Shown one piece after another: positions 1 to 48,914 of a stretch of 48,914 nucleotides of DNA. Made by a program: the position numbers and the translations under genes. The notes beneath the pieces are model-generated. The model made no database searches. It worked only from the letters and a program-made list of their open reading frames with translations, and was not told the origin of the DNA. This DNA comes from Dehalococcoidia bacterium. GTDB lineage: Bacteria > Chloroflexota > Dehalococcoidia > Tepidiformales > Tepidiformaceae. Position 1 is the stretch's first letter, and every line of letters begins with the position of its first letter. The stretch spans positions 1-48,914 of the forward strand of contig JADZEI010000006.1 in NCBI GenBank assembly GCA_020850615.1. Direction: 5' to 3'.

Positions 1-102
1 CGCGCGCCTGGTTGCCTGCATACGTACCCGCCGCTGCTACGACCCCGACCTCTGGCAATGCCGGAAGGCCGCCTCTGCCGCTTGACGGACAACCACAGAT
101 GT

Positions 103-249
103 CCTATTGGTCGCGCCACCGATGGGCGCGCGACCGATGCGGGGCGGTCGGCGCGTGTTGCGGGCTGGCGCGGGACGGGCGTGCCGGGGCGCGGCCGAGC
201 GCTCCCTATTGGTCGCGCCACTGATGGGCGCGCCACCGATGCGGGGTGG
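103..249. repeat. Two-copy 45-bp direct repeat in the left-edge intergenic region
   Basis: Positions 103-147 and 205-249 carry nearly the same 45-bp sequence (starting cctattggtcgcgcca), with about 4 differences and a 102-bp period. Each copy contains facing GGTCGCGCC and GGCGCGC arms that could form an imperfect hairpin. The second copy ends six bases before the stop of the leftward metallopeptidase gene, so it could also act as its 3' hairpin. No gene is seen in positions 1-254. A related sequence occurs at 38861-39003. Confidence 0.6.
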
Positions 250-254
250 GCGGG

Positions 255-1154
255 TTAGTTGTTGAGGGTGCCGCCGCCGACGTTGCTGGGGAGGGTGAGG
301 TCTTCGAAGCAGGCGTCGAGGCCGCGGTTCTGGCCGAGGTTGAAGGCGTCGATCCGCTGGCCGGGGGTGCCGTGCGCCTGCGGGTCGAAGAACTCCGTGC
401 CGTCGGGGTCGCCGACCTGGAAGAGGGTGAGGATGGCCTCGTCCTTGTCGCCTTCTTCGAGGATGCGGTCGGCCGCGTCGAGGGTCCAGACGCCGGCGAA
501 GCAGTCGGCCTGGAGCTCGATCTCGATGGAGTAGAGGTCCGGGTCATCGAGGATGCCGAGGTTGCCCTGGACCAGGTGGCCCCATTCATGCGCGACCACG
601 AAGGCGACGGCGAAGTCGCCGCGGTTCTCGAGCAGGCTCTCCATGAACGGGAGGTGCATGTAGATCGAGTGGTCCAGGGGGCAGTAGAAGGCGTTCTCGG
701 GGCTCAACTCGCCGCAGGCAGAGTCGCCGCCGTCGTCGCCGTAGGTGACGAAGTCGACGGGCATTTCGTAGGCCACGCCGTTCTCGTCGAAGATGTTCTG
801 CCAGTAGGCGTTGATGTCGTCGTAGCTGAAGAGGAGCAGGTCGTCGATGGTGTCGGGGCAGCCGTCGACTTCGCCGGACCACTGGCCGAGGTCCTCGTCG
901 TCGGGGCACTCGTCGTCGCGGTCGACGATGCCGTCGCCGTCGCTGTCCTTCGTGCGGGAGGCACGCGTCGGCGTGGGGTCTTCGTCCTCGTCTTCGTCGT
1001 CGTCCTTGTTGCGGTCCGACTGCGAGCTGCGCTCGTCGTCGTCATCGCCACTGCCGCCGCCACACGCAGCTGCGGTGAGCGCGAAGACGCCGAGGAGCGC
1101 GAGGAGTGCCAGCAGCAGAGACGCCCTGTGGCGCAGCGAGAGCGAGTCGAACAT
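255..1154 (-). CDS. Secreted lipoprotein-type neutral zinc metallopeptidase
   Basis: 299 residues. The N-terminus has a hydrophobic stretch (about 11-30) ending at Cys31, a plausible lipobox, so the protein is probably a membrane-anchored extracytoplasmic lipoprotein. A very acidic D/E-rich linker (about 37-60) follows. A DSDGDGIVDRDD segment near residues 70-81 resembles the calcium-binding loops of thrombospondin type 3 repeats. The catalytic region holds HEWGH at 189-193, matching the HExxH zinc site, and ELQADCFAGVW at about 213-223. Both are hallmarks of the YpfJ-like 'neutral zinc metallopeptidase' family. Four or more cysteines in the mature part may form disulfides. Substrate is unknown. 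The gene is transcribed leftward as the last gene before the window edge, about 100 bp downstream of a small basic protein gene on the same strand. Confidence 0.82.
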   Translation of the reverse strand: MFDSLSLRHRASLLLALLALLGVFALTAAACGGGSGDDDDERSSQSDRNKDDDEDEDEDPTPTRASRTKDSDGDGIVDRDDECPDDEDLGQWSGEVDGCPDTIDDLLLFSYDDINAYWQNIFDENGVAYEMPVDFVTYGDDGGDSACGELSPENAFYCPLDHSIYMHLPFMESLLENRGDFAVAFVVAHEWGHLVQGNLGILDDPDLYSIEIELQADCFAGVWTLDAADRILEEGDKDEAILTLFQVGDPDGTEFFDPQAHGTPGQRIDAFNLGQNRGLDACFEDLTLPSNVGGGTLNN

Positions 1155-1255
1155 CCCATCACCATCGGCCCCGGATGGGCCTGACGGGATAGTAATGCGG
1201 CCTTCCCTATGGACACATGAAGCGGGTCACACGCCCATAACGCAGGGGCAGAACC

Positions 1256-1351
1256 CTACTTCTTCTCGGCGACCGCCGTGGACTTCTTCACCTGGGCCTG
1301 CTGCTTCTGCTTGGAGGTCTTGGCGGTGTTTTTGGGGCTCTTGTCACCCAT
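1256..1351 (-). CDS. Tiny conserved basic protein of the MGDKSPK type, 31 residues
   Basis: The ORF reads ATG to TAG on the minus strand and encodes MGDKSPKNTAKTSKQKQQ followed by 13 more residues, ending in EKK. It is lysine- and glutamine-rich, with no hydrophobic segment. An AGGAG motif lies 6-7 nt upstream of the ATG, and a promoter-like pair lies a further 30 bp upstream. The MGDKSPK start recurs, from memory, in very short hypothetical proteins of high-GC bacteria; I know no function. Composition suggests a disordered protein or a nucleic-acid binder, which is inference. It is too short for usual gene-finder cut-offs, so it may be missing from standard annotations. Confidence 0.7.
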   Translation of the reverse strand: MGDKSPKNTAKTSKQKQQAQVKKSTAVAEKK

Positions 1352-1383
1352 GGCGGTTCTCCTATAGCTGGTATAGAGGCTCG

Positions 1384-1412
1384 ATACTAGCGGCACCGGG
1401 CGGGCTTGAGAA
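1384..1412 (-). promoter_or_regulatory. Candidate sigma-70 type promoter for the 31-residue protein
   Basis: On the minus strand TTCTCA (1407-1412) and TAGTAT (1384-1389) are separated by exactly 17 bp. Each matches 4 of 6 consensus bases. The predicted start would leave a leader of about 25 nt carrying the AGGAG ribosome site. The element falls just after the end of the upstream enoyl-CoA hydratase gene, so the small gene likely has its own promoter. Confidence 0.4.
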
Positions 1413-1432
1413 CCCCGTGGGGCGGAGCGTGC

Positions 1433-2212
1433 TTAACCGTCCTTCCGCTGCCGGGCGAGCTGGCGGGCAAGCACCAGGTAGTCGCGGTCGCTGTGGGTGA
1501 CGTGGGCGGGGACCATCGCCTCGGCGAGCGCGTTCGTCGTGGACTTCGTGAGGGCGAGGGACATGGGGTCCTTGGCGAGGAGCTTCGCGGCGAGGGCGCG
1601 GGCCGCGGGAAGGAGCTCGGCGTCCGGGGTCACGTGGTTCACGAAGCCCCAGCGCAGGGCGTCGACCGCGGTGAATCGGTCGCAGGTCATCACGAGTTCC
1701 TTGGTGCGGGCGGGGCCCAGCTCGCGCATGAGCCGCGGGAGGGCGTTCCAGGTGAGCGGGATGTCGAGGTCGACCTCCGGGATCGAGAACCAGGCCGACT
1801 CGGCGGCGAGGCGGATATCCATGCAGGCGAGGAAGACGACGGCGCCGCCGATCGTGAGGCCGTTGACCGCACCAATCGTCACCTGGTCGAGGGCCTCGAT
1901 GGCGGCGGCGGTGCGGTTGCCCATGCTGGCGTTGATGCGCTCGGCGAGGGGGTCACGGGTGGCGCTGCCGGACGGCGCGTCGGGAGCGGCGTCGCCGGTT
2001 CCCTGGCCGAGGTCTGCGCCGGCGGAGAAGGCGCGGCCGGCGCCGGTGAAGATGACGACCCGGGACTCGGCGTCGTCCTGGAGGTAGCGGCAGAGCGCCT
2101 GGAGGTCGCTGTGGACGGCGCCGCTGATGGCGTTGAGCTTCTCGGGGCGGTTGAGCGTGACGGTGACGAGACCGGGCAGATCGGGGTCGCGTTGGACGAG
2201 CAGGGTATCCAT
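1433..2212 (-). CDS. Enoyl-CoA hydratase/isomerase (crotonase) family protein
   Basis: About 259 residues, a typical length for the family. The N-terminal part has LNRPEKLNAIS, and SAGADL supplies the first oxyanion-hole element. GGAVVFLACMDIRLAAESAWFS gives the second oxyanion-hole/CoA region, followed by IPEVDLDIPLTW. The Glu in IPE matches one catalytic acid of hydratases, but the usual glycine-rich LGI-P-xxG segment is changed to DIPLTW, so the exact reaction cannot be assigned. Such enzymes act on acyl-CoA thioesters in fatty acid or aromatic degradation. The start is uncertain: the ATG at 2212 (MDTLLVQ) fits family N-termini best. An in-frame ATG at 2221 and a TTG at 2248 are alternatives, and none has a clear ribosome site. 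Confidence 0.85.
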   Translation of the reverse strand: MDTLLVQRDPDLPGLVTVTLNRPEKLNAISGAVHSDLQALCRYLQDDAESRVVIFTGAGRAFSAGADLGQGTGDAAPDAPSGSATRDPLAERINASMGNRTAAAIEALDQVTIGAVNGLTIGGAVVFLACMDIRLAAESAWFSIPEVDLDIPLTWNALPRLMRELGPARTKELVMTCDRFTAVDALRWGFVNHVTPDAELLPAARALAAKLLAKDPMSLALTKSTTNALAEAMVPAHVTHSDRDYLVLARQLARQRKDG

Positions 2213-2455
2213 GGCGCGCATCAGAGCGGCTGCGGCTTCGAGCGTCAACCGGCCACTTGAGCCCCATTTTCGGGGCCACGCGGTGGAGGCCCGGGGCAGG
2301 GGCGGCGAAGACGTGACCGTGGCCGCGCGGACGGGTTGACGGTCCGTGGAGAAGGGCGCGCCTGAACCTTGGCGCTCTGTGGCGGCGAATGGGGAGCGCC
2401 GTCTTCAACAGTAACCCGGGCAGCGCCCCACTGCCTGTCCGACGGGACGACACCT

Positions 2456-2776
2456 ATGAGCACGATCATCGAGTTTCCCGCCCGCACCTACCCGGCGACG
2501 GCGCACGGCGAACCGGAAGCGCACCCGCTGCCGGAGATCGAGCGCGAGGCGCTGGCGCGGATCGCCCGGGACCTCGACCTCCTGGAGCCGGCTGCGCGGC
2601 GGCCGCTGGCGGCGCTGCTCGCGGCGATCGACGAGACGGGCGAAATCCGGGCGATGCGGCGCGCGCGGGCGGCCGCGGCCTACGAACGCACGGCGCGGCC
2701 GGCGAACGGCGCGAGCTGGCGGCTTCGGAACCGGCTGAGCTCGTCGTGGCTGCCAACGATGTCCGCGGCGAGCTGA
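2456..2776 (+). CDS. Hypothetical small protein
   Basis: About 106 residues starting MSTIIEFPARTYPA. The central part (about 25-75) is rich in Ala, Leu, Glu and Arg and is probably alpha-helical. The last 25 residues are less protein-like (Trp/Ser-rich). The next frame over the same stretch gives a more ordinary-looking C-terminus ending at 2793, so a frameshift in the gene or the read cannot be excluded. G/C-ended codons favour the frame given here. No domain is recognised. It stands alone and is followed by a strong terminator. Confidence 0.45.
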   Translation: MSTIIEFPARTYPATAHGEPEAHPLPEIEREALARIARDLDLLEPAARRPLAALLAAIDETGEIRAMRRARAAAAYERTARPANGASWRLRNRLSSSWLPTMSAAS

Positions 2777-2798
2777 CAATCGCAACCGGCTGAAACGG

Positions 2799-2830
2799 CG
2801 AGAGGCACCCGGTTGGGTGCCTCTCGTTTT
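2799..2830. terminator. Rho-independent terminator, usable in both directions
   Basis: A perfect 12-bp stem (2799-2810 with 2815-2826) with GGTT loop is followed by TTTT on the plus strand. On the minus strand the stem is followed by TTTCAG. It sits between the convergent small hypothetical gene and the CitE-family lyase gene. Confidence 0.85.
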
Positions 2831-2849
2831 GTGTGTGCCGAAGGCGGCG

Positions 2850-3860
2850 TCAGTGGGCGCCGGCCATCTCCGGGGCATCGAAGAACGTCTTCTGGACCTC
2901 CGCCGGGATGGGCAGGTTCATGACGTGGGCGCGCTGGAGCTGCTCCCAATAGTAGCGGTAGGTCGCGCGGTCGTGGAGGTTGCCGTCGTGCTGGATCGGG
3001 CCCCAGTCGGCGGCATAGGCCTTGAGCAGGATCGCCTCGGCTTCCTCGATCTCGGGCATCGCGGGCGCCATGGCGCGCGTGATGGGCTCGATCTGGGCCG
3101 GGTAGATGGACCACTGGCGGAGGAAGCCGAACTCCTCGCGGGCGCGGAGGGCGTCCTTGTAGATGAAGTCGGTGTCCTTGAGCTCGAGCGTGACGTTGTG
3201 GGCGGGCACGACGCCGTTCGCGAGCGCGGCGGCCACGGTCTCGGCCTTCGCGCGGTGGATGAGCGCGTGGTCGAACTGGCCGGGCGACTTCATGTGGGCG
3301 CTGGTGATGGCGCCGTGGTGCGCGCTGACGAAGTCCATCAGGCCGAAGTCGAGCACCTGGACGTTCGGGAGCTCGGCGATCTGCCAGACCTCGCGGAGGG
3401 CGCCGTGGGTCTCGATGAGGGCGTGGATCGGGATTTCGCGCTTGATGCCGGCCTTCGCGGTGGCGTTGCGGATGTAGTCGATCATCTCGGCGAGCTTCGC
3501 GGCCTTCGTGGACTTGGGGACCGTGATGTAGGCGACGCGTTCGCCGGCGCCGGGGACGATGATGTCGACGTCGTCCTTCCAGTGCTCGTGGGTGTAGTCG
3601 TGGATGCGGACGCCGGCCATGTTGAAGTGGTTGCCGGCGCTGTTCTGCTGGCGGACGACCATCTCGGCGTGCTCTTTTTCGCGGCCGGTGGGGGCGCCAT
3701 CCTCGCAGTCCATGGTGATATCGAAGACGCCGCCCATCTTCTGCTGGAGCTCGAAGGCCTTGGCGATGCGCTCCTCGGTGCCGGCGAAGTGCTCGCAGGT
3801 CGGGATGATGGGAAACGGCTTCTCGCCCTCGAAGAGGGCCTCATTCGGATGACGCGGCAT
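2850..3860 (-). CDS. CitE/HpcH-HpaI family CoA-ester lyase, malyl-CoA lyase-like
   Basis: 336 residues. Family features include VFDITMDCEDGAP (acidic metal/CoA-binding strand, about residues 45-57), PIHALIETHGALREV (the catalytic-region Glu), LDFGLMDFVSAH, and a C-terminal segment with IYPAQIEPI. The length and the 'CEDGAPTGREKEHAE' style motif match the malyl-CoA/beta-methylmalyl-CoA lyase branch of the CitE superfamily better than the roughly 290-residue CitE of citrate lyase. Such enzymes cleave malyl-CoA-type esters to acetyl- or propionyl-CoA and glyoxylate with Mg2+. The particular substrate is inference. The gene stands alone, divergent from the HigBA pair, and ends at the shared terminator. 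Confidence 0.75.
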   Translation of the reverse strand: MPRHPNEALFEGEKPFPIIPTCEHFAGTEERIAKAFELQQKMGGVFDITMDCEDGAPTGREKEHAEMVVRQQNSAGNHFNMAGVRIHDYTHEHWKDDVDIIVPGAGERVAYITVPKSTKAAKLAEMIDYIRNATAKAGIKREIPIHALIETHGALREVWQIAELPNVQVLDFGLMDFVSAHHGAITSAHMKSPGQFDHALIHRAKAETVAAALANGVVPAHNVTLELKDTDFIYKDALRAREEFGFLRQWSIYPAQIEPITRAMAPAMPEIEEAEAILLKAYAADWGPIQHDGNLHDRATYRYYWEQLQRAHVMNLPIPAEVQKTFFDAPEMAGAH

Positions 3861-3963
3861 GGTATGTCCCCAGGGAAAAAGTGCGTGGGGGACAGTATGG
3901 CACGGGTGCCCCGGTTCGTCGCTTAGCTTGCGTGTGGGCCCGCCGCCGCGTATCCATCCGGTC

Positions 3964-4254
3964 GTGATTCAGTCGTTCGGCGATCGTGCAACTGAAGACA
4001 TCTACCATGCCCGGACGTCAATCGAGACGCGCCGCCTGCCTCCCGAGCTCGTCCGTGCAGCGAGGAGGAGGCTCGACATGCTGTTGGCGGCGAAGCATGT
4101 GCGTGACCTGGCTGCGCCGCCGGGCAACCGCCTCGAGGCACTTCGCGGTGACCTGGCGGGGTACTGGAGTATCCGGGTCAACCAGCAGTGGCGGCTCGTC
4201 TTCCGTTGGATGGAGGATGGGGCTCACGACGTTCGCCTGATGGATTACCATTAG
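3964..4254 (+). CDS. higB: HigB-like (RelE superfamily) toxin
   Basis: 96 residues from a GTG start (VIQSFGDRATEDIYH). The pattern of FGDRATEDIY, LPPELVRAARRRLDML, PPGNRLEALRGDLAG, W.IRVN.QWRLVFRW and a C-terminal DVRLMDYH is the classical HigB/plasmid-maintenance killer signature. The Arg of IRVNxxWRxxF and the terminal DYH are the usual ribosome-dependent mRNA endonuclease residues. The antitoxin gene starts 3 nt after the stop, in the toxin-first order typical of higBA. The ORF extends further upstream, but the added residues do not resemble the family. It probably cleaves mRNA on the ribosome and is held in check by HigA. Confidence 0.88.
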   Translation: MIQSFGDRATEDIYHARTSIETRRLPPELVRAARRRLDMLLAAKHVRDLAAPPGNRLEALRGDLAGYWSIRVNQQWRLVFRWMEDGAHDVRLMDYH

Positions 4255-4257
4255 CTC

Positions 4258-4548
4258 ATGCCCACGCACCTTCCTGAGAACCGGATCCCGACGCACCCGG
4301 GCGAGATCCTCGGCGAGGAGTTCCTGATCCCTCTCGGGAAGACGCCCGCGGACCTCGCACGGCATATCGGCGTCAATGTCGCGGCGATCGAGGACCTGAT
4401 CGCGGGGCGGAGCGGCATGACGGCCGCGCTCGCCTGGGGGCTGTCGATGGCGTTCGACACATCGCCCGAGTTCTGGCTGAACCTGCAGGCCGCACACGAC
4501 CTCGCCGCGACACGGCCGACGAGCTCCATCGGACTCCTGGCGGTCTAG
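4258..4548 (+). CDS. higA: HigA-like XRE-family antitoxin
   Basis: 96 residues. HPGEILGEEFLIPLGK (about 13-28) and the C-terminal SPEFWLNLQAAHDL (about 71-84) are diagnostic of the HigA/VapI subfamily of helix-turn-helix antitoxins. The middle LARHIGVNVAAIEDLIAGRSGMT region is the HTH. It neutralises HigB and usually represses its own operon; no clear operator is visible upstream. The gene is 3 nt from higB and co-transcribed. Confidence 0.9.
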   Translation: MPTHLPENRIPTHPGEILGEEFLIPLGKTPADLARHIGVNVAAIEDLIAGRSGMTAALAWGLSMAFDTSPEFWLNLQAAHDLAATRPTSSIGLLAV

Positions 4549-4600
4549 TCGCGGCTTATACCGCTCGCGTGGGTTATCATTTCGGGCGGAGGCGCTGCCT

Positions 4601-5110
4601 GTGGCCCGCGATGCCGTCCTCGAGGTGCTGTATTACGTCGACGAGGCGTTCGATAGCCTCGGCCACCTCGCCACCGGCGCCAACCACTCGCTCCTCGGGA
4701 ACGTCCGGAGCGTGCCGGACGACGCGTGGGCGGCGGTGCCCCCCGGCGGGGAGCGGTCGATCTGCGACATCGTCCTGCACGTGGGCGGCGCGAAGCTGAT
4801 GTACGACGACCACGCCTTCGGGGCGGGGGAGCTGACGTGGGATTCGGGGCTGGTGAACCCGTGGGCAGGCGGCGGCGCCCGGCGGGAGCACGTGCTCGAA
4901 TGGCTGACGGCGGCGCACCAGCGGCTGCGCGGCCACATCGCGGCGCTGACCGACATGCAACTGGCGGAACGGCGGAAGGCGCACTGGGGCGAATCGCTGC
5001 CGGCGCGCTGGCTCATCTCGGCGGTCATCCAGCACGACCTCTATCACGCGGGCGAGATCAACCACATCCGGGGCGTCCTCACCGGTTCGGACGGCTGGGC
5101 CGAGCGCTGA
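4601..5110 (+). CDS. DinB-like four-helix metal-binding protein
   Basis: 169 residues from a GTG start. His residues at DIVLHVGG (about 58) and QHDLYHAGEIN (about 146 and 150) form the three-histidine metal site of the DinB/YfiT superfamily. WSLLG-like N-terminal and LRGHI central helices fit the fold. Members include thiol S-transferases (bacillithiol or mycothiol dependent) and many proteins of unknown activity; nothing here identifies the thiol. It is followed after 40 bp by the ybaK-like gene. Confidence 0.75.
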   Translation: MARDAVLEVLYYVDEAFDSLGHLATGANHSLLGNVRSVPDDAWAAVPPGGERSICDIVLHVGGAKLMYDDHAFGAGELTWDSGLVNPWAGGGARREHVLEWLTAAHQRLRGHIAALTDMQLAERRKAHWGESLPARWLISAVIQHDLYHAGEINHIRGVLTGSDGWAER

Positions 5111-5150
5111 GCCGAAGCGCCGAGCCGCGCGGAGCGGTACCCTACGCCGG

Positions 5151-5630
5151 ATGACGCCGAACGAACGCGTACGGGCAGCCCTGGAGGCACTCGGGCTGCC
5201 GGCGGCGATTACCAGCTACGACGGGAGCACCCACACGGCGGCCGATGCGGCGGCGCCGGTTGGCTGCGAGCCCGGCCAGATCGTGAAGTCGCTGTTCTTC
5301 GTGGCCGAAGGGCGGCCGACGCTCGCGCTCGTGGCCGGCGACCGGCAGGTCGACACGGCGAAGCTGGCCGAGATCGTGGGTGTGGGGCGCAAGAAGCTGA
5401 AGATGGGCACGCCGGAGGAGGTCATCGCGCAGACGGGGTTCCCGGTCGGGGGCGTGCCGCCGGTGGGGCTGGCCCGGGCGGCGGACGTGGTGGTGGACGA
5501 ATCGCTCCGGCGGTTCCGCGTGGTCTGGGCTTCGGCCGGGACGGACACAACCGTATTCGAAGCGGATACGCTGGCACTGGTGCAGGCGGTGAACGGACAG
5601 TGGGCAGGGATTACCCGGGACGCGAGCTGA
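5151..5630 (+). CDS. YbaK/EbsC family protein, probable aminoacyl-tRNA deacylase
   Basis: 159 residues covering the whole YbaK domain: an N-terminal RVRAALEALGL helix, QIVKSLFFVAEGRPTLAL with the conserved Lys, DTAKLAEIVG, and the glycine-rich VGGVPPVG loop. In the family these elements form the editing pocket that hydrolyses mischarged tRNA, for example Cys-tRNA(Pro) or Ala-tRNA(Pro). The exact tRNA substrate is not readable. The stop overlaps or lies close to the start of the UbiA-type gene, so the two may be co-transcribed. Confidence 0.85.
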   Translation: MTPNERVRAALEALGLPAAITSYDGSTHTAADAAAPVGCEPGQIVKSLFFVAEGRPTLALVAGDRQVDTAKLAEIVGVGRKKLKMGTPEEVIAQTGFPVGGVPPVGLARAADVVVDESLRRFRVVWASAGTDTTVFEADTLALVQAVNGQWAGITRDAS

Positions 5631-5647
5631 CGGCCGGCCAGGGCGGC

Positions 5648-6553
5648 GTGCTTGGGATCGCGCTCCCGCCGCTGCTCGTCGCCATGCGCCCATTCCAGTG
5701 GCCGAAGAACGGGCTGGTGTTCGCCGCGTTCATCTTCAGCGCGGGCGACGCGTGGTCGCCATCGTCGCCGGAGGAGTGGTGGCCGAAGCTGTGGCGGACG
5801 GCGGCGCTGTTTGGGCTCTGGTGCCTGGCCGCGAGCGCGGTCTACCTGCTGAACGACATCCGCGACCGCGCGGCCGACCAGGTGCACCCGCGCAAACGGC
5901 ACCGGCCGATCGCCAGCGGCGCCGTCTCGGTGCGCTCAGCCCGGACGACGGCGATGGTGTTGATCGCAGTCGCGCTGCCGCTGGGGTTCCTGCTGCACGT
6001 GGTCACGGGCGCGATCCTGGCGGGCTACACGGTGGTGATGATCCTCTACTCGTTCGGGCTCAAGGAAGTGCCGATCATCGACGTGCTGATCCTGGTCGGC
6101 GGGGTGATCGCGCGGGCGGTGGCGGGGGGCGCGGCGATCGATGTCGACATCAGCCCATGGCTGTACGTCTGCAGCGGCTTCGGCGCGTTCTTCCTGGCGA
6201 TCAGCAAGCGCTGGGCGGAGTACCGGCAGCTGGGCCCCGAGGCAGCGCTCCACCGGCCGGCGCTGGCACAGTACCAGGGCGAGGCGCTGGGCCAGCTGCT
6301 CACGATCAGCGCCGCGACGGCGATCCTCGCGTACGCGCTCTACAGCATCGAATCGGTGAACGTGCCGCGAAACGGGAGCATGGCGCTGACCGTGCCCTTC
6401 GCCGCGTTCGGGGTGTTCCGCTACCTGCTGCTGCTGAACGGCAACCGGCGGGACGACGCGCCGGACCAGATCGTGTTCACGGATCCGCAGATCGTGCTCG
6501 CGGTCATCGGCTTCGTGGTGACGGCGATGGTGGTGATGGTGGTCAACCGGTAG
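5648..6553 (+). CDS. UbiA family membrane prenyltransferase, decaprenyl-phosphate phosphoribosyltransferase-like
   Basis: About 301 residues with 8-9 hydrophobic segments. The first conserved segment MRPFQWPKNGLVFAAFIFSA and the aspartate motif NDIRDRAADQVHPRKRHRPI closely resemble the branch that transfers phosphoribosyl from PRPP to polyprenyl phosphate (mycobacterial Rv3806c type), which makes the arabinose donor for cell-envelope glycans. The NDxxDxxxD motif binds Mg-diphosphate at the membrane face. The start is uncertain: a GTG at 5648 gives a reasonable N-terminus, an in-frame GTG at 5600 would overlap ybaK by 31 nt, and ATG 5684 (MRPFQW) would be the shortest. The actual substrate is inferred from motif style only. 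Confidence 0.8.
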   Translation: MLGIALPPLLVAMRPFQWPKNGLVFAAFIFSAGDAWSPSSPEEWWPKLWRTAALFGLWCLAASAVYLLNDIRDRAADQVHPRKRHRPIASGAVSVRSARTTAMVLIAVALPLGFLLHVVTGAILAGYTVVMILYSFGLKEVPIIDVLILVGGVIARAVAGGAAIDVDISPWLYVCSGFGAFFLAISKRWAEYRQLGPEAALHRPALAQYQGEALGQLLTISAATAILAYALYSIESVNVPRNGSMALTVPFAAFGVFRYLLLLNGNRRDDAPDQIVFTDPQIVLAVIGFVVTAMVVMVVNR

Positions 6554-6582
6554 GGCGCGGCCGCGCGGGCCAGGTACGCAAA

Positions 6583-6608
6583 CGAGGCCCCGCTGGTGCG
6601 GGGCCTCG
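6583..6608 (-). terminator. Hairpin terminator downstream of the RnfD-like gene
   Basis: A perfect 11-bp stem (6583-6593 with 6598-6608) with TGGT loop is followed on the minus strand by TTTGCG, so it best serves the leftward rnfD-like operon. It lies 8 bp past that gene's stop and also after the rightward UbiA gene. Confidence 0.65.
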
Positions 6609-6616
6609 CCGGTGGT

Positions 6617-7672
6617 TCAGTGGTGGACCGGGCGGCGAAAGAGCTCGTCCGGGGGCGGTACCTCGGCGGCCGGGTCGGCCGGGGGCGGTGCGCCGGCACC
6701 AGCGCGGTACCAGAGCGGCGATGCGTGCCGGTTCGGGCCAGCGGCGCTGCGGCTCACCACGGAGGCGAGGGGCGGCGCGGGGCTCGCGGGACGGCGGACG
6801 ATTCCCCCGGGCTTCGCAGCCGACGGGCGGGCAGCGGGGCGGCGCTTGCGGTCGCGCTGGGCGAGCCACTTGCGTGTGCCCTCGTAGGCGTTGCCCACCA
6901 GGAGCGCCGCGGGCAGGAAGTACACCCACCCGAAGAGCTGGAACACCGCGAACGCGGCGGCGGCGACGATGAAGGCGTAGGCCGCCTGGTCGCGGAACTT
7001 CACCGGGCAGGTGGGCGGGTCGTCGGCCATGAAGAACACGAAGAACAGGACGGCGTGGATGTCTGGCGCGCGGAAGATCTCGGCGACCTGCGCGCCTTCG
7101 CCGTTCAGGCTGGCGAGCGTGAAGAGCGAGAAGTACGTGCCGAGGAACGTGAGCACGAGCGGCCACTTGTTGATCCGGTCGGCGATGTAGGCGCCGGCGA
7201 CGATGAGGACGGCGACGCCGAGCCATTCGTACTCCGGCAGGGCGCCCCACCAGCTCTGGATGCTGTCGAACAGCACCGAGACGACGACGATGGCGAGCGC
7301 CGCCGGGTTGAACACGTTCGCGAGGCGCGTGCGGAAGAGGTGCTTGCTCGCGAGGGCGATGACCGTGGCGGCGACGGGGATGATGACGTCCTCGTAGGGG
7401 CTGAGGACCATCGCGATGATGAGCGCGGTGAGGATGCCACCGTCCGGGAAGGCCCAGGTGTGGCGGTGGAGCCGCGCGACCGTGACATCGACGATGGCGG
7501 CGGCGGCGACGGCGCCGATAAGCCCGGGGAGTACCTGCGCCGCGCCTTCGGACGGGATAGCGAGCGCGAGGATGCCCGCGAAGATGAGGAGGAGCTGGCC
7601 CTTGGGCGCGCGGACCAGCTTCTTCAGGCTGCGCAGCGGCGACGGTGCGGGGCGGGCGGCGATGGCGGTCAT
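6617..7672 (-). CDS. RnfD/NqrB-like membrane electron-transport subunit with Pro-rich tail
   Basis: 351 residues. The first 260 have about nine hydrophobic helices with family landmarks: WAFPDGGILTALIIAMVLSP, RTRLANVFNPAALAIV (the FNPA motif), GAYIADR and FFVFFMADDPPTCPVKF. These identify the NqrB/RnfD fold, which carries flavin and takes part in membrane electron transfer. The usual S-G-A-T flavinylation motif of true RnfD/NqrB is not found, so it probably has no covalent FMN of its own. Residues about 265-351 form an Ala/Pro/Arg-rich tail, likely cytoplasmic and disordered. The ATG overlaps the apbE stop by 4 nt, so it is translationally coupled to an ApbE and an FMN-binding protein. Other Rnf subunits are not present in the window. 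Confidence 0.78.
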   Translation of the reverse strand: MTAIAARPAPSPLRSLKKLVRAPKGQLLLIFAGILALAIPSEGAAQVLPGLIGAVAAAAIVDVTVARLHRHTWAFPDGGILTALIIAMVLSPYEDVIIPVAATVIALASKHLFRTRLANVFNPAALAIVVVSVLFDSIQSWWGALPEYEWLGVAVLIVAGAYIADRINKWPLVLTFLGTYFSLFTLASLNGEGAQVAEIFRAPDIHAVLFFVFFMADDPPTCPVKFRDQAAYAFIVAAAAFAVFQLFGWVYFLPAALLVGNAYEGTRKWLAQRDRKRRPAARPSAAKPGGIVRRPASPAPPLASVVSRSAAGPNRHASPLWYRAGAGAPPPADPAAEVPPPDELFRRPVHH

Positions 7673-8622
7673 TTCTGGTACCTCTTGAAGCCGCGGGTTT
7701 CGAAGCGTTCGCCCGCGGGCGTGACGAGCATGCCCTCCACGCCGGCGCGCTCGACCAGGGCGAGTCCCTCGCCCGGCCCCAGGACGAACGCGGCCGTCGC
7801 GAGCGCGTCGGCGAGCATGGCGGTGGGCGCGACCACGGTGACGGAGGCCAGGGCGGTCGCGCTCTCGCCACTTGCGGGGCGGAGGATGTGGTGGCCGCCG
7901 GCGGCGGTCCGCTCGTAGTCGCCGGAGGTGCAGACGGCGCCATCGGCGATGTCGAGGACCGCAAGCAACTCGGCGGGGTCGCGCGGGTCGCGGACGCCGA
8001 TGCGCCAGGGCTTGCCCGCGCCGTTGCGCCCGCGCGCGAAGATGTCGCCGCCGGCGTTGATGGCGACGCCGGGGAAGCCGGCGAGGGCCTGCGCGGCGAG
8101 GTCGATGGCGAAGCCCTTGGCCACGCCGCCGAGGTCGAGCTGGAGCGGCCGCCGGAGCGTGACGCGGGAGCGGCGCGGCTCCAGGGCGATGTCGCGGAAG
8201 GTGGCGCGCTGGGCCGGGCGCGCCCGGGGAGCGGCGCGGTCGCCAGTGCGGTAGTTGCGGTCGAAGCCGGCGCGCTCCATGGCCTCGCCGATGGTGGGTT
8301 CGAAGGCGCCGCCGCTATCGCGGGCGACCGCGAGGGCGAATTCGAGCGCGCGGAAGAGCAGGGGGCTCACGTCGACCGGCTCCCCGTCGCGTTCGCAGAG
8401 GCGGCGGAGCTCGCTCGCGGGGTCGAAGCGGCTGCAGACGCGCTCCACCTCGGCGAACCAGCCGAAGGCGGTATCGATGGCCGCGCGGACGCGGGCCTCG
8501 CCGTCGCTGCTGACGACCTCGATGGTCACGGGGGTGTCCATGAAGACGCGGGACTGTCCGATGGCCAGCATGGGGGCGGCACCTCCGGCGGTGCGGTCTC
8601 GGGAGGGGACTGACGTGGTCAT
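7669..8622 (-). CDS. apbE: FAD:protein FMN transferase ApbE
   Basis: 317 residues from the ATG at 8622. Conserved ApbE landmarks are present in order: F..FD..SELRRL, LDLGGVAKGFAIDLA (about 170-184), AINAGGDIFARG, AVCTSGDYER, GHHILRPASGE and VVAPTAMLADALATAAF. The enzyme uses FAD and Mg2+ to attach FMN through a phosphoester to a Thr/Ser of target proteins outside the cytoplasmic membrane. The clear target is the neighbouring FMN-binding protein. The start codon overlaps that gene's stop (TGATG), and its own stop overlaps the rnfD-like start (ATGA). The open frame runs far upstream through the neighbouring gene, but that extension is an out-of-frame shadow. No signal peptide is obvious at this start. 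Confidence 0.93.
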   Translation of the reverse strand: MTTSVPSRDRTAGGAAPMLAIGQSRVFMDTPVTIEVVSSDGEARVRAAIDTAFGWFAEVERVCSRFDPASELRRLCERDGEPVDVSPLLFRALEFALAVARDSGGAFEPTIGEAMERAGFDRNYRTGDRAAPRARPAQRATFRDIALEPRRSRVTLRRPLQLDLGGVAKGFAIDLAAQALAGFPGVAINAGGDIFARGRNGAGKPWRIGVRDPRDPAELLAVLDIADGAVCTSGDYERTAAGGHHILRPASGESATALASVTVVAPTAMLADALATAAFVLGPGEGLALVERAGVEGMLVTPAGERFETRGFKRYQK

Positions 8623-9215
8623 CACGCTTTCGCCTTCGCCAGGGCGGCCGCGACCGCGTCCATGAACGCCTCGGAGCTCTCGGTCGCGCCGGAGACGTGG
8701 TCGGTGGTGGCCTGCTGCGCGGCGAGCACCTTCGCCGGGAGCGAGCTGATGCGGGAGCAGGGGTAGCGCGTGTTGCAGGACGTGATCTCCGCCGAGACCA
8801 GCTGCCCATCCTGGACGACGACGGTGACGGTGATGCCGCCGTGGCGGCTGCTGCCGGTGCCGGTGTAGGTGCCGTCGGCGTAGCCGGTGCTGGCGGCGGT
8901 GGCGGTTGCCGTGGCGGTCGCCGTCGCGGTAGAACCGGTCCCGGCCGTTGCGGTGGAGGTGGCGGTGCCCGACGCCGTGCCCGTTGCGGTCGTGGCTGTG
9001 GCGGCGGGCGTGGTGGCGGTGGCGGTCGTCGCGGTGGGGGTGACGAGGGCGACCGAGCCCTCGGCGGAAGTGGCATCGCCGCTGCTGACGTAGCCCACGG
9101 CGTAGACGGAGAGGATGGCGGCGGTGCTCAGGCCAACCATGCTGGCCTTGAGGCGCCCGGGGCGCCGCTTCATCCACCAGTCGTTCCTGTTGGGAGCCCG
9201 TCGATCCTGGACCAT
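8622..9215 (-). CDS. Membrane-anchored FMN-binding (flavinylated) protein
   Basis: 197 residues. A cytoplasmic basic N-terminus precedes one hydrophobic segment (about 24-43). A low-complexity Thr/Ala linker (about 58-110) follows, encoded by near-tandem GCGGT-type repeats. An FMN_bind domain occupies about 110-197. The domain ends with DHVSGATESS, where Thr178 in SGAT is the residue that ApbE esterifies with FMN. C147 and C153 in SCNTRYPC may form a disulfide outside the membrane. The ATG has an AGGAG site 7 nt upstream. It is the first gene of an FMN_bind-apbE-rnfD-like operon. It probably shuttles electrons between the membrane RnfD-like protein and an extracytoplasmic partner; the partner is unknown. 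Confidence 0.88.
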   Translation of the reverse strand: MVQDRRAPNRNDWWMKRRPGRLKASMVGLSTAAILSVYAVGYVSSGDATSAEGSVALVTPTATTATATTPAATATTATGTASGTATSTATAGTGSTATATATATATAASTGYADGTYTGTGSSRHGGITVTVVVQDGQLVSAEITSCNTRYPCSRISSLPAKVLAAQQATTDHVSGATESSEAFMDAVAAALAKAKA

Positions 9216-9310
9216 GGTGTGTCTCCTGCATTCCGGTAAGCGGCTGTGAGCACGGTAGTGCTCGAAGATTGGAACTCCATTTGAAGGTGAAGGCCCATGT
9301 ACCCGGGGCG

Positions 9311-9340
9311 GCGGGCGGACAGTGCCTGCTGTCCGCCCGC
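9311..9340. terminator. Strong hairpin in the 9216-9562 intergenic region
   Basis: A perfect 12-bp GC-rich stem (9311-9322 with 9329-9340) with a 6-nt loop. There is no T-run on either side, so Rho-independent termination is uncertain. It lies 20 bp past the stop of a short leftward reading frame (9360-9476) and about 95 bp upstream of the FMN-binding protein gene. Confidence 0.5.
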
Positions 9341-9359
9341 CCGGGAATGGGAGGGAACC

Positions 9360-9476
9360 CTACGTCGTGGGCGTGCCGAGCGTGACCGTCACGGTCATGA
9401 GCTCGCCGTCGAACATCTCCTTCGCCCGATGCCCGTGGAGCGCTTTCGTGCACCGGGGCCCCGGGGTTGTGTCCAC
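9360..9476 (-). pseudogene. Possible cupredoxin C-terminal remnant, 38 codons
   Basis: A short leftward frame ends RCTKALHGHRAKEMFDGELM plus about 10 residues, then a stop. C-x6-H-R-A-x-x-M followed by a beta-strand-like ELMTVTV recalls the copper-ligand C-terminus of type 1 blue copper proteins, where Cys, His and Met lie close together (usual Cys-His spacing is slightly shorter). Nothing upstream encodes the rest of a cupredoxin, no convincing start or ribosome site exists (GTG 9476 is only an option), and the region is otherwise non-coding. It is best read as a decayed gene end or a chance similarity. Confidence 0.25.
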
Positions 9477-9528
9477 TGTCTCGCCGCGTGATTGGGCCTG
9501 GCTTGGAGCAAGATTAGAAATCGCACAT

Positions 9529-9545
9529 GAAAAGGGCGCCTTTTC
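9529..9545. promoter_or_regulatory. Operator-like dyad upstream of the response regulator gene
   Basis: GAAAAGG and CCTTTTC arms separated by GCG lie 18-34 bp before the response-regulator ATG, in the most AT-rich patch of this intergenic region. The position suits autoregulation by a DNA-binding protein, but no regulator can be named. Confidence 0.35.
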
Positions 9546-9562
9546 TGTGCTGAAATTGGGGC

Positions 9563-10243
9563 ATGCACCTCCTACTCGTCGAAGATGAGCGCCGCCTGGC
9601 CGTCGCGGTCCGCCGGGTGCTCGAAGAAGAAGGCCACGTGGTCGACATGACGGGCGACGGCGCCGATGCGCTCGCCCAGGCGGAAGCCGAGGAGTACGAC
9701 GTGATCGTGCTCGACGTGATGCTGCCGTCGATGGATGGCTACGAGATCGCGCGGCGGCTGCGGAGCTCCGGCGACCCAACGCCGATCCTCATGCTGACCG
9801 CACGCGATTCGATAAAGGACCGCGTCACCGGGCTCGATGCGGGCGCGGACGATTACCTGGTGAAGCCGTTCGCGCTGGCGGAGCTGCTCGCGCGGATCCG
9901 GGCGCTCGGGCGCCGCAACCACATGGGCAACGGCGCCGAATCGAACGTGCTCAGCGTGGGCGACCTGGAGCTGGACCTGCGCGCCCGGGAGGCGCTCCGC
10001 GACGGCAAGCGGATCGAGCTGACGACGAAGGAGTTCGCGCTGCTCGAGACGCTGATGCGGCACCCCGGCCAGGTGCTCACGCGCTCGCAGCTGTTGGACC
10101 TGGTCTGGAGCTACGACCTCCTGACCGAGTCGAACATCGTCGACACGTACATCCACTACCTGCGGAACAAGATCGACCGCGACTTCGACCAGAAGCTCAT
10201 CCGCACCGTGCGCGGCGCGGGCTATTCGATCCGGGCAAGCTGA
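9563..10243 (+). CDS. OmpR/PhoB-family response regulator
   Basis: 226 residues. The receiver domain (about 1-115) has the acidic pair E7/D8, phosphoacceptor D51 in VIVLDVMLPSMDG, Thr in MLTAR and Lys in YLVKPFALAEL. The C-terminal winged helix (about 130-226) shows LELDLRAREA, LTTKEFALLETLMRHPGQVLTR and the terminal TVRGAGYSI signature. The sensor kinase gene overlaps its stop (TGATG), so they form one two-component operon. A dyad just upstream may be its own binding site. The stimulus and regulon are unknown. Confidence 0.93.
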   Translation: MHLLLVEDERRLAVAVRRVLEEEGHVVDMTGDGADALAQAEAEEYDVIVLDVMLPSMDGYEIARRLRSSGDPTPILMLTARDSIKDRVTGLDAGADDYLVKPFALAELLARIRALGRRNHMGNGAESNVLSVGDLELDLRAREALRDGKRIELTTKEFALLETLMRHPGQVLTRSQLLDLVWSYDLLTESNIVDTYIHYLRNKIDRDFDQKLIRTVRGAGYSIRAS

Positions 10244-11565
10244 TGTTCCAGAAAGCGCGCCTGCGACTGGCCCTCTGGTTCGCCGGGGTGATGGCGGTGG
10301 TCCTCCTCGTCGTGGGGACGGGCGCGTACCTGGTCTCGCGGCGGGAGCTGGACGAACAGATCGACGACTCCATCGCGCTCGCGACCGAGGACATCGACAT
10401 GCGCCTGCCGTGGCGCGACCTTCCTTCGGAGTCTGACGTCGACGACCCGTACCCCGACCGCGGGCACGACCGCGGGCCCAAGCCGTATTCGACGGACGTC
10501 TGGGAGGTCGTGCTTTCGAGCGAGGGCGACGTCCTGATGAACCAGCGCGAGCTCAACGTCGAGCAGTTCCCGGTCGATACGGTGCTCGCTGCGGAGGGCA
10601 CGGAGCCGGTGTGGGTCACGTTCACGGCCGACGGAGAGCACTACCGCGCGGCGGCGCTGGCGGTGGAGTCGCCATTCCCGGGGCAGGCGCCGGTGGTCAC
10701 GGTCGTGGGGCGGTCGCTGGAGGCGCGGGACTACCAGCTGCGGCTGCTCGCGTACGTGCTGGCGGGCGGCGGGTTGGGCGGTGTGGCGATGGCGGCCGTG
10801 GGCGGGTTCTGGCTGGCTGGCCGGGCGCTCGTGCCGATCCGCACGTCGCTCGAAACGCAACGGCGGTTCATCTCGGACGCGTCGCACGAGCTGCGCACGC
10901 CAATCGCGGTGATGAAGGCGAACGCGGAGCTGCTCCTGCGGCACCCTGAGCAGAGCGTCGAAGCGAACATCGACCAGGTGGCCGCGATCAACGAGGAGTC
11001 AGATCACCTGACGCGGCTCGTGGGTGACCTGCTGACGCTGGCGCGCGCCGACGAGCAGCGGCTCGACGTGGTGCGCCAGGAGGTGGACCTGGACGAGGTG
11101 CTGGGTTCGCTGGTGCGGGACATGGGTGCGCTGGCCGAGGCGAAGGGCGTGCAGCTCACCGGGCAGTTCACCGCCGGCGAGGTGGAGGGCGACCCGCAGC
11201 GGCTGCGCCAGCTGACGGCGATCCTGCTCGACAACGCGCTGAAGTACACGCCAGAGGGCGGCCGGATCGACGTGCGCGCCAGCCGGCAGGGCTCGCGCGT
11301 GACGCTCTCGGTGAGCGACACGGGCCCGGGCATCGCCCCGGAGCACCTCGGCCACATCTTCGACCGCTTCTACCGCGCGGACACGGCCCGGGCGCCGCAG
11401 ACGGGCACCGGGCTGGGGCTGGCGATCGCGAAGTGGATCGCGGAAGCGCACAACGGGCGCATCGCCGCGGAATCGCAGCCCGGGCACGGCGCGACGTTCA
11501 CGGTGCGGCTGCCGCGGGGCCACGTCTCGCGCGGGAGCGCGGCCCCGGACGGCCTGCGCGCCTGA
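10243..11565 (+). CDS. Membrane sensor histidine kinase
   Basis: 440 residues. The first transmembrane helix is at about 9-31, an acidic extracytoplasmic sensor region at about 35-165, and a second helix at about 168-193. There is no full HAMP domain. FISDASHELRTPIAV contains the phosphoacceptor His215. The ATPase domain has N box LLDNALKYT, G1 DTGPGIA, F box IFDRFYR and G2 GTGLGLAI. It phosphorylates the response regulator encoded immediately upstream. The acidic sensor region (for example DDPYPDRGHDRG) might sense cations or envelope stress, but that is speculation. Its stop abuts the convergent ThDP enzyme gene with no gap. Confidence 0.92.
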   Translation: MFQKARLRLALWFAGVMAVVLLVVGTGAYLVSRRELDEQIDDSIALATEDIDMRLPWRDLPSESDVDDPYPDRGHDRGPKPYSTDVWEVVLSSEGDVLMNQRELNVEQFPVDTVLAAEGTEPVWVTFTADGEHYRAAALAVESPFPGQAPVVTVVGRSLEARDYQLRLLAYVLAGGGLGGVAMAAVGGFWLAGRALVPIRTSLETQRRFISDASHELRTPIAVMKANAELLLRHPEQSVEANIDQVAAINEESDHLTRLVGDLLTLARADEQRLDVVRQEVDLDEVLGSLVRDMGALAEAKGVQLTGQFTAGEVEGDPQRLRQLTAILLDNALKYTPEGGRIDVRASRQGSRVTLSVSDTGPGIAPEHLGHIFDRFYRADTARAPQTGTGLGLAIAKWIAEAHNGRIAAESQPGHGATFTVRLPRGHVSRGSAAPDGLRA

Positions 11566-11572
11566 TCAGGCG
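11559..11572. other. Palindrome holding the stop codons of two convergent genes
   Basis: CGCCTGATCAGGCG is a perfect 14-bp palindrome. Its central TGATCA supplies TGA for the histidine kinase on the plus strand and TGA for the ThDP enzyme on the minus strand, so the genes meet without any spacer. It could form a small hairpin in both transcripts. Confidence 0.8.
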
Positions 11573-13212
11573 AGGTAGGTCGAGCCGCGCGCCGAGCCCT
11601 TCGGGTCCGTCATCACGTGCACGAGCGCGAGGCGGTCGGCGGCGAGGGCAGCTTCGAGGGCGGGGCGGATGTCGGCGGGATGCTCCACGCGGCGGGTGAA
11701 GCCGCCGACCATGTCGACCATCTTCTCGTACTGGGCGGGCAGCAGGGCGGCGATGGGCGGCGCGTCGGGGGCGAAGAGCCGGTCCTGGATCGAGTGGCCG
11801 GCGATGCCCTGGTTGTTCGCGACGACGATGACCACCTTCGCGCCGATACGGGCCGCGGTCTCGACCTCCATGGCGGCGGCACCGAAGGCGTAGTCGCCGA
11901 GGAGCGCGACCGCGGGCTCGTCCGGGCGTGCGAGCTTGGCGCCGATGGCGTAGGGCAGGCCCGTGCCCATGCAGCCGGTGGTGCCGGCGTTGAGGATGCG
12001 CCGGGCGCCGTAGCTCTGCATGACGATGCGGGAGACGCCCATGGTGAGCTCGCCGTCGACGGTGAGGGTCGATTCGCGCGGGAGCAGGTCGCGGAGCTCC
12101 CGAAGAAGGCGATAGTGGTTGATCGGCTGCTGGTCGGAGGACATGTCGCCGGCGATCAGGCCCTCGTTCTTGGCGGCGTCGGCGGCGAGCTGGTCGCGCC
12201 AGCCGGTGGAGGCCGACTTCAGGGTGCGGCCCGAGAGGGCGGCGGCGAGCTGCTCGCTGGCGACCGCGGCGTCGGCGGTGAGCCCGATCTCGAGGTCGGG
12301 GGCGCTGATGAACTCGGAGGGCTCGACGTCGATGTGGGCGAGGCGGGCGCCGGGCGCGAAGCGGCGGCCGCGCCCGAACTGGAAGATCCAGTTGAACCGC
12401 CCGCCGACCATGAGGACCGCATCGGCGCCGGCGAGGGCGGCGGAGCGGGCGCCGTTCATGCAGAGCGGGTGGTCGTCCGGCACGGTGCCGCGTCCCATCG
12501 GCGAGGCGACGAAGGGGATACCAAGGTCCACCAGGCGGGTGAGCGCGGAGCCAGCATCGGCCCAGCCGGCGCCCTTGCCGACGAGGATGAGCGGCCGCTC
12601 GGCGCCGGCGAGCATGTCGGCGATGGTGGCGACGCCGGCGGGGTCCGGGAAGGCGGCGGTGATGCGGGGGGAGTGCTCGCGCAGGCGGAGGCGCTCCTCG
12701 GGGAGGCGGGCGCCGCCGATGAGCTGGCCGGGGAAGTCGAGGTAGACGCCGCCGGGGCGCCCGGCGAGCGCGCGCCCGAGCCCGAGGTGGACGTATTCGG
12801 GGATGCGCTCGGCGCTGTCGACCTGGACGGACCACTTCGTGCCCGGGGTGGCGAAGGCGACCTGGTCGGTCTCCTGGAAGCCGCCGAGGCCACGCTGGAA
12901 GCTGGCGGCGGAGCCACCGAGGCAGACGAGCGGCATGCCACTGGCGGTGGCCACGTAGAGCGGCGTGACGGCGTTGGTGAGGGCCGGTCCGGACCCGACG
13001 ACCATTACGCCGGGCTGCTTCTTGATCCAGCCGTAGGCGGAGGCTGCGAAGCCCGCCGACACTTCGTGGCGGCAATTGACGACGCGGATGCCCTCGACCT
13101 GGGCGGCGGCCATGACTTCGATCATGGGGCCGGCCACGACGCCGAAGATCGTGTCGATCCTGGCCGCCTTCAGCTGCTTTGCGATGACCTGACCACCGTT
13201 GAGCTCACCCAT
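11566..13212 (-). CDS. ThDP-dependent enzyme of the oxalyl-CoA decarboxylase/2-hydroxyacyl-CoA lyase group
   Basis: 548 residues with all three domains of the acetolactate synthase superfamily. NCRHEVSAGFAASAYG holds the cofactor-activating Glu50 in the N-terminal pyrimidine-binding domain. The central domain carries LILVGKGAGWADA. The C-terminal domain has GDYAFGAAAMEVETAARIGA followed by ANNQGI, the ThDP/Mg2+ motif. The AFG..AMEVET style resembles oxalyl-CoA decarboxylase and 2-hydroxyacyl-CoA lyase more than acetolactate synthase. It likely cleaves an acyl-CoA 2-oxo or 2-hydroxy substrate; which one is not readable. An AGGAGG ribosome site lies 6 nt before the ATG. The gene is monocistronic. 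Confidence 0.82.
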   Translation of the reverse strand: MGELNGGQVIAKQLKAARIDTIFGVVAGPMIEVMAAAQVEGIRVVNCRHEVSAGFAASAYGWIKKQPGVMVVGSGPALTNAVTPLYVATASGMPLVCLGGSAASFQRGLGGFQETDQVAFATPGTKWSVQVDSAERIPEYVHLGLGRALAGRPGGVYLDFPGQLIGGARLPEERLRLREHSPRITAAFPDPAGVATIADMLAGAERPLILVGKGAGWADAGSALTRLVDLGIPFVASPMGRGTVPDDHPLCMNGARSAALAGADAVLMVGGRFNWIFQFGRGRRFAPGARLAHIDVEPSEFISAPDLEIGLTADAAVASEQLAAALSGRTLKSASTGWRDQLAADAAKNEGLIAGDMSSDQQPINHYRLLRELRDLLPRESTLTVDGELTMGVSRIVMQSYGARRILNAGTTGCMGTGLPYAIGAKLARPDEPAVALLGDYAFGAAAMEVETAARIGAKVVIVVANNQGIAGHSIQDRLFAPDAPPIAALLPAQYEKMVDMVGGFTRRVEHPADIRPALEAALAADRLALVHVMTDPKGSARGSTYLA

Positions 13213-13307
13213 GCCTGCCTCCTCTGCGGCTCGCGCCGGTAGCCCGAATCTACGCCGGGAGGGCGGGCAGGGGGAAGCGTGGGGAGCTGGCCCACGGGTT
13301 CGCGGCG

Positions 13308-13354
13308 GACGGAAATGCGCCGGAAAGATGTGAGCGTTCCCATTTCCGTCACAT
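13308..13354. promoter_or_regulatory. Overlapping inverted repeats upstream of the exported helical protein
   Basis: GACGGAAATG (13308-13317) pairs with CATTTCCGTC (13341-13350). A second pair, ATGTGA (13328-13333) with TCACAT (13349-13354), shares bases with the first. The two cannot form together. They lie about 80-125 bp before the start codon in the divergent intergenic region between 13212 and 13432. This may be a regulator site or a small leader structure. Confidence 0.35.
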
Positions 13355-13431
13355 GTTGGGCCGAGGCGGCGCGCCTACGGTGAGGATGTCCGGACGGACG
13401 CACGCATGCGCAACGACAGAAAGGGACTTCT

Positions 13432-14220
13432 ATGACGAACTCACGGATCTTCGCCCTGACCGGTAGCAGCCTCCTGGCTGCGGCCGCGATCGCCGGTGGG
13501 GTGCTCGCCTTTGGCGGCAGCAGTGGCGAGGCCGCCTCGGCTTCGCCGCTGGCCGCCAGCACCGATTCGGTCACCAGCTCGCAGACGAGCGTGCTGACGC
13601 TGCTCCAGGCGCAGGCGCCCGACGAGGACGACACCACCAGCGACCGCCAGGCCACCCAGGAGGCGTACCTCCAGGCCCTGGCCGACAAGCTCGGCATCTC
13701 GCTCGACGAGCTGAAGGCGGCGCTCAAGGACGTCAGCCTCGCCCAGCTCGACCAGAAGGTCGCCGACGGGATGATCACGCAGGAGCAGGCCGACGAAATC
13801 CGGGCGCGGATCGAGGCGGGCGAAACCGGCGTGCACTTCGGCTACGGCGGCAAGCACGGCCGCGGCGGCGGCAAGGGCGGCTTCGACACGGCCGGCGCCA
13901 GCACCAGCGAGCTCGCGACCTTCCTCGGCGTCGACGAAGCGGCGCTTCGCGACGACCTCCGCTCGGGCACCACGCTCGCCGATGCAGCGGAAGCGGCCGG
14001 GAAGTCGCGCGACGAGCTGAAGGCGTTCCTGACCGCCGAGTACAAGGCCCACCTCGACGAGGAAGTCGCGGAAGGCGACCTGACGCAGGAAGAGGCAGAC
14101 GCCAAGCTCGCCGAGAAGACGGCGGAGCTGGACGCGAAGATCGACGGCACGATGTCGTCGGGGCATGGCCCGCGCGGCGACCGGGACGACGACGCGGGCG
14201 ACGACACGACCGTCGAGTAA
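13432..14220 (+). CDS. Exported helical-repeat protein of unknown function
   Basis: 262 residues. A signal peptide or anchor occupies about 1-35 (hydrophobic LLAAAAIAGGVLAF). The mature part has helical repeats of the type LGISLDELKAALKD...QLDQKVADGMITQEQADEIRARIE (about 83-127), and a second copy with ELATFLGVDEAALRDDL, ELKAFLTAEYK and VAEGDLTQEEADAKLAEK (about 155-245). A Gly/His-rich insert YGGKHGRGGGKGG sits between the copies and an acidic DDDAGDD tail ends the protein. Similar repeats occur in secreted proteins of Chloroflexi, Firmicutes and Actinobacteria with no settled function; the Gly/His and acidic stretches could bind metal. It is monocistronic with its own terminator. Confidence 0.72.
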   Translation: MTNSRIFALTGSSLLAAAAIAGGVLAFGGSSGEAASASPLAASTDSVTSSQTSVLTLLQAQAPDEDDTTSDRQATQEAYLQALADKLGISLDELKAALKDVSLAQLDQKVADGMITQEQADEIRARIEAGETGVHFGYGGKHGRGGGKGGFDTAGASTSELATFLGVDEAALRDDLRSGTTLADAAEAAGKSRDELKAFLTAEYKAHLDEEVAEGDLTQEEADAKLAEKTAELDAKIDGTMSSGHGPRGDRDDDAGDDTTVE

Positions 14221-14272
14221 CGCAGACCCGCCGGGTGGGTGCCCGGGGGGCGGGCAACCTCGGCGGCAAGGG

Positions 14273-14300
14273 AAGGGGAGACCTGTTGGTCTCCCCTTTT
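14273..14300 (+). terminator. Rho-independent terminator
   Basis: An 11-bp stem (14273-14283 with 14288-14298), TGTT loop, then a TTTT run to 14300. It ends the exported helical protein transcript. Confidence 0.85.
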
Positions 14301-14316
14301 CGTTGTGTGCCGCGGT

Positions 14317-14344
14317 CATTGCCGATTGTCGATTGTGGATTGGG
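14317..14344. repeat. Tandem heptamer array, four units
   Basis: CATTGCC, GATTGTC, GATTGTG and GATTGGG follow each other with an exact 7-bp period. TCGGGTTAG follows, reaching the stop codon of the VOC gene at 14350-14352. It belongs to the same style of array seen at 26050, 27908 and 38783. Confidence 0.65.
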
Positions 14345-14349
14345 TCGGG

Positions 14350-15216
14350 TTAGTGGTTGCGGTAGTGTTCGGCGCCTTCGCCGGCGAGCTCGGGGTGGCC
14401 GGACCAGACCCAGGCATAGTTGGTCCGGCTGACGCCGAGGAGCATGCCGTGGAGGGCGGTGGGGTGGATGAAGAGGCCGGTGCTCGCGGGGCGGTCCTCG
14501 CTCTGGGTGAAGCGGGCGCCGCGGGCGCGGAGGCGGCCGGCGAGCAGCTCGACGTCGTCCATTTCGATGTAGCACATGTAGAGCGAGGGGCCGCGGCGGT
14601 GGTAGAAGCGGTCCATCGCGCCGCCGTCGCCGGTGGTCTGGGTGATCTCGATGCGGTCCAGGCGGTTTGGCGGGGCGAAGAGCGTGAGGGTGCCTTCGTA
14701 GCCGTAGAGCGAGCTCTTGATGTGGCTGAATATCGTGGGGTCGAGCCCGAAGATGCGGGTGTAGTGCGCCGCGGTGTCCTGCCAGTCGCGCACGGGGTTC
14801 GTGACTTCGTACAGGCAGCGGATATCGCCCACGGGCGCGCGCTCGGCCTGCTGGGTGATCATCGTGGGCATCCCATGCGTGGTCGCGGCGTCGAGGTAGA
14901 GCGCGTCGCCCTCCTCGCGGTAGGGGACCTCCTGGGAGCCGAAGTGGCGGGCCATGTCCATGAGGTCGGGGCAGCTGAAGCCCGCGCCGAAGAGGCCGGT
15001 GCCCCAGCGGGCGGCGAAGCCCTGGGCGGGGCCTTCGCCGCTGGGCTCGATGAAGTCGAAGAGGCTGATGCCGGCCTGGACGGTGGCCCGGCGGGCGCCG
15101 AGGACGGCGCTCTCGTCGTCGCCGACCTGGACGGCGCCGAAGAGCTCCTGCCAGGTCTGGACCGCGAGCGCACGGTCGGGCACGACGAGTTGGACACGTT
15201 CGACGTAGGACAGCAC
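14350..15216 (-). CDS. VOC superfamily (glyoxalase/dioxygenase-fold) protein
   Basis: About 288 residues with two VOC-like halves. The first begins YVERVQLVVPDRALAVQTW and the second begins IRCLYEVTNPVRDWQDTAAHYTRIFGLDP. The second half ends SLYMCYIEMDDVELLAGRLRARGARF and GLFIHPTALHGMLLGV, where His and Glu could be metal ligands. The paired layout recalls ring-cleaving or lyase enzymes, but the activity cannot be named. The chosen start is the GTG at 15216, which has GGAGG 6 nt upstream. A longer in-frame ATG at 15255 lacks such a site. It lies upstream of clpX's terminator on the opposite side of a hairpin, so it is a separate unit. Confidence 0.7.
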   Translation of the reverse strand: MLSYVERVQLVVPDRALAVQTWQELFGAVQVGDDESAVLGARRATVQAGISLFDFIEPSGEGPAQGFAARWGTGLFGAGFSCPDLMDMARHFGSQEVPYREEGDALYLDAATTHGMPTMITQQAERAPVGDIRCLYEVTNPVRDWQDTAAHYTRIFGLDPTIFSHIKSSLYGYEGTLTLFAPPNRLDRIEITQTTGDGGAMDRFYHRRGPSLYMCYIEMDDVELLAGRLRARGARFTQSEDRPASTGLFIHPTALHGMLLGVSRTNYAWVWSGHPELAGEGAEHYRNH

Positions 15217-15294
15217 GGGGCGCCTCCGGGGTGCGGATGCTGCCCATTCTGGCATGCCGGCGGTGGGCCGTGTGCGGGCGGAGGGGAAACGAAA

Positions 15295-15318
15295 CGAGGG
15301 CCGGTTGCCCGGCCCTCG
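15295..15318 (-). terminator. Rho-independent terminator of the tig-clpP-clpX operon
   Basis: A perfect 10-bp stem (15295-15304 with 15309-15318), TTGC loop, followed on the minus strand by TTTCGTTT. It lies 28 bp past the clpX stop. Confidence 0.8.
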
Positions 15319-15345
15319 CAGCGAGTGATGGCGGATGGCGGCGTG

Positions 15346-16668
<1,323 letters not shown>

Positions 16669-16686
16669 GACGCGCCTCCCCCTCGT

Positions 16687-17325
16687 TCAGCTCTTCGGCG
16701 CGTCTTCCGGCCGCGCGAGCAGTTCGTCGACGAACCCGTATTCCTTCGCACCCTGGGCATCGAGGTAGAAGTCGCGGTCGAAGTCGCGGGAGACGCGCTC
16801 GACGGGCTGCCCGGTGTGGGTGGCGATGATGTTCCGGATGATCTCGTTGTTGCGAAGGATCTCCTTCGCCGCAATTTCAATATCGGTCGCCTGGCCGCGC
16901 GCACCACCCAGGGCCTGGTGCATATGCACGGTGGCGTTGGGCAGGGCGTAGCGCTTGCCCTTGGCGCCGGCGCAGAGCAGCACAGTCGCCATGGAGGCCG
17001 TCTGGCCGACGGCGATGGTGGAAACGGCAGGCTCGATGAGCTGCATGGTGTCGTAGATCGCGAGGCCGGCCGTGATCACACCCCCGGGCGAGTGGATGTA
17101 CATGCTGATGTCGCGTTCCGGGTCTTCGCGCTGGAGATAGAGCAGCTGCGCGACGATCAGGTTCGCAATCTGATCATCGATCGGTGTGCCCAGGAAAACG
17201 ATACGTTCCTTGAGTAGCAGGGAAAAAATGTCGAATGCGCGTTCCGAGCGGGGGCCGGACTCGATGACCGTGGGGATGATCGCCTGGACGAGCGGGTGAA
17301 TCGGCTGGGCAGACGGCTGGTTCAC
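16687..17325 (-). CDS. clpP: ATP-dependent Clp protease proteolytic subunit ClpP
   Basis: 212 residues. The serine-protease triad can be read as Ser111 (GQTASMAT), His136 (MHQALGG) and Asp185 (RDFDRDF), in the same numbering range as E. coli ClpP. The usual GQAASMG loop is GQTASMA here, a mild variation. [16 protein letters not shown] is the conserved head-domain segment. The tetradecamer forms the proteolytic chamber fed by ClpX. Its ATG overlaps the tig stop by 4 nt, so the two are translationally coupled. Confidence 0.97.
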
Positions 17326-18656
17326 GCGGGTTGCTCCTGTTCTTCGGGCTCCGGGGCGGCGGCCGCGGACGCAGCCGGGCCTTCACCGGCGGCGATCTCC
17401 GCGAGCCGGTCGATGGTGCGCTGACTCAGAAGGTTTCGGCGGATCGAGGCCTGTCCTTCAGGGCTGGCGAAAATCTGGCGGAAGGCGTTGCCGTCATCGT
17501 CGCCGAGCGGGCCGGCGAGCCGGCTGACCTCGGCCTCGACGTCTTCGTCGCCGACTGCGATGCCTTCGTCTTCGGAGAGCTGGCTGATCGCGAGGGAGCG
17601 GCGGACGCGGGCGTCCGCGCCTTCGCGGAACGTCTCGCGGAAGTCCTCTTCGCTGCGGCCAATGCGCTGGAGGTAGGCCATGTACTGCTGCCGGTCGTTG
17701 CCGGTGCTCTCGTTCACGAGGTGTTCGATCTCGCGGTCGACGAGGACCTTGGGGTAGTCGATCGTCGCGGTTTCGACGAGCTTGTCGATGGCCTCCGTGC
17801 GGAACTTGGCGTCGGCCTGCTCCTGGAGCGCCGTGCGGATGTCGTTTTCGATGCGCTCCTTGAGGGCGTCGAGCGTGGGGAATTCGTCGGCGTTGACCAT
17901 GTTCGCGAGCTCATCATCGAGCTCCGGCAGGATCTCTTCCTTGACTTCCTTCACGGTGAGGGTGAACGAGGCGGTTTTGCCCTGGAGGCGCTCGGCGCGG
18001 AAGTCGTCCGGGATTTCGATCTCGAGCGTCTTTTCGTCGCCCTTCTTCATGTCGACGAACGCCTCAGCGAGGCCGGGCAGGAGGAGCTCCTGGCCTTCGC
18101 GGAGGGGGAACTCGGCGTTTTCGTCTTCGACGAAGGGGTCGTCATCGACGGTCGCCTTCACGTCGGCGATGAGGAAGTCGCCCCACTGGGCGCCGCGCTC
18201 GACCGGCGACTGTGTGGCGTGCCGGCGGCGGAGGAGCTGGAGCTGTTCGTCGACCTGCTCATCGGACACTTCGACGGCGTCTTTTTCGACGCGGATGCCC
18301 TGGTAGTCGTTCAGGGTGACCGTCGGGCGGACGGGGACGGTGGCCTTGAAGCGGACCGGCTCGATTTCGACGATCTCAAGCTCGGGCTGGGCGATGGCAT
18401 CGACGTCCTCGGTCTCGAGCGCCTCGTTGTAGACGTCGGGGACCAGGCGGTCGAGCGCCTCGCGGATGAGACCCTCGCGGCCGTACATGCGTTCGACGAT
18501 CGCGCGCGGCGCTTTGCCGGGGCGGAACCCGGGGATGCGGGAACGCTGCGCGATGCGCTTGTAGGCGGCGTCGAGCGACTTCTCGAGGCGCTCGGAGTCG
18601 ACTTCGATATCAAGCTGGATCCGGCTCTCGGGGAGCCGCTCAAGGGTTACCTTCAC
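17322..18656 (-). CDS. tig: Trigger factor, ribosome-associated chaperone
   Basis: 444 residues from a GTG start. The N-terminal ribosome-binding domain contains the signature [17 protein letters not shown] (about 43-59). The middle PPIase-like domain contains [16 protein letters not shown] and [21 protein letters not shown]. The C-terminal helical arms run to the acidic, Pro/Glu-rich tail. It shields nascent chains at the ribosome exit. The closest GGAGG lies about 16 nt before the GTG, farther than usual. It heads the tig-clpP-clpX operon, a common arrangement linking folding and proteolysis. Confidence 0.96.
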
Positions 18657-18683
18657 GGGCTGGTTTCAGTCCTCCAGCCTCTG

Positions 18684-18689
18684 AGTATA
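18684..18689 (-). promoter_or_regulatory. Candidate -10 element upstream of tig
   Basis: TATACT on the minus strand (5 of 6 consensus bases) lies 27 nt before the tig GTG. No good -35 hexamer is found at 16-18 bp. It falls in the 86-bp gap between the ABC permease gene and tig, suggesting a separate promoter for the tig operon. Confidence 0.35.
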
Positions 18690-18742
18690 GCAGCCACGGC
18701 GTTCCCGAACGGAAGCGTTGCGAGGATGTCCCGGGACGGCCG

Positions 18743-19720
18743 TCAGCGCTGGTTCGCGCGCGGCTCGAGGATGTCGACCAGGGCATCGCCGAGCAGGTTC
18801 CAGGCGAAGAAGAAGAAGATGACCGGGAGCGACGAAAAGATGAGCACGTGGGGGAACTGTTCGAAGAAGCGGGCGCCCGCGCCTTCGCTGATCAGGTTGC
18901 CGAAGCTCGATGTGGGCGGGTCGATGCCGAGGCCGAGGAAGCTGAGCCCGACTTCGGCGCCGGCGATGCCGGCCATGCCCGCGGAGAGGCCCACCACGAA
19001 GAGCGGCAACACGCCGGGGAAGATGTGGCGGGCGAGGATGCGGGGGGTGGAGGCGCCGGCCGCTTCGGCGGCGGTGACGTAGGGGAGCTCGCGGATGGCG
19101 AGCGCCTGGGACCGCACGATCCGGGCGGAACCGACCCAGGCAAAAGGCACCGTCGCGCCGACGATGATGACGAACTTCACGAGCGTGCGGGCCTCGTCGA
19201 CCGAGAGCCAGGTGGCATCGGCGAGGTCAAACGAGAGGTTGTTGATGTGCGTGCGAAAGGCGGCGGTGATCGCGAGCATCATGATGAGGGTGGGTAAGCC
19301 GGCGAGGATCTCGCCCACGCGCATGATCGCGGTATCGATCCAGCCGCCGCGGTAGCCCGCGAGCAGGCCGAGCCCGAGCCCGAGGAACACGCCGCCGGTG
19401 ATGAGCACCGCGAAGGTGAAGATGATCGTCGTGCGGGCGGCGTAGACGACGCGGGAGTAGATGTCGCGGCCGAGGCGGTCGGTGCCGAACCAGTGTTCGG
19501 ACGATGAGCCGGCGAGGCGCGCTTCGACGGAGATCTCGGTCTTCGTCGGGTCGTGGGTGGCGACGAGCGGGGCGAAGATGCCGGCGAGGTAGAAGACCGC
19601 GAGGTAGGCGAGCGCGCACATGGCGAGCTTCTTGCCGAGGAGGACGCGCAGCCAGCGGCGCTGCTCGCGCGGGCGGGCGTGTTCGACCTGGAAGAGCTCG
19701 GCGCTTTCGGCGATGGCCAC
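18743..19720 (-). CDS. Oligopeptide/dipeptide-type ABC transporter permease (OppC/DppC family)
   Basis: 325 residues. An N-terminal cytoplasmic arm contains LRVLLGKKLAMCALAYLAVFYLAGIFAP with the first helix. HWFGTDRLGRDIYSRVVYAART is the hallmark of the OppC/DppC branch. The EAA-type loop ELPYVTAAEAAGASTPRILARHIFPG couples to the ATPase. GAEVGLSFLGLGIDPPTSSFGNLI is also typical. It forms a heterodimer with the OppB-like permease encoded 4 bp upstream. No oppD/oppF ATPase genes follow; they must be elsewhere. Confidence 0.92.
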   Translation of the reverse strand: MAIAESAELFQVEHARPREQRRWLRVLLGKKLAMCALAYLAVFYLAGIFAPLVATHDPTKTEISVEARLAGSSSEHWFGTDRLGRDIYSRVVYAARTTIIFTFAVLITGGVFLGLGLGLLAGYRGGWIDTAIMRVGEILAGLPTLIMMLAITAAFRTHINNLSFDLADATWLSVDEARTLVKFVIIVGATVPFAWVGSARIVRSQALAIRELPYVTAAEAAGASTPRILARHIFPGVLPLFVVGLSAGMAGIAGAEVGLSFLGLGIDPPTSSFGNLISEGAGARFFEQFPHVLIFSSLPVIFFFFAWNLLGDALVDILEPRANQR

Positions 19721-19724
19721 GCGG

Positions 19725-20678
19725 CTACCCTCGCGCCTCGCCGAGCCGGACCCGCGGGTCGATGATGGCGTAGGCGATGTCGATCAGGATGTTGGCGACG
19801 ACGAAGAGGATGGAGCTGATCATCGTGAGGGCGAGGATGACGTCGAAGTCGGGCGCGAGGACGGCGTCGAGCGACTCGCGGGCGATGCCGGGGATGCCGA
19901 AGAAGAGCTCGACGAAGAGCGAGCCGCCGGCGAGGCCGGGCAGCGAGAGGCCGATGACCGTGATCATCGGGAGCATGGCGTTGCGGGCCACGTGGGTGAA
20001 GATGACCGTGCTTTCGCGCAGGCCCTTCGAACGCGCGGTGCGGACGTAGTCCTCGTCGATCACGGAGAGGATGGAGGCACGCATGATGCGGGCGACGCCG
20101 GCGACGGCGGGGAGGGAGAGGAGGAGGATGGGCACGATGATGTTCGGGCTGGTGAGCCCTTCGTAGCCAAGCCCGATGAGTCCGAGCTTGATCGCCAGCA
20201 ACCACTGGATCACCGGGATCATGACGAAGTACGGGATCGCGTCGATCATCAGCCAGGTGCTGATCATGAGCGGGTCCAGGATCGTGCCGCGGGCGAGGGC
20301 AGCGTAGATGCCCACGGGGATGCCGAGGCCGAAGGTGATGACGAGCGCGATGATCCCGAGGGTCGCGCTGATGCGCATCTTCGGGAGGATGATCTCGTTC
20401 GCGGTGAAGTCCCGGTGGCGGGTGCTGATCCCGAGGTCGCCCTGGGAGAAGTTCTTCAGCCACTTCCAGTACTGGACCGGCAGAGGGTCGCTGTAGCCGT
20501 ACTTGTCGCGGAGCTGCTCGGCCTGCTCTTCGCTGTAGAAGTCGCGGCCGAGGATGCTATCGACCGGGTCCCCGGGGGCGGCGCGGACGATCCAGAAGAC
20601 CGCGACGGAGATGATGAAGAGGACCGGGACGGCCCAGAGCACACGGCGGATGAGGTAGCCAGTAAGCCCCGGGCCCAT
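19725..20678 (-). CDS. Oligopeptide/dipeptide-type ABC transporter permease (OppB/DppB family)
   Basis: 317 residues with about six transmembrane helices. The N-terminus YLIRRVLWAVPVLFIISVAVFWIVRAAPGDP and the segment LRDKYGYSDPLPVQYWKWLKNFSQGDLG are characteristic of the OppB branch. DYVRTARSKGLRESTVIFTHVARNAMLP is the EAA coupling loop, and ELFFGIPGIARESLDAVLAPDFDVILA completes the family pattern. It lies between the substrate-binding protein gene (7 bp gap) and the OppC-like gene (4 bp gap) in one operon for uptake of peptides or similar solutes. Confidence 0.93.
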   Translation of the reverse strand: MGPGLTGYLIRRVLWAVPVLFIISVAVFWIVRAAPGDPVDSILGRDFYSEEQAEQLRDKYGYSDPLPVQYWKWLKNFSQGDLGISTRHRDFTANEIILPKMRISATLGIIALVITFGLGIPVGIYAALARGTILDPLMISTWLMIDAIPYFVMIPVIQWLLAIKLGLIGLGYEGLTSPNIIVPILLLSLPAVAGVARIMRASILSVIDEDYVRTARSKGLRESTVIFTHVARNAMLPMITVIGLSLPGLAGGSLFVELFFGIPGIARESLDAVLAPDFDVILALTMISSILFVVANILIDIAYAIIDPRVRLGEARG

Positions 20679-20685
20679 CTCGTCG

Positions 20686-22356
20686 TCAGTCCTCTTTGAT
20701 GTCGATGTAGCGGTACTTGGGGATGGTCATGGATGCGGCAGGGTAGTCCACGACGCAGGGCTTGACCAGCAGGTGGTCGACCGGCCAGAAGGTCGGGATG
20801 ATGGCGGCGTCGTCCATAAAGATCTGCTCGGCCTGGGTGTAGAGCTCGTAGCGCTTCTCGCGGCTGGACTCTGTGCGGGCCTGTTCGAGCAGGGCGTCGA
20901 CCTGGTCGTTCTTGTAGCCGGTGTAGTTCAGGGGGCTGTTGCCGCCGAAGAGCTTGCCAAGGAAGTTCTCCGGGTCCGGGTAGTCGGCGGACCAGCCGTC
21001 GGCGGACATCTGGAACTTGCCGGTGCGCTGCTCGCGGAGGTAGGCGGCACTGTCGAGCACCTGGAGCTGGACCTCGATGCCGAGCGCTTCCTTCCAGCCC
21101 TCCTGCATGGCGACGAGGATGTCGGGCGTGTCGCCGGTGGAGCCGCCGTAGCTCATGGTGATGCGCGGCATGTTGGTGGCGTACTTCGATTCGGAGAGGA
21201 GTTGCTTCGCGCGGACCGGGTCGAAGTCGTACGAGCTCACGGACTCCTTGTAGCCGGGCATGTCCGGGGGAAGGAAGCCGTCGGCGACCTGGTAGTAGCC
21301 GTAGAGCAGGACCTCATTGATCTGCTCGCGGTCGATGGTCATGGCGAAGGCCTGGCGGACCTTGGGGTCGTCGAAGGGCGCGACCTTCGTGTTGAGCTGG
21401 ATGTAGGACGTGGCCATGTTCGGGATGGCCTTGTACTCGGCGCTGAGCGGGCTGTTGCCGCCTTTGATCGCGTCGAGGTCGACCGCGGGGACGAAGCCGA
21501 TGTGGATTTCGTCGTTTTCGTAGCGGGTGGAGATGGAGCCGCCGCCGAGCTCGAAGACCACTTCGTCGAGCTTCGGCGCGCCGAGGTGGTAGCGGTCGTT
21601 CTTCGTGAGGCGGATGACCTCGGCGACCTTGTATTCGGCCACCTTGAACGGCCCGGTGCCGATCGGCTTGCGGGTCCAGTTCCGGGCGTCGCCTTCGACC
21701 TGCTCCTGCTGGACGACGTAGGAGACGGGGTAGGTGAGCTCTTCGAGGAAGAAGTCGGACGGCTCGATCAGGGTGATCGTGAGGGTGCGGTCATCGACGA
21801 CCTTCACGCCGGAGACTTCGCCCGACTTGTTCGTGAACTTGTCGTTCACGCCGGCGATGTTGCCGAGGTAAGCGCGGACGGTCGGCGAGGCGTTCTTCGG
21901 GTCGGCGGCGCGCTCGATGCTGTACTTCACGTCGTGCGCGGTGACGCGGGTGTCGTCGTGGAAGAGGATGTTGTTGCGGAGCTTGAAGGTGTAGGTCTTG
22001 CCATCGGGCGAGATGTCCCAGCTCTCAGCGAGGTCGCCTTCGACCTCGAGGTCGCGGTTGATGGTGACGAGGCCGCCGAAGATCTCGACGACGTACTCGC
22101 TTGTGGAGACGTCGGTGACCTGGATGGGGTCAAAGACGGAGGCGGGTTCGTTGCCGGGGACGATGAGGGACTTGCCCTGGCAGATGCCGCTGCTGGACGA
22201 GCTGGAGCGGGGCGTGCGGGTGGCGTCGGGGCTGGCGGAGTCCGTCCCGTCATCGTCTCCCCCTCCACCGAGCAGGACGATGCCGAAGACAGCGGCGACC
22301 GCGAGGATGAGGAAAGCGACCGCTCCCATGAGGAGCGTGAGGGTTCGGTTGGACAT
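20686..22356 (-). CDS. ABC transporter substrate-binding protein, family 5 (OppA/DppA)
   Basis: About 556 residues. A membrane anchor or uncleaved signal (about 5-28) is followed by a Gly/Asp/Ser-rich linker. No lipobox Cys is visible, so anchoring is probably through the N-terminal helix. The binding domain shows LAESWDISPDGKTYTFKLRNNILFHDDTRVTAHDVKYSIERA, the classical SBP_bac_5 signature, and RQAFAMTIDREQINEVLLYGYYQVADGFLPP. Such proteins bind peptides, nickel or other ligands. The late segment SADGWSADYPDPENFL is typical of peptide binders. Start ATG 22356 (MSNRTLTLL) was preferred over GTG 22368; neither has a clear ribosome site. Confidence 0.92.
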   Translation of the reverse strand: MSNRTLTLLMGAVAFLILAVAAVFGIVLLGGGGDDDGTDSASPDATRTPRSSSSSSGICQGKSLIVPGNEPASVFDPIQVTDVSTSEYVVEIFGGLVTINRDLEVEGDLAESWDISPDGKTYTFKLRNNILFHDDTRVTAHDVKYSIERAADPKNASPTVRAYLGNIAGVNDKFTNKSGEVSGVKVVDDRTLTITLIEPSDFFLEELTYPVSYVVQQEQVEGDARNWTRKPIGTGPFKVAEYKVAEVIRLTKNDRYHLGAPKLDEVVFELGGGSISTRYENDEIHIGFVPAVDLDAIKGGNSPLSAEYKAIPNMATSYIQLNTKVAPFDDPKVRQAFAMTIDREQINEVLLYGYYQVADGFLPPDMPGYKESVSSYDFDPVRAKQLLSESKYATNMPRITMSYGGSTGDTPDILVAMQEGWKEALGIEVQLQVLDSAAYLREQRTGKFQMSADGWSADYPDPENFLGKLFGGNSPLNYTGYKNDQVDALLEQARTESSREKRYELYTQAEQIFMDDAAIIPTFWPVDHLLVKPCVVDYPAASMTIPKYRYIDIKED

Positions 22357-22501
22357 GCGGGCATCCACCAGCGAGCGAGATTCGCTAAACGATACGTCGA
22401 GCGCGTTTCAAGCGGTCGCCCTTCGCGCGCCCGGTGGTCAAGACGCTGGAAAGAGTAGCACGGCCGGGAGGCGGTTGTGAGGGCGATCGTCGCGGACGCA
22501 A

Positions 22502-22530
22502 CGAAGCCCGGGCGGGTGGCCCGGGCTTCG
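22502..22530 (-). terminator. Hairpin terminator downstream of rplL
   Basis: A perfect 11-bp stem (22502-22512 with 22520-22530) with a 7-nt loop lies 24 bp past the rplL stop. On the minus strand it is followed by TTGCG, a weak T-run. It separates rplL from the ABC transporter operon. Confidence 0.6.
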
Positions 22531-22554
22531 TGATGGTTCGCGCGAAGGGCGAGG

Positions 22555-22947
22555 TTATTCGACTTCGACGACGGCGCCGGCTTCGGTGAGCTTGGCCTTG
22601 ATCGACTCGGCCTCTTCCTTGTTGATGCCTTCCTTGACCTTGGTCGGGGCGGCCTCGACGAGGTCCTTGGCTTCCTTCAGGCCCAGGCCGGAGACGACTT
22701 CGCGGATGGCCTTGATGACGTTGATCTTGTTGTCACCGAAGCTCTTGAGGACGACGTTGAACTCGGTCTTCTCTTCCTCCGGGGCGGCGGCAGCGGCCGG
22801 GGCGCCACCGGCGGGGCCGGCAGCCATCATCATCGGGGCGGCGGCGGTAATGCCGAACTCTTCCTCGATCGCCTTGTTGAGGTCGCGGAGCTCGAGGAGG
22901 GTCATGCCCTTGATGAGTTCGAGGGCTTCTTCGATCTTCGTAGCCAT
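22555..22947 (-). CDS. rplL: 50S ribosomal protein L7/L12
   Basis: 130 residues. The N-terminal dimerisation helix pair contains [18 protein letters not shown]. An Ala/Gly/Pro-rich hinge ([25 protein letters not shown], read in parts at about 34-60) follows. The C-terminal domain is [23 protein letters not shown] and [22 protein letters not shown]. This is the mobile stalk protein that recruits translation GTPases. It lies 36 bp downstream of rplJ in the usual order. Confidence 0.97.
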
Positions 22948-22983
22948 GTCAGGTCTCCTGTGTGTGCGTGGTGGGGGCGCCGG

Positions 22984-23517
22984 TCAGGCCGCGCCCTGCT
23001 CTTCGAGCTGGCTGGCGCGGGCTTCGACGAGCCCGGCGAAGTTGCGCATGGACGCCTGGAGCAGGCCCGCGAAGTTGTAGAGCGGGCTCTGCAGCTTGCC
23101 GACGACGTCGGCGATGAGCTGCTCCTTCGAGGGCATCGTGGCGAGGCTCTCGACTTCGGCGCGGCTGAGGACCTTGCCTTCGAGCCAGCCGCCGTGGATG
23201 TCGATGGTCAGGCGCTTCGCGCGAAGGTGCTCGGTGAGGAGCTTGACCGGCGCGATGGGATCGCCGAAGCCGATGGCGAGGGCGGTGGGGCCCTGGACGA
23301 TGTCGCTCATCTCGGGGCGGCCGGCGTCCTTCGCGGCCATGCCGGCGAGGGTGTTCTTGACGACCTTCACTTCGCAGTCCGCGGGGCGGAGGGCGCGGCG
23401 GAGCTCGGTGATCTGGGCGACGGTGAGGCCACGGTAGTCGGCGCTGATCGCGATCGAGGCCCGCTGCATGCGGTCGGTGATCTCGGCCAGCATCGCGGCT
23501 TTGCGCGGCGTTGGCAT
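22984..23517 (-). CDS. rplJ: 50S ribosomal protein L10
   Basis: 177 residues starting MPTPRKAAMLAEITDRM. The N-terminal RNA-binding domain has ADYRGLTVAQITELRRALR and VVKNTLAGMAA, the standard L10 pattern. The C-terminal helices (about 145-177) bind L7/L12 dimers. A GGGAGG ribosome site lies about 7 nt upstream of this ATG; the longer open frame upstream is leader RNA. The rplK-rplA pair and rpoB-rpoC that usually flank rplJL are not adjacent, so this rplJL unit is separated from the canonical cluster. Confidence 0.96.
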   Translation of the reverse strand: MPTPRKAAMLAEITDRMQRASIAISADYRGLTVAQITELRRALRPADCEVKVVKNTLAGMAAKDAGRPEMSDIVQGPTALAIGFGDPIAPVKLLTEHLRAKRLTIDIHGGWLEGKVLSRAEVESLATMPSKEQLIADVVGKLQSPLYNFAGLLQASMRNFAGLVEARASQLEEQGAA

Positions 23518-23534
23518 TCGGCCTCCCTTCTGGT

Positions 23535-23655
23535 TGGGGTGGCGGGGCCACCGGGCGGGAGCCAGAAACGAAGAATCCCCGCACAAGGCAGGGACGAAAG
23601 CGAACGCAACGCGGGGTTGCGGGCACATGTTCGCGGCTGCCTCGGCAGGCGCCCT
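23535..23655 (-). promoter_or_regulatory. Probable L10 leader (autoregulatory mRNA structure) upstream of rplJ
   Basis: The minus-strand leader between a -10-like GATAAT (23662-23667) and rplJ is compact and highly structured. It contains a hairpin CTGCC-GA-GGCAG (23637-23648), a longer pairing of GCGGGG with CCCCGC (23611-23616 and 23577-23582) and a small GGTGGC/GCCACC hairpin (23538-23552) near the ribosome site. The CTGCCGAGG element and the location match what is known of L10 leaders, where the L10-L12 complex binds its own mRNA. The full consensus was not matched base by base. Confidence 0.45.
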
Positions 23656-23661
23656 GTGGGC

Positions 23662-23667
23662 ATTATC
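23662..23667 (-). promoter_or_regulatory. Candidate -10 element for rplJ-rplL
   Basis: GATAAT on the minus strand (5 of 6 consensus bases), about 145 nt before the rplJ ATG. No matching -35 hexamer is evident at 17 bp. Confidence 0.35.
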
Positions 23668-23767
23668 CCCTCGCCCGGTGGCGAGTCGCATTGGGACCTG
23701 CGGTCTCTGGCTGTGGTTGTCCGCATAACCGTACGGGGAATGCGGGATTGGGACAAGCGGGTGCGGG

Positions 23768-23950
23768 GCTGTTGGCGCTTGGCTGTTGGCTGTGGGCTCG
23801 CGGGGGTGCAGGGGCGGGCCCTCACCCCCTGCCCCTCTCCCGCTGCGGCGGGCGAGGGGAGTTGCGCCGCCGCCGGGGGGCGAATGTCGCCGTCGGCGAG
23901 CGAGTGTCCCGAACCGGGGCACCAACAGCTAACAGCTAAGAGCCAAGAGC
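23768..23950. repeat. Composite intergenic repeat: two opposed heptamer arrays around a GC-rich hairpin
   Basis: Array one, 23768-23795, is GCTGTTG, GCGCTTG, GCTGTTG, GCTGTGG, followed by a G-rich box. Array two, 23923-23950, read on the minus strand is GCTCTTG, GCTCTTA, GCTGTTA, GCTGTTG, so the two arrays face each other. Between them, 23832-23843 and 23848-23859 form a 12-bp stem with one mismatch, preceded by CCCTCACCCCCTGCCCC. The second array encodes the last six residues and the stop of CofC. The gap between rplJ and cofC (23518-23935) holds only this element and the L10 leader. Confidence 0.6.
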
Positions 23951-24565
23951 AATCCACGCGGGCGTGCCGGGGGCGGCGGGGTGGGCGCGGAAGGCGGCGA
24001 GGTCTTCGGCGGTGTCGAGGTCGAGCTGGAGCGCGGGGATGGTGGCCCTGGCGGTGGCCAGGCCGGCGGCGCGGGCGGCGGCGAGGTGGTGCTCGAAGCT
24101 GCCGGGGCCGTAGGCGAGGGCGAAGCGGCCGGGGGGGCGGAGCAGCATCGCGTTCGTGCCGCCGTCGCTGCTGCGGACGAGCGTGACGGACGGCGCGGCG
24201 GGCGCGGCGGCGACGAGCTCCTGGAGCGCGTCGCCGGTGGCGAGCGGGAGGTCGGCGTGGAGGATGAGCAGGCCCCCGGGCGGTATGTCGAGGCGGGCGA
24301 TCGCGGCTTCGAGCTGGCCGTTCAGCCCCGTCGCGCCGGCCACCTCCGGCAGCGCGCCGGCTTCCGCCTCTTCGGCTTCGAGGACGACGTGGGGGTCGGC
24401 GGTGAGGACGGTGGCCGGGTAGCCGGCGTCGGCGGCTGCTGCGAGGACGGTGCGCAGGGTGGCGAGCGCGAGCTCGCGGCGGCGGCGGGCATCGATCACG
24501 CCTGCGAGGCGGCCCTTCGCGCGCTCCAGGCGGTTCACGGGGATCAGGACGAGTGGCTCGGACAC
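23936..24565 (-). CDS. cofC: 2-phospho-L-lactate (or phosphoenolpyruvate) guanylyltransferase, F420 biosynthesis
   Basis: 209 residues. The nucleotidyltransferase fold begins LVLIPVNRLERAKGRLAGVI, with the GTP-binding basic residues. GLNGQLEAAI, LLILHADLPLATGDAL (the Asp pair that holds metal) and DGGTNAMLLRPP with FALAYGPGSFEHHL are CofC hallmarks. The enzyme activates 2-phospholactate or PEP with GTP for coenzyme F420 assembly. It sits 1 bp after cofD in the same operon. Its C-terminus (IALGS) is encoded by a tandem heptamer repeat, so the stop position has been set by that repeat. Confidence 0.9.
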   Translation of the reverse strand: MSEPLVLIPVNRLERAKGRLAGVIDARRRRELALATLRTVLAAAADAGYPATVLTADPHVVLEAEEAEAGALPEVAGATGLNGQLEAAIARLDIPPGGLLILHADLPLATGDALQELVAAAPAAPSVTLVRSSDGGTNAMLLRPPGRFALAYGPGSFEHHLAAARAAGLATARATIPALQLDLDTAEDLAAFRAHPAAPGTPAWIALGS

Positions 24566-24566
24566 G

Positions 24567-25490
24567 TCAGCGGGCCGCGGCGATGACGGTGGCGGCGAGC
24601 GCGGACTTCTTCTCGGCGCTGCTCATGATGGTGTCGGTCACGACGCAGCGGAGGCCGAGCTGCTCGACCGCGGGGGCGAGCGCGCGGTCCTGTTCGTCGA
24701 TGACCATGACGTCGATGAGGCCCTGGTAGATGCGGGCGACGCCGAGCGCCGAGACTTCGTGCCCCAGGGAGCGCATCATCTTCGCCGCGGGGCCTTTGAC
24801 CACTTCGCCGGCGATGATCGGGCTGATCGCGACGCGCGTGGCGGGCGAAGTGGCGAGCGCTTCGCGGATGCCGGGCACGGCGAGGATGGGCCCGATGCTG
24901 ACGAGCGGGTTGCTCGGCGCGAGGATGACCATGCGGGCATCGCGGAGGGCTTCAAGCACGCCCGGGGCGGGCTTCGCCGCAGCGGCGCCGGCGAAATCGA
25001 CGCCGGTGACCTCGAGCTCGGTTCGCAGGCGGACCATGTAGTCCTGGAAGGCGATTTCGCCCTCGGGGCCGAGGATCCGGGTAGCGATGGGGTCGTTGCT
25101 CATCGGGAGGATGCGGCAGCGCAGGCCCCAGGCTTCGACCAGCCCGGCGACGACGTCGTGCATGGGCACGCCTTCGTGCAGCAGGCGGGTGCGGTGCACG
25201 GCCATCGCGAGGTCGCGGTCGCCGAGGTTGAACCAGCGGGGGTATCCGAAGCGCTGGAGCTGGTCGACGACGGCAAAGGTGTCACCGGCGAGCCCCCAGC
25301 CGGTCTCGGGGTTGACCGCGCCGGCGAGCGCGTAGATGACGATGTCGGTATCGGGCGAGACGTGGAGCCCGAACATCGTGACGTCGTCGCCGGTATTGGA
25401 GATGACCGTAACGGCGCCCGGGTCGGTGGCCTGGACGAGGCCCTGGAGGAAGCGGGAAGCGCCGACGCCGCCGGCGAGCACGGTGTACAT
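24567..25490 (-). CDS. cofD: 2-phospho-L-lactate transferase, F420 biosynthesis
   Basis: 307 residues. LAGGVGASRFLQGL at the N-terminus, VISNTGDDVTMFGLHVSPDTDIVIYALAG, WFNLGDRDLAMAVHRTRLL, RILPMSNDPIATRI and ILAPSNPLVSIGPILAVPGIREAL are the classic CofD blocks. The enzyme transfers the phospholactyl (or phosphoenolpyruvyl) group from the GDP- or GPP-activated compound to Fo, giving F420-0. With cofC it shows that the organism makes coenzyme F420. The cofE ligase and cofG/cofH genes are not in the window. Confidence 0.95.
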   Translation of the reverse strand: MYTVLAGGVGASRFLQGLVQATDPGAVTVISNTGDDVTMFGLHVSPDTDIVIYALAGAVNPETGWGLAGDTFAVVDQLQRFGYPRWFNLGDRDLAMAVHRTRLLHEGVPMHDVVAGLVEAWGLRCRILPMSNDPIATRILGPEGEIAFQDYMVRLRTELEVTGVDFAGAAAAKPAPGVLEALRDARMVILAPSNPLVSIGPILAVPGIREALATSPATRVAISPIIAGEVVKGPAAKMMRSLGHEVSALGVARIYQGLIDVMVIDEQDRALAPAVEQLGLRCVVTDTIMSSAEKKSALAATVIAAAR

Positions 25491-25548
25491 GGCCGAATTG
25501 TAGGCTCGGCCGCGGTTTGGCGGGGCGGCCGCGGTGTCAGGCCGGGGG

Positions 25549-25577
25549 ACTCACGGTTCCGATTCGCGACTCCCGCC
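25549..25577. repeat. Degenerate heptamer array over the arsC 3' end
   Basis: GACTCAC-GGTTCCG-ATTCGCG-ACTCCCG is followed by CCGGGCGAGG. It has the same GRTTCNC-like units and G-rich end as the array at 26050, but with decayed units and phase. It includes the arsC stop codon (25551-25553). Confidence 0.4.
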
Positions 25578-26024
25578 GGGCGAGGTCAGGCCGGCTTCGA
25601 TGGGGGCGGGTTCGATGTTGAGGTCGCGGAGGAGCGCTTCGACGAGGAGGCGGATTTCGTCGCGGATGCGACGGACGACGTCCGCGGGCTGCCCGTCGGG
25701 GTCATCGAGCTGCCAGTCGAGGTAGCGCTTGCCGGGATAGACCGGGCAGGCGTCGCCGCAACCCATCGTTATGACGACATCCGCAACCTGGACCGTGGCA
25801 TCGGTGAGCGGCTTCGGCGATTCGCGGGAGAGGTCGAGGCCGAGTTCCGCCATGACGGCGACGACCGCGGGGTTGACGCGCTCACCGGGGGCGGAGCCGG
25901 CCGAGCGGACGGTAACGCGGCCGACGCCGAGCGCAGCCGCGAAGGCCGCGGCCATCTGCGAGCGACCGGCGTGGTGGACGCAGACGAAGAGGACGGTGGG
26001 CGGGGTGGGCGGGGTGGAGGGCAT
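25551..26024 (-). CDS. arsC: Arsenate reductase, low-molecular-weight phosphatase type
   Basis: About 157 residues. The anion-binding loop C15-VHHAG-R21 is the C-x5-R P-loop of the protein tyrosine phosphatase-like ArsC family. MGCGDACPVYPGKRYLDW (with C89 and C93) and DDPDGQ match the actinobacterial-style ArsC. It reduces As(V) to As(III), probably with a thioredoxin- or mycothiol-type reductant; which is not readable. Start ATG 26024 has GGAAG 6 nt upstream. The frame upstream of it (MNREPG) is translated heptamer repeat. The gene lies 117 bp downstream of an aquaporin gene on the same strand, a pairing known for arsenite release. Confidence 0.88.
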   Translation of the reverse strand: MPSTPPTPPTVLFVCVHHAGRSQMAAAFAAALGVGRVTVRSAGSAPGERVNPAVVAVMAELGLDLSRESPKPLTDATVQVADVVITMGCGDACPVYPGKRYLDWQLDDPDGQPADVVRRIRDEIRLLVEALLRDLNIEPAPIEAGLTSPGGSRESEP

Positions 26025-26049
26025 TGGCAGCTTCCATGGGGGGATTCCC

Positions 26050-26070
26050 GGTTCACGATTCACGGTTCAC
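26050..26070. repeat. Tandem heptamer array, three units
   Basis: GGTTCAC, GATTCAC and GGTTCAC in exact 7-bp register, followed by GCCGGGGTGGGC. It lies between the aquaporin and arsC genes, upstream of arsC. Confidence 0.7.
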
Positions 26071-26141
26071 GCCGGGGTGGGCGGGGTCGGCTTCGATGGC
26101 GGCTGTGCTGGGCCAGGCGTTGATGCGCGTGCGCGGCGGTG

Positions 26142-26840
26142 CTATGGGTCGGGTGGGGAGGAGCCGGGGGAGTGGGGCTCGCGGAGGAGCTCGTAGACGG
26201 CGGCGGCGAGGAGGGCGCCGGCGAGGGGAGCGACCCAGTACAGCCAGTGCGCCTCCCAGAGGTTCGCCGCGAGGGCGGGGCCGAAGCTGCGCGCGGGGTT
26301 CATCGAGCTGTTCGCGACGGGGCCCCACCCGGTCGCGGCGAACCCGACGTAGCCGCCCACGGCGATGGCGGCGAACGCGCCCTGCGCGCGGTCGTCGGTG
26401 GCCACGGCGAGGACGACGAAGACGAGGAAGAACGTGAGGATGAGCTCGGACCAGAAGGCAGCATCGGCGCCATTGATCCGGGGCGCGGTGGCGCCGGCGT
26501 CCCCGGCATCGCCGACGATGGTCACGATCGCGAACGCGGCGAGCGCGGCGCCGGCGAGCTGCGCGGCGATGTACCCGGCCGCGCGGGCGGGCTCGATGCG
26601 GCGGAGGGCGAGGAAGGCGGCGGTCACGGCCGGGTTGATGTGGCAGCCGGAAATGTGGCCGATGGCGTAGACCATCGCCATGACGATGAGCCCGAAGGCG
26701 ATGCCGATACCGACGCCGCCCACGGCACCGCCGCTCTCGGCGTCGACGGCGATGGCGCCGGGGCCGGCGAAGACGAGCGCGAAAGTGCCGAGGGCCTCGG
26801 CGAGGTAGGGCGCGAAGGCGGGCTGGGGGCGGACCAACAT
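26142..26840 (-). CDS. Aquaporin/MIP family channel
   Basis: 232 residues with six predicted helices and the two half-helix signatures: HINPAVTAAF and SMNPARSFGPA. ALGTFALVFAGPGAIA is the usual first helix. The C-terminal AHWLYWVAPLAGALLAAAVYELL is typical. The family conducts water, glycerol or arsenite. Because arsC follows on the same strand, arsenite efflux (as in the Sinorhizobium aqpS-arsC arrangement) is a reasonable inference. Start ATG 26840 (MLVRPQPAF) fits the family; the frame extends further but without homology-like sequence. It is divergent from a lipoprotein gene. Confidence 0.92.
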   Translation of the reverse strand: MLVRPQPAFAPYLAEALGTFALVFAGPGAIAVDAESGGAVGGVGIGIAFGLIVMAMVYAIGHISGCHINPAVTAAFLALRRIEPARAAGYIAAQLAGAALAAFAIVTIVGDAGDAGATAPRINGADAAFWSELILTFFLVFVVLAVATDDRAQGAFAAIAVGGYVGFAATGWGPVANSSMNPARSFGPALAANLWEAHWLYWVAPLAGALLAAAVYELLREPHSPGSSPPDP

Positions 26841-26949
26841 GGCGGACTCCCGGCGGTGCGTTGGCGACGGTAGCCCGGCCCCGGACGGCAGGCAACCACG
26901 CACCGTTAACGAGCACGGCGCGGCAGCTGCGCGCGTATGCTGCGCGGTC

Positions 26950-27405
26950 ATGCGGGGGCGCGGGTTCGGACTGGCGGTGGTGCTCACCATGGGCGCCGTG
27001 GTGGCGGCCGGGTGCAGCGGCCGCGCGGCCGAGATCGACGCCCCCCGGCCGACGATCCAGCGTCTCATCCCGGATATCCCGGACGAGCGGGCGACGGCGA
27101 CGCCCACTGCTACGGTCACGCCCACCGCGACGGAGCCGCCCACTTCGACGCCAACCGCGACGCGCACGCCTTCGCCGGTGCCGACGCCGACGGCCGTGCG
27201 CGCGGCGCCGCAGCCGACGCCCACGCGCGTCCCGGCGACGACGCCGGCGCGGGCGAGCTGCTCGCCGGCCTACCCGGACTTCTGCATCCCGCCATCACCG
27301 CCGGACCTGGACTGCCCGGACATCGGCCGGAAACGGTTCACGGTGCTCGCGCCGGACCCGCACCGGTTCGACGCGGACAGCGATGGGATTGGCTGCGAAA
27401 GCTGA
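26950..27405 (+). CDS. Lipoprotein with Thr/Pro linker and excalibur-like calcium domain
   Basis: 151 residues. A signal peptide ends at lipobox VAAGC with Cys22. Residues about 48-100 are a Thr/Pro-rich spacer (ATPTATVTPTATEPPTSTPT type), common for reaching across a cell wall or S-layer. The C-terminal part has CSPAYPDFCIPPSPPDLDCPDI and ends DADSDGIGCES, the DxDxDGxGCE excalibur motif thought to bind calcium. It may hold a surface protein or wall component. It is a single gene divergent from the aquaporin. Confidence 0.8.
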   Translation: MRGRGFGLAVVLTMGAVVAAGCSGRAAEIDAPRPTIQRLIPDIPDERATATPTATVTPTATEPPTSTPTATRTPSPVPTPTAVRAAPQPTPTRVPATTPARASCSPAYPDFCIPPSPPDLDCPDIGRKRFTVLAPDPHRFDADSDGIGCES

Positions 27406-27504
27406 CACGGAAGCCGTGGAAGCGGCCCGGCGCCGGGCGTAGACTCGCCGCTACATGCGCAAGAAACCTGCGCCGACAGCACCAGGGACGCGAAGGAGGC
27501 AGCC

Positions 27505-27882
27505 ATGAGCGACAAGAAGCAGGCCATCAACCCGCCGAGCATTTGGAATTCGAACGCCTACGGCTTCTCCCAGGCGGTGAAGGCGGGCGACCTGGTCTTT
27601 GTCTCCGGGCAGGTGAGCTTCGCGGCGACGCTGGAAGACCAGGCGCGCGAGGCGTTCGTGAACATCAAGACGATCCTCGGGGCGGCGGGCGCAAACCTGA
27701 CCGACATCGTGAAGGTGAACATCTACGCCACCGAGGAGGACGCGTGGGACCGGACGGCGGAGGTGCGGGCGGAGTTCCTGCCGTCGCCGTTCCCGGCGGT
27801 GACGATGGTGGTGGTGCGGGCGCTGGCGCGGCCGGAGATCAAGGTGGAGATCGAGGTGACGGCGGTGGTGGGGGCGGGCTAG
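27505..27882 (+). CDS. RidA family (YjgF/YER057c/UK114) protein
   Basis: 125 residues, the full single-domain length. It shows VKAGDLVFVSGQVSF, EAFVNIKTILGAAGANLTDIVKVNIYAT and FPAVTMVVVRALARPEIKVEIEVTAVV. The Arg in VRALARPE corresponds to the active-site Arg of RidA, though the usual GA residues are altered, so imine deaminase activity is probable but not certain. RidA clears reactive enamine/imine intermediates. A strong AAGGAGG site is 6 nt before the ATG. Confidence 0.88.
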   Translation: MSDKKQAINPPSIWNSNAYGFSQAVKAGDLVFVSGQVSFAATLEDQAREAFVNIKTILGAAGANLTDIVKVNIYATEEDAWDRTAEVRAEFLPSPFPAVTMVVVRALARPEIKVEIEVTAVVGAG

Positions 27883-27907
27883 GCCCCACCGGCCCGGGCC
27901 GCCCGCC

Positions 27908-27935
27908 GATTCACGGTTCACGGTTCACGGTTTAC
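27908..27935. repeat. Tandem heptamer array, four units
   Basis: GATTCAC, GGTTCAC, GGTTCAC and GGTTTAC are followed directly by GCAGGGGTGG. The array starts 25 bp after the ridA stop. Confidence 0.75.
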
Positions 27936-27965
27936 GCAGGGGTGGACTCCTGTGGCGGGTAGGGG

Positions 27966-28268
27966 ACACCGGCTGGCGCGGGGGCGGGGTGGCTGGGGGC
28001 GCGCGGGCGCTCGCCACTGATGTGCCGTGGGGGTGGGGCGTGGCGAGCGGCGCGGCGGGCTGCTGCGCGGCCGGGCTGGTGCGGGGTGCGCGGCCGCGAG
28101 AGGCGAGACCACACCGGCTGCGCGGGGCGGGGTGGCTGGGGGCGCGCGGGCGCTCGCTCACACGCGCGCTACGGATGTGGCGTGGTGGTGGGGCGTGGGG
28201 CGTGGGGCGTGGCGAGCGGCGCGGCGGGCCTGCTGCGCGGCCCGGCTGTGCGCGGGGTCGCGGCCGGG
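27966..28268. repeat. Imperfect tandem duplication of about 147 bp, non-coding
   Basis: The segment beginning CACCGGCTG at about 27966 is repeated from about 28112 with the same order of landmarks: GGCGGGGTGGCTGGGGGCGC, then TGGCGAGCGGCGCGGCGGGC, then CGCGGCC. The second copy contains an extra GGGGCGTGGGGCGTGG. The region 27883-28473 (591 bp) holds no convincing gene. Besides this duplication it has a heptamer array, a small hairpin (28299-28315) and a REP unit. Confidence 0.6.
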
Positions 28269-28390
28269 CCTTCGATGGGCATCCGTGGGCTAACGCTCGT
28301 GCCCGCAAGGGGCACCGGCTACACCCGCTCCGCGGGAGGCGTGGTGCCGGTGCGCGGGTGTGCGAGGTGGGAGCTAGCGCGGAGCGTCGT

Positions 28391-28437
28391 TCGGACAATC
28401 CCGCGGAGCAATGCTCCGCGGCTACGCCTGCGGCGCC
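28391..28437 (+). repeat. Isolated REP unit
   Basis: TCGGACAATC is followed by a palindrome of 10-bp arms (28401-28410 with 28412-28421, arm CCGCGGAGCA) and then GCTACGCCTGCGG. This matches the units around the RAYT gene at 48 kb in both core and flanks. It lies 37 bp past the end of the leftward membrane-protein gene. Confidence 0.75.
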
Positions 28438-28473
28438 AGGGCGGCGCCGCGGTGGTGGGCGCTGCGCTGTGGG

Positions 28474-29496
28474 TTAGCGGTTGTCGGGGGTGACGTCGAT
28501 GGGGGCGGGGAGGGCGGGGACGGCACGGGCCTGGCGGAGCTGGCGCAGGTTCACGGGGAGCGAATCGCGGCCGGCGAAAAGGAAGGCGGCGCCGATCAGG
28601 CTCACCGGGATGACATTCACGAGGTGCGCGAGGATGGCGAAGCTGAACGCGGCCGGGGCGCCGACATCGAACGGCAGCAGCGAGACCGTGGCGGCGACGT
28701 GGAAGACGCCCACGTAGCCGGGCGACGACGGGATCAGCATCGCGAGGTTCGTCGTGCAGGTCAGGAGGACCGCGACCGTGACCGGCGCATCGATGTTGAG
28801 GGCGCGCATGAGCAGGAAGTTGATCGCGAACGCGCCGATCCAGGCGGCCGAGGACCAGCCGAGGATGGGCAGCGCGTGGTGGAGCGAGAAGAGCTGGCGG
28901 AGGCCGTCGCGGAAGGACTGGGCCTCTTCGACGACGCGGGCGTGCTGGAGCTGCGCGGGGATGGGCACGCCCCCGGCGAGGCGGGCGAGCTGGCGGCGCA
29001 GGATGACTGCGGCGATGCCCGTGACGACCAGCGCGGCGAGCACGATCCAGGCGACGCGCAGGTCATCCTTGTACTGGGCCGGCAGGGGCAGGAAGGGGCT
29101 GATCGCGACGAAGCAGGCGAGGAGCGTGACCATGTCGGTCACGCGTTCGGTCAGGAGGGAGGAGAGGGCGTGGCCGACGCGGATGCCAGGCTGGCGGCTC
29201 GTCATGGCCACGCGGGCGACATCGCCCAGGCGCGCGGGGAGCACGTTGTTGAGGAGGAAGCTGATGTGGAGGATGCGGTAGAGCCGCCCGCGAGTGACGC
29301 CGGCTTCGTCGGGGAGGAGGAGGCGCCAGCGCAGGGCCTTCGCGGCGAGGGAGAGGACCAGGCAGGTCACGGCTGCGGCGATGAGCCAGGGGTCGGCGCT
29401 GGAAAGCGCGGAGCGGGTGCTGTCCCAGTTGATGACGCGCGCCAGGAGGGCAAGGGAGGCGACGGTGATCACCATGCCAAGTGCGAAACGGCGCAT
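28474..29496 (-). CDS. UPF0104/lysylphosphatidylglycerol-synthase-like membrane protein
   Basis: About 340 residues with 8 or more hydrophobic helices. HISFLLNNVLPARLGDVARVAM (about 83-104) is the conserved block of the LPG_synthase_TM/UPF0104 family, and PSSPGYVGVFHVA recalls its second block. No aminoacyl-transfer domain is present. Family members act as lipid flippase-like proteins or in glycolipid and hopanoid metabolism, with function mostly open. Start ATG 29496 (MRRFALGM) is preferred. It is divergent from the PAP2 gene, and both may work on membrane lipids. Confidence 0.82.
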   Translation of the reverse strand: MRRFALGMVITVASLALLARVINWDSTRSALSSADPWLIAAAVTCLVLSLAAKALRWRLLLPDEAGVTRGRLYRILHISFLLNNVLPARLGDVARVAMTSRQPGIRVGHALSSLLTERVTDMVTLLACFVAISPFLPLPAQYKDDLRVAWIVLAALVVTGIAAVILRRQLARLAGGVPIPAQLQHARVVEEAQSFRDGLRQLFSLHHALPILGWSSAAWIGAFAINFLLMRALNIDAPVTVAVLLTCTTNLAMLIPSSPGYVGVFHVAATVSLLPFDVGAPAAFSFAILAHLVNVIPVSLIGAAFLFAGRDSLPVNLRQLRQARAVPALPAPIDVTPDNR

Positions 29497-29594
29497 AGAC
29501 GCCCTACCCCCACGCGGCAACTCCCCCCGCGCACGTTAAGCGTGCCATAGCGGCGCGCTTCCGTCAGTCCCGCGGGGCGGCTACCGTACGAACG

Positions 29595-30545
29595 ATGCGC
29601 CCCACCTCGCTGCGGAACCGGCCGGCAGGCGCACAGGCGGCGAGCGGCGCCCCGTGGTGGGTGCACCACCGCGGCGTGATGGCGGCGCAGGCGCTGCTGC
29701 TCCTGCTGATGACGGCGAGCGTGGTGACGCGGCTCTGGAGCGATTACCCATGGCTCGGCTGGTCACTCGTCGGGCTCACGGCGTTCGCGTGGTCCTGGGA
29801 GCTGCGCCAGGCGCGACACCGCCGCTGGTGGTTCGTCTACGTCTTCGGCATCTTCGTGTACACGATCCTCCGGTCGTACGCGGACGAGACGTTCATCCCG
29901 ATCCAGACGGAGTACGTTGTCGACTTCGACCAGCTCCTGCCCGGGCGCGAGCCGGTGACCTGGCTCCAGGAACGCTGGTTCGACCAGGGCAACATCGACT
30001 GGCTGGACTGGGCGACGGTGGCGGTGCACTGGTCGTTCTTCATCGCGCCGCACCTGGGGGCGGTGCTGGTGTACCTCTACCGGCGGGTGCTGTTCGCGCG
30101 CTATGCGGCGCTCATGGTGAGCATCATGTGGCTGGGCCTCGCGCTGTTCTTCCTGCTGCCGACGACACCGCCGTGGCTCGCGGGGGTGCAGGGCGACCTG
30201 CCGGGCGTCGTCCGGGTGATGGATTTCGTTGGAGGCGAAGTGACCGGCAGCACGTACGAGGACTTCCACTCGTCGCTGGCGGAGCCGAACTCAGTGGCGG
30301 CGATGCCGTCGATCCACATGGCGATCACGTTCGCGATGTTCCTCTGGGCGTGGGCGTACGAACGCCGGCCGCTCGCGTACGCGCTGCTGCTGTACTCGGC
30401 GGCGATGGCGTTTTCGCTGATGTACCTGGGCGAGCACTACGCCGCCGACGAGCTCGCCGGTGTGGCGTGCGCGGCGGCGGCGTGGTGGGCGATCCGGCGG
30501 TGGTGGCCACGGCCGGAGGGCCCGGCGGCTCAGGCGGCGCGCTGA
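29595..30545 (+). CDS. PAP2 superfamily membrane enzyme, inositol-phosphotransferase-like
   Basis: 316 residues with several helices. AAMPSIHMAITF carries the C2 motif PSxH, and YLGEHYAADELAGVA carries the C3 His with following Asp. Together they form the phospho-His catalytic centre of PAP2 enzymes. The N-terminal part, WELRQARHRRWWFVYVFG, and the wide spacing resemble the AUR1/inositol phosphorylceramide synthase-like branch, so it may transfer a phospho-head group rather than only hydrolyse phosphate; the substrate is unknown. The C-terminus overlaps the convergent cheR stop by 16 nt. Confidence 0.8.
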   Translation: MRPTSLRNRPAGAQAASGAPWWVHHRGVMAAQALLLLLMTASVVTRLWSDYPWLGWSLVGLTAFAWSWELRQARHRRWWFVYVFGIFVYTILRSYADETFIPIQTEYVVDFDQLLPGREPVTWLQERWFDQGNIDWLDWATVAVHWSFFIAPHLGAVLVYLYRRVLFARYAALMVSIMWLGLALFFLLPTTPPWLAGVQGDLPGVVRVMDFVGGEVTGSTYEDFHSSLAEPNSVAAMPSIHMAITFAMFLWAWAYERRPLAYALLLYSAAMAFSLMYLGEHYAADELAGVACAAAAWWAIRRWWPRPEGPAAQAAR

Positions 30546-31333
30546 TAGATGCTCGTGCCGGTGGCGCGGAAGCCGAGCTCCTGGGAGCGCATGATCATCT
30601 CGCTGCCGCCGACGAAGAGATACCCGCCGGGGCGCAGGGCCTGCGCGAACGAGGTGTAAATCACCTGCTTGGCCGGCTCGGTGAAGTAGATGACGACGTT
30701 GCGGCAGAGGATGAGGTCCACGTCCTTCGGGTACGGGTCGCTGAGGAGGTCCTGCCGGCGGAACTGGACGCGCTTCTTGACGGTGTCGTTGACGGCGTAG
30801 GAGCCATTCTTTTCGACGAAGTACTTCTTGAGCAGCTCCGGCGGGACGGCGCGGACTTCGGAGGCGTGGTAACCGGTGCCCTCTTTCGCGCGGGCCATGA
30901 TCGGCATGTCCACGTCGGTCGCGAGGACGGTGTGGGCGCCGTTTGGGTCCACCTCGTTGAGGATCATCGAGAGCGTGTAGGGTTCGCAGCCGATGGAGCA
31001 GCCGGCGCTCCAGAGCTTGAGCGTGCGGCGCTCCTTGAGGAGTTGCGGCAGGACCCGGTCGCGGATTTCGAAGAAGCGGTCGGCCTGGCGGAAGAACTCG
31101 CTGACGTTGATGGTGAGGGTGTCCTTCACCTCGTCGAGGAGCTTCTGCTCGGTGGCGATGGCCTTCGCGAACACGGGCCAGGTGGTGATGCCGCGGCGGG
31201 ACATGAGGCTGTGGAGGCGCCGCTTCATCTGCGGCTCCTTGTACTGGGCGAGGGGGACGCCGATGGCGCGCTCGAGCGCCGTGCGGAAAGCGATCCACTC
31301 GGGGTCGTTGGACTGCTCTTCGAAGCGCGACAT
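30530..31333 (-). CDS. cheR: Chemotaxis protein methyltransferase CheR
   Basis: 267 residues. The N-terminal helical domain (about 1-75) includes MKRRLHSLMSRRGI. The SAM-binding domain has LKLWSAGCSIGCEPYTLSMIL, VLATDVDMPIMARAKEGTGYH, FRRQDLLSDPYPKDVDLILCRNVVIYF and GGYLFVGGSEMI. It methylates glutamates on chemoreceptors using SAM. AGGAGGT lies upstream of the ATG, and cheB ends 7 bp before. It is the last gene of the che operon. Confidence 0.95.
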   Translation of the reverse strand: MSRFEEQSNDPEWIAFRTALERAIGVPLAQYKEPQMKRRLHSLMSRRGITTWPVFAKAIATEQKLLDEVKDTLTINVSEFFRQADRFFEIRDRVLPQLLKERRTLKLWSAGCSIGCEPYTLSMILNEVDPNGAHTVLATDVDMPIMARAKEGTGYHASEVRAVPPELLKKYFVEKNGSYAVNDTVKKRVQFRRQDLLSDPYPKDVDLILCRNVVIYFTEPAKQVIYTSFAQALRPGGYLFVGGSEMIMRSQELGFRATGTSIYQRAA

Positions 31334-31340
31334 AGGCGCA

Positions 31341-32414
31341 TTACCTCCTGATCGAAAGGGCGGAAAGGGCGGTGTCGGCGATGCGCTCGATCGGCGCCTC
31401 GCGGCTGTTTTTGGTCATTTCGCGGGCGACGCGGGGCATGCCGTACACGACAGATGTCGCTTCGTCCTGGACGATGACCTGGCCGCCGGCCTGTTCGACC
31501 TTCGCGCAGCCGGCACCACCATCGCGGCCCATGCCGGTGAGGATAGCGACGACGGCGCGGCGGCCGTACAGCTCGGCGACGCTGTCGAGCGTGAGGTCGA
31601 CCGCAGGGCGGACGCCGTGGAGCGCGGGCCGCTGGTCCAGGTGGACGCGGCGGTCGCGGGTGACGGTGAGGTGGTGGTCGCCGGGGGCGACGAGGACGAC
31701 GCCGGCGGTGACGGCGTCGCCTTCGGCGGCTTCGCGCACCTGGAGCGGCGAGAGGCTATCGAGCCGCCGCGCGAGGGCCGCGGTGAAGCCGGGCGGCATG
31801 TGCTGGACGACGATCACGCCCGCGGAGAGGTCGCCAGGGAGACGTGGGACGACCTCGGTGAGGGCGGGCGGGCCGCCGGTGGACGACCCGATGACGAGCA
31901 GCGACGTCGCGGGCGCGCCAGTGGCGGGCCCCCGGGAGGAGGGCGGGAGCGGCACAGGAACGGGCCGCGGGCGGCGCCGCTGGACGCGCGTCTGCTTCGC
32001 TCGAAGGATGGCGCCGGTGAGCTGGTCGCGGACGCTGACGAGCTCGTGGCTGAGCCCGCTGGGCTTGGCAACGGCATCGACGGCGCCGGCTTCGAGGGCG
32101 CGGATGGTGGTCTCGGCGCCTTCGGAGGTGAGCGTGCTGAGCATCACGACCGGGGTCGGGACGACCTGCATGATTTCGCCGACAGCGCGGACGCCGTCCA
32201 TGCGGGGCATCTCGACGTCCATGGTGATGACGTCTGGGCGGAGCTCGAGGGCGCGCTGGACTGCTTCAACGCCGTCGTTGGCGGTGCCGACCACCATGGC
32301 GCCGGGGAGCGCATTGATCATGCGTTCCAGGGTGCGGCGCATGAAGGCCGAGTCGTCGACGACGAGCACGCGGATTTCGGCCTGGGGCGACGGCAGTGCG
32401 CTCATTGCGGTCAC
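31341..32414 (-). CDS. cheB: Chemotaxis response regulator protein-glutamate methylesterase CheB
   Basis: 357 residues. The receiver domain (about 12-130) has VLVVDDSAF and phosphoacceptor Asp in VITMDVEMPRMDG. A linker of Arg/Pro/Ser type follows at about 150-170. The esterase domain has Ser in VIGSSTGGPPAL, His in VQHMPPGF and Asp in GMGRDGGAG, the full catalytic triad. It removes methyl groups from, and deamidates, receptors when phosphorylated by CheA. The GTG start overlaps the cheY stop by 4 nt; an in-frame ATG at 32405 is possible. Confidence 0.95.
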   Translation of the reverse strand: MTAMSALPSPQAEIRVLVVDDSAFMRRTLERMINALPGAMVVGTANDGVEAVQRALELRPDVITMDVEMPRMDGVRAVGEIMQVVPTPVVMLSTLTSEGAETTIRALEAGAVDAVAKPSGLSHELVSVRDQLTGAILRAKQTRVQRRRPRPVPVPLPPSSRGPATGAPATSLLVIGSSTGGPPALTEVVPRLPGDLSAGVIVVQHMPPGFTAALARRLDSLSPLQVREAAEGDAVTAGVVLVAPGDHHLTVTRDRRVHLDQRPALHGVRPAVDLTLDSVAELYGRRAVVAILTGMGRDGGAGCAKVEQAGGQVIVQDEATSVVYGMPRVAREMTKNSREAPIERIADTALSALSIRR

Positions 32415-32767
32415 GCGCAGAGCTTGCTGACGGTGGCGAGGACGCGGTCGCCTTCGGCGGGCTTGACGAGGAAGTCCTTGGCACCGCTCTTGACGGCTTC
32501 GAGGACGATCTGCTGCTGGCCGAGGGCGGTGACCATGGCGACCTTGGCGCCGGGGTCCATGGCCTTGATCTCCTTGAGGGCGGTGAGGCCGTCCATCTCG
32601 GGCATGGTGATATCGAGGAGGACGGCGTCGGGCTTGTGGGCCCGGTACTTGTCGAGCGCGTCGAGGCCGTTTTCGGCCTGGATGACGTCGTAGCCGGCTT
32701 CGGTCAGGATCTTGGACATCCGCATCCGCATGAAGGCCGCGTCGTCCACAACGAGGATGGTGGCCAT
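32411..32767 (-). CDS. cheY: Chemotaxis response regulator CheY
   Basis: 118 residues, a single receiver domain: acidic pair D8/D9, phosphoacceptor D52 in VLLDITMPEMDG, Thr in MVTALGQQ and Lys in DFLVKPAEGDR. It carries the signal from CheA to the flagellar switch, where FliM (encoded divergently) is the expected partner. It lies between cheD and cheB with tight spacing. Confidence 0.94.
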   Translation of the reverse strand: MATILVVDDAAFMRMRMSKILTEAGYDVIQAENGLDALDKYRAHKPDAVLLDITMPEMDGLTALKEIKAMDPGAKVAMVTALGQQQIVLEAVKSGAKDFLVKPAEGDRVLATVSKLCA

Positions 32768-32779
32768 AGTGTCGTCTCC

Positions 32780-33286
32780 CTAGAGTTCGATGGGTGTGGC
32801 GGAGGCGGTGCGGACGTAGGTCCGGCCGGTCGCCTGGTGGAGCTCGAGCGTGCGCCCGCGGGTGCCGCCGAGGTCTTCCTTTGCGATGCGGAGCCCGTGA
32901 TGGCGCAGGCGCTCACGGACTGCTTCGGCATTTCGCTCGCCGATCTTGAATTTTTCGGCGTTTGCGGCGCCGAGGACGGAGGCACCGCCGGCGAGCTTGA
33001 CGATCAGCCGGCTCTTGAGCGCGCCCGCTTCGGTGACGCGGCGGACGAGGGCGTCGATGCCGGTATCGGCGAAGCGCGCGGGTTCGGTTGCGGTTGGCTG
33101 CTTCCCATCGGAGGAGGGGAGCAGGATGTGGACGAGGCCTGCCACTTTCGTGGCCGGGTCGAAGGCGGAGATACCGACGCACGACCCGAGCCCGTAGGCG
33201 ACGAGCACCTCGGCCGGGTCTTTCGTCACGGCCAGCTGGCCAATGCCAACCGAGACGCGACGGACCTCGGTCGCAACAGCTGTCAC
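32780..33286 (-). CDS. cheD: Chemoreceptor glutamine deamidase CheD
   Basis: 168 residues from a GTG start that overlaps the cheC stop by 4 nt (GTGA). The active-site block is LVAYGLGSCVGISAFD with the catalytic Cys, followed by GLVHILLPSS with the His, and KLAGGASV and GKRNA-like IGERNAEAV further on. CheD deamidates receptor glutamines and forms a complex with CheC, so the adjacent cheC-like gene fits. Confidence 0.93.
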   Translation of the reverse strand: MTAVATEVRRVSVGIGQLAVTKDPAEVLVAYGLGSCVGISAFDPATKVAGLVHILLPSSDGKQPTATEPARFADTGIDALVRRVTEAGALKSRLIVKLAGGASVLGAANAEKFKIGERNAEAVRERLRHHGLRIAKEDLGGTRGRTLELHQATGRTYVRTASATPIEL

Positions 33287-33882
33287 GCTGCGGCCTCCTG
33301 GAGCACCGAGAGGCACTGCGGGTCCGGTGCGAGGATGAGGAGCCCGGCGGTGTTGCCCGAGCCGTCTTCGAACACGGTGTCGATCATCACGACGTCGCTG
33401 CCCTGCGAGAGGATCTCCGCGTAGACGGTCTGGACCAGGGCGATGGCCATGTCGTGCACGATCGTCGGCGGGCTCGGGTGGAGCGGCAGGTTGGCCGAAT
33501 CGGCGAGCGCGTTTACGAAGGCGGAGCCGACGATGTTGCCCAGTTCGCCGATGGCCGACTCCGCGAGCTCGTCGGCTTCCGTGGTCGTGCCCGGCGCCTG
33601 CCCGCACATGAGGTCGACGCAGTCGAGGGCGCGGCGCTCCGGGAAGAGGAGCATGACGTGGCCGGAGATGCCGCCCGACATGCCGAGGTAGGCGCCGAGG
33701 ACGATGCTCTCGTCGCCGCCGACGGCGCTACAGGCGTCATCGCGCGTGCCGATCCGGACATCCGGGATGTGGATGGTGATCTCCTGGCCGACGAGGCCGC
33801 TGAGGCCGCGGCCGGCCCGCATCGCGCCATCGCGCGCCACCCGGGAGAGCGTCTCGGTGAGCCGGTCTTGCGTTCCGATCAT
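33283..33882 (-). CDS. cheC: CheC-family CheY-P phosphatase
   Basis: 199 residues. DELAESAIGELGNIVGSAFVNALAD supplies the E-x2-N active-site helix of the CheC/CheX/FliY family. A second helix at about MAIALVQTVYAEIL lacks the Asn, so only one site is canonical. SGHVMLLFPERRALDCVDLMCG and TAGLLILAPDPQCLSVLQEA complete the CheC layout. It dephosphorylates CheY-P and partners CheD, whose gene overlaps its end. The separately encoded cheX at 38.2 kb provides a second such phosphatase. Confidence 0.85.
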   Translation of the reverse strand: MIGTQDRLTETLSRVARDGAMRAGRGLSGLVGQEITIHIPDVRIGTRDDACSAVGGDESIVLGAYLGMSGGISGHVMLLFPERRALDCVDLMCGQAPGTTTEADELAESAIGELGNIVGSAFVNALADSANLPLHPSPPTIVHDMAIALVQTVYAEILSQGSDVVMIDTVFEDGSGNTAGLLILAPDPQCLSVLQEAAA

Positions 33883-33900
33883 AGGTGCCCCCTGCAGCGC

Positions 33901-36039
33901 CTAGGCGATGGCCTGGAGCGCCGCGGTTGCGGCGACCAGGCTGGCGGTATCGATGATGAGGCCGAGCGTGCCATCGCCGAGGATGGTCGCGCCGGTTATG
34001 CCTTTGCGGTTGCCCAGCATGTCGCCGAGCGACTTCACGACGACGTCCTGTTCGCCGAGGAGGCGGTCCACGAGGAAGGCCACCTGGCGGTCGCTGTGCT
34101 TGGCGGCGACGACGAAGCGCGGCCCCTGGTGCTCGCTCGTGCGGTAGTCGCCGAGGGCCCTGGCGAGGTCCACGACGGGGAGGAGCCGGCCGCGAAGCCG
34201 GAGCGTCGTCCGCCCGGCGATCGGGTGGAGGTCGGCTTCGACTTCGGAGAGGGCTTCGGTAACCGAGACGAGCGGGATGGCGTAGACGGTGTCGTTCGAC
34301 ATCACCATGAGCGCCTTGGTGGTCGCGAGGGTGAGCGGGAGCTGGATGATGAACTCGCTGCCCTTGCCGGCCGTGCTGCGGATCGAGACCTGGCCGTTCA
34401 GCCGCTCGATGTTCGTGCGGACGATGTCCATGCCGACACCGCGGCCGGAGACGTCCGTGATCTTCTTCGCGAGCGAGAGCCCGGGGAGGAAGATGTACTG
34501 GAGCACCGCCTCGTCGCTGGCCGCGTCGGCCATTTCGCGCGTGACGAGGCCGCGTTCGACGGCCTTGTCGCGCAGGCGGCGGGTATCGATGCCGCGGCCG
34601 TCGTCCTGGATCGAAAGGTAGATGTAGGTCTCCTGGTTCCAGGCGGTGACGGTGACGGTACCGGTCTCGGGCTTGCCGGCGGCGCGCCGCTCTTCCGGCG
34701 TTTCGATGCCGTGGTCGACGGCGTTGCGAAGGATGTGGACGAGCGGGTCCGAGATCTCTTCGATGACGGAGCGGTCCAGCTCGGTCTCTTCGCCAGCGGT
34801 GAGGAGCTCGACCTTCTTGCCGCACTTGGCGGCGACATCGCGCACAAGCCGGGGGAGCCGGGTGAGCACGCTGCGGACGGGGAGCATGCGGCTGCGCATG
34901 ATCTCTTCCTGGAGCTCGTCGGTGATCCGGGCGAGGTGGGCGGTCGTCTCTTCGAAGTTCTCGGTGAGCTCGGCGAGGTTCGCGTCCTTGAGGACAGTGG
35001 AGAGGTGGTCCTTGATCTGCTGGAGGCGGGTGCGGTCGATGACGAGCTCGCCGACCAGGTTCATCAGGCCATCGAGCCGCTCGACATCGATGCGAACCGA
35101 GGCGGAGGTGGTCTTGCGCGGCGCCGAGCCGTTGGTGGCGCCGCTTTCGCCGGGTTCGACGACGGTGAGCTGCGGGCGGCCGCCCGGCGCAGGTGCGTCG
35201 AGCGCCTTGGCCCCTGCGGGGGCAACGGCGGGCGCGGCCTGCGGGGCTGCGGGCACCTCGATGGCCAGCGTGGCGTCGACCGTGACCGATTCGATGGTCA
35301 GCGAGGCGACGTCGGCAACGGATTCGAGGGCGGCCTTGAGCTGTTCGTCGTGGGCCATGGTGGCGACGACGGCGGCCATGCTGAATTCGCCGCCGCCGGC
35401 TTCGATGACTTCGCGTTCGGGCACGAGGTGGCCGATGGTGGCGAGCGCTTCGATCTCCTGGAGGAGCTGGAAGCACCGGATGCCGGGGAGCTGGCAGTTG
35501 GCATCGATGCCGACATGCACGCGGAAGACGGCACGCCCCTCGTCGACCTCGGCGAGGAGCGCTTCGACGACGTTCGCCGGCAGGGCGGCGCCGGCGGCCG
35601 CGGGAGGGGCATCCACCGTCGCGCCACCGGGCGGTGCTTCCTGGAGGAGGCCGTGGAGGGCGTGCTCGAGTGGCTCGGCGTCGACGCCCGCATCGACGCG
35701 GGTCACGACTTCGTGCGCGAGGATGCGAAGGGCATCGAGCCCGGCGAGGAGCGCATCGACCACGGCCGAAGACGGGCGGAGGCGGTCCTGGCGGACGGCA
35801 TCGAGCACCGTCTCCATGGCGTGGGTGAGGCTGGCCATCTTGCGATGGCCGATGGTTGCGGATGAGCCCTTGAGCGTGTGCGCTGCCCGGAAGATCCGCT
35901 GGACCAGGTCGGGGTCCGGCTCGCCTTCAAGCTGCACGAGGGCGGTATCGAGCAGCTCGAGCTGCTCCTCCGCCTCTTCGTTGAAGAGCTTGAGGTCCTC
36001 GTCGTCGAGGTCGAAAGTGAGTGGTTGTCCCTTGGCCAT
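33901..36039 (-). CDS. cheA: Chemotaxis histidine kinase CheA
   Basis: 712 residues. The P1 Hpt domain has phosphorylated His54 in FRAAHTLKGSSATIG. A P2-like CheY/CheB-binding region lies at about 170-280. P3 dimerisation begins SVRIDVERLDGLMNLVGELVIDRTRL. The P4 ATPase shows LVHILRNAVDHGIETPEER, DDGRGIDT and SGRGVGMDIVRTNIERL. The P5 CheW-like domain is C-terminal, with PLVSVTEALSEV and LLGEQDVVVKSLGD. It autophosphorylates under receptor control and passes phosphate to CheY and CheB. A GGAGGT motif lies 11 nt upstream. Confidence 0.96.
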   Translation of the reverse strand: MAKGQPLTFDLDDEDLKLFNEEAEEQLELLDTALVQLEGEPDPDLVQRIFRAAHTLKGSSATIGHRKMASLTHAMETVLDAVRQDRLRPSSAVVDALLAGLDALRILAHEVVTRVDAGVDAEPLEHALHGLLQEAPPGGATVDAPPAAAGAALPANVVEALLAEVDEGRAVFRVHVGIDANCQLPGIRCFQLLQEIEALATIGHLVPEREVIEAGGGEFSMAAVVATMAHDEQLKAALESVADVASLTIESVTVDATLAIEVPAAPQAAPAVAPAGAKALDAPAPGGRPQLTVVEPGESGATNGSAPRKTTSASVRIDVERLDGLMNLVGELVIDRTRLQQIKDHLSTVLKDANLAELTENFEETTAHLARITDELQEEIMRSRMLPVRSVLTRLPRLVRDVAAKCGKKVELLTAGEETELDRSVIEEISDPLVHILRNAVDHGIETPEERRAAGKPETGTVTVTAWNQETYIYLSIQDDGRGIDTRRLRDKAVERGLVTREMADAASDEAVLQYIFLPGLSLAKKITDVSGRGVGMDIVRTNIERLNGQVSIRSTAGKGSEFIIQLPLTLATTKALMVMSNDTVYAIPLVSVTEALSEVEADLHPIAGRTTLRLRGRLLPVVDLARALGDYRTSEHQGPRFVVAAKHSDRQVAFLVDRLLGEQDVVVKSLGDMLGNRKGITGATILGDGTLGLIIDTASLVAATAALQAIA

Positions 36040-36104
36040 GAGGCAGCACGGACCTCCCCGGGGTGGTGTGCGGGTTGAAATCGGGGCGTGGTGAGCCGTG
36101 CGCG

Positions 36105-36611
36105 TCAGGCGGCCTGGGCTTCCGTCATCTCGTACATCGTCTCGTCGCTGGGCAGGACGCCGGAGAGGTCGACGAGGGAGACGAGGCGGTCTTCGAGCTT
36201 GGCGATGCCGCGCAGGTACGCGTTGTCGATGCCGCTGACGATGCTGCTGGGCTGTTCGACCTGCTCACCGGGGATGCGCATCACTTCCGAGACGGCGTCG
36301 ACGATGAGGCCGACCATGCCGCTGGCGCTGGAGACGACGACGATGCGGGTCTCGGGCGTGTGTTCGGACGCGAAGATGCCGCAGCGGCGGCGGAGGTCGA
36401 TGACCGGCACGACGCGGCCGCGCAGGTTGGTGATGCCTTCGACCCAGGGGTCGGACCCGGGGATGGCGGTGATGGCCTGCATGCGGACGATTTCCTGGAC
36501 GGCCTGGATGTCGAGTGCATAGAACTCGTCGGCCAGGCGGAAGATGACGACGTGCTCTTCCGTCGTGGTCGCCTGGTTTTCGACGGCGGGATCAATGGGA
36601 CGAGCTGCCAC
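36105..36611 (-). CDS. cheW: Chemotaxis coupling protein CheW
   Basis: 168 residues. The CheW fold is clear: VVIFRLADEFYALDIQAVQEIVRM, ITNLRGRVVPVIDLRRRCGI, RIVVVSSASGMVGLIVDAVSEVMRIP and RLVSLVDLSGVLP. It links receptors to CheA. The start chosen is GTG 36611 (VAARPIDPAV), which has GGAGG at 36619-36623 with 7-nt spacing. Longer in-frame starts (ATG 36636, or further upstream) lack such a site. It is the first gene of the che operon. Confidence 0.92.
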   Translation of the reverse strand: MAARPIDPAVENQATTTEEHVVIFRLADEFYALDIQAVQEIVRMQAITAIPGSDPWVEGITNLRGRVVPVIDLRRRCGIFASEHTPETRIVVVSSASGMVGLIVDAVSEVMRIPGEQVEQPSSIVSGIDNAYLRGIAKLEDRLVSLVDLSGVLPSDETMYEMTEAQAA

Positions 36612-36650
36612 GTGAATGCCTCCACTGCGGGACATGAGTACCCGCGACCT

Positions 36651-36778
36651 TGTAGACAAAGTACGGCCGGGGCCTTGAGGGGACGTATTGGGTATCGCAC
36701 CCAAAAGGCCTCAGGGGAGACCCTTACCCGGTAGTGAAGTGGGTGCAGTTCGGTGACGAGATAGGGACTTTGTGTATG
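36651..36778. promoter_or_regulatory. Divergent control region of cheW operon and fliM operon
   Basis: A dyad TTGGGT-atcgc-ACCCAA (36688-36704) lies between the divergent cheW and fliM genes. ACTTTGTCTA on the minus strand (36653-36662) faces cheW, and ACTTTGTGTA on the plus strand (36767-36776) faces fliM. They sit 41-60 nt before the respective start codons. The matched ACTTTGTnTA elements look like a shared promoter or regulator box. No canonical sigma-28 or sigma-54 promoter was recognised. Confidence 0.45.
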
Positions 36779-36832
36779 GATGGCCGAACATAGGGAATGA
36801 GAGAGTCCGGCTACCCAGCGGGTGCAAATGCT

Positions 36833-37873
36833 ATGGCCGACAATGCCGTCCTCAGCCAGCGAGAGATCGACGCTCTCCTCAACGCCGACATCGACCAGCT
36901 CGACCAGGACGAGCTCGCTGCGCTCACGACGCAGGCCCGCCCGAAGGAGACTGGGCGGCGGATCAAGCCATACGACTTCCGCCACCCGGAGAAGCTCTCC
37001 AAGGAACAGATCCGGGCGCTGCAGATCATCCAGCAGGGTGTGGCAGGGGCGATGGCCCAGGCGTTCTCGGGCCGACTCCGGGCGCCCGTGGAAGCGCGGC
37101 TGAGCGCGCTCGAGCGCGGCATCTATGAGGAATACGTCAACCAGATCGGCAGCTCGGCGATCGTCATCATGATCGACATGAACCCGCTGCAGGGCTACGC
37201 GGTGGCGGCGTTCGGGCTCGATGTGGGCTTCTCGATCATCGACCGGTTGCTGGGCGGCAAGGGCAAGGGGAAATCCCGCGCGATCGACCGGGACCTTTCG
37301 GACATCGAGATCGCGCTCATCCGGCACATCGGCCAGGACATCGCGCGGTCGCTGATCGACCCGTGGGCGCGCGTGGCGGAGCTGGAGCCGGAGGTGACGG
37401 AGCTCGCGCTCGGGCCGCAGGTGATGCACGTCATCCCGCCTTCGGAGTTCGTGATCACCGCCTGGTACGAAGTGCGGTTCGCGGAGCAGACGGGCGGCAT
37501 TTCACTCTGCTTCCCGCTGACGATCCTGGACCAGATCCTGCCGAAGCTGACCGGCCAGAACATGTTCGAAAACCGCTCCGGGCGGGGCGACGAAAACGCC
37601 CGCGTGAAGGACGAGCAGATCCTGCCGGTGCGCATCCCCGTGAAGGCGGTGCTGGGCAACGCGATGGTCCCCGCGCGGGACATCGCCGACCTGCAGCCGG
37701 GCGACGTCCTCGTGCTCGGCCAGGAAGTGGCGGACCCGCTGCGTGTGTTCGTGGGCAACTGCGAGCGGTTCGCAGGGTTCGCGGGCACGAAGGGCCGGAG
37801 ATTTGGCCTACAGCTTTCGGGTGTTGTTGACGACGATGGATGGGTGAGGGACTTCGAGGAAGCATTCGCATGA
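36833..37873 (+). CDS. fliM: Flagellar motor switch protein FliM
   Basis: 346 residues from ATG 36833. The N-terminal LSQREIDALLN is the conserved CheY-P-binding peptide. The middle domain begins YDFRHPEKLSKEQIRALQIIQQG and contains NPLQGYAVAAFGLDVGFSIIDRLLGG. The C-terminal SPOA domain has LPVRIPVKAVLGNAMVPARDIADLQPGDVLVL. FliM forms the switch ring with FliG and FliN. No other flagellar structural gene is in the window; the next genes are an unknown protein and cheX. An ATG at 36797 is a possible earlier start. Confidence 0.94.
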   Translation: MADNAVLSQREIDALLNADIDQLDQDELAALTTQARPKETGRRIKPYDFRHPEKLSKEQIRALQIIQQGVAGAMAQAFSGRLRAPVEARLSALERGIYEEYVNQIGSSAIVIMIDMNPLQGYAVAAFGLDVGFSIIDRLLGGKGKGKSRAIDRDLSDIEIALIRHIGQDIARSLIDPWARVAELEPEVTELALGPQVMHVIPPSEFVITAWYEVRFAEQTGGISLCFPLTILDQILPKLTGQNMFENRSGRGDENARVKDEQILPVRIPVKAVLGNAMVPARDIADLQPGDVLVLGQEVADPLRVFVGNCERFAGFAGTKGRRFGLQLSGVVDDDGWVRDFEEAFA

Positions 37874-38214
37874 GCAGCACGATTCCTGTCCGCGCCGTGC
37901 TCATGTCCTCCGACATCAAGAACGGGGGCACGGGCTTCCACCGGTTGGACTTCAAGGTCGACGGTGGGCGGTCCGGGATGAGCAGCGTGACGGTCCTGAT
38001 TTCGCAAGACGCGCACCGGAAGCTGGCCCAGCAACTGGTGCGTGCGCGTGTGGGGCACACGGAACGGTCTGCCCTGTTGAAGACGTGGGCGCGGTGGGAG
38101 ATCGCGCTGCGCATGGAAGACCAGGGTGTGATCCCGCGCACCATCACGATTACCGCAAGCGACCTGGACGATTTCGGCGCCTACGCTGTCGACCTCGCCC
38201 GCCACCTGCGCTGA
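37870..38214 (+). CDS. Uncharacterised small protein between fliM and cheX
   Basis: 114 residues starting MSSTIPVRAVLMSSDIKN; the ATG overlaps the fliM stop by 4 nt, so translation is coupled. No family is recognised. The sequence alternates beta-like stretches (FHRLDFKVDG, SSVTVLIS, RTITITASDLDDF) with a helical QDAHRKLAQQLVRARVG. A Cys-free, moderately basic, soluble protein is expected. Its position between a motor switch gene and a CheY-P phosphatase gene suggests a role in switch control or chemotaxis, which is inference from context only. Confidence 0.75.
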   Translation: MSSTIPVRAVLMSSDIKNGGTGFHRLDFKVDGGRSGMSSVTVLISQDAHRKLAQQLVRARVGHTERSALLKTWARWEIALRMEDQGVIPRTITITASDLDDFGAYAVDLARHLR

Positions 38215-38233
38215 CGCGCCCCCGGAGACCCGC

Positions 38234-38755
38234 ATGCTAGCCAGAGTCCCACTCGACGAAGCCGCACGCCACGCCGCAGAGACCCCCGAGCGCGCCCGCC
38301 TGGAGCTGATCGCTCCATTCGTCGAGGCAGCCGCACGGGTGATCAAGCAGGAGTGTGGCGAAGTCGTGTCCCGCGGGCAGCTGCACCGCGTCCGTTCGCC
38401 ACAGACGAGCAACGACGTGAGCGCGCTGATCGCGGTCACCGGTGGGGTCGCCGGGCTGGTGATCTATTCGATGTCGGCGGAGACCGCGATGGGCTTCGCC
38501 TCGCACATGATGGGCGAGCCGGTGCCGGAGCTGGACGCGATGGCGCAGAGCGCGATCGCGGAGCTGGCGAACATGATCACGGGCCAGGCGGGCATCGCGC
38601 TGGAGAAGACCGGGTACCCGACGGACATGTCGCCGCCGGTCTTGCTGCTGGGGCACGGGAGCTCGATCGCGACGTTCAACCTGACGCGTCTGGTGATCCC
38701 GCTGGTGGTGTCGTTCGGGGAGTTCTCGATCGACGTGGCGATCAAGGAAGTGTAG
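38234..38755 (+). CDS. cheX: CheX-family CheY-P phosphatase
   Basis: 173 residues. ELDAMAQSAIAELANMITGQAGIAL holds the single E-x2-N active-site helix. SALIAVTGGVAGLVIYSMSAETAMGFASHMMG and the C-terminal LVIPLVVSFGEFSIDVAIKE match CheX, which dimerises to remove phosphate from CheY-P. It is third in the fliM operon, 19 bp after the unknown gene. With cheC across the divergent region, the locus encodes two CheY-P phosphatases. Confidence 0.85.
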   Translation: MLARVPLDEAARHAAETPERARLELIAPFVEAAARVIKQECGEVVSRGQLHRVRSPQTSNDVSALIAVTGGVAGLVIYSMSAETAMGFASHMMGEPVPELDAMAQSAIAELANMITGQAGIALEKTGYPTDMSPPVLLLGHGSSIATFNLTRLVIPLVVSFGEFSIDVAIKEV

Positions 38756-38782
38756 GCCCCGCCCCTCCGCCACCCCGCCCCG

Positions 38783-38810
38783 GATTTTCGATTTGCGATT
38801 TTCGATTTCC
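38783..38810. repeat. Tandem heptamer array, four units
   Basis: GATTTTC, GATTTGC, GATTTTC and GATTTCC in exact register, followed by GCCGGGGTGTG. It starts 27 bp after the cheX stop. Its AT-richness stands out against the GC-rich surroundings. Confidence 0.75.
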
Positions 38811-38860
38811 GCCGGGGTGTGACCTGGTCGGCTGGCGGTGTAGCGGTGTGCCGGGGTGTG

Positions 38861-39003
38861 GCCCTGCCCTTCCTGATGGTCGGGCTACTGATGGCGCCAG
38901 GGTGGACCTGCGGCAGCTGACGGTGGGGCGGATGCGCCGGGGCGTCGCCCTGCCCTTCCTGATGGTCGGGCTACTGATGGCGCCAGGATGGACCTGCGGC
39001 AGC
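38861..39003. repeat. 57-bp direct repeat, two copies 86 bp apart
   Basis: 38861-38917 and 38947-39003 differ at a single base (GGGTGG versus GGATGG). Weaker similarity extends to the left of each copy. The motif CCTGATGGTCGGGCTACTGA resembles CCTATTGGTCGCGCCACTGA of the left-edge repeat at 205-224. The intergenic stretch 38756-39055 contains this pair, the heptamer array and no evident gene. Confidence 0.7.
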
Positions 39004-39055
39004 GGGCGGTGAGCGGGTGGGCTCTGGTAGGATCGCGGGGAGATTGGAGCGGGGA

Positions 39056-39382
39056 GTGGCTGTGACCGACGGCGAACGGACGTACCACCGGCTGGGGCCG
39101 GCCAGCGAGATCGAACCGGGGATGGTGAAGGACTACAAGGTCGCGGGGCACGGCATCGTGGTCGCGAACTGCGATGGCGAGTTCCACGCGATCGAGGACC
39201 GCTGCACCCACGACGACGGACCGCTGGGCGAAGGGCGCCTCTGGGGCTGCCAGGTGGAGTGCCCGCGCCATGGCGCGCGGTTCGACATGACGACCGGTCG
39301 GGCGATGACGCTGCCGGCGGTGCGCCCGGTGGGGAGCTACCCGGTCCGCGTGGTCGACGGGCAGCTCGAGGTGGGGTTCTGA
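39056..39382 (+). CDS. Rieske-type [2Fe-2S] ferredoxin-like protein
   Basis: About 108 residues. EDRCTHDDGPLGEG and VECPRHGARFDMTTG give the C-x-H and C-x2-H ligand pairs of the Rieske cluster, and ALP..RPVGSYPVRVVDGQLEV is the standard end. It resembles small ferredoxin components of ring-hydroxylating dioxygenases or the NirD-like group; no partner oxygenase is nearby, so the redox role is open. Start GTG 39056 or GTG 39062; GGAG and GGGGA motifs upstream suit either. Confidence 0.9.
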   Translation: MAVTDGERTYHRLGPASEIEPGMVKDYKVAGHGIVVANCDGEFHAIEDRCTHDDGPLGEGRLWGCQVECPRHGARFDMTTGRAMTLPAVRPVGSYPVRVVDGQLEVGF

Positions 39383-39455
39383 GCGGGCAGGTTGCAGCGC
39401 CATAACAACCGGCGCCGCGCGGGTACACTGGCCCCGCCCCCGAGCGGAGCCCGGT

Positions 39456-41756
39456 ATGGAGCCGACTGAACTCGAGGCGACAATCGCCACTACCCCCACG
39501 GAAACCGGGCCCCGGCGCCTGGCGGTGAGCCGCGTGCTGGCTGCCAACGCCGCCTGGGTGGGCCTCGCGGCCATCCTCGCGGTGGGGCTCGCACTGCGGG
39601 TGTTCTTCTTCATGGGCCTGGTGAAGGTGGACCCGTTCACCTACGCGGACGGCGCGATCAGCATGGCCCGCTGGGAGCCGGTCTACGACCCGGACATCAC
39701 GGGGGACGTGTACTACACGCAGTACATCCGCCTGCCGGTGGTGGTGCCGGCAGCGGCGCTCTACAAGCTCTTCGGGCCGAATGACGTGACCTCGACGGCG
39801 GTACCGATCGCGGTGTCGCTCGCCGCGGCGGTGGTGGCGTTCCTGTTCGTGCGGCGGGCGCTGGGCGAGCTGCCGGCGCTCTGCGCGGCCGGCTTCGTGG
39901 CCGTGTTCCCGGTCGCGGTGATCAATTCGACGCAGTTCCTGCCGGACGTGGTGCAGGCGTCGTTCGCGCTGCTCACGGTGACCTGCAGCATTGCCGCGCT
40001 CACGTTCGAAGGGCTCACCCGGCGGGAGCGCGCGTGGCTCTACTTCGCGGCGGGCGCGGGACTCGCGCTGGCGTTCTATGCGCGCGGCACGGCGGTGGCG
40101 ATCGTGCCGCCGCTGGCGGTGGTGGCACTGGTGAACTGGCGGCGCATCGGACCGGAGGTGGTGGCGGCGGTGGGCGGGTCGGCGGCGGTGCTGGCCGTGT
40201 TCCAGGCGTTGCTCGTGGGGCTGGGGGCGAAGCCGCTGGAGGACATCCGCATCCTCTACCAGCTCGGCAACCTCGGGGCGGCGACCGTGGCGTGGGATTA
40301 CGCCGACCTGCTGCTCACGGACCGGGTGTACTGGCCGTTCGTCGCGGCCGGGGTCGTGGGCCTGGCGCTCTGGACGAGGGTGCACGGGCCGCGCGGCTGG
40401 GCCCGAAACCCGGCGTTCGCGCTCGCCCTCGTCGTGGTGGCGCAGTATGTGTACTTCGAGTTCTTCATGAGCCTGAAGGACGTGGTGACATGGTGGAAGG
40501 AGCCGCGCTACCTGCTCCAGCTGGTGTTCCCGCTGCTGCTGCTATCGGGCGCCGGGTGCGGGCTCGTGCTGCGGGAGCTGGCGCGGTTCTCGGCGCCGGG
40601 AGCAGTGGCGGCGGGCGCGGTGGGGGCGCTCGGGGTGCTGGTGGTCAGCGCGGAGGCGGTCGACGACGAGGAGGACTTCTACCTCGAAACCGAGACGAAC
40701 CGCTGGGACTACGACGAGCGCCGCGTGGCGGACTTCCTCGCGCAATTCCCGGGCGCGGACGTGTACGTGTGGGACGACGACTTCGCCCGGCCGCTTTCGT
40801 ACCGGATGGGCGGCGACGGCACGCTCTATTCGCGCTCGGTTTCGGACGACGGCCGGCTGCATTCCCGGTTCGAACAGGACGGGACGAGCCGGGTGACGCC
40901 CGGTTCGTACGTGGTCGTCCTGCCGGGGGAAGACTGGTGGGCGGGGCGCACCGGCGCGAGCCCGGGCTGGGAGCTCGCCTGGGGTGGCGGCGTGGACCCA
41001 CGCGTGTATTTCGTAGACGAGCCGGCCGCGGACGAGCTCGAGTGGCGGGAGGAGCCAGCCAACGCCACGGTTGGCGGCGCGCGGGTGACGTCGGCAGGCC
41101 TGGCGCGGCCCTGGATCATCCCCGGGCAGCACACGGCCATCGAGCTGGTGTTCGACCGGCCGGTAGCGGCGGGCACGCGCATCCCGCTGCTGCTGCAGTG
41201 CGACGCGCCCGACGGGCCGGTCACGGAGCTGGTCGTGCCGCGGACGGCGGACGTGCTGCGCAGCGACGTGTTCCTCCAGTCCGCGCCATCGGTCCGGGTG
41301 CCGGCGGGATGCCAGGTGCGGACAGGCGGCCGCGACCTCGTGGGCGTGCGGGTCGAGGCGGTCACCGCGGTCGAGGGCGAGACGCTGGAGGTGCCGGGCT
41401 GGGAGCCGTTCCTGAACCCGCGGTTCAGCGCGGGCGGGTCGCTGCTCGGCAGGGCGGACTCGGGGCCACTGGCCGTACCAATCCCGCGGCTGCCGGGAGA
41501 CGAGTACTGGGTCGAGCTGCGCCTGTACGACTACGGGACCGGCACCGGCGATGTGACGGCGACGCTGAACGGCACGGCGGCGCGCGGCACGTGGGGGAGC
41601 GCCGGCGGCGAGCCCGGCGTGGTGCGGCTGGTGCTGCACGTGCCCGAGGCGCCGGCCGGGAACGAGCTGCGGCTCGAATTCGCGCCCGGCGGGCAGGGCG
41701 CGGTCCTGCTCGATGGCGTGGCCGTGAGCGCAGTGGAGCCGCCGCCGGTGGAGTGA
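39456..41756 (+). CDS. GT39-like (PMT/ArnT-type) membrane glycosyltransferase
   Basis: 766 residues. There are about ten hydrophobic segments in residues 30-420. The first periplasmic loop has VKVDPFTYADGAISMA, whose acidic residue would be the GT-C catalytic base, and DVYYTQYIRLPVVVPAAALYKLFG is typical of the family. Residues about 430-766 form a large extracytoplasmic part rich in beta strands, including a jelly-roll-like C-terminus (ELRLYDYGTGTGDVTATLNG). Donor is probably a polyprenyl-phosphate sugar, and the acceptor is unknown. It stands between the Rieske gene and purQ and may be monocistronic. Confidence 0.75.
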   Translation: MEPTELEATIATTPTETGPRRLAVSRVLAANAAWVGLAAILAVGLALRVFFFMGLVKVDPFTYADGAISMARWEPVYDPDITGDVYYTQYIRLPVVVPAAALYKLFGPNDVTSTAVPIAVSLAAAVVAFLFVRRALGELPALCAAGFVAVFPVAVINSTQFLPDVVQASFALLTVTCSIAALTFEGLTRRERAWLYFAAGAGLALAFYARGTAVAIVPPLAVVALVNWRRIGPEVVAAVGGSAAVLAVFQALLVGLGAKPLEDIRILYQLGNLGAATVAWDYADLLLTDRVYWPFVAAGVVGLALWTRVHGPRGWARNPAFALALVVVAQYVYFEFFMSLKDVVTWWKEPRYLLQLVFPLLLLSGAGCGLVLRELARFSAPGAVAAGAVGALGVLVVSAEAVDDEEDFYLETETNRWDYDERRVADFLAQFPGADVYVWDDDFARPLSYRMGGDGTLYSRSVSDDGRLHSRFEQDGTSRVTPGSYVVVLPGEDWWAGRTGASPGWELAWGGGVDPRVYFVDEPAADELEWREEPANATVGGARVTSAGLARPWIIPGQHTAIELVFDRPVAAGTRIPLLLQCDAPDGPVTELVVPRTADVLRSDVFLQSAPSVRVPAGCQVRTGGRDLVGVRVEAVTAVEGETLEVPGWEPFLNPRFSAGGSLLGRADSGPLAVPIPRLPGDEYWVELRLYDYGTGTGDVTATLNGTAARGTWGSAGGEPGVVRLVLHVPEAPAGNELRLEFAPGGQGAVLLDGVAVSAVEPPPVE

Positions 41757-41818
41757 CGGTTTCGCGCCGGGGCGGCGGGCGCGGTACGCTGGTACGAGAC
41801 CAACCCGCGGGAGTCCCC

Positions 41819-42520
41819 ATGCGCTTCGCCATCGTCCGTTTTCCCGGCACCTGGAGTGACCGCGATTGCCAGCACGTGCTGCGCGACGTGCTCGGGCAGG
41901 AGACGGAGATCGTCTGGCACCGCGAAAGCGACCTCTCGGGGTTCGATGCGGTGGTCCTGCCGGGCGGGTTTTCGTACGGGGATTACCTGCGCTGCGGCGC
42001 GATCGCGCGCTTCTCGCCGGTGATGGACGAGGTGGCGCGGGTGGCGGCGGCGGGCAAGCCGGTCATCGGCATCTGCAACGGGTTCCAGGTGCTGTGCGAA
42101 AGCCACCTGCTGCCGGGGGCGCTGATGCGCAACGACAGCCTCCAGTTCCGCTGCGAGTGGACGTACCTGCGGCGGGAGGGCAGTTCGACACCCTGGGTGG
42201 CGACAATCCCCGAGGGCGACGTGCTGCACGTGCCGATCAGCCACGGCGAGGGCAACTACTTCGCCGATGCGGCCACGCTCGACGAGCTGGAGCAGACGGG
42301 GCGCGTGCTCTTCCGGTACTGCGATGCGGCGGGCACCGCAACGGCCGAGGCGAACCCGAACGGCAGCGTGAACAACATCGCGGGGATCATCAACGCGGCG
42401 GGAAACGTGCTGGGGATGATGCCCCACCCCGAGCGGGCCGGGGAGCTGCTCACCGGCGGCGCCGACGGCAACCGGATCTGGCGCTCGGTGATCGAGGCGG
42501 CGGTCGCGGCGGTGGCGTAG
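41819..42520 (+). CDS. purQ: Phosphoribosylformylglycinamidine synthase glutaminase subunit PurQ
   Basis: 233 residues from ATG 41819 (GGGAG 6-7 nt upstream). FAIVRFPGTWSDRDC at the start, VVLPGGFSYGDYLRCGAIA, catalytic Cys in IGICNGFQVLCE and the His-Glu of MMPHPERAGE identify the class I glutaminase. It supplies ammonia to PurL in the fourth step of purine synthesis. PurL is encoded 3.2 kb downstream with three membrane-protein genes in between. PurS, needed by this short-PurL type, is not seen nearby. Confidence 0.95.
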   Translation: MRFAIVRFPGTWSDRDCQHVLRDVLGQETEIVWHRESDLSGFDAVVLPGGFSYGDYLRCGAIARFSPVMDEVARVAAAGKPVIGICNGFQVLCESHLLPGALMRNDSLQFRCEWTYLRREGSSTPWVATIPEGDVLHVPISHGEGNYFADAATLDELEQTGRVLFRYCDAAGTATAEANPNGSVNNIAGIINAAGNVLGMMPHPERAGELLTGGADGNRIWRSVIEAAVAAVA

Positions 42521-42577
42521 GGCGGCGGCGGCGCGACACTGCGTGTCGCCAAATCGGGAAATGCGTGCTTTACCTTA

Positions 42578-42606
42578 TTGTGAGCGCGCTCACAGCGGCA
42601 TATAAC
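42578..42606 (+). promoter_or_regulatory. Promoter with a CRP-type palindromic operator
   Basis: TTGTGA (42578-42583) and TATAAC (42601-42606) are 17 bp apart, a good sigma-70-type promoter. Within it TGTGA-GCGCGC-TCACA (42579-42594) is a perfect 16-bp palindrome equal to the consensus CRP site, and also like LacI-family operators. It covers the -35 box and most of the spacer, so the bound protein would most likely repress. The transcript would run into the DUF4389 genes. Confidence 0.6.
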
Positions 42607-42611
42607 TCATG

Positions 42612-42650
42612 GCGGACGGCAACCAGGGAGAGCAGGGCACCGCCGTCCGC
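42612..42650 (+). promoter_or_regulatory. Leader hairpin upstream of the first DUF4389 gene
   Basis: GCGGACGGC (42612-42620) can pair with GCCGTCCGC (42642-42650) across a 21-nt loop. It begins near the predicted transcription start of the CRP-palindrome promoter and would stand about 45 nt before the start codon. Function unknown. Confidence 0.35.
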
Positions 42651-42695
42651 TGGGCGCGGGGTGCGTAAGACGCCCGGCCCGGTTTGGGAGGCCGT

Positions 42696-43301
42696 ATGAC
42701 AACCATGTCCGCTGACTACACGATGTCCGGGGGTGGATACCCGGTGGGCATCGAGATCGATGGGCCGCAGCCGCAGAACCGGCTGAGCGTGCTCCTCCGC
42801 TTCCTCTACGTCATCCCGCACGCGCTGGTGCTCGCCATCCTCGCCTACGCCATCGGTGTGACCACGTTCATCGCGTGGCTGATCATCGTGGTCACCGGGA
42901 AGTGCCCGGCCGGGCTCGCGAAGTTCCACGCCGGTTATCTCCGCTGGTCCACGCGGATGGGCGGGTACATGTTCCTGTTGACCGACAAGTACCCGGCGTT
43001 CTCGATGGACGCCGACAACGCCTACCCGATCCGGGTCTCGATCCAGGACCAGCTCGAGAACCGCAACCGGCTGACGGTGCTGCTCCGGCTGATCATGGTG
43101 ATCCCGCACGTCATCGCGCTTTCGGTGGTTGGGATCGTCGCCGAGGTCCTCCTGTTCGTGGCCTGGCTCGTGGCGCTGTTCACCGGCTCCGTGCCAGAGG
43201 GGATCCACACGTTCCTCGCCGGCTTCATGCGCTGGTACAACCGGGTGGGCGCCTACGCGATCCTGCTCACGGACGAGTACCCGCCGTTCAGCATGAGCTG
43301 A
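42696..43301 (+). CDS. DUF4389 membrane protein, two-repeat form
   Basis: 201 residues, built from two similar halves: each has NRL-(S/T)VLLR, a helix starting VIPH, a second helix with F(I/V)AWL, TG-x-(C/V)P-(A/E)G-(L/I), a YxRWxxRxGAY-like segment, and LLTDxYPPFSM at the end. This is the DUF4389 pattern, predicted as four transmembrane helices. Function is not known. A GGGAGG site lies 5 nt before the ATG. It follows the CRP-type promoter and precedes a larger DUF4389 gene. Confidence 0.82.
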   Translation: MTTMSADYTMSGGGYPVGIEIDGPQPQNRLSVLLRFLYVIPHALVLAILAYAIGVTTFIAWLIIVVTGKCPAGLAKFHAGYLRWSTRMGGYMFLLTDKYPAFSMDADNAYPIRVSIQDQLENRNRLTVLLRLIMVIPHVIALSVVGIVAEVLLFVAWLVALFTGSVPEGIHTFLAGFMRWYNRVGAYAILLTDEYPPFSMS

Positions 43302-43331
43302 GCGTCTTGCTCGAAACCGCGCGCCGCCCGC

Positions 43332-43359
43332 ACACTGCCCGCACCTTCGCGGGCGGTGT
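43332..43359 (+). promoter_or_regulatory. Hairpin close to the start codon of the second DUF4389 gene
   Basis: An 11-bp stem (43332-43342 with 43349-43359, one G-U pair) ends 6 nt before the ATG at 43366 and contains the only purine-rich stretch (GGGCGG) that could serve as ribosome site. It could hide that site and limit translation. Confidence 0.4.
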
Positions 43360-43365
43360 CCGGGC

Positions 43366-44967
43366 ATGACGCAACCTCCGGCTAACGGCGACCAGGACGA
43401 ACCGGGCCAGGACGGCGACGCGCCGTGGCGCTGGGACCCGGACGAGCGCCCGGACACGGGAGACGAGCCCGAGCCGCCAACGCTGCGGTTTGACGCGCCC
43501 GCCGCGGACGAAGGCGTGGGAGACGCGCCGTCCACACCGCCGGCGCTGTCGTTCGAGCCGGCGACGCAGGCTGTGCCACCGCCGCCGCCGTACGAACCTG
43601 CCACGCAGATCACGCCGACTCCGCCGCCGCCGTCGTACGAGCTCCCGCCACCGCTGCCCCCGCCGGGAGCTCCGGGTGGGCCGCGTGAGCATGGCGTCCG
43701 GCCGGCGGGCAGCGAGCCGCGCCCATTCGGAGCGCCCCCGCCGCCGCCAATGCCGGGCACCGGCGGGCCGCCACCGCCCCCGCCGGCGATGCCACCGCCG
43801 CCGCCCAGCCGGCCGCCGCACTGGGAGGCGCCAGCGCCGCCACCGGCGCAGCGCTACCCCATGGACTTCGAGGTCCAGTACCCGCCGCGGCTGAGCCGGT
43901 GGAAGACGTTCCTCCGGGGCTTCCTCATCCTGCCGGCGGCGATCTTCGCCTGGATGGTCAGCGCGCTGGTCCAGGCGTCGTTCCCGCTGGGCTGGGTGCC
44001 GGTCTTCGTGAAGCGGAAGTACCCGGACTGGCTGTTCGCGGCGAACGGCGGGGCGATGGCGTACCAGGCGCGGTTCGCCGCCTACGGGCTGCTGCTGACC
44101 GACCGCTACCCGAGCTTCTCGCGGGAGGACCACCCGGTGCGGCTGGAGTACGCGGACCCGCCGCAGGGGCAGCTCAGCCGCTGGCGTGTGTTCTTCTGGA
44201 AGCTGCTGCTCATCGTCCCGCACCTGTTCGTGCTCTGGTTCCTCTACCTCGCGGTCGGTGTGGTGACGTTCATCGCGTGGTTCGCGATCCTGTTCACCGG
44301 GAACTACCCGCGCGGCCTGTTCGGCTTCGTGACGGGCGTGCTGCGCTGGACCTACCGGGTGCAGGGCTACTTCGCCTCGTTCAACGACCGCTTCCCGCCG
44401 TTCTCGCTGAGCGCGGAGGCGGGCCCGGGCGGCAAGGCCGGCGCGATCATCAGCGGCGCGATCGGCATGCTCTTCATCGGGAGCTGCGGCAGCATCTTCG
44501 TCGCCGCAGTCGCGACGATGAACGACACGCACGACGCATCCATCAGCTACGCGGCGCTGAGCGATGGCCGCAGCGGCCAGACGTTCTACACCGGCGAGCG
44601 GTTCGACCCGACGTTCGTGGTGACCATCGAGCTGGTGACGGACCCCGCGGACGAGCTGCTCGGGCTCATCGACGTCCCCGGGCACCGCGTGGTCGTGTTC
44701 GAATGGACGCTGGAGAACGCCAACGGCACCGACGAGGACATCGACCGCGGGATCGCGCATTTCACGGTGGCGGACAACGACGACACGCGGACGTACGACG
44801 CGGCGATCGTGGTGGTCGACGGGCAGCCGGCGCCCGCGGAGATCGAGGACGGCGAAGAGGTGACGATGCAGGCGGCGTTCGTGGTGCCGGAGGACGCGGA
44901 GCCGGTGTCGCTGCGGCTGGACCCGCCCTGGCCGGACCTCTCGGGCATCCGCTACGAGTTCCGCTGA
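43366..44967 (+). CDS. DUF4389 membrane protein with Pro-rich head and extracytoplasmic tail
   Basis: 533 residues. Residues 1-165 are acidic then strongly proline-rich (several P5-P6 runs), probably a disordered cytoplasmic arm. Residues about 168-350 hold two DUF4389-like units with YPPRLSRWKTFLRGFLILP, AYGLLLTDRYPSFS, QLSRWRVFFWKLLLIVPHLFV and ASFNDRFPPFSL. A further helix lies at about 365-385. The C-terminal part (about 395-533) is beta-rich and resembles DUF4352-like Ig-type domains. It might bind proteins through the proline head, but the function is unknown. It is 64 bp downstream of the shorter DUF4389 gene and likely co-transcribed. Confidence 0.8.
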   Translation: MTQPPANGDQDEPGQDGDAPWRWDPDERPDTGDEPEPPTLRFDAPAADEGVGDAPSTPPALSFEPATQAVPPPPPYEPATQITPTPPPPSYELPPPLPPPGAPGGPREHGVRPAGSEPRPFGAPPPPPMPGTGGPPPPPPAMPPPPPSRPPHWEAPAPPPAQRYPMDFEVQYPPRLSRWKTFLRGFLILPAAIFAWMVSALVQASFPLGWVPVFVKRKYPDWLFAANGGAMAYQARFAAYGLLLTDRYPSFSREDHPVRLEYADPPQGQLSRWRVFFWKLLLIVPHLFVLWFLYLAVGVVTFIAWFAILFTGNYPRGLFGFVTGVLRWTYRVQGYFASFNDRFPPFSLSAEAGPGGKAGAIISGAIGMLFIGSCGSIFVAAVATMNDTHDASISYAALSDGRSGQTFYTGERFDPTFVVTIELVTDPADELLGLIDVPGHRVVVFEWTLENANGTDEDIDRGIAHFTVADNDDTRTYDAAIVVVDGQPAPAEIEDGEEVTMQAAFVVPEDAEPVSLRLDPPWPDLSGIRYEFR

Positions 44968-45120
44968 GCTGCGTATCGCGGCGCGTTACGGCTGATCGCG
45001 GGCGTTCGATTGCAGTTCCATGGCGGCTCCGGCGGAGGCCGCCGCGGTTGTTCTGCGGCTGAAACTGGCGGCGCGTGGCGCTACAACGGGCGCAATGCGC
45101 CAGGGCCGACACTGGTGGCG

Positions 45121-45708
45121 ATGAGCCAGCCGGACGTGCCCCTCCCTGCTCCCACCGCCGCCCTGCCAGCCATGCGGACCTTCGTCCCGGCGCGGGCGCG
45201 GCGGGGACTCACCGTCGCCAGCCAGCGAGACTGCCTCGCGAGCGTGACGATCGACCTGCTCGCGGGGGTGGCCGCCTGCCCGTTCGTCTTGCCGCCGCTG
45301 GCGCTGGTGTTGCGCGGTTGGTGGCCGGCGGGCGCTCTTATCGCCGCGCACCTGTTCCTGGCCGTGTTCTGGGCGATGGGCCGCACACCCGGGATGTACC
45401 TCGTGGGCACGCGGCTGGCGGACGCGGCGACGGGCCGGGACCCGGGATTTGGCGCGGGGCTCTCCCGGGCGGCGCTGCTGCTGCCGGCGGCGGTCGCGCT
45501 GTTCCTCCTCGCCGATGCGTCGCTTCCGCACCCCACGGCGCCCTTCTCGCGGCAGCCCGTGGTCCTGTGGAGCTCGCTGGCGGTGCTCGGCGCGGCGGTG
45601 TTCAGCCATACGTGGGCGCTGTACGACCGCGAGGGCCGGGCGCTGCATGACCGGCTCTGCGGGCTGGTGGTGGTGCGCGACGCCGGGCGGCCGGGAACTA
45701 ACGGCTAA
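45121..45708 (+). CDS. RDD family membrane protein
   Basis: 195 residues with about four hydrophobic segments. MGRTPGMYLVGTRLADAATGRDPGFGAGLSRAALL and the terminal DREGRALHDRLCGLVVVRD are the conserved C-terminal half of the RDD family. The N-terminal Arg-Asp motif is changed to RDCLASVTIDLLAG. Some RDD proteins move ions, but most are uncharacterised. ATG 45121 was taken as start; an upstream GTG at 45115 is possible. It precedes purL by 25 bp. Confidence 0.72.
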   Translation: MSQPDVPLPAPTAALPAMRTFVPARARRGLTVASQRDCLASVTIDLLAGVAACPFVLPPLALVLRGWWPAGALIAAHLFLAVFWAMGRTPGMYLVGTRLADAATGRDPGFGAGLSRAALLLPAAVALFLLADASLPHPTAPFSRQPVVLWSSLAVLGAAVFSHTWALYDREGRALHDRLCGLVVVRDAGRPGTNG

Positions 45709-45733
45709 ACGCCCCGGGCCTTACCCTTGTGGC

Positions 45734-47941
45734 ATGCCCGTAGACCAGGAAGCCCTCGACGCCGTCGCCCTTAGCCGTGCGGAATACGACCTGCTGGTGG
45801 AGCGCCTGGGGCGCGAACCGAACGAGGTCGAGCTCGGCATGTTCGGTTCGCTCTGGAGCGAACACTGCGGCTACAAGAACTCGAAGCCGCTCCTCATGCT
45901 GTTCCCCAGCGGCGGCGACCGCGTGCTCACTCGCGCCGGCGCCGAGAATGCGGGCGCGATCGACATCGGCGATGGGCTCTGCGTCGTGATGAAGGTGGAG
46001 TCGCACAACCACCCGTCGGCGATCGAGCCGTTCCAGGGCGCCGCCACGGGCGTGGGCGGCATCGTCCGGGACATCTTCGCGATGGGCGCGTACCCGATCG
46101 CGATCCTGAACTCGCTCCGCTTCGGCACGCCCGCGGACCCGCAGAACAAGTACCTGCTCGATGGCGTGGTCGCGGGCATTTCGTTTTATGGCAACTGCCT
46201 CGGCATCCCGAACGTGGGCGGCGAGGTGGTGTTCGCGGCCGACTACAACGGCAACCCGCTGGTGAACGCAATGTGCGTCGGGCTCGCGCGGACGGACCGG
46301 CTGCAGAGCGCGAAAGCGCGCGGGGTCGGCAACCCGCTGCTCCTGGTGGGCGCGGACACGGGGCGGGACGGGATCCACGGCGCGAGCGGGCTCGCTTCGC
46401 GCACCGACCCGGAGGCGCGCTTCGAGGAGATGCGCCCGGCGGTGCAGGTGGGCAACCCGTTCATGGAGAAGCTGCTGATGGAGGCCTGCTACGAGCTCGC
46501 CTCCGAGCACCCGGAGTGGCTGGCGGGGCTGCAGGACCTGGGCGCGGCCGGGCTGACCAGCTCGGTGGTCGAGTGCTGCGCGAAGGGCGGCACCGGCGCG
46601 GTGCTCGAACTCGCGAACGTGCCGCGCCGCGAATCGGGCATGCGGCCCTACGAGATCATGCTCAGCGAGAGCCAGGAGCGCATGCTCGTCATCGCGAACC
46701 GCGAGCACGCCGCCGACGTGAAGGCGCTGTTCGAACGCTGGGAGCTGCACTGCGAGGAGATCGGCCAGGTCACGGGCGGGACGGATGTGGTGATCATGGA
46801 CAACGGCGTCGAAGTGGGGCGTGTGCCGACGGGCATCGCCAGCGACCCGCCGCTCTACCGCCGCGAAGGCGTGCGCCCGGCCCACCTGGCCGAGCTGAAC
46901 ACGTTCGACCTGGCGAGCCTGCCAGACCTGGACCCTGGCGAGGCGACGGCGGCGCTGCTGCGGCTGCTCGCGCGCCCGAACATCACGAGCAAGCGGGGCG
47001 TCTTCCGGCAGTACGACCACCAGGTACTGGCGAACACGGTCGTGCCCCCAGGGGGCGACGCGGCGGTGGTGCGGATCGACGGGACGGACCGCGCGATCGC
47101 CTTGAGCACCGACTGCAACGGGCGCTACTGCTACCTGGACCCGTATGCGGGCGCCGCGATCGCGGTCGCGGAAGCGGCGCGGAACGTGGTCTGCACGGGC
47201 GCGACGCCGGTCGCGGTCACGGACTGCCTGAACTTCGGCAACCCGGAGAAGGCGGACGTGTACTACCAGCTCTCGCAGGCGGTGCACGGGCTGAGCGAAG
47301 CGTGCTCGGTGTTCGACACGCCGGTCGTGAGCGGCAACGTGAGCCTGTACAACGAGACCGCCGGGCGGCCGGTCTACCCGACGCCGGTGGTGGGGATGCT
47401 CGGGATCATCGAGGACGTTTCGAAGCACCTGCGGGCCGGGTTCCAGCGGCCGGGGAGCGAGGTGTGGCTGCTCGGCGCGGGGATCGACCAGGCGGCGGAC
47501 ACGCTGGCCGGGAGCGAGTACCTCGAGATGGCGCACGGGAAGGTCGCGGGGCTGCCGCAGGTGGACCTCCAGGGCGAGCGGCGGCTGCAGGAGCTGGTGC
47601 TGCTCGCGAACGGCGAGGGGCTGCTCGCGAGCGCGCACGACTGCTCCGACGGCGGGCTCGCGGTCGCGCTGGCGGAGTGCGCGGTCTTCGGCGGGGTGGG
47701 GTTCGATGGCCAGCGGGAGTTCGGCGGCCGGGTGGACGGCGCCCTCTTCGGCGAGCGGCAGGGGCGGGTCGTGGTGACTGTGGCGAGCGAGGCCGCGGCC
47801 ACCCGGCTGCGCGAGCTCGCGGCGGAGCTGGACGTCTGGGCGACGTGGCTCGGGCGGACGGTCGAGCACGGCGGGTTCGCCTTCGGGCCGATCGAGACGA
47901 GCGTGGAGGCGCTGGGCGAGGCGTACGAGACGGGCGTGTAG
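45734..47941 (+). CDS. purL: Phosphoribosylformylglycinamidine synthase subunit PurL
   Basis: 735 residues, the short PurL of PurS/PurQ/PurL-type bacteria. The start ELGMFGSLWSEHCGYKNSKPLL, the VKVESHNHPSAIEPFQGAATGVGGIVRDI block, GGDTGRDGIHGAS-like VGADTGRDGIHGASGLAS, and HDCSDGGLAVALAECA are family signatures with two AIRS-fold halves for ATP and FGAR. It makes FGAM from FGAR, ATP and ammonia delivered by PurQ. After its stop begins the REP region. Confidence 0.96.
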   Translation: MPVDQEALDAVALSRAEYDLLVERLGREPNEVELGMFGSLWSEHCGYKNSKPLLMLFPSGGDRVLTRAGAENAGAIDIGDGLCVVMKVESHNHPSAIEPFQGAATGVGGIVRDIFAMGAYPIAILNSLRFGTPADPQNKYLLDGVVAGISFYGNCLGIPNVGGEVVFAADYNGNPLVNAMCVGLARTDRLQSAKARGVGNPLLLVGADTGRDGIHGASGLASRTDPEARFEEMRPAVQVGNPFMEKLLMEACYELASEHPEWLAGLQDLGAAGLTSSVVECCAKGGTGAVLELANVPRRESGMRPYEIMLSESQERMLVIANREHAADVKALFERWELHCEEIGQVTGGTDVVIMDNGVEVGRVPTGIASDPPLYRREGVRPAHLAELNTFDLASLPDLDPGEATAALLRLLARPNITSKRGVFRQYDHQVLANTVVPPGGDAAVVRIDGTDRAIALSTDCNGRYCYLDPYAGAAIAVAEAARNVVCTGATPVAVTDCLNFGNPEKADVYYQLSQAVHGLSEACSVFDTPVVSGNVSLYNETAGRPVYPTPVVGMLGIIEDVSKHLRAGFQRPGSEVWLLGAGIDQAADTLAGSEYLEMAHGKVAGLPQVDLQGERRLQELVLLANGEGLLASAHDCSDGGLAVALAECAVFGGVGFDGQREFGGRVDGALFGERQGRVVVTVASEAAATRLRELAAELDVWATWLGRTVEHGGFAFGPIETSVEALGEAYETGV

Positions 47942-47967
47942 GCGCGGCGGGGAAGCATGCCGGCTCG

Positions 47968-48093
47968 GCGCCGGGAGCGCCGCAGGCGTAGCCGCGGAGC
48001 ATTGCTCCGCGGGATTGTCCGAACCATGCCTCGCGGCAGCCTGTGCTGAAGCCGTAGCCGCGGAGCAGTGCTCCGCGGGATTGCCGAACCAAC
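47968..48093 (-). repeat. Left REP pair flanking the RAYT gene
   Basis: Two units in inverted orientation relative to the right set. Their palindromic cores are 47992-48012 and 48058-48078 (arms CCGCGGAGCA and TGCTCCGCGG around one base), exactly 66 bp apart. Each is flanked by GTAGC on the left and GATTGTCCGAACC or GATTGCCGAACC on the right. The sequence between the cores aligns, as reverse complement, with the spacer of the right-hand units. Confidence 0.85.
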
Positions 48094-48114
48094 ATGCGGG
48101 ACGGCGGACGGAGT

Positions 48115-48573
48115 TCAGTCCGCTGAGTCGCTCCAGGTCCAGGGCCATTCGTCGAGTTCTTCGGCCAGTCCGGCTGCGAGCGGGTTGTTGACGATGTAGG
48201 CGATCAGGGTGGTCAACTCGCCCTCGCGTACGACCCGGTCGTAATAGCGTGGCTGCCAGAGATTGCGGCCGTGCCTTCTGTCGATGGCGAGCTTCGTCGT
48301 GTGTGGCTTGAAGGACTGCACCCACCGCGGGATTGAGAGCCTGGCGGGCCGCACGGCTACGTGCAGGTGATCCGGCATCAGGCATGCGGCGAGAAGGTCC
48401 ACCGCGTCGCGCGTACGTTCGTTCATGACGCTGTGCCAGACGGCTGCGCCAACAGGGCCGCGGAACGGGCGGGTGCCCGGCCACGCTCGCAGGATGAGGT
48501 GGAACGTGAGCCCACGGTTCTCATAGACGCCGGGCGGCAGCCGCGTTCTGCGCGGGAACGGGCGGTCGTTCAT
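48115..48573 (-). CDS. REP-associated tyrosine transposase (RAYT), Y1 HUH family
   Basis: 152 residues, complete. CLMPDHLHVAV contains the HUH metal site (H69-L-H71). LWQPRYYDRVVREGEL and AYIVNNPLAAGLAEELDEWPW match the RAYT/TnpA-REP branch of IS200/IS605-like enzymes. By comparison with the E. coli RAYT, the catalytic Tyr is Tyr126 in YIVNNP. These enzymes bind, nick and rejoin single-stranded REP hairpins and are not found on classical insertion sequences. There is no target duplication or IS-like end. The gene is bracketed by REP units with the same 66-bp spacing on each side, so they are probably its substrates. Confidence 0.88.
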   Translation of the reverse strand: MNDRPFPRRTRLPPGVYENRGLTFHLILRAWPGTRPFRGPVGAAVWHSVMNERTRDAVDLLAACLMPDHLHVAVRPARLSIPRWVQSFKPHTTKLAIDRRHGRNLWQPRYYDRVVREGELTTLIAYIVNNPLAAGLAEELDEWPWTWSDSAD

Positions 48574-48631
48574 CGGCGATTAGCCTAACCACCCAGACGA
48601 CACCCTTCCAACAGCCTGAGAATCGGGCGTT

Positions 48632-48801
48632 GGTTCGGACAATCCCGCGGAGCGATGCTCCGCGGCTACGGCTTCGCCTCGGGCTGACGCGGAGCCTGGT
48701 ACGGACAGTCCCGCGGAGCCGTGCTCCGCGGCTACGGCTTCGCCTCGGGCTGACGCGGGGCCTGGTTCGGACAGTCGCGCGGAGCAGTGCTCCGCGGCTT
48801 C
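48632..48801 (+). repeat. Right REP triplet flanking the RAYT gene
   Basis: Three direct units with cores 48645-48665, 48711-48731 and 48777-48797, each exactly 66 bp from the next. The unit reads GGTTCGGACAATC or GGTACGGACAGTC, the palindromic core, then GCTACGGCTTCGCCTCGGGC. The third copy is cut short after the core. The stretch 48802-48914 to the window end shows no gene or further repeat. Confidence 0.88.
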
Positions 48802-48914
48802 CATGAGAAGGCCAGTCTGGATCAAGCCGCGCCTTTAGCGGGCGCTCCAGCCGGGATGTCGTTTCGAAGCTCCGCTTCCATCCGCACTCTTGGTCGGCTC
48901 TCGCCGGGTGCACG

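Follow-up and report, generated by a model that had tools for sequence, protein, structure and literature searches.

In a Dehalococcoidia genome, three overlapping genes make up a recurring and apparently undescribed version of a flavin-based system already known, one without the part that collects electrons from NAD(P)H. They lie as an operon on the minus strand of the 48,914-nucleotide stretch of DNA analysed here (the window), in the order FMN_bind protein (P0001), FMN transferase ApbE (P0002) and NqrB/RnfD-like membrane protein (P0003), and translate into 197, 317 and 351 amino acids, respectively. A sequence-only reading of the window had proposed these identities together with TGATG and ATGA overlaps, leaving the strand unstated. 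Translation and reading of the junctions bear out the overlaps, and Pfam the identities, with matches for all three genes that lie far above chance level. The features discussed below are the following:

8622..9215, minus strand: FMN_bind protein P0001, with a signal-anchor helix, a Thr/Ala stalk and a C-terminal FMN_bind domain (PF04205, E 2.6e-7)
9087..9143, minus strand: membrane anchor of P0001, residues 25-43, predicted N-in/C-out by the positive-inside rule (charge count)
8886..9059, minus strand: Thr/Ala-rich stalk of P0001, residues 53-110
8757..8777, minus strand: Cys147-x5-Cys153 pair of P0001, flanking the presumed flavin-ring loop (alignment with the TPGLG loop of RnfG)
8682..8693, minus strand: SGAT motif, predicted flavinylation site with acceptor Thr178 (Thr or Ser at the acceptor place in all 26 members)
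7669..8622, minus strand: P0002, the FMN transferase ApbE, lacking both signal peptide and lipobox (PF02424, E 2.7e-64)
6617..7672, minus strand: P0003, an NqrB/RnfD-like membrane protein that lacks both the covalent-FMN loop and an NAD-binding domain (PF03116, E 5e-15; no PF00175)
7019..7429, minus strand: span of P0003 with Thr82, Asn119, Asn122 and Asp218, equivalents of riboflavin contacts (alignment to NqrB)
6620..6820, minus strand: proline-rich C-terminal tail of P0003, seen in no other member
9563..11565, plus strand: response regulator (9563-10243) and sensor kinase (10243-11565), divergent from the operon (Pfam)

Distribution and relation to known systems

How widespread is this arrangement? 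Combining three surveys, we find 27 loci in 23 Chloroflexota genomes that encode the form without NAD-binding domain (hereafter NAD-less). The survey of related genomes covered 99, nine of which matched, the window's included; that of the phylum covered 400, with 67 matching at E 1e-8 and the scores falling into 16 places in 12 genomes at 242 bits or above and a remainder at 85 bits or below; and that of the class covered 393, with 12 matching at E 1e-25, three of them new. Presence is patchy, most family and class genomes in the 99- and 393-genome surveys being without an NAD-less locus. An FMN_bind gene lies directly upstream in 26 of the 27 loci, the exception (L020) beginning at a contig end with a 27-residue ApbE remnant, and in 18 of the 27 ApbE sits between FMN_bind and the membrane-protein gene. 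The trio is thus conserved in relatives, a point on which the sequence-only reading had staked its proposal. ApbE is not in between in eight loci (L018, L055, L058, L059, L060, L064, L065 and L067); six of these genomes carry ApbE elsewhere, and none was found in the other two, both incomplete.

More distant occurrences were also encountered. Solo NqrB/RnfD-like proteins without FMN_bind or ApbE are encoded at L068-L075 and L121 (4824-5621), and a plasmid search returned a single remote solo protein and nothing else; in a Metabacillus plasmid, a solo NqrB/RnfD-like gene overlaps a redoxin gene. At L077, L081, L084, L107, L108 and L109, the NqrB/RnfD-like domain is followed by a long C-terminal part, for which L077, L081 and L084 gave no further Pfam match, and neither FMN_bind nor ApbE was found within 2.5 kb.

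In excerpts of the published descriptions, NQR/RNF-like flavinylation systems are characterised by a fused PF00175 NAD-binding domain (Meheust et al. 2021, PMC8238504; Huang et al. 2024, PMC11334425). Pfam finds no such domain in P0003, while a control protein (L078) shows both domains, and P0003 thus lies outside the NQR/RNF-like systems as so defined. The two forms otherwise have much in common: FMN_bind, ApbE and NqrB/RnfD-domain genes stand in the same order with PF03116 clustered with FMN_bind/ApbE, the membrane protein is without a covalent-FMN site, and the tethered FMN is proposed to meet a non-covalent flavin directly. In the 19 fused loci that we verified, FMN_bind adjoins in all 19 and ApbE in 18. 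What separates the window's form is the absence of PF00175, a well-supported branch of its own, Asp instead of Glu at the place of NqrB Asp346, and an invariant Lys24. In a tree of 61 rows, among them 24 NAD-less proteins (of the 27 loci) and 19 fused ones, all 24 NAD-less proteins fall on one side of a branch with support 100/99, and the 19 fused proteins likewise on one side of another (100/99). Long branches leave the position of canonical RnfD unsure, so we make no statement on which form came first. Compared as profiles, the two forms match with a probability of 99.2 (E 2.8e-19). A search for homologues of the fused NAD domain, made with one query sequence and so leaving room for other reductase types, drew a blank within 2.5 kb of each of 24 NAD-less loci and also in the three later, short loci. 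A literature search confined to titles and abstracts, supplementary files excluded, brought up no paper that we recognised as describing the NAD-less form.

The FMN_bind and membrane subunits are homologous to NqrC and NqrB of Na+-NQR and to RnfG and RnfD of RNF, with the riboflavin-contact residues mostly retained. In contrast to those complexes, the covalent-FMN loop is deleted from the membrane subunit and the FMN_bind protein has no TPGLG loop. No NqrDE/RnfAE, NqrF/RnfB or NqrA/RnfC genes were seen beside the window's operon, and within the window's genome PF03116 matches P0003 only. With no other core subunit seen and the loop missing, this is not a canonical RNF or NQR complex; L086 and L087, from elsewhere in the same class, have complete-looking RNF operons with a lipoprotein-type ApbE. 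MsrQ-like flavinylation systems, as described in an excerpt of PMC8238504, likewise consist of FMN_bind, ApbE and one membrane electron-transfer protein, but the latter is a predicted heme protein (PF01794) from another family than NqrB/RnfD.

The membrane subunit

The sequence-only reading had singled out P0003 for having no SGAT motif of its own. A scan for [ST]GA[TS] indeed finds none in the protein, but this is a published trait of NQR/RNF-like subunits, and the true distinction of P0003 from them is the absent NAD-binding domain. A profile of nine P0003 homologues matches RnfD (8ahx_D, E 9.5e-10) in two stretches that stop at RnfD residue 143 and resume at 213, skipping the place of the covalent-FMN loop. 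The loop stretch measures 43-44 residues in two canonical RnfD proteins of the same class (L086, L087), seven in all 24 NAD-less proteins and four in all 19 NAD-fused ones.

The non-covalent flavin site tells a different story. An excerpt of the structural work on NqrB names Thr162, Asn200, Asn203 and Asp346 as riboflavin contacts (Kishikawa et al. 2022, PMC9325719); aligned via L086 to NqrB chain 7xk3_B, these residues map to Thr82, Asn119, Asn122 and Asp218 of P0003. Across the 24 NAD-less and 19 fused proteins, the Thr162 place holds Thr (12), Ser (11) or Cys (1) in the former and Thr throughout in the latter; the Asn200 place, Asn (11) or His (13) versus His throughout; the Asn203 place, Asn in every member of both; and the Asp346 place, Asp in all NAD-less and Glu in all fused proteins. 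With these contacts kept and the loop deleted, the non-covalent flavin site looks retained and the covalent one gone.

The proline-rich tail of P0003, noted in the earlier reading, is a real open frame but no family feature, as relatives end soon after the last helix. Its codon composition departs from that of the rest of the gene (GC by codon position 0.84/0.70/0.85, versus 0.68/0.47/0.96). A structure model of P0003, built on an alignment of two sequences, reached a mean pLDDT of 42.9, and we draw no inference from it.

The FMN_bind protein and its transferase

P0001 scores 31.6 bits against the FMN_bind cut-off of 22. Hydropathy gives it a hydrophobic N-terminal anchor, as in most relatives, preceded by eight K/R and two D/E and followed by no K/R, and by the positive-inside rule the FMN_bind domain is predicted to face outside. 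Both the Thr/Ala stalk (24 Thr and 19 Ala among 58 residues) and the SGAT site with Thr178 as acceptor, claimed in the sequence-only reading, hold up; the motif occupies residues 175-178 and fits [ST]GA[ST]. The structure model of P0001 (mean pLDDT 51.6) is poor outside the FMN_bind domain, and the top three Foldseek matches of this low-confidence model, FMN_bind domains in 8p2a and 8p2b (E 2.4e-3 to 8.8e-3), may at most be taken as supporting evidence. Among 26 family members, the acceptor residue is always Thr or Ser, and [ST]GA[ST] is kept in 19 and altered in seven, to SGST (L015, L019, L119), SRAT (L057, L063, L066) or TRAT (L017). Since L017 is the sister sequence of the window's, flavinylation is not guaranteed in every member.

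In P0002, Ser233, His245 and Asp272, invariant in seven of seven compared ApbE proteins, correspond by position to what is probably the Ser-His-Asp of ApbE named in an excerpt of a review (PMC12052999). Comparison of N-termini revealed no hydrophobic export signal among 15 ApbE proteins of NAD-less loci, P0002 included, and inspection none in 18 of fused loci, where the start of L106 is unsure for its long open frame. The RNF-linked ApbE proteins of L086 and L087 both have a lipoprotein-like N-terminus. According to the same review excerpt, ApbE retained in the cytosol did not restore growth of a knock-out strain (PMC12052999). Pairing a signal-less ApbE with an outside FMN_bind domain raises the question of where flavinylation happens in such bacteria. 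We considered a Tat signal as a general answer and rejected it, as the SRR-like motifs that precede the anchor in some relatives are absent from the window's protein. The window's genome contains a second ApbE gene without evident signal peptide (L085, 7311-8174), and P0001 is the sole FMN_bind match there.

Electron path and neighbouring genes

What could such an operon do? We tentatively favour, at a little below even weight, a two-protein transmembrane flavin wire with its maturation enzyme, in which a general carrier, menaquinol in the first place, feeds the inner flavin and electrons run outward. Starting from the observed gene content, order and conservation, the lost loop and the kept residues, we infer cofactors, donor, direction and acceptor as follows. 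ApbE would attach FMN to Thr178 of the anchored, stalked P0001, and P0003 would hold a non-covalent flavin that takes electrons from the general carrier, probably menaquinol. Since the second covalent FMN of NqrB and RnfD is missing, the tethered FMN would then swing onto the outer face of P0003 for a direct exchange of electrons, and these would pass outward through the tethered FMN to an outer acceptor. A general carrier seems the likeliest source for the inner flavin given the lack of an NAD-binding domain and of an adjoining dedicated reductase gene, since one would sooner expect a dedicated donor to be encoded alongside the operon. The window's genome has menB, a menaquinone gene, and two heme-copper oxidase genes scoring over the cut-off. 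The sequence-only reading had likewise pictured a compact module between the membrane and a flavin protein outside, which fits gene order, riboflavin-site residues and acceptor residue; the outward flow that it proposed, and any acceptor, are putative. If the wire model is true, NqrB/RnfD folds can act as a free-standing electron bridge without pump partners, second covalent FMN or NAD domain, and the operon would offer a very small system for direct tests of how electrons pass between a flavin in the membrane and one outside.

Several observations count against the wire model, namely the apparent lack of the NqrB quinone helices, the unconserved Glu157 place, the motif departures in 7 of 26 FMN_bind proteins, the signal-less ApbE, and ApbE standing apart in 8 of 27 loci. 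As to the helices, an excerpt of PMC12174285 states that the NqrB quinone pocket is built by two N-terminal helices that are absent from RnfD. P0003 has just 22 residues ahead of the conserved PKG motif at helix 1 and apparently none of the N-terminal amphipathic helices of that site, and the Glu157 place varies among its relatives (D, S, T, L or M). The short N-terminus and the variable Glu157 place speak against a copy of the NqrB quinone site but leave quinone access itself untouched. A more far-reaching version, namely the smallest known transmembrane flavin wire, made of one non-covalent flavin in a single membrane protein and one tethered FMN and drawing on the quinone pool rather than on NAD(P)H, with FMN attached in the cytosol by the signal-less ApbE before export and a redox-active Cys pair relaying electrons, we consider quite improbable.

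Alternatively, the same wire could be fed by a soluble cytosolic protein encoded elsewhere, such as an NAD(P)H reductase or ferredoxin, docking in RnfC-like fashion on the basic inner face of P0003. In sister systems, the same protein carries a fused NAD domain (excerpt of PMC8238504), RnfD, without quinone helices, exchanges electrons with RnfC (excerpt of PMC12174285), and Lys24, Lys110, Arg114, Arg166 and Lys169 are invariant in an alignment of nine P0003 homologues. Yet no gene for such a donor recurs beside the 24 examined loci, and we regard this version as unlikely, if deserving of serious attention. Inward flow, in which the tethered FMN is reduced by an outside donor and P0003 hands the electron on to menaquinone, and so into the respiratory chain, would follow the direction of the NqrC-NqrB-quinone half of NQR (excerpt of PMC12174285) and accord with the heme-copper oxidases and menB of the window's genome. 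It appears distinctly unlikely, as the neighbourhoods of the 24 loci show no recurring gene for an outside dehydrogenase or other donor, and published relatives are proposed to run outwards (excerpt of PMC8238504).

The outer acceptor might instead be thiol-based, with Cys147 and Cys153 of P0001 forming a dithiol/disulfide relay with the tethered FMN. Both cysteines are present in 14 of 26 members and a single one in none, and they sit on either side of a loop whose counterparts in alignments are ETPNLG in 8p2b and ETPGLG in the RnfG of L086. We take this TPGLG loop to correspond to residues 172-176 of NqrC. Those residues form the flavin-ring pocket in an excerpt of PMC12174285. However, 12 of 26 members have neither cysteine, the tree would allow the pair to have been acquired just once, so that a structural disulfide, which would give the same pattern, is as possible as a redox role, and a thiol-exchange gene recurs beside none of the 24 loci; we hold such a relay to be highly improbable. 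Least credible of all is the view that the genes are a standard NQR/RNF-like system and that assembly error or decay removed the NAD domain in the window's genome. Gene order is the same as in fused systems, but 27 loci from 23 genomes share the NAD-less form, which branches separately from the fused one at 100/99, and this recurrence refutes the reading as a lone artefact.

Returning to our favoured wire model, its surroundings provide few partners. Constant neighbours, which the sequence-only reading had suggested looking for, are absent across the 24 NAD-less loci, save for a two-component gene or pair beside three. Two-component genes adjoin the operon in the window, in L016 (99 bp; 5952-7232) and in L058 (75 bp; 7246-8577), and the kinases of L016 and L058 give full-length alignments with that of the window (46% and 38%). 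The divergent response regulator and sensor kinase are thus possible regulators of the operon. A cupredoxin gene was considered as the acceptor and discarded: a C-x-H-x-M pattern lies at about 9360-9470 on the minus strand, but its open frame has no Pfam match and the pattern is unique to the window among the 24 loci, which makes it a relic or chance. Between the response regulator and FMN_bind genes, the window also contains a perfect 13-bp inverted repeat with a 6-nt gap (9310-9341).

Follow-up and report, generated by a model that had tools for sequence, protein, structure and literature searches.

We conclude that the window, by which we mean the whole analysed stretch of 48,914 nucleotides, very probably (about 93%) carries a REPtron: a gene for a domesticated single-strand transposase (RAYT/TnpA_REP, of the Y1-HUH type) flanked on both sides by its cognate REP hairpin in inverted copies. 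What is known of the spread of REPs by RAYTs, and of the joint change of specificity in the two partners, comes from a handful of systems in proteobacteria, and the present genome offers five such pairs.

The RAYT-A locus

The following features were located in the window.

28402-28425, minus strand: solitary dispersed class-A REP, with leader and trailer as in the copies flanking RAYT-A
47988-48012, plus strand: REP A1, GTAG head 47988-47991, palindrome 47992-48012
48054-48078, plus strand: REP A2, palindrome 48058-48078, 66 bp from A1
48115-48573, minus strand: RAYT-A gene, 152 aa, Y1 (HUH) transposase of RAYT/TnpA_REP type
48631-48762, minus strand: two full 66-bp units (leader, REP and trailer), head-to-tail, 92% identical
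48645-48669, minus strand: REP A3, palindrome 48645-48665, head 48666-48669
48711-48735, minus strand: REP A4, palindrome 48711-48731, 66 bp from A3
48778-48801, minus strand: REP A5, palindrome 48778-48797, 66 bp from A4, head GAAG
48798-48914, plus strand: end of a multi-copy insertion sequence (IS), inserted between GTAG head and palindrome and reaching the contig end

An earlier note on this DNA had described two REP palindromes to the left and three to the right of a 152-residue Y1-transposase-like gene, the two sets in opposite orientation. All five palindromes are present, with the left heads on the plus strand and the right heads on the minus strand, and the reading frame is real by its match to Pfam Y1_Tnp. 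The 66-bp spacing given there is exact within each set, the conserved inter-core DNA that suggested a unit of about 66 bp is borne out by the near-identity of the two right-hand units, and the further unit noticed near 28391 has both palindrome and head. A1 consists of its head and a 9-bp palindrome with a 3-nt loop, preceded by the leader GCGCCGCAGGC and followed by the trailer GATTGTCCGAACCATGCC. In A1-A4 (A5 being the exception), GTAG is followed immediately by a perfect stem of 9 bp with a loop of 3 nt, the anatomy that defines REP elements (a GTAG/GTGG head, a stem of 7-20 bp at a distance of 0-2 nt, and a loop of 2-5 nt). Together, the left and right sets form a 103-nt inverted repeat (84% complementary), and the core has 13 strand-matches in the window with at most 3 mismatches, against 2.5 expected, a number reached in no shuffle. 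Two other classifications were rejected: CGTC-type REPs, as the heads are GTAG, and a TIRtron, as the flanks are REPs and not long unrelated inverted repeats.

RAYT-A scores 36.5 bits against Pfam Y1_Tnp (PF01797; cut-off 23, E=6e-9) and 68.3 bits against the REP_Tyr_transpos equivalog NF047646 of NCBIfam (E=6e-19), below the curated cut-off of 80 bits, which is a model threshold and not a biological definition of RAYTs. It has the HUH motif as H69-L-H71, a catalytic Y126, WQP at 106-108 and N130-P131; 27 homologues share H69, H71, Y126, W106, N130 and P131 without exception. The best PDB match by sequence profile is 4er8, E. coli TnpA_REP bound to a REP hairpin (E=1.2e-8), which is also the top Foldseek match (E=9e-9, TM 0.66) of an AlphaFold model with pLDDT 93.9. 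In the alignment, W106-Q107-...-D112-R113-...-R116 corresponds to E. coli W94, Q95, E100, H101 and R104, which have been discussed as residues of the GTAG-recognition region, and D and R replacements in that segment have been reported for other subclasses (PMC6006769). Two signatures of gammaproteobacterial RAYTs (PMC2817692) are missing, namely the motif NP(L/V)(R/K)xG, in whose place RAYT-A reads NPLAAG, and the fully conserved N-terminal T, absent in RAYTs A, C and D; we therefore count RAYT-A among the RAYTs only in a broad sense.

A5 has lost its GTAG, reading GAAG, because the IS end abuts its palindrome at 48798. Ends of this IS occur 14 times (right) and 3 times (left) in the assembly, and all 14 right ends interrupt a class A or B REP precisely at the junction of GTAG head and palindrome, with the contigs breaking there. 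Further right ends are at the ends of contigs C2, C4, C15, C20, C29, C34, C64, C66, C67, C69 and C86, and the other end of the IS is on C17, C57 and C95. The start of the IS encodes MTHDTSIQTVGLDL, from which it is perhaps of the IS110/IS1111 type with a DEDD transposase. A search for the IS body by PF02371 gave only a different IS110, in contig C11, so the REP-inserted IS is known from its ends. REP-targeting ISs have been described before (PMC1525189). Contig C57 (13559-13927) ends in class-A units at 13559, 13625, 13691, 13757 and 13823, again 66 bp apart; its last class-A head is cut by the same IS as in the window, and its trailers are similar to those in the right array of the window (48645-48914). 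The two contig ends may together make up a single array, about seven units long, upstream of RAYT-A.

REP classes in the genome and its relatives

The genome, a draft assembly of 95 contigs, encodes five RAYTs (A-E) as single copies of 41-63% identity, and each is bracketed by its own class of GTAG hairpin in a common arrangement, the upstream head on the coding strand and the downstream head on the other. We counted REPs genome-wide with oriented GTAG-hairpin pattern searches and reversed-pattern controls. Class A has 116 oriented copies (91 exact), against 0-1 control matches, which rejects chance palindromes; a search of the whole genome for the core, as the earlier note had proposed, thus replaces the single dispersed copy visible in the window with a large family. 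Class B numbers 80 (control 0), class C 108 (control 0) and classes D and E together 130 (control 2), for about 430 REPs in all. The mapping of REPs against genes, likewise proposed there, placed 169 of 170 outside predicted genes in 420 kb of sampled stretches, with genes predicted by a simple codon model. In these stretches, the space between convergent genes is rich in REPs (53 in 18.8 kb), whereas that between divergent genes has few (10 in 18.4 kb). Class-B stems show a paired change in many copies, from G-C to A-T on both sides.

The sampled stretches also contain other GTAG hairpins for which no matching RAYT was found, GTAGCGCGCGCGTGAGCGAGCGCTCGG with 16 near matches and CAGTAGCCCGACCCGTGAGGGAGGGCAGG with 9, perhaps relics of lost RAYT/REP pairs.

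These counts bear on the proposal that the locus is an ordinary IS200/IS605-type insertion sequence, with the terminal hairpins as its ends, that moves as one element with its gene. Such an element would have the same Y1-HUH fold and inverted hairpins on both sides of the gene, but the five homologues, at most 63% identical to RAYT-A, are single copies with hairpins of their own, near-identical copies of gene plus ends were not found in the genome, hairpins without the gene number in the hundreds, and the best structural match is TnpA_REP, not IS200. We consider this origin very improbable.

Among 61 genomes, this one included, 19 have RAYTs, and the named relatives in a similarity search with RAYT-A are Chloroflexi MAGs. 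One of these MAGs corresponds to a same-family genome among the 61, as both have the same two genes at a distance of 6.2 kb. Class-A REPs are essentially absent from the 60 relatives, which gave 2 single degenerate matches. Nearly all of the relatives' RAYTs for which both flanks are available are bracketed by inverted, class-specific hairpins. One relative (G022) has 15 copies of its own REP class and another (G001) has 54, and neither class occurs in the genome under study. RAYT and REP distances are correlated (r=0.40, 18 pairs, 23/20000 permutations) in a test that ignores the shared tree, and more weakly without two close genes of G043 (269/20000 permutations). In the RAYT tree, A and B are sisters, and C, D and E do not group with them to the exclusion of relatives. 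The earlier note had read the locus as a matching RAYT/REP system in a Chloroflexota genome, a reading that the 4er8 match, the abundant extragenic cognate REP and the Chloroflexi RAYT relatives uphold. It had named two observations that would speak against that reading, no further copies in the genome or equal copies in relatives lacking the gene; neither was made, because class-A REPs abound in the genome, lie outside genes and are missing from the relatives.

Two details of the relatives stand apart. The 54 REPs of G001 are split 45 to 9 between the two contig strands, and at one locus in G019 (L120) the REPs around the RAYT face heads-in, the reverse of nearly all others examined.

The same data speak to the possibility that the hairpins serve the host in regulation, as transcription terminators, mRNA stabilisers, or gyrase or IHF sites, and spread by recombination, with the RAYT as an incidental neighbour. 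Their strong stems and extragenic placement, depleted between divergent promoters and enriched between convergent genes, would suit such elements, but the flanking hairpin class differs from one to another of the five RAYTs, the relatives' RAYTs are bracketed by classes of their own, and REP classes are concentrated in genomes with the cognate RAYT. This makes a host origin unlikely; a secondary host role for the hairpins is possible.

Six RAYTs of relatives, all in one subclade (support 98/98), are associated with GGAG-headed hairpins (in the flanks of L074, L073, L122, L075, L123 and L124), and all read WQPGMWDR in the segment aligned with the GTAG contacts. None of the GTAG-headed RAYTs compared has GM there (for example, WQPRYYDR, WQPSFWDR and WQPGFFDR), and a seventh RAYT of the subclade has the head GGGG and the segment WQPRTWDR. 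The new heads thus appear with a matched change in the putative head-contacting segment. Because this amounts to essentially one evolutionary event and one further change, we regard it as a lead and not as proof. The GTAG and GGAG subclades nevertheless yield a specific, testable prediction of the head-reading residues.

Head-to-tail units and hybrid composites

In the unit of about 66 bp, the REP is preceded by a leader (GGCGCCGCAGGC or GGGGCGAAGCC) and followed by a trailer (GATTGTCCG..CC) that often closes with a box near TGCCYCGCGNCAGCC; a consistent CT dinucleotide was not found in class-A trailers. Same-class head-to-tail pairs are in excess genome-wide (39/80 among the REPs listed, against 17.5 expected, 0/5000 shuffles), many of them at 66-83 bp, and contig C74 has a class-B array of six units. 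The unit recurs in another genus: G001 also has head-to-tail REP arrays, at 65-77 bp, and 9 of 17 of its trailers have the 3' box near TGCCYCGCGNCAGCC, compared with 79 of 5000 random stretches. From these arrays and boxes we conclude that the unit is older than the genome under study.

Away from the RAYT genes, REPs of different classes are combined. In the sampled stretches, 30 of 37 heads-out neighbours join a REP of classes A, B or D to one of classes C or E (0/20000 shuffles). Among the 378 REPs listed genome-wide, such hybrids make up 49 of 62 heads-out pairs (79%; 28.5 expected) and all 18 heads-in pairs (8.3 expected), with 0/5000 shuffles in either case. As the class grouping was chosen after the first sample had been seen, the contigs outside it provide the fair test, and there hybrids account for 16 of 21 heads-out pairs (45/5000 shuffles) and 12 of 12 heads-in pairs (0/5000 shuffles) among the REPs listed. 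Same-class heads-out pairs are only 6 of 62 among the REPs listed, so the composites differ from REPINs, which are inverted doublets of one REP class. The term BIME-like in the earlier note fits these dispersed hybrid pairs, with their alternating orientation, and does not fit the sets flanking RAYT-A, which are direct head-to-tail arrays.

According to PMC8266576 and the E. coli structure, RAYTs cleave REPs in single-stranded form and use GTAG both for recognition and as a guide. By analogy with E. coli and Stenotrophomonas TnpA_REP, RAYT-A would most probably bind its REP in the single-stranded state, for example at a replication fork, read the GTAG head and hairpin, cut beside the hairpin through Y126 with a covalent intermediate and then rejoin the ends. 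In this way, units of about 66 bp (leader, GTAG, hairpin and trailer) and longer composites could be duplicated into further intergenic sites and multiplied in tandem. The REPs of the five pairs are combined in dispersed mosaic composites, with an A, B or D hairpin at one end facing a C or E hairpin at the other.

We tentatively envision, as a possibility with the odds against it, that the mobile unit is a hybrid composite with an A/B/D end and a C/E end, each read by a different RAYT, so that two paralogues would cooperate or act in mixed complexes, and that a change in a short segment (for example, from WQPRYYDR to WQPGMWDR) has shifted RAYT head specificity from GTAG to GGAG. An equal rival, which concerns just the hybrid pairs and to which we give an even chance, is common descent from a single old composite with later exchange of hairpins between classes and no joint action of two RAYTs. 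The 29 cross-group composites have common internal modules in fixed order (M2 in 23/29, M1 in 22/29), as descent from one composite would predict, but such descent alone leaves the scarcity of same-group heads-out pairs and the 18/18 cross-group heads-in pairs unexplained, unless the ends are functionally distinct. Five cognate pairs and hybrid composites in one genome form a natural matrix for asking which RAYT acts at each end and whether two are needed.

Comparison with known systems

The closest solved structure is that of E. coli TnpA_REP (4er8). In E. coli BIMEs (Y/Z2 REPs), two REP types alternate in opposite orientation, as in the hybrid composites, but there one RAYT serves both types of long, bulged REPs (PMC2817692, PMC6006769), whereas the REP types of the present genome have short, perfect stems and a separate RAYT each. 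The group-3 TnpA_REP REPtrons of Stenotrophomonas maltophilia (PMC8266576, PMC2817692) likewise have GTAG directly before a perfect stem with a 3-nt loop, the gene between inverted REPs, several RAYT/REP pairs per genome and W-Q-D-R in the GTAG-contact segment. Unlike them, RAYT-A belongs to a Chloroflexota clade, has head-to-tail 66-bp arrays at the gene and does not have NP(L/V)(R/K)xG or the conserved N-terminal T; hybrid dimers, about 10% in S. maltophilia (PMC3733652), are 79% of heads-out pairs here.

A Chloroflexota host is by itself not new, since GTAG REPs have already been reported in Chloroflexi (PMC3733652). The GTAG-23 REPs of Thermomicrobium roseum, also GTAG-headed, form a few clustered blocks, whereas here five dispersed classes have identified RAYTs; we set the two apart by description. 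The REPINs of Pseudomonas fluorescens SBW25 are heads-out REP pairs that act as mobile units (PMC3116915) and share with our system the heads-out pairing and some evenly spaced tandem arrays, but in SBW25 a doublet joins two REPs of one class and mixing is rare, whereas mixed pairs dominate here. RAYT/REP systems are thus already known; the dominant hybrid pairs, the unit of about 66 bp that recurs in another genus and the GGAG subclade go beyond what has been described.
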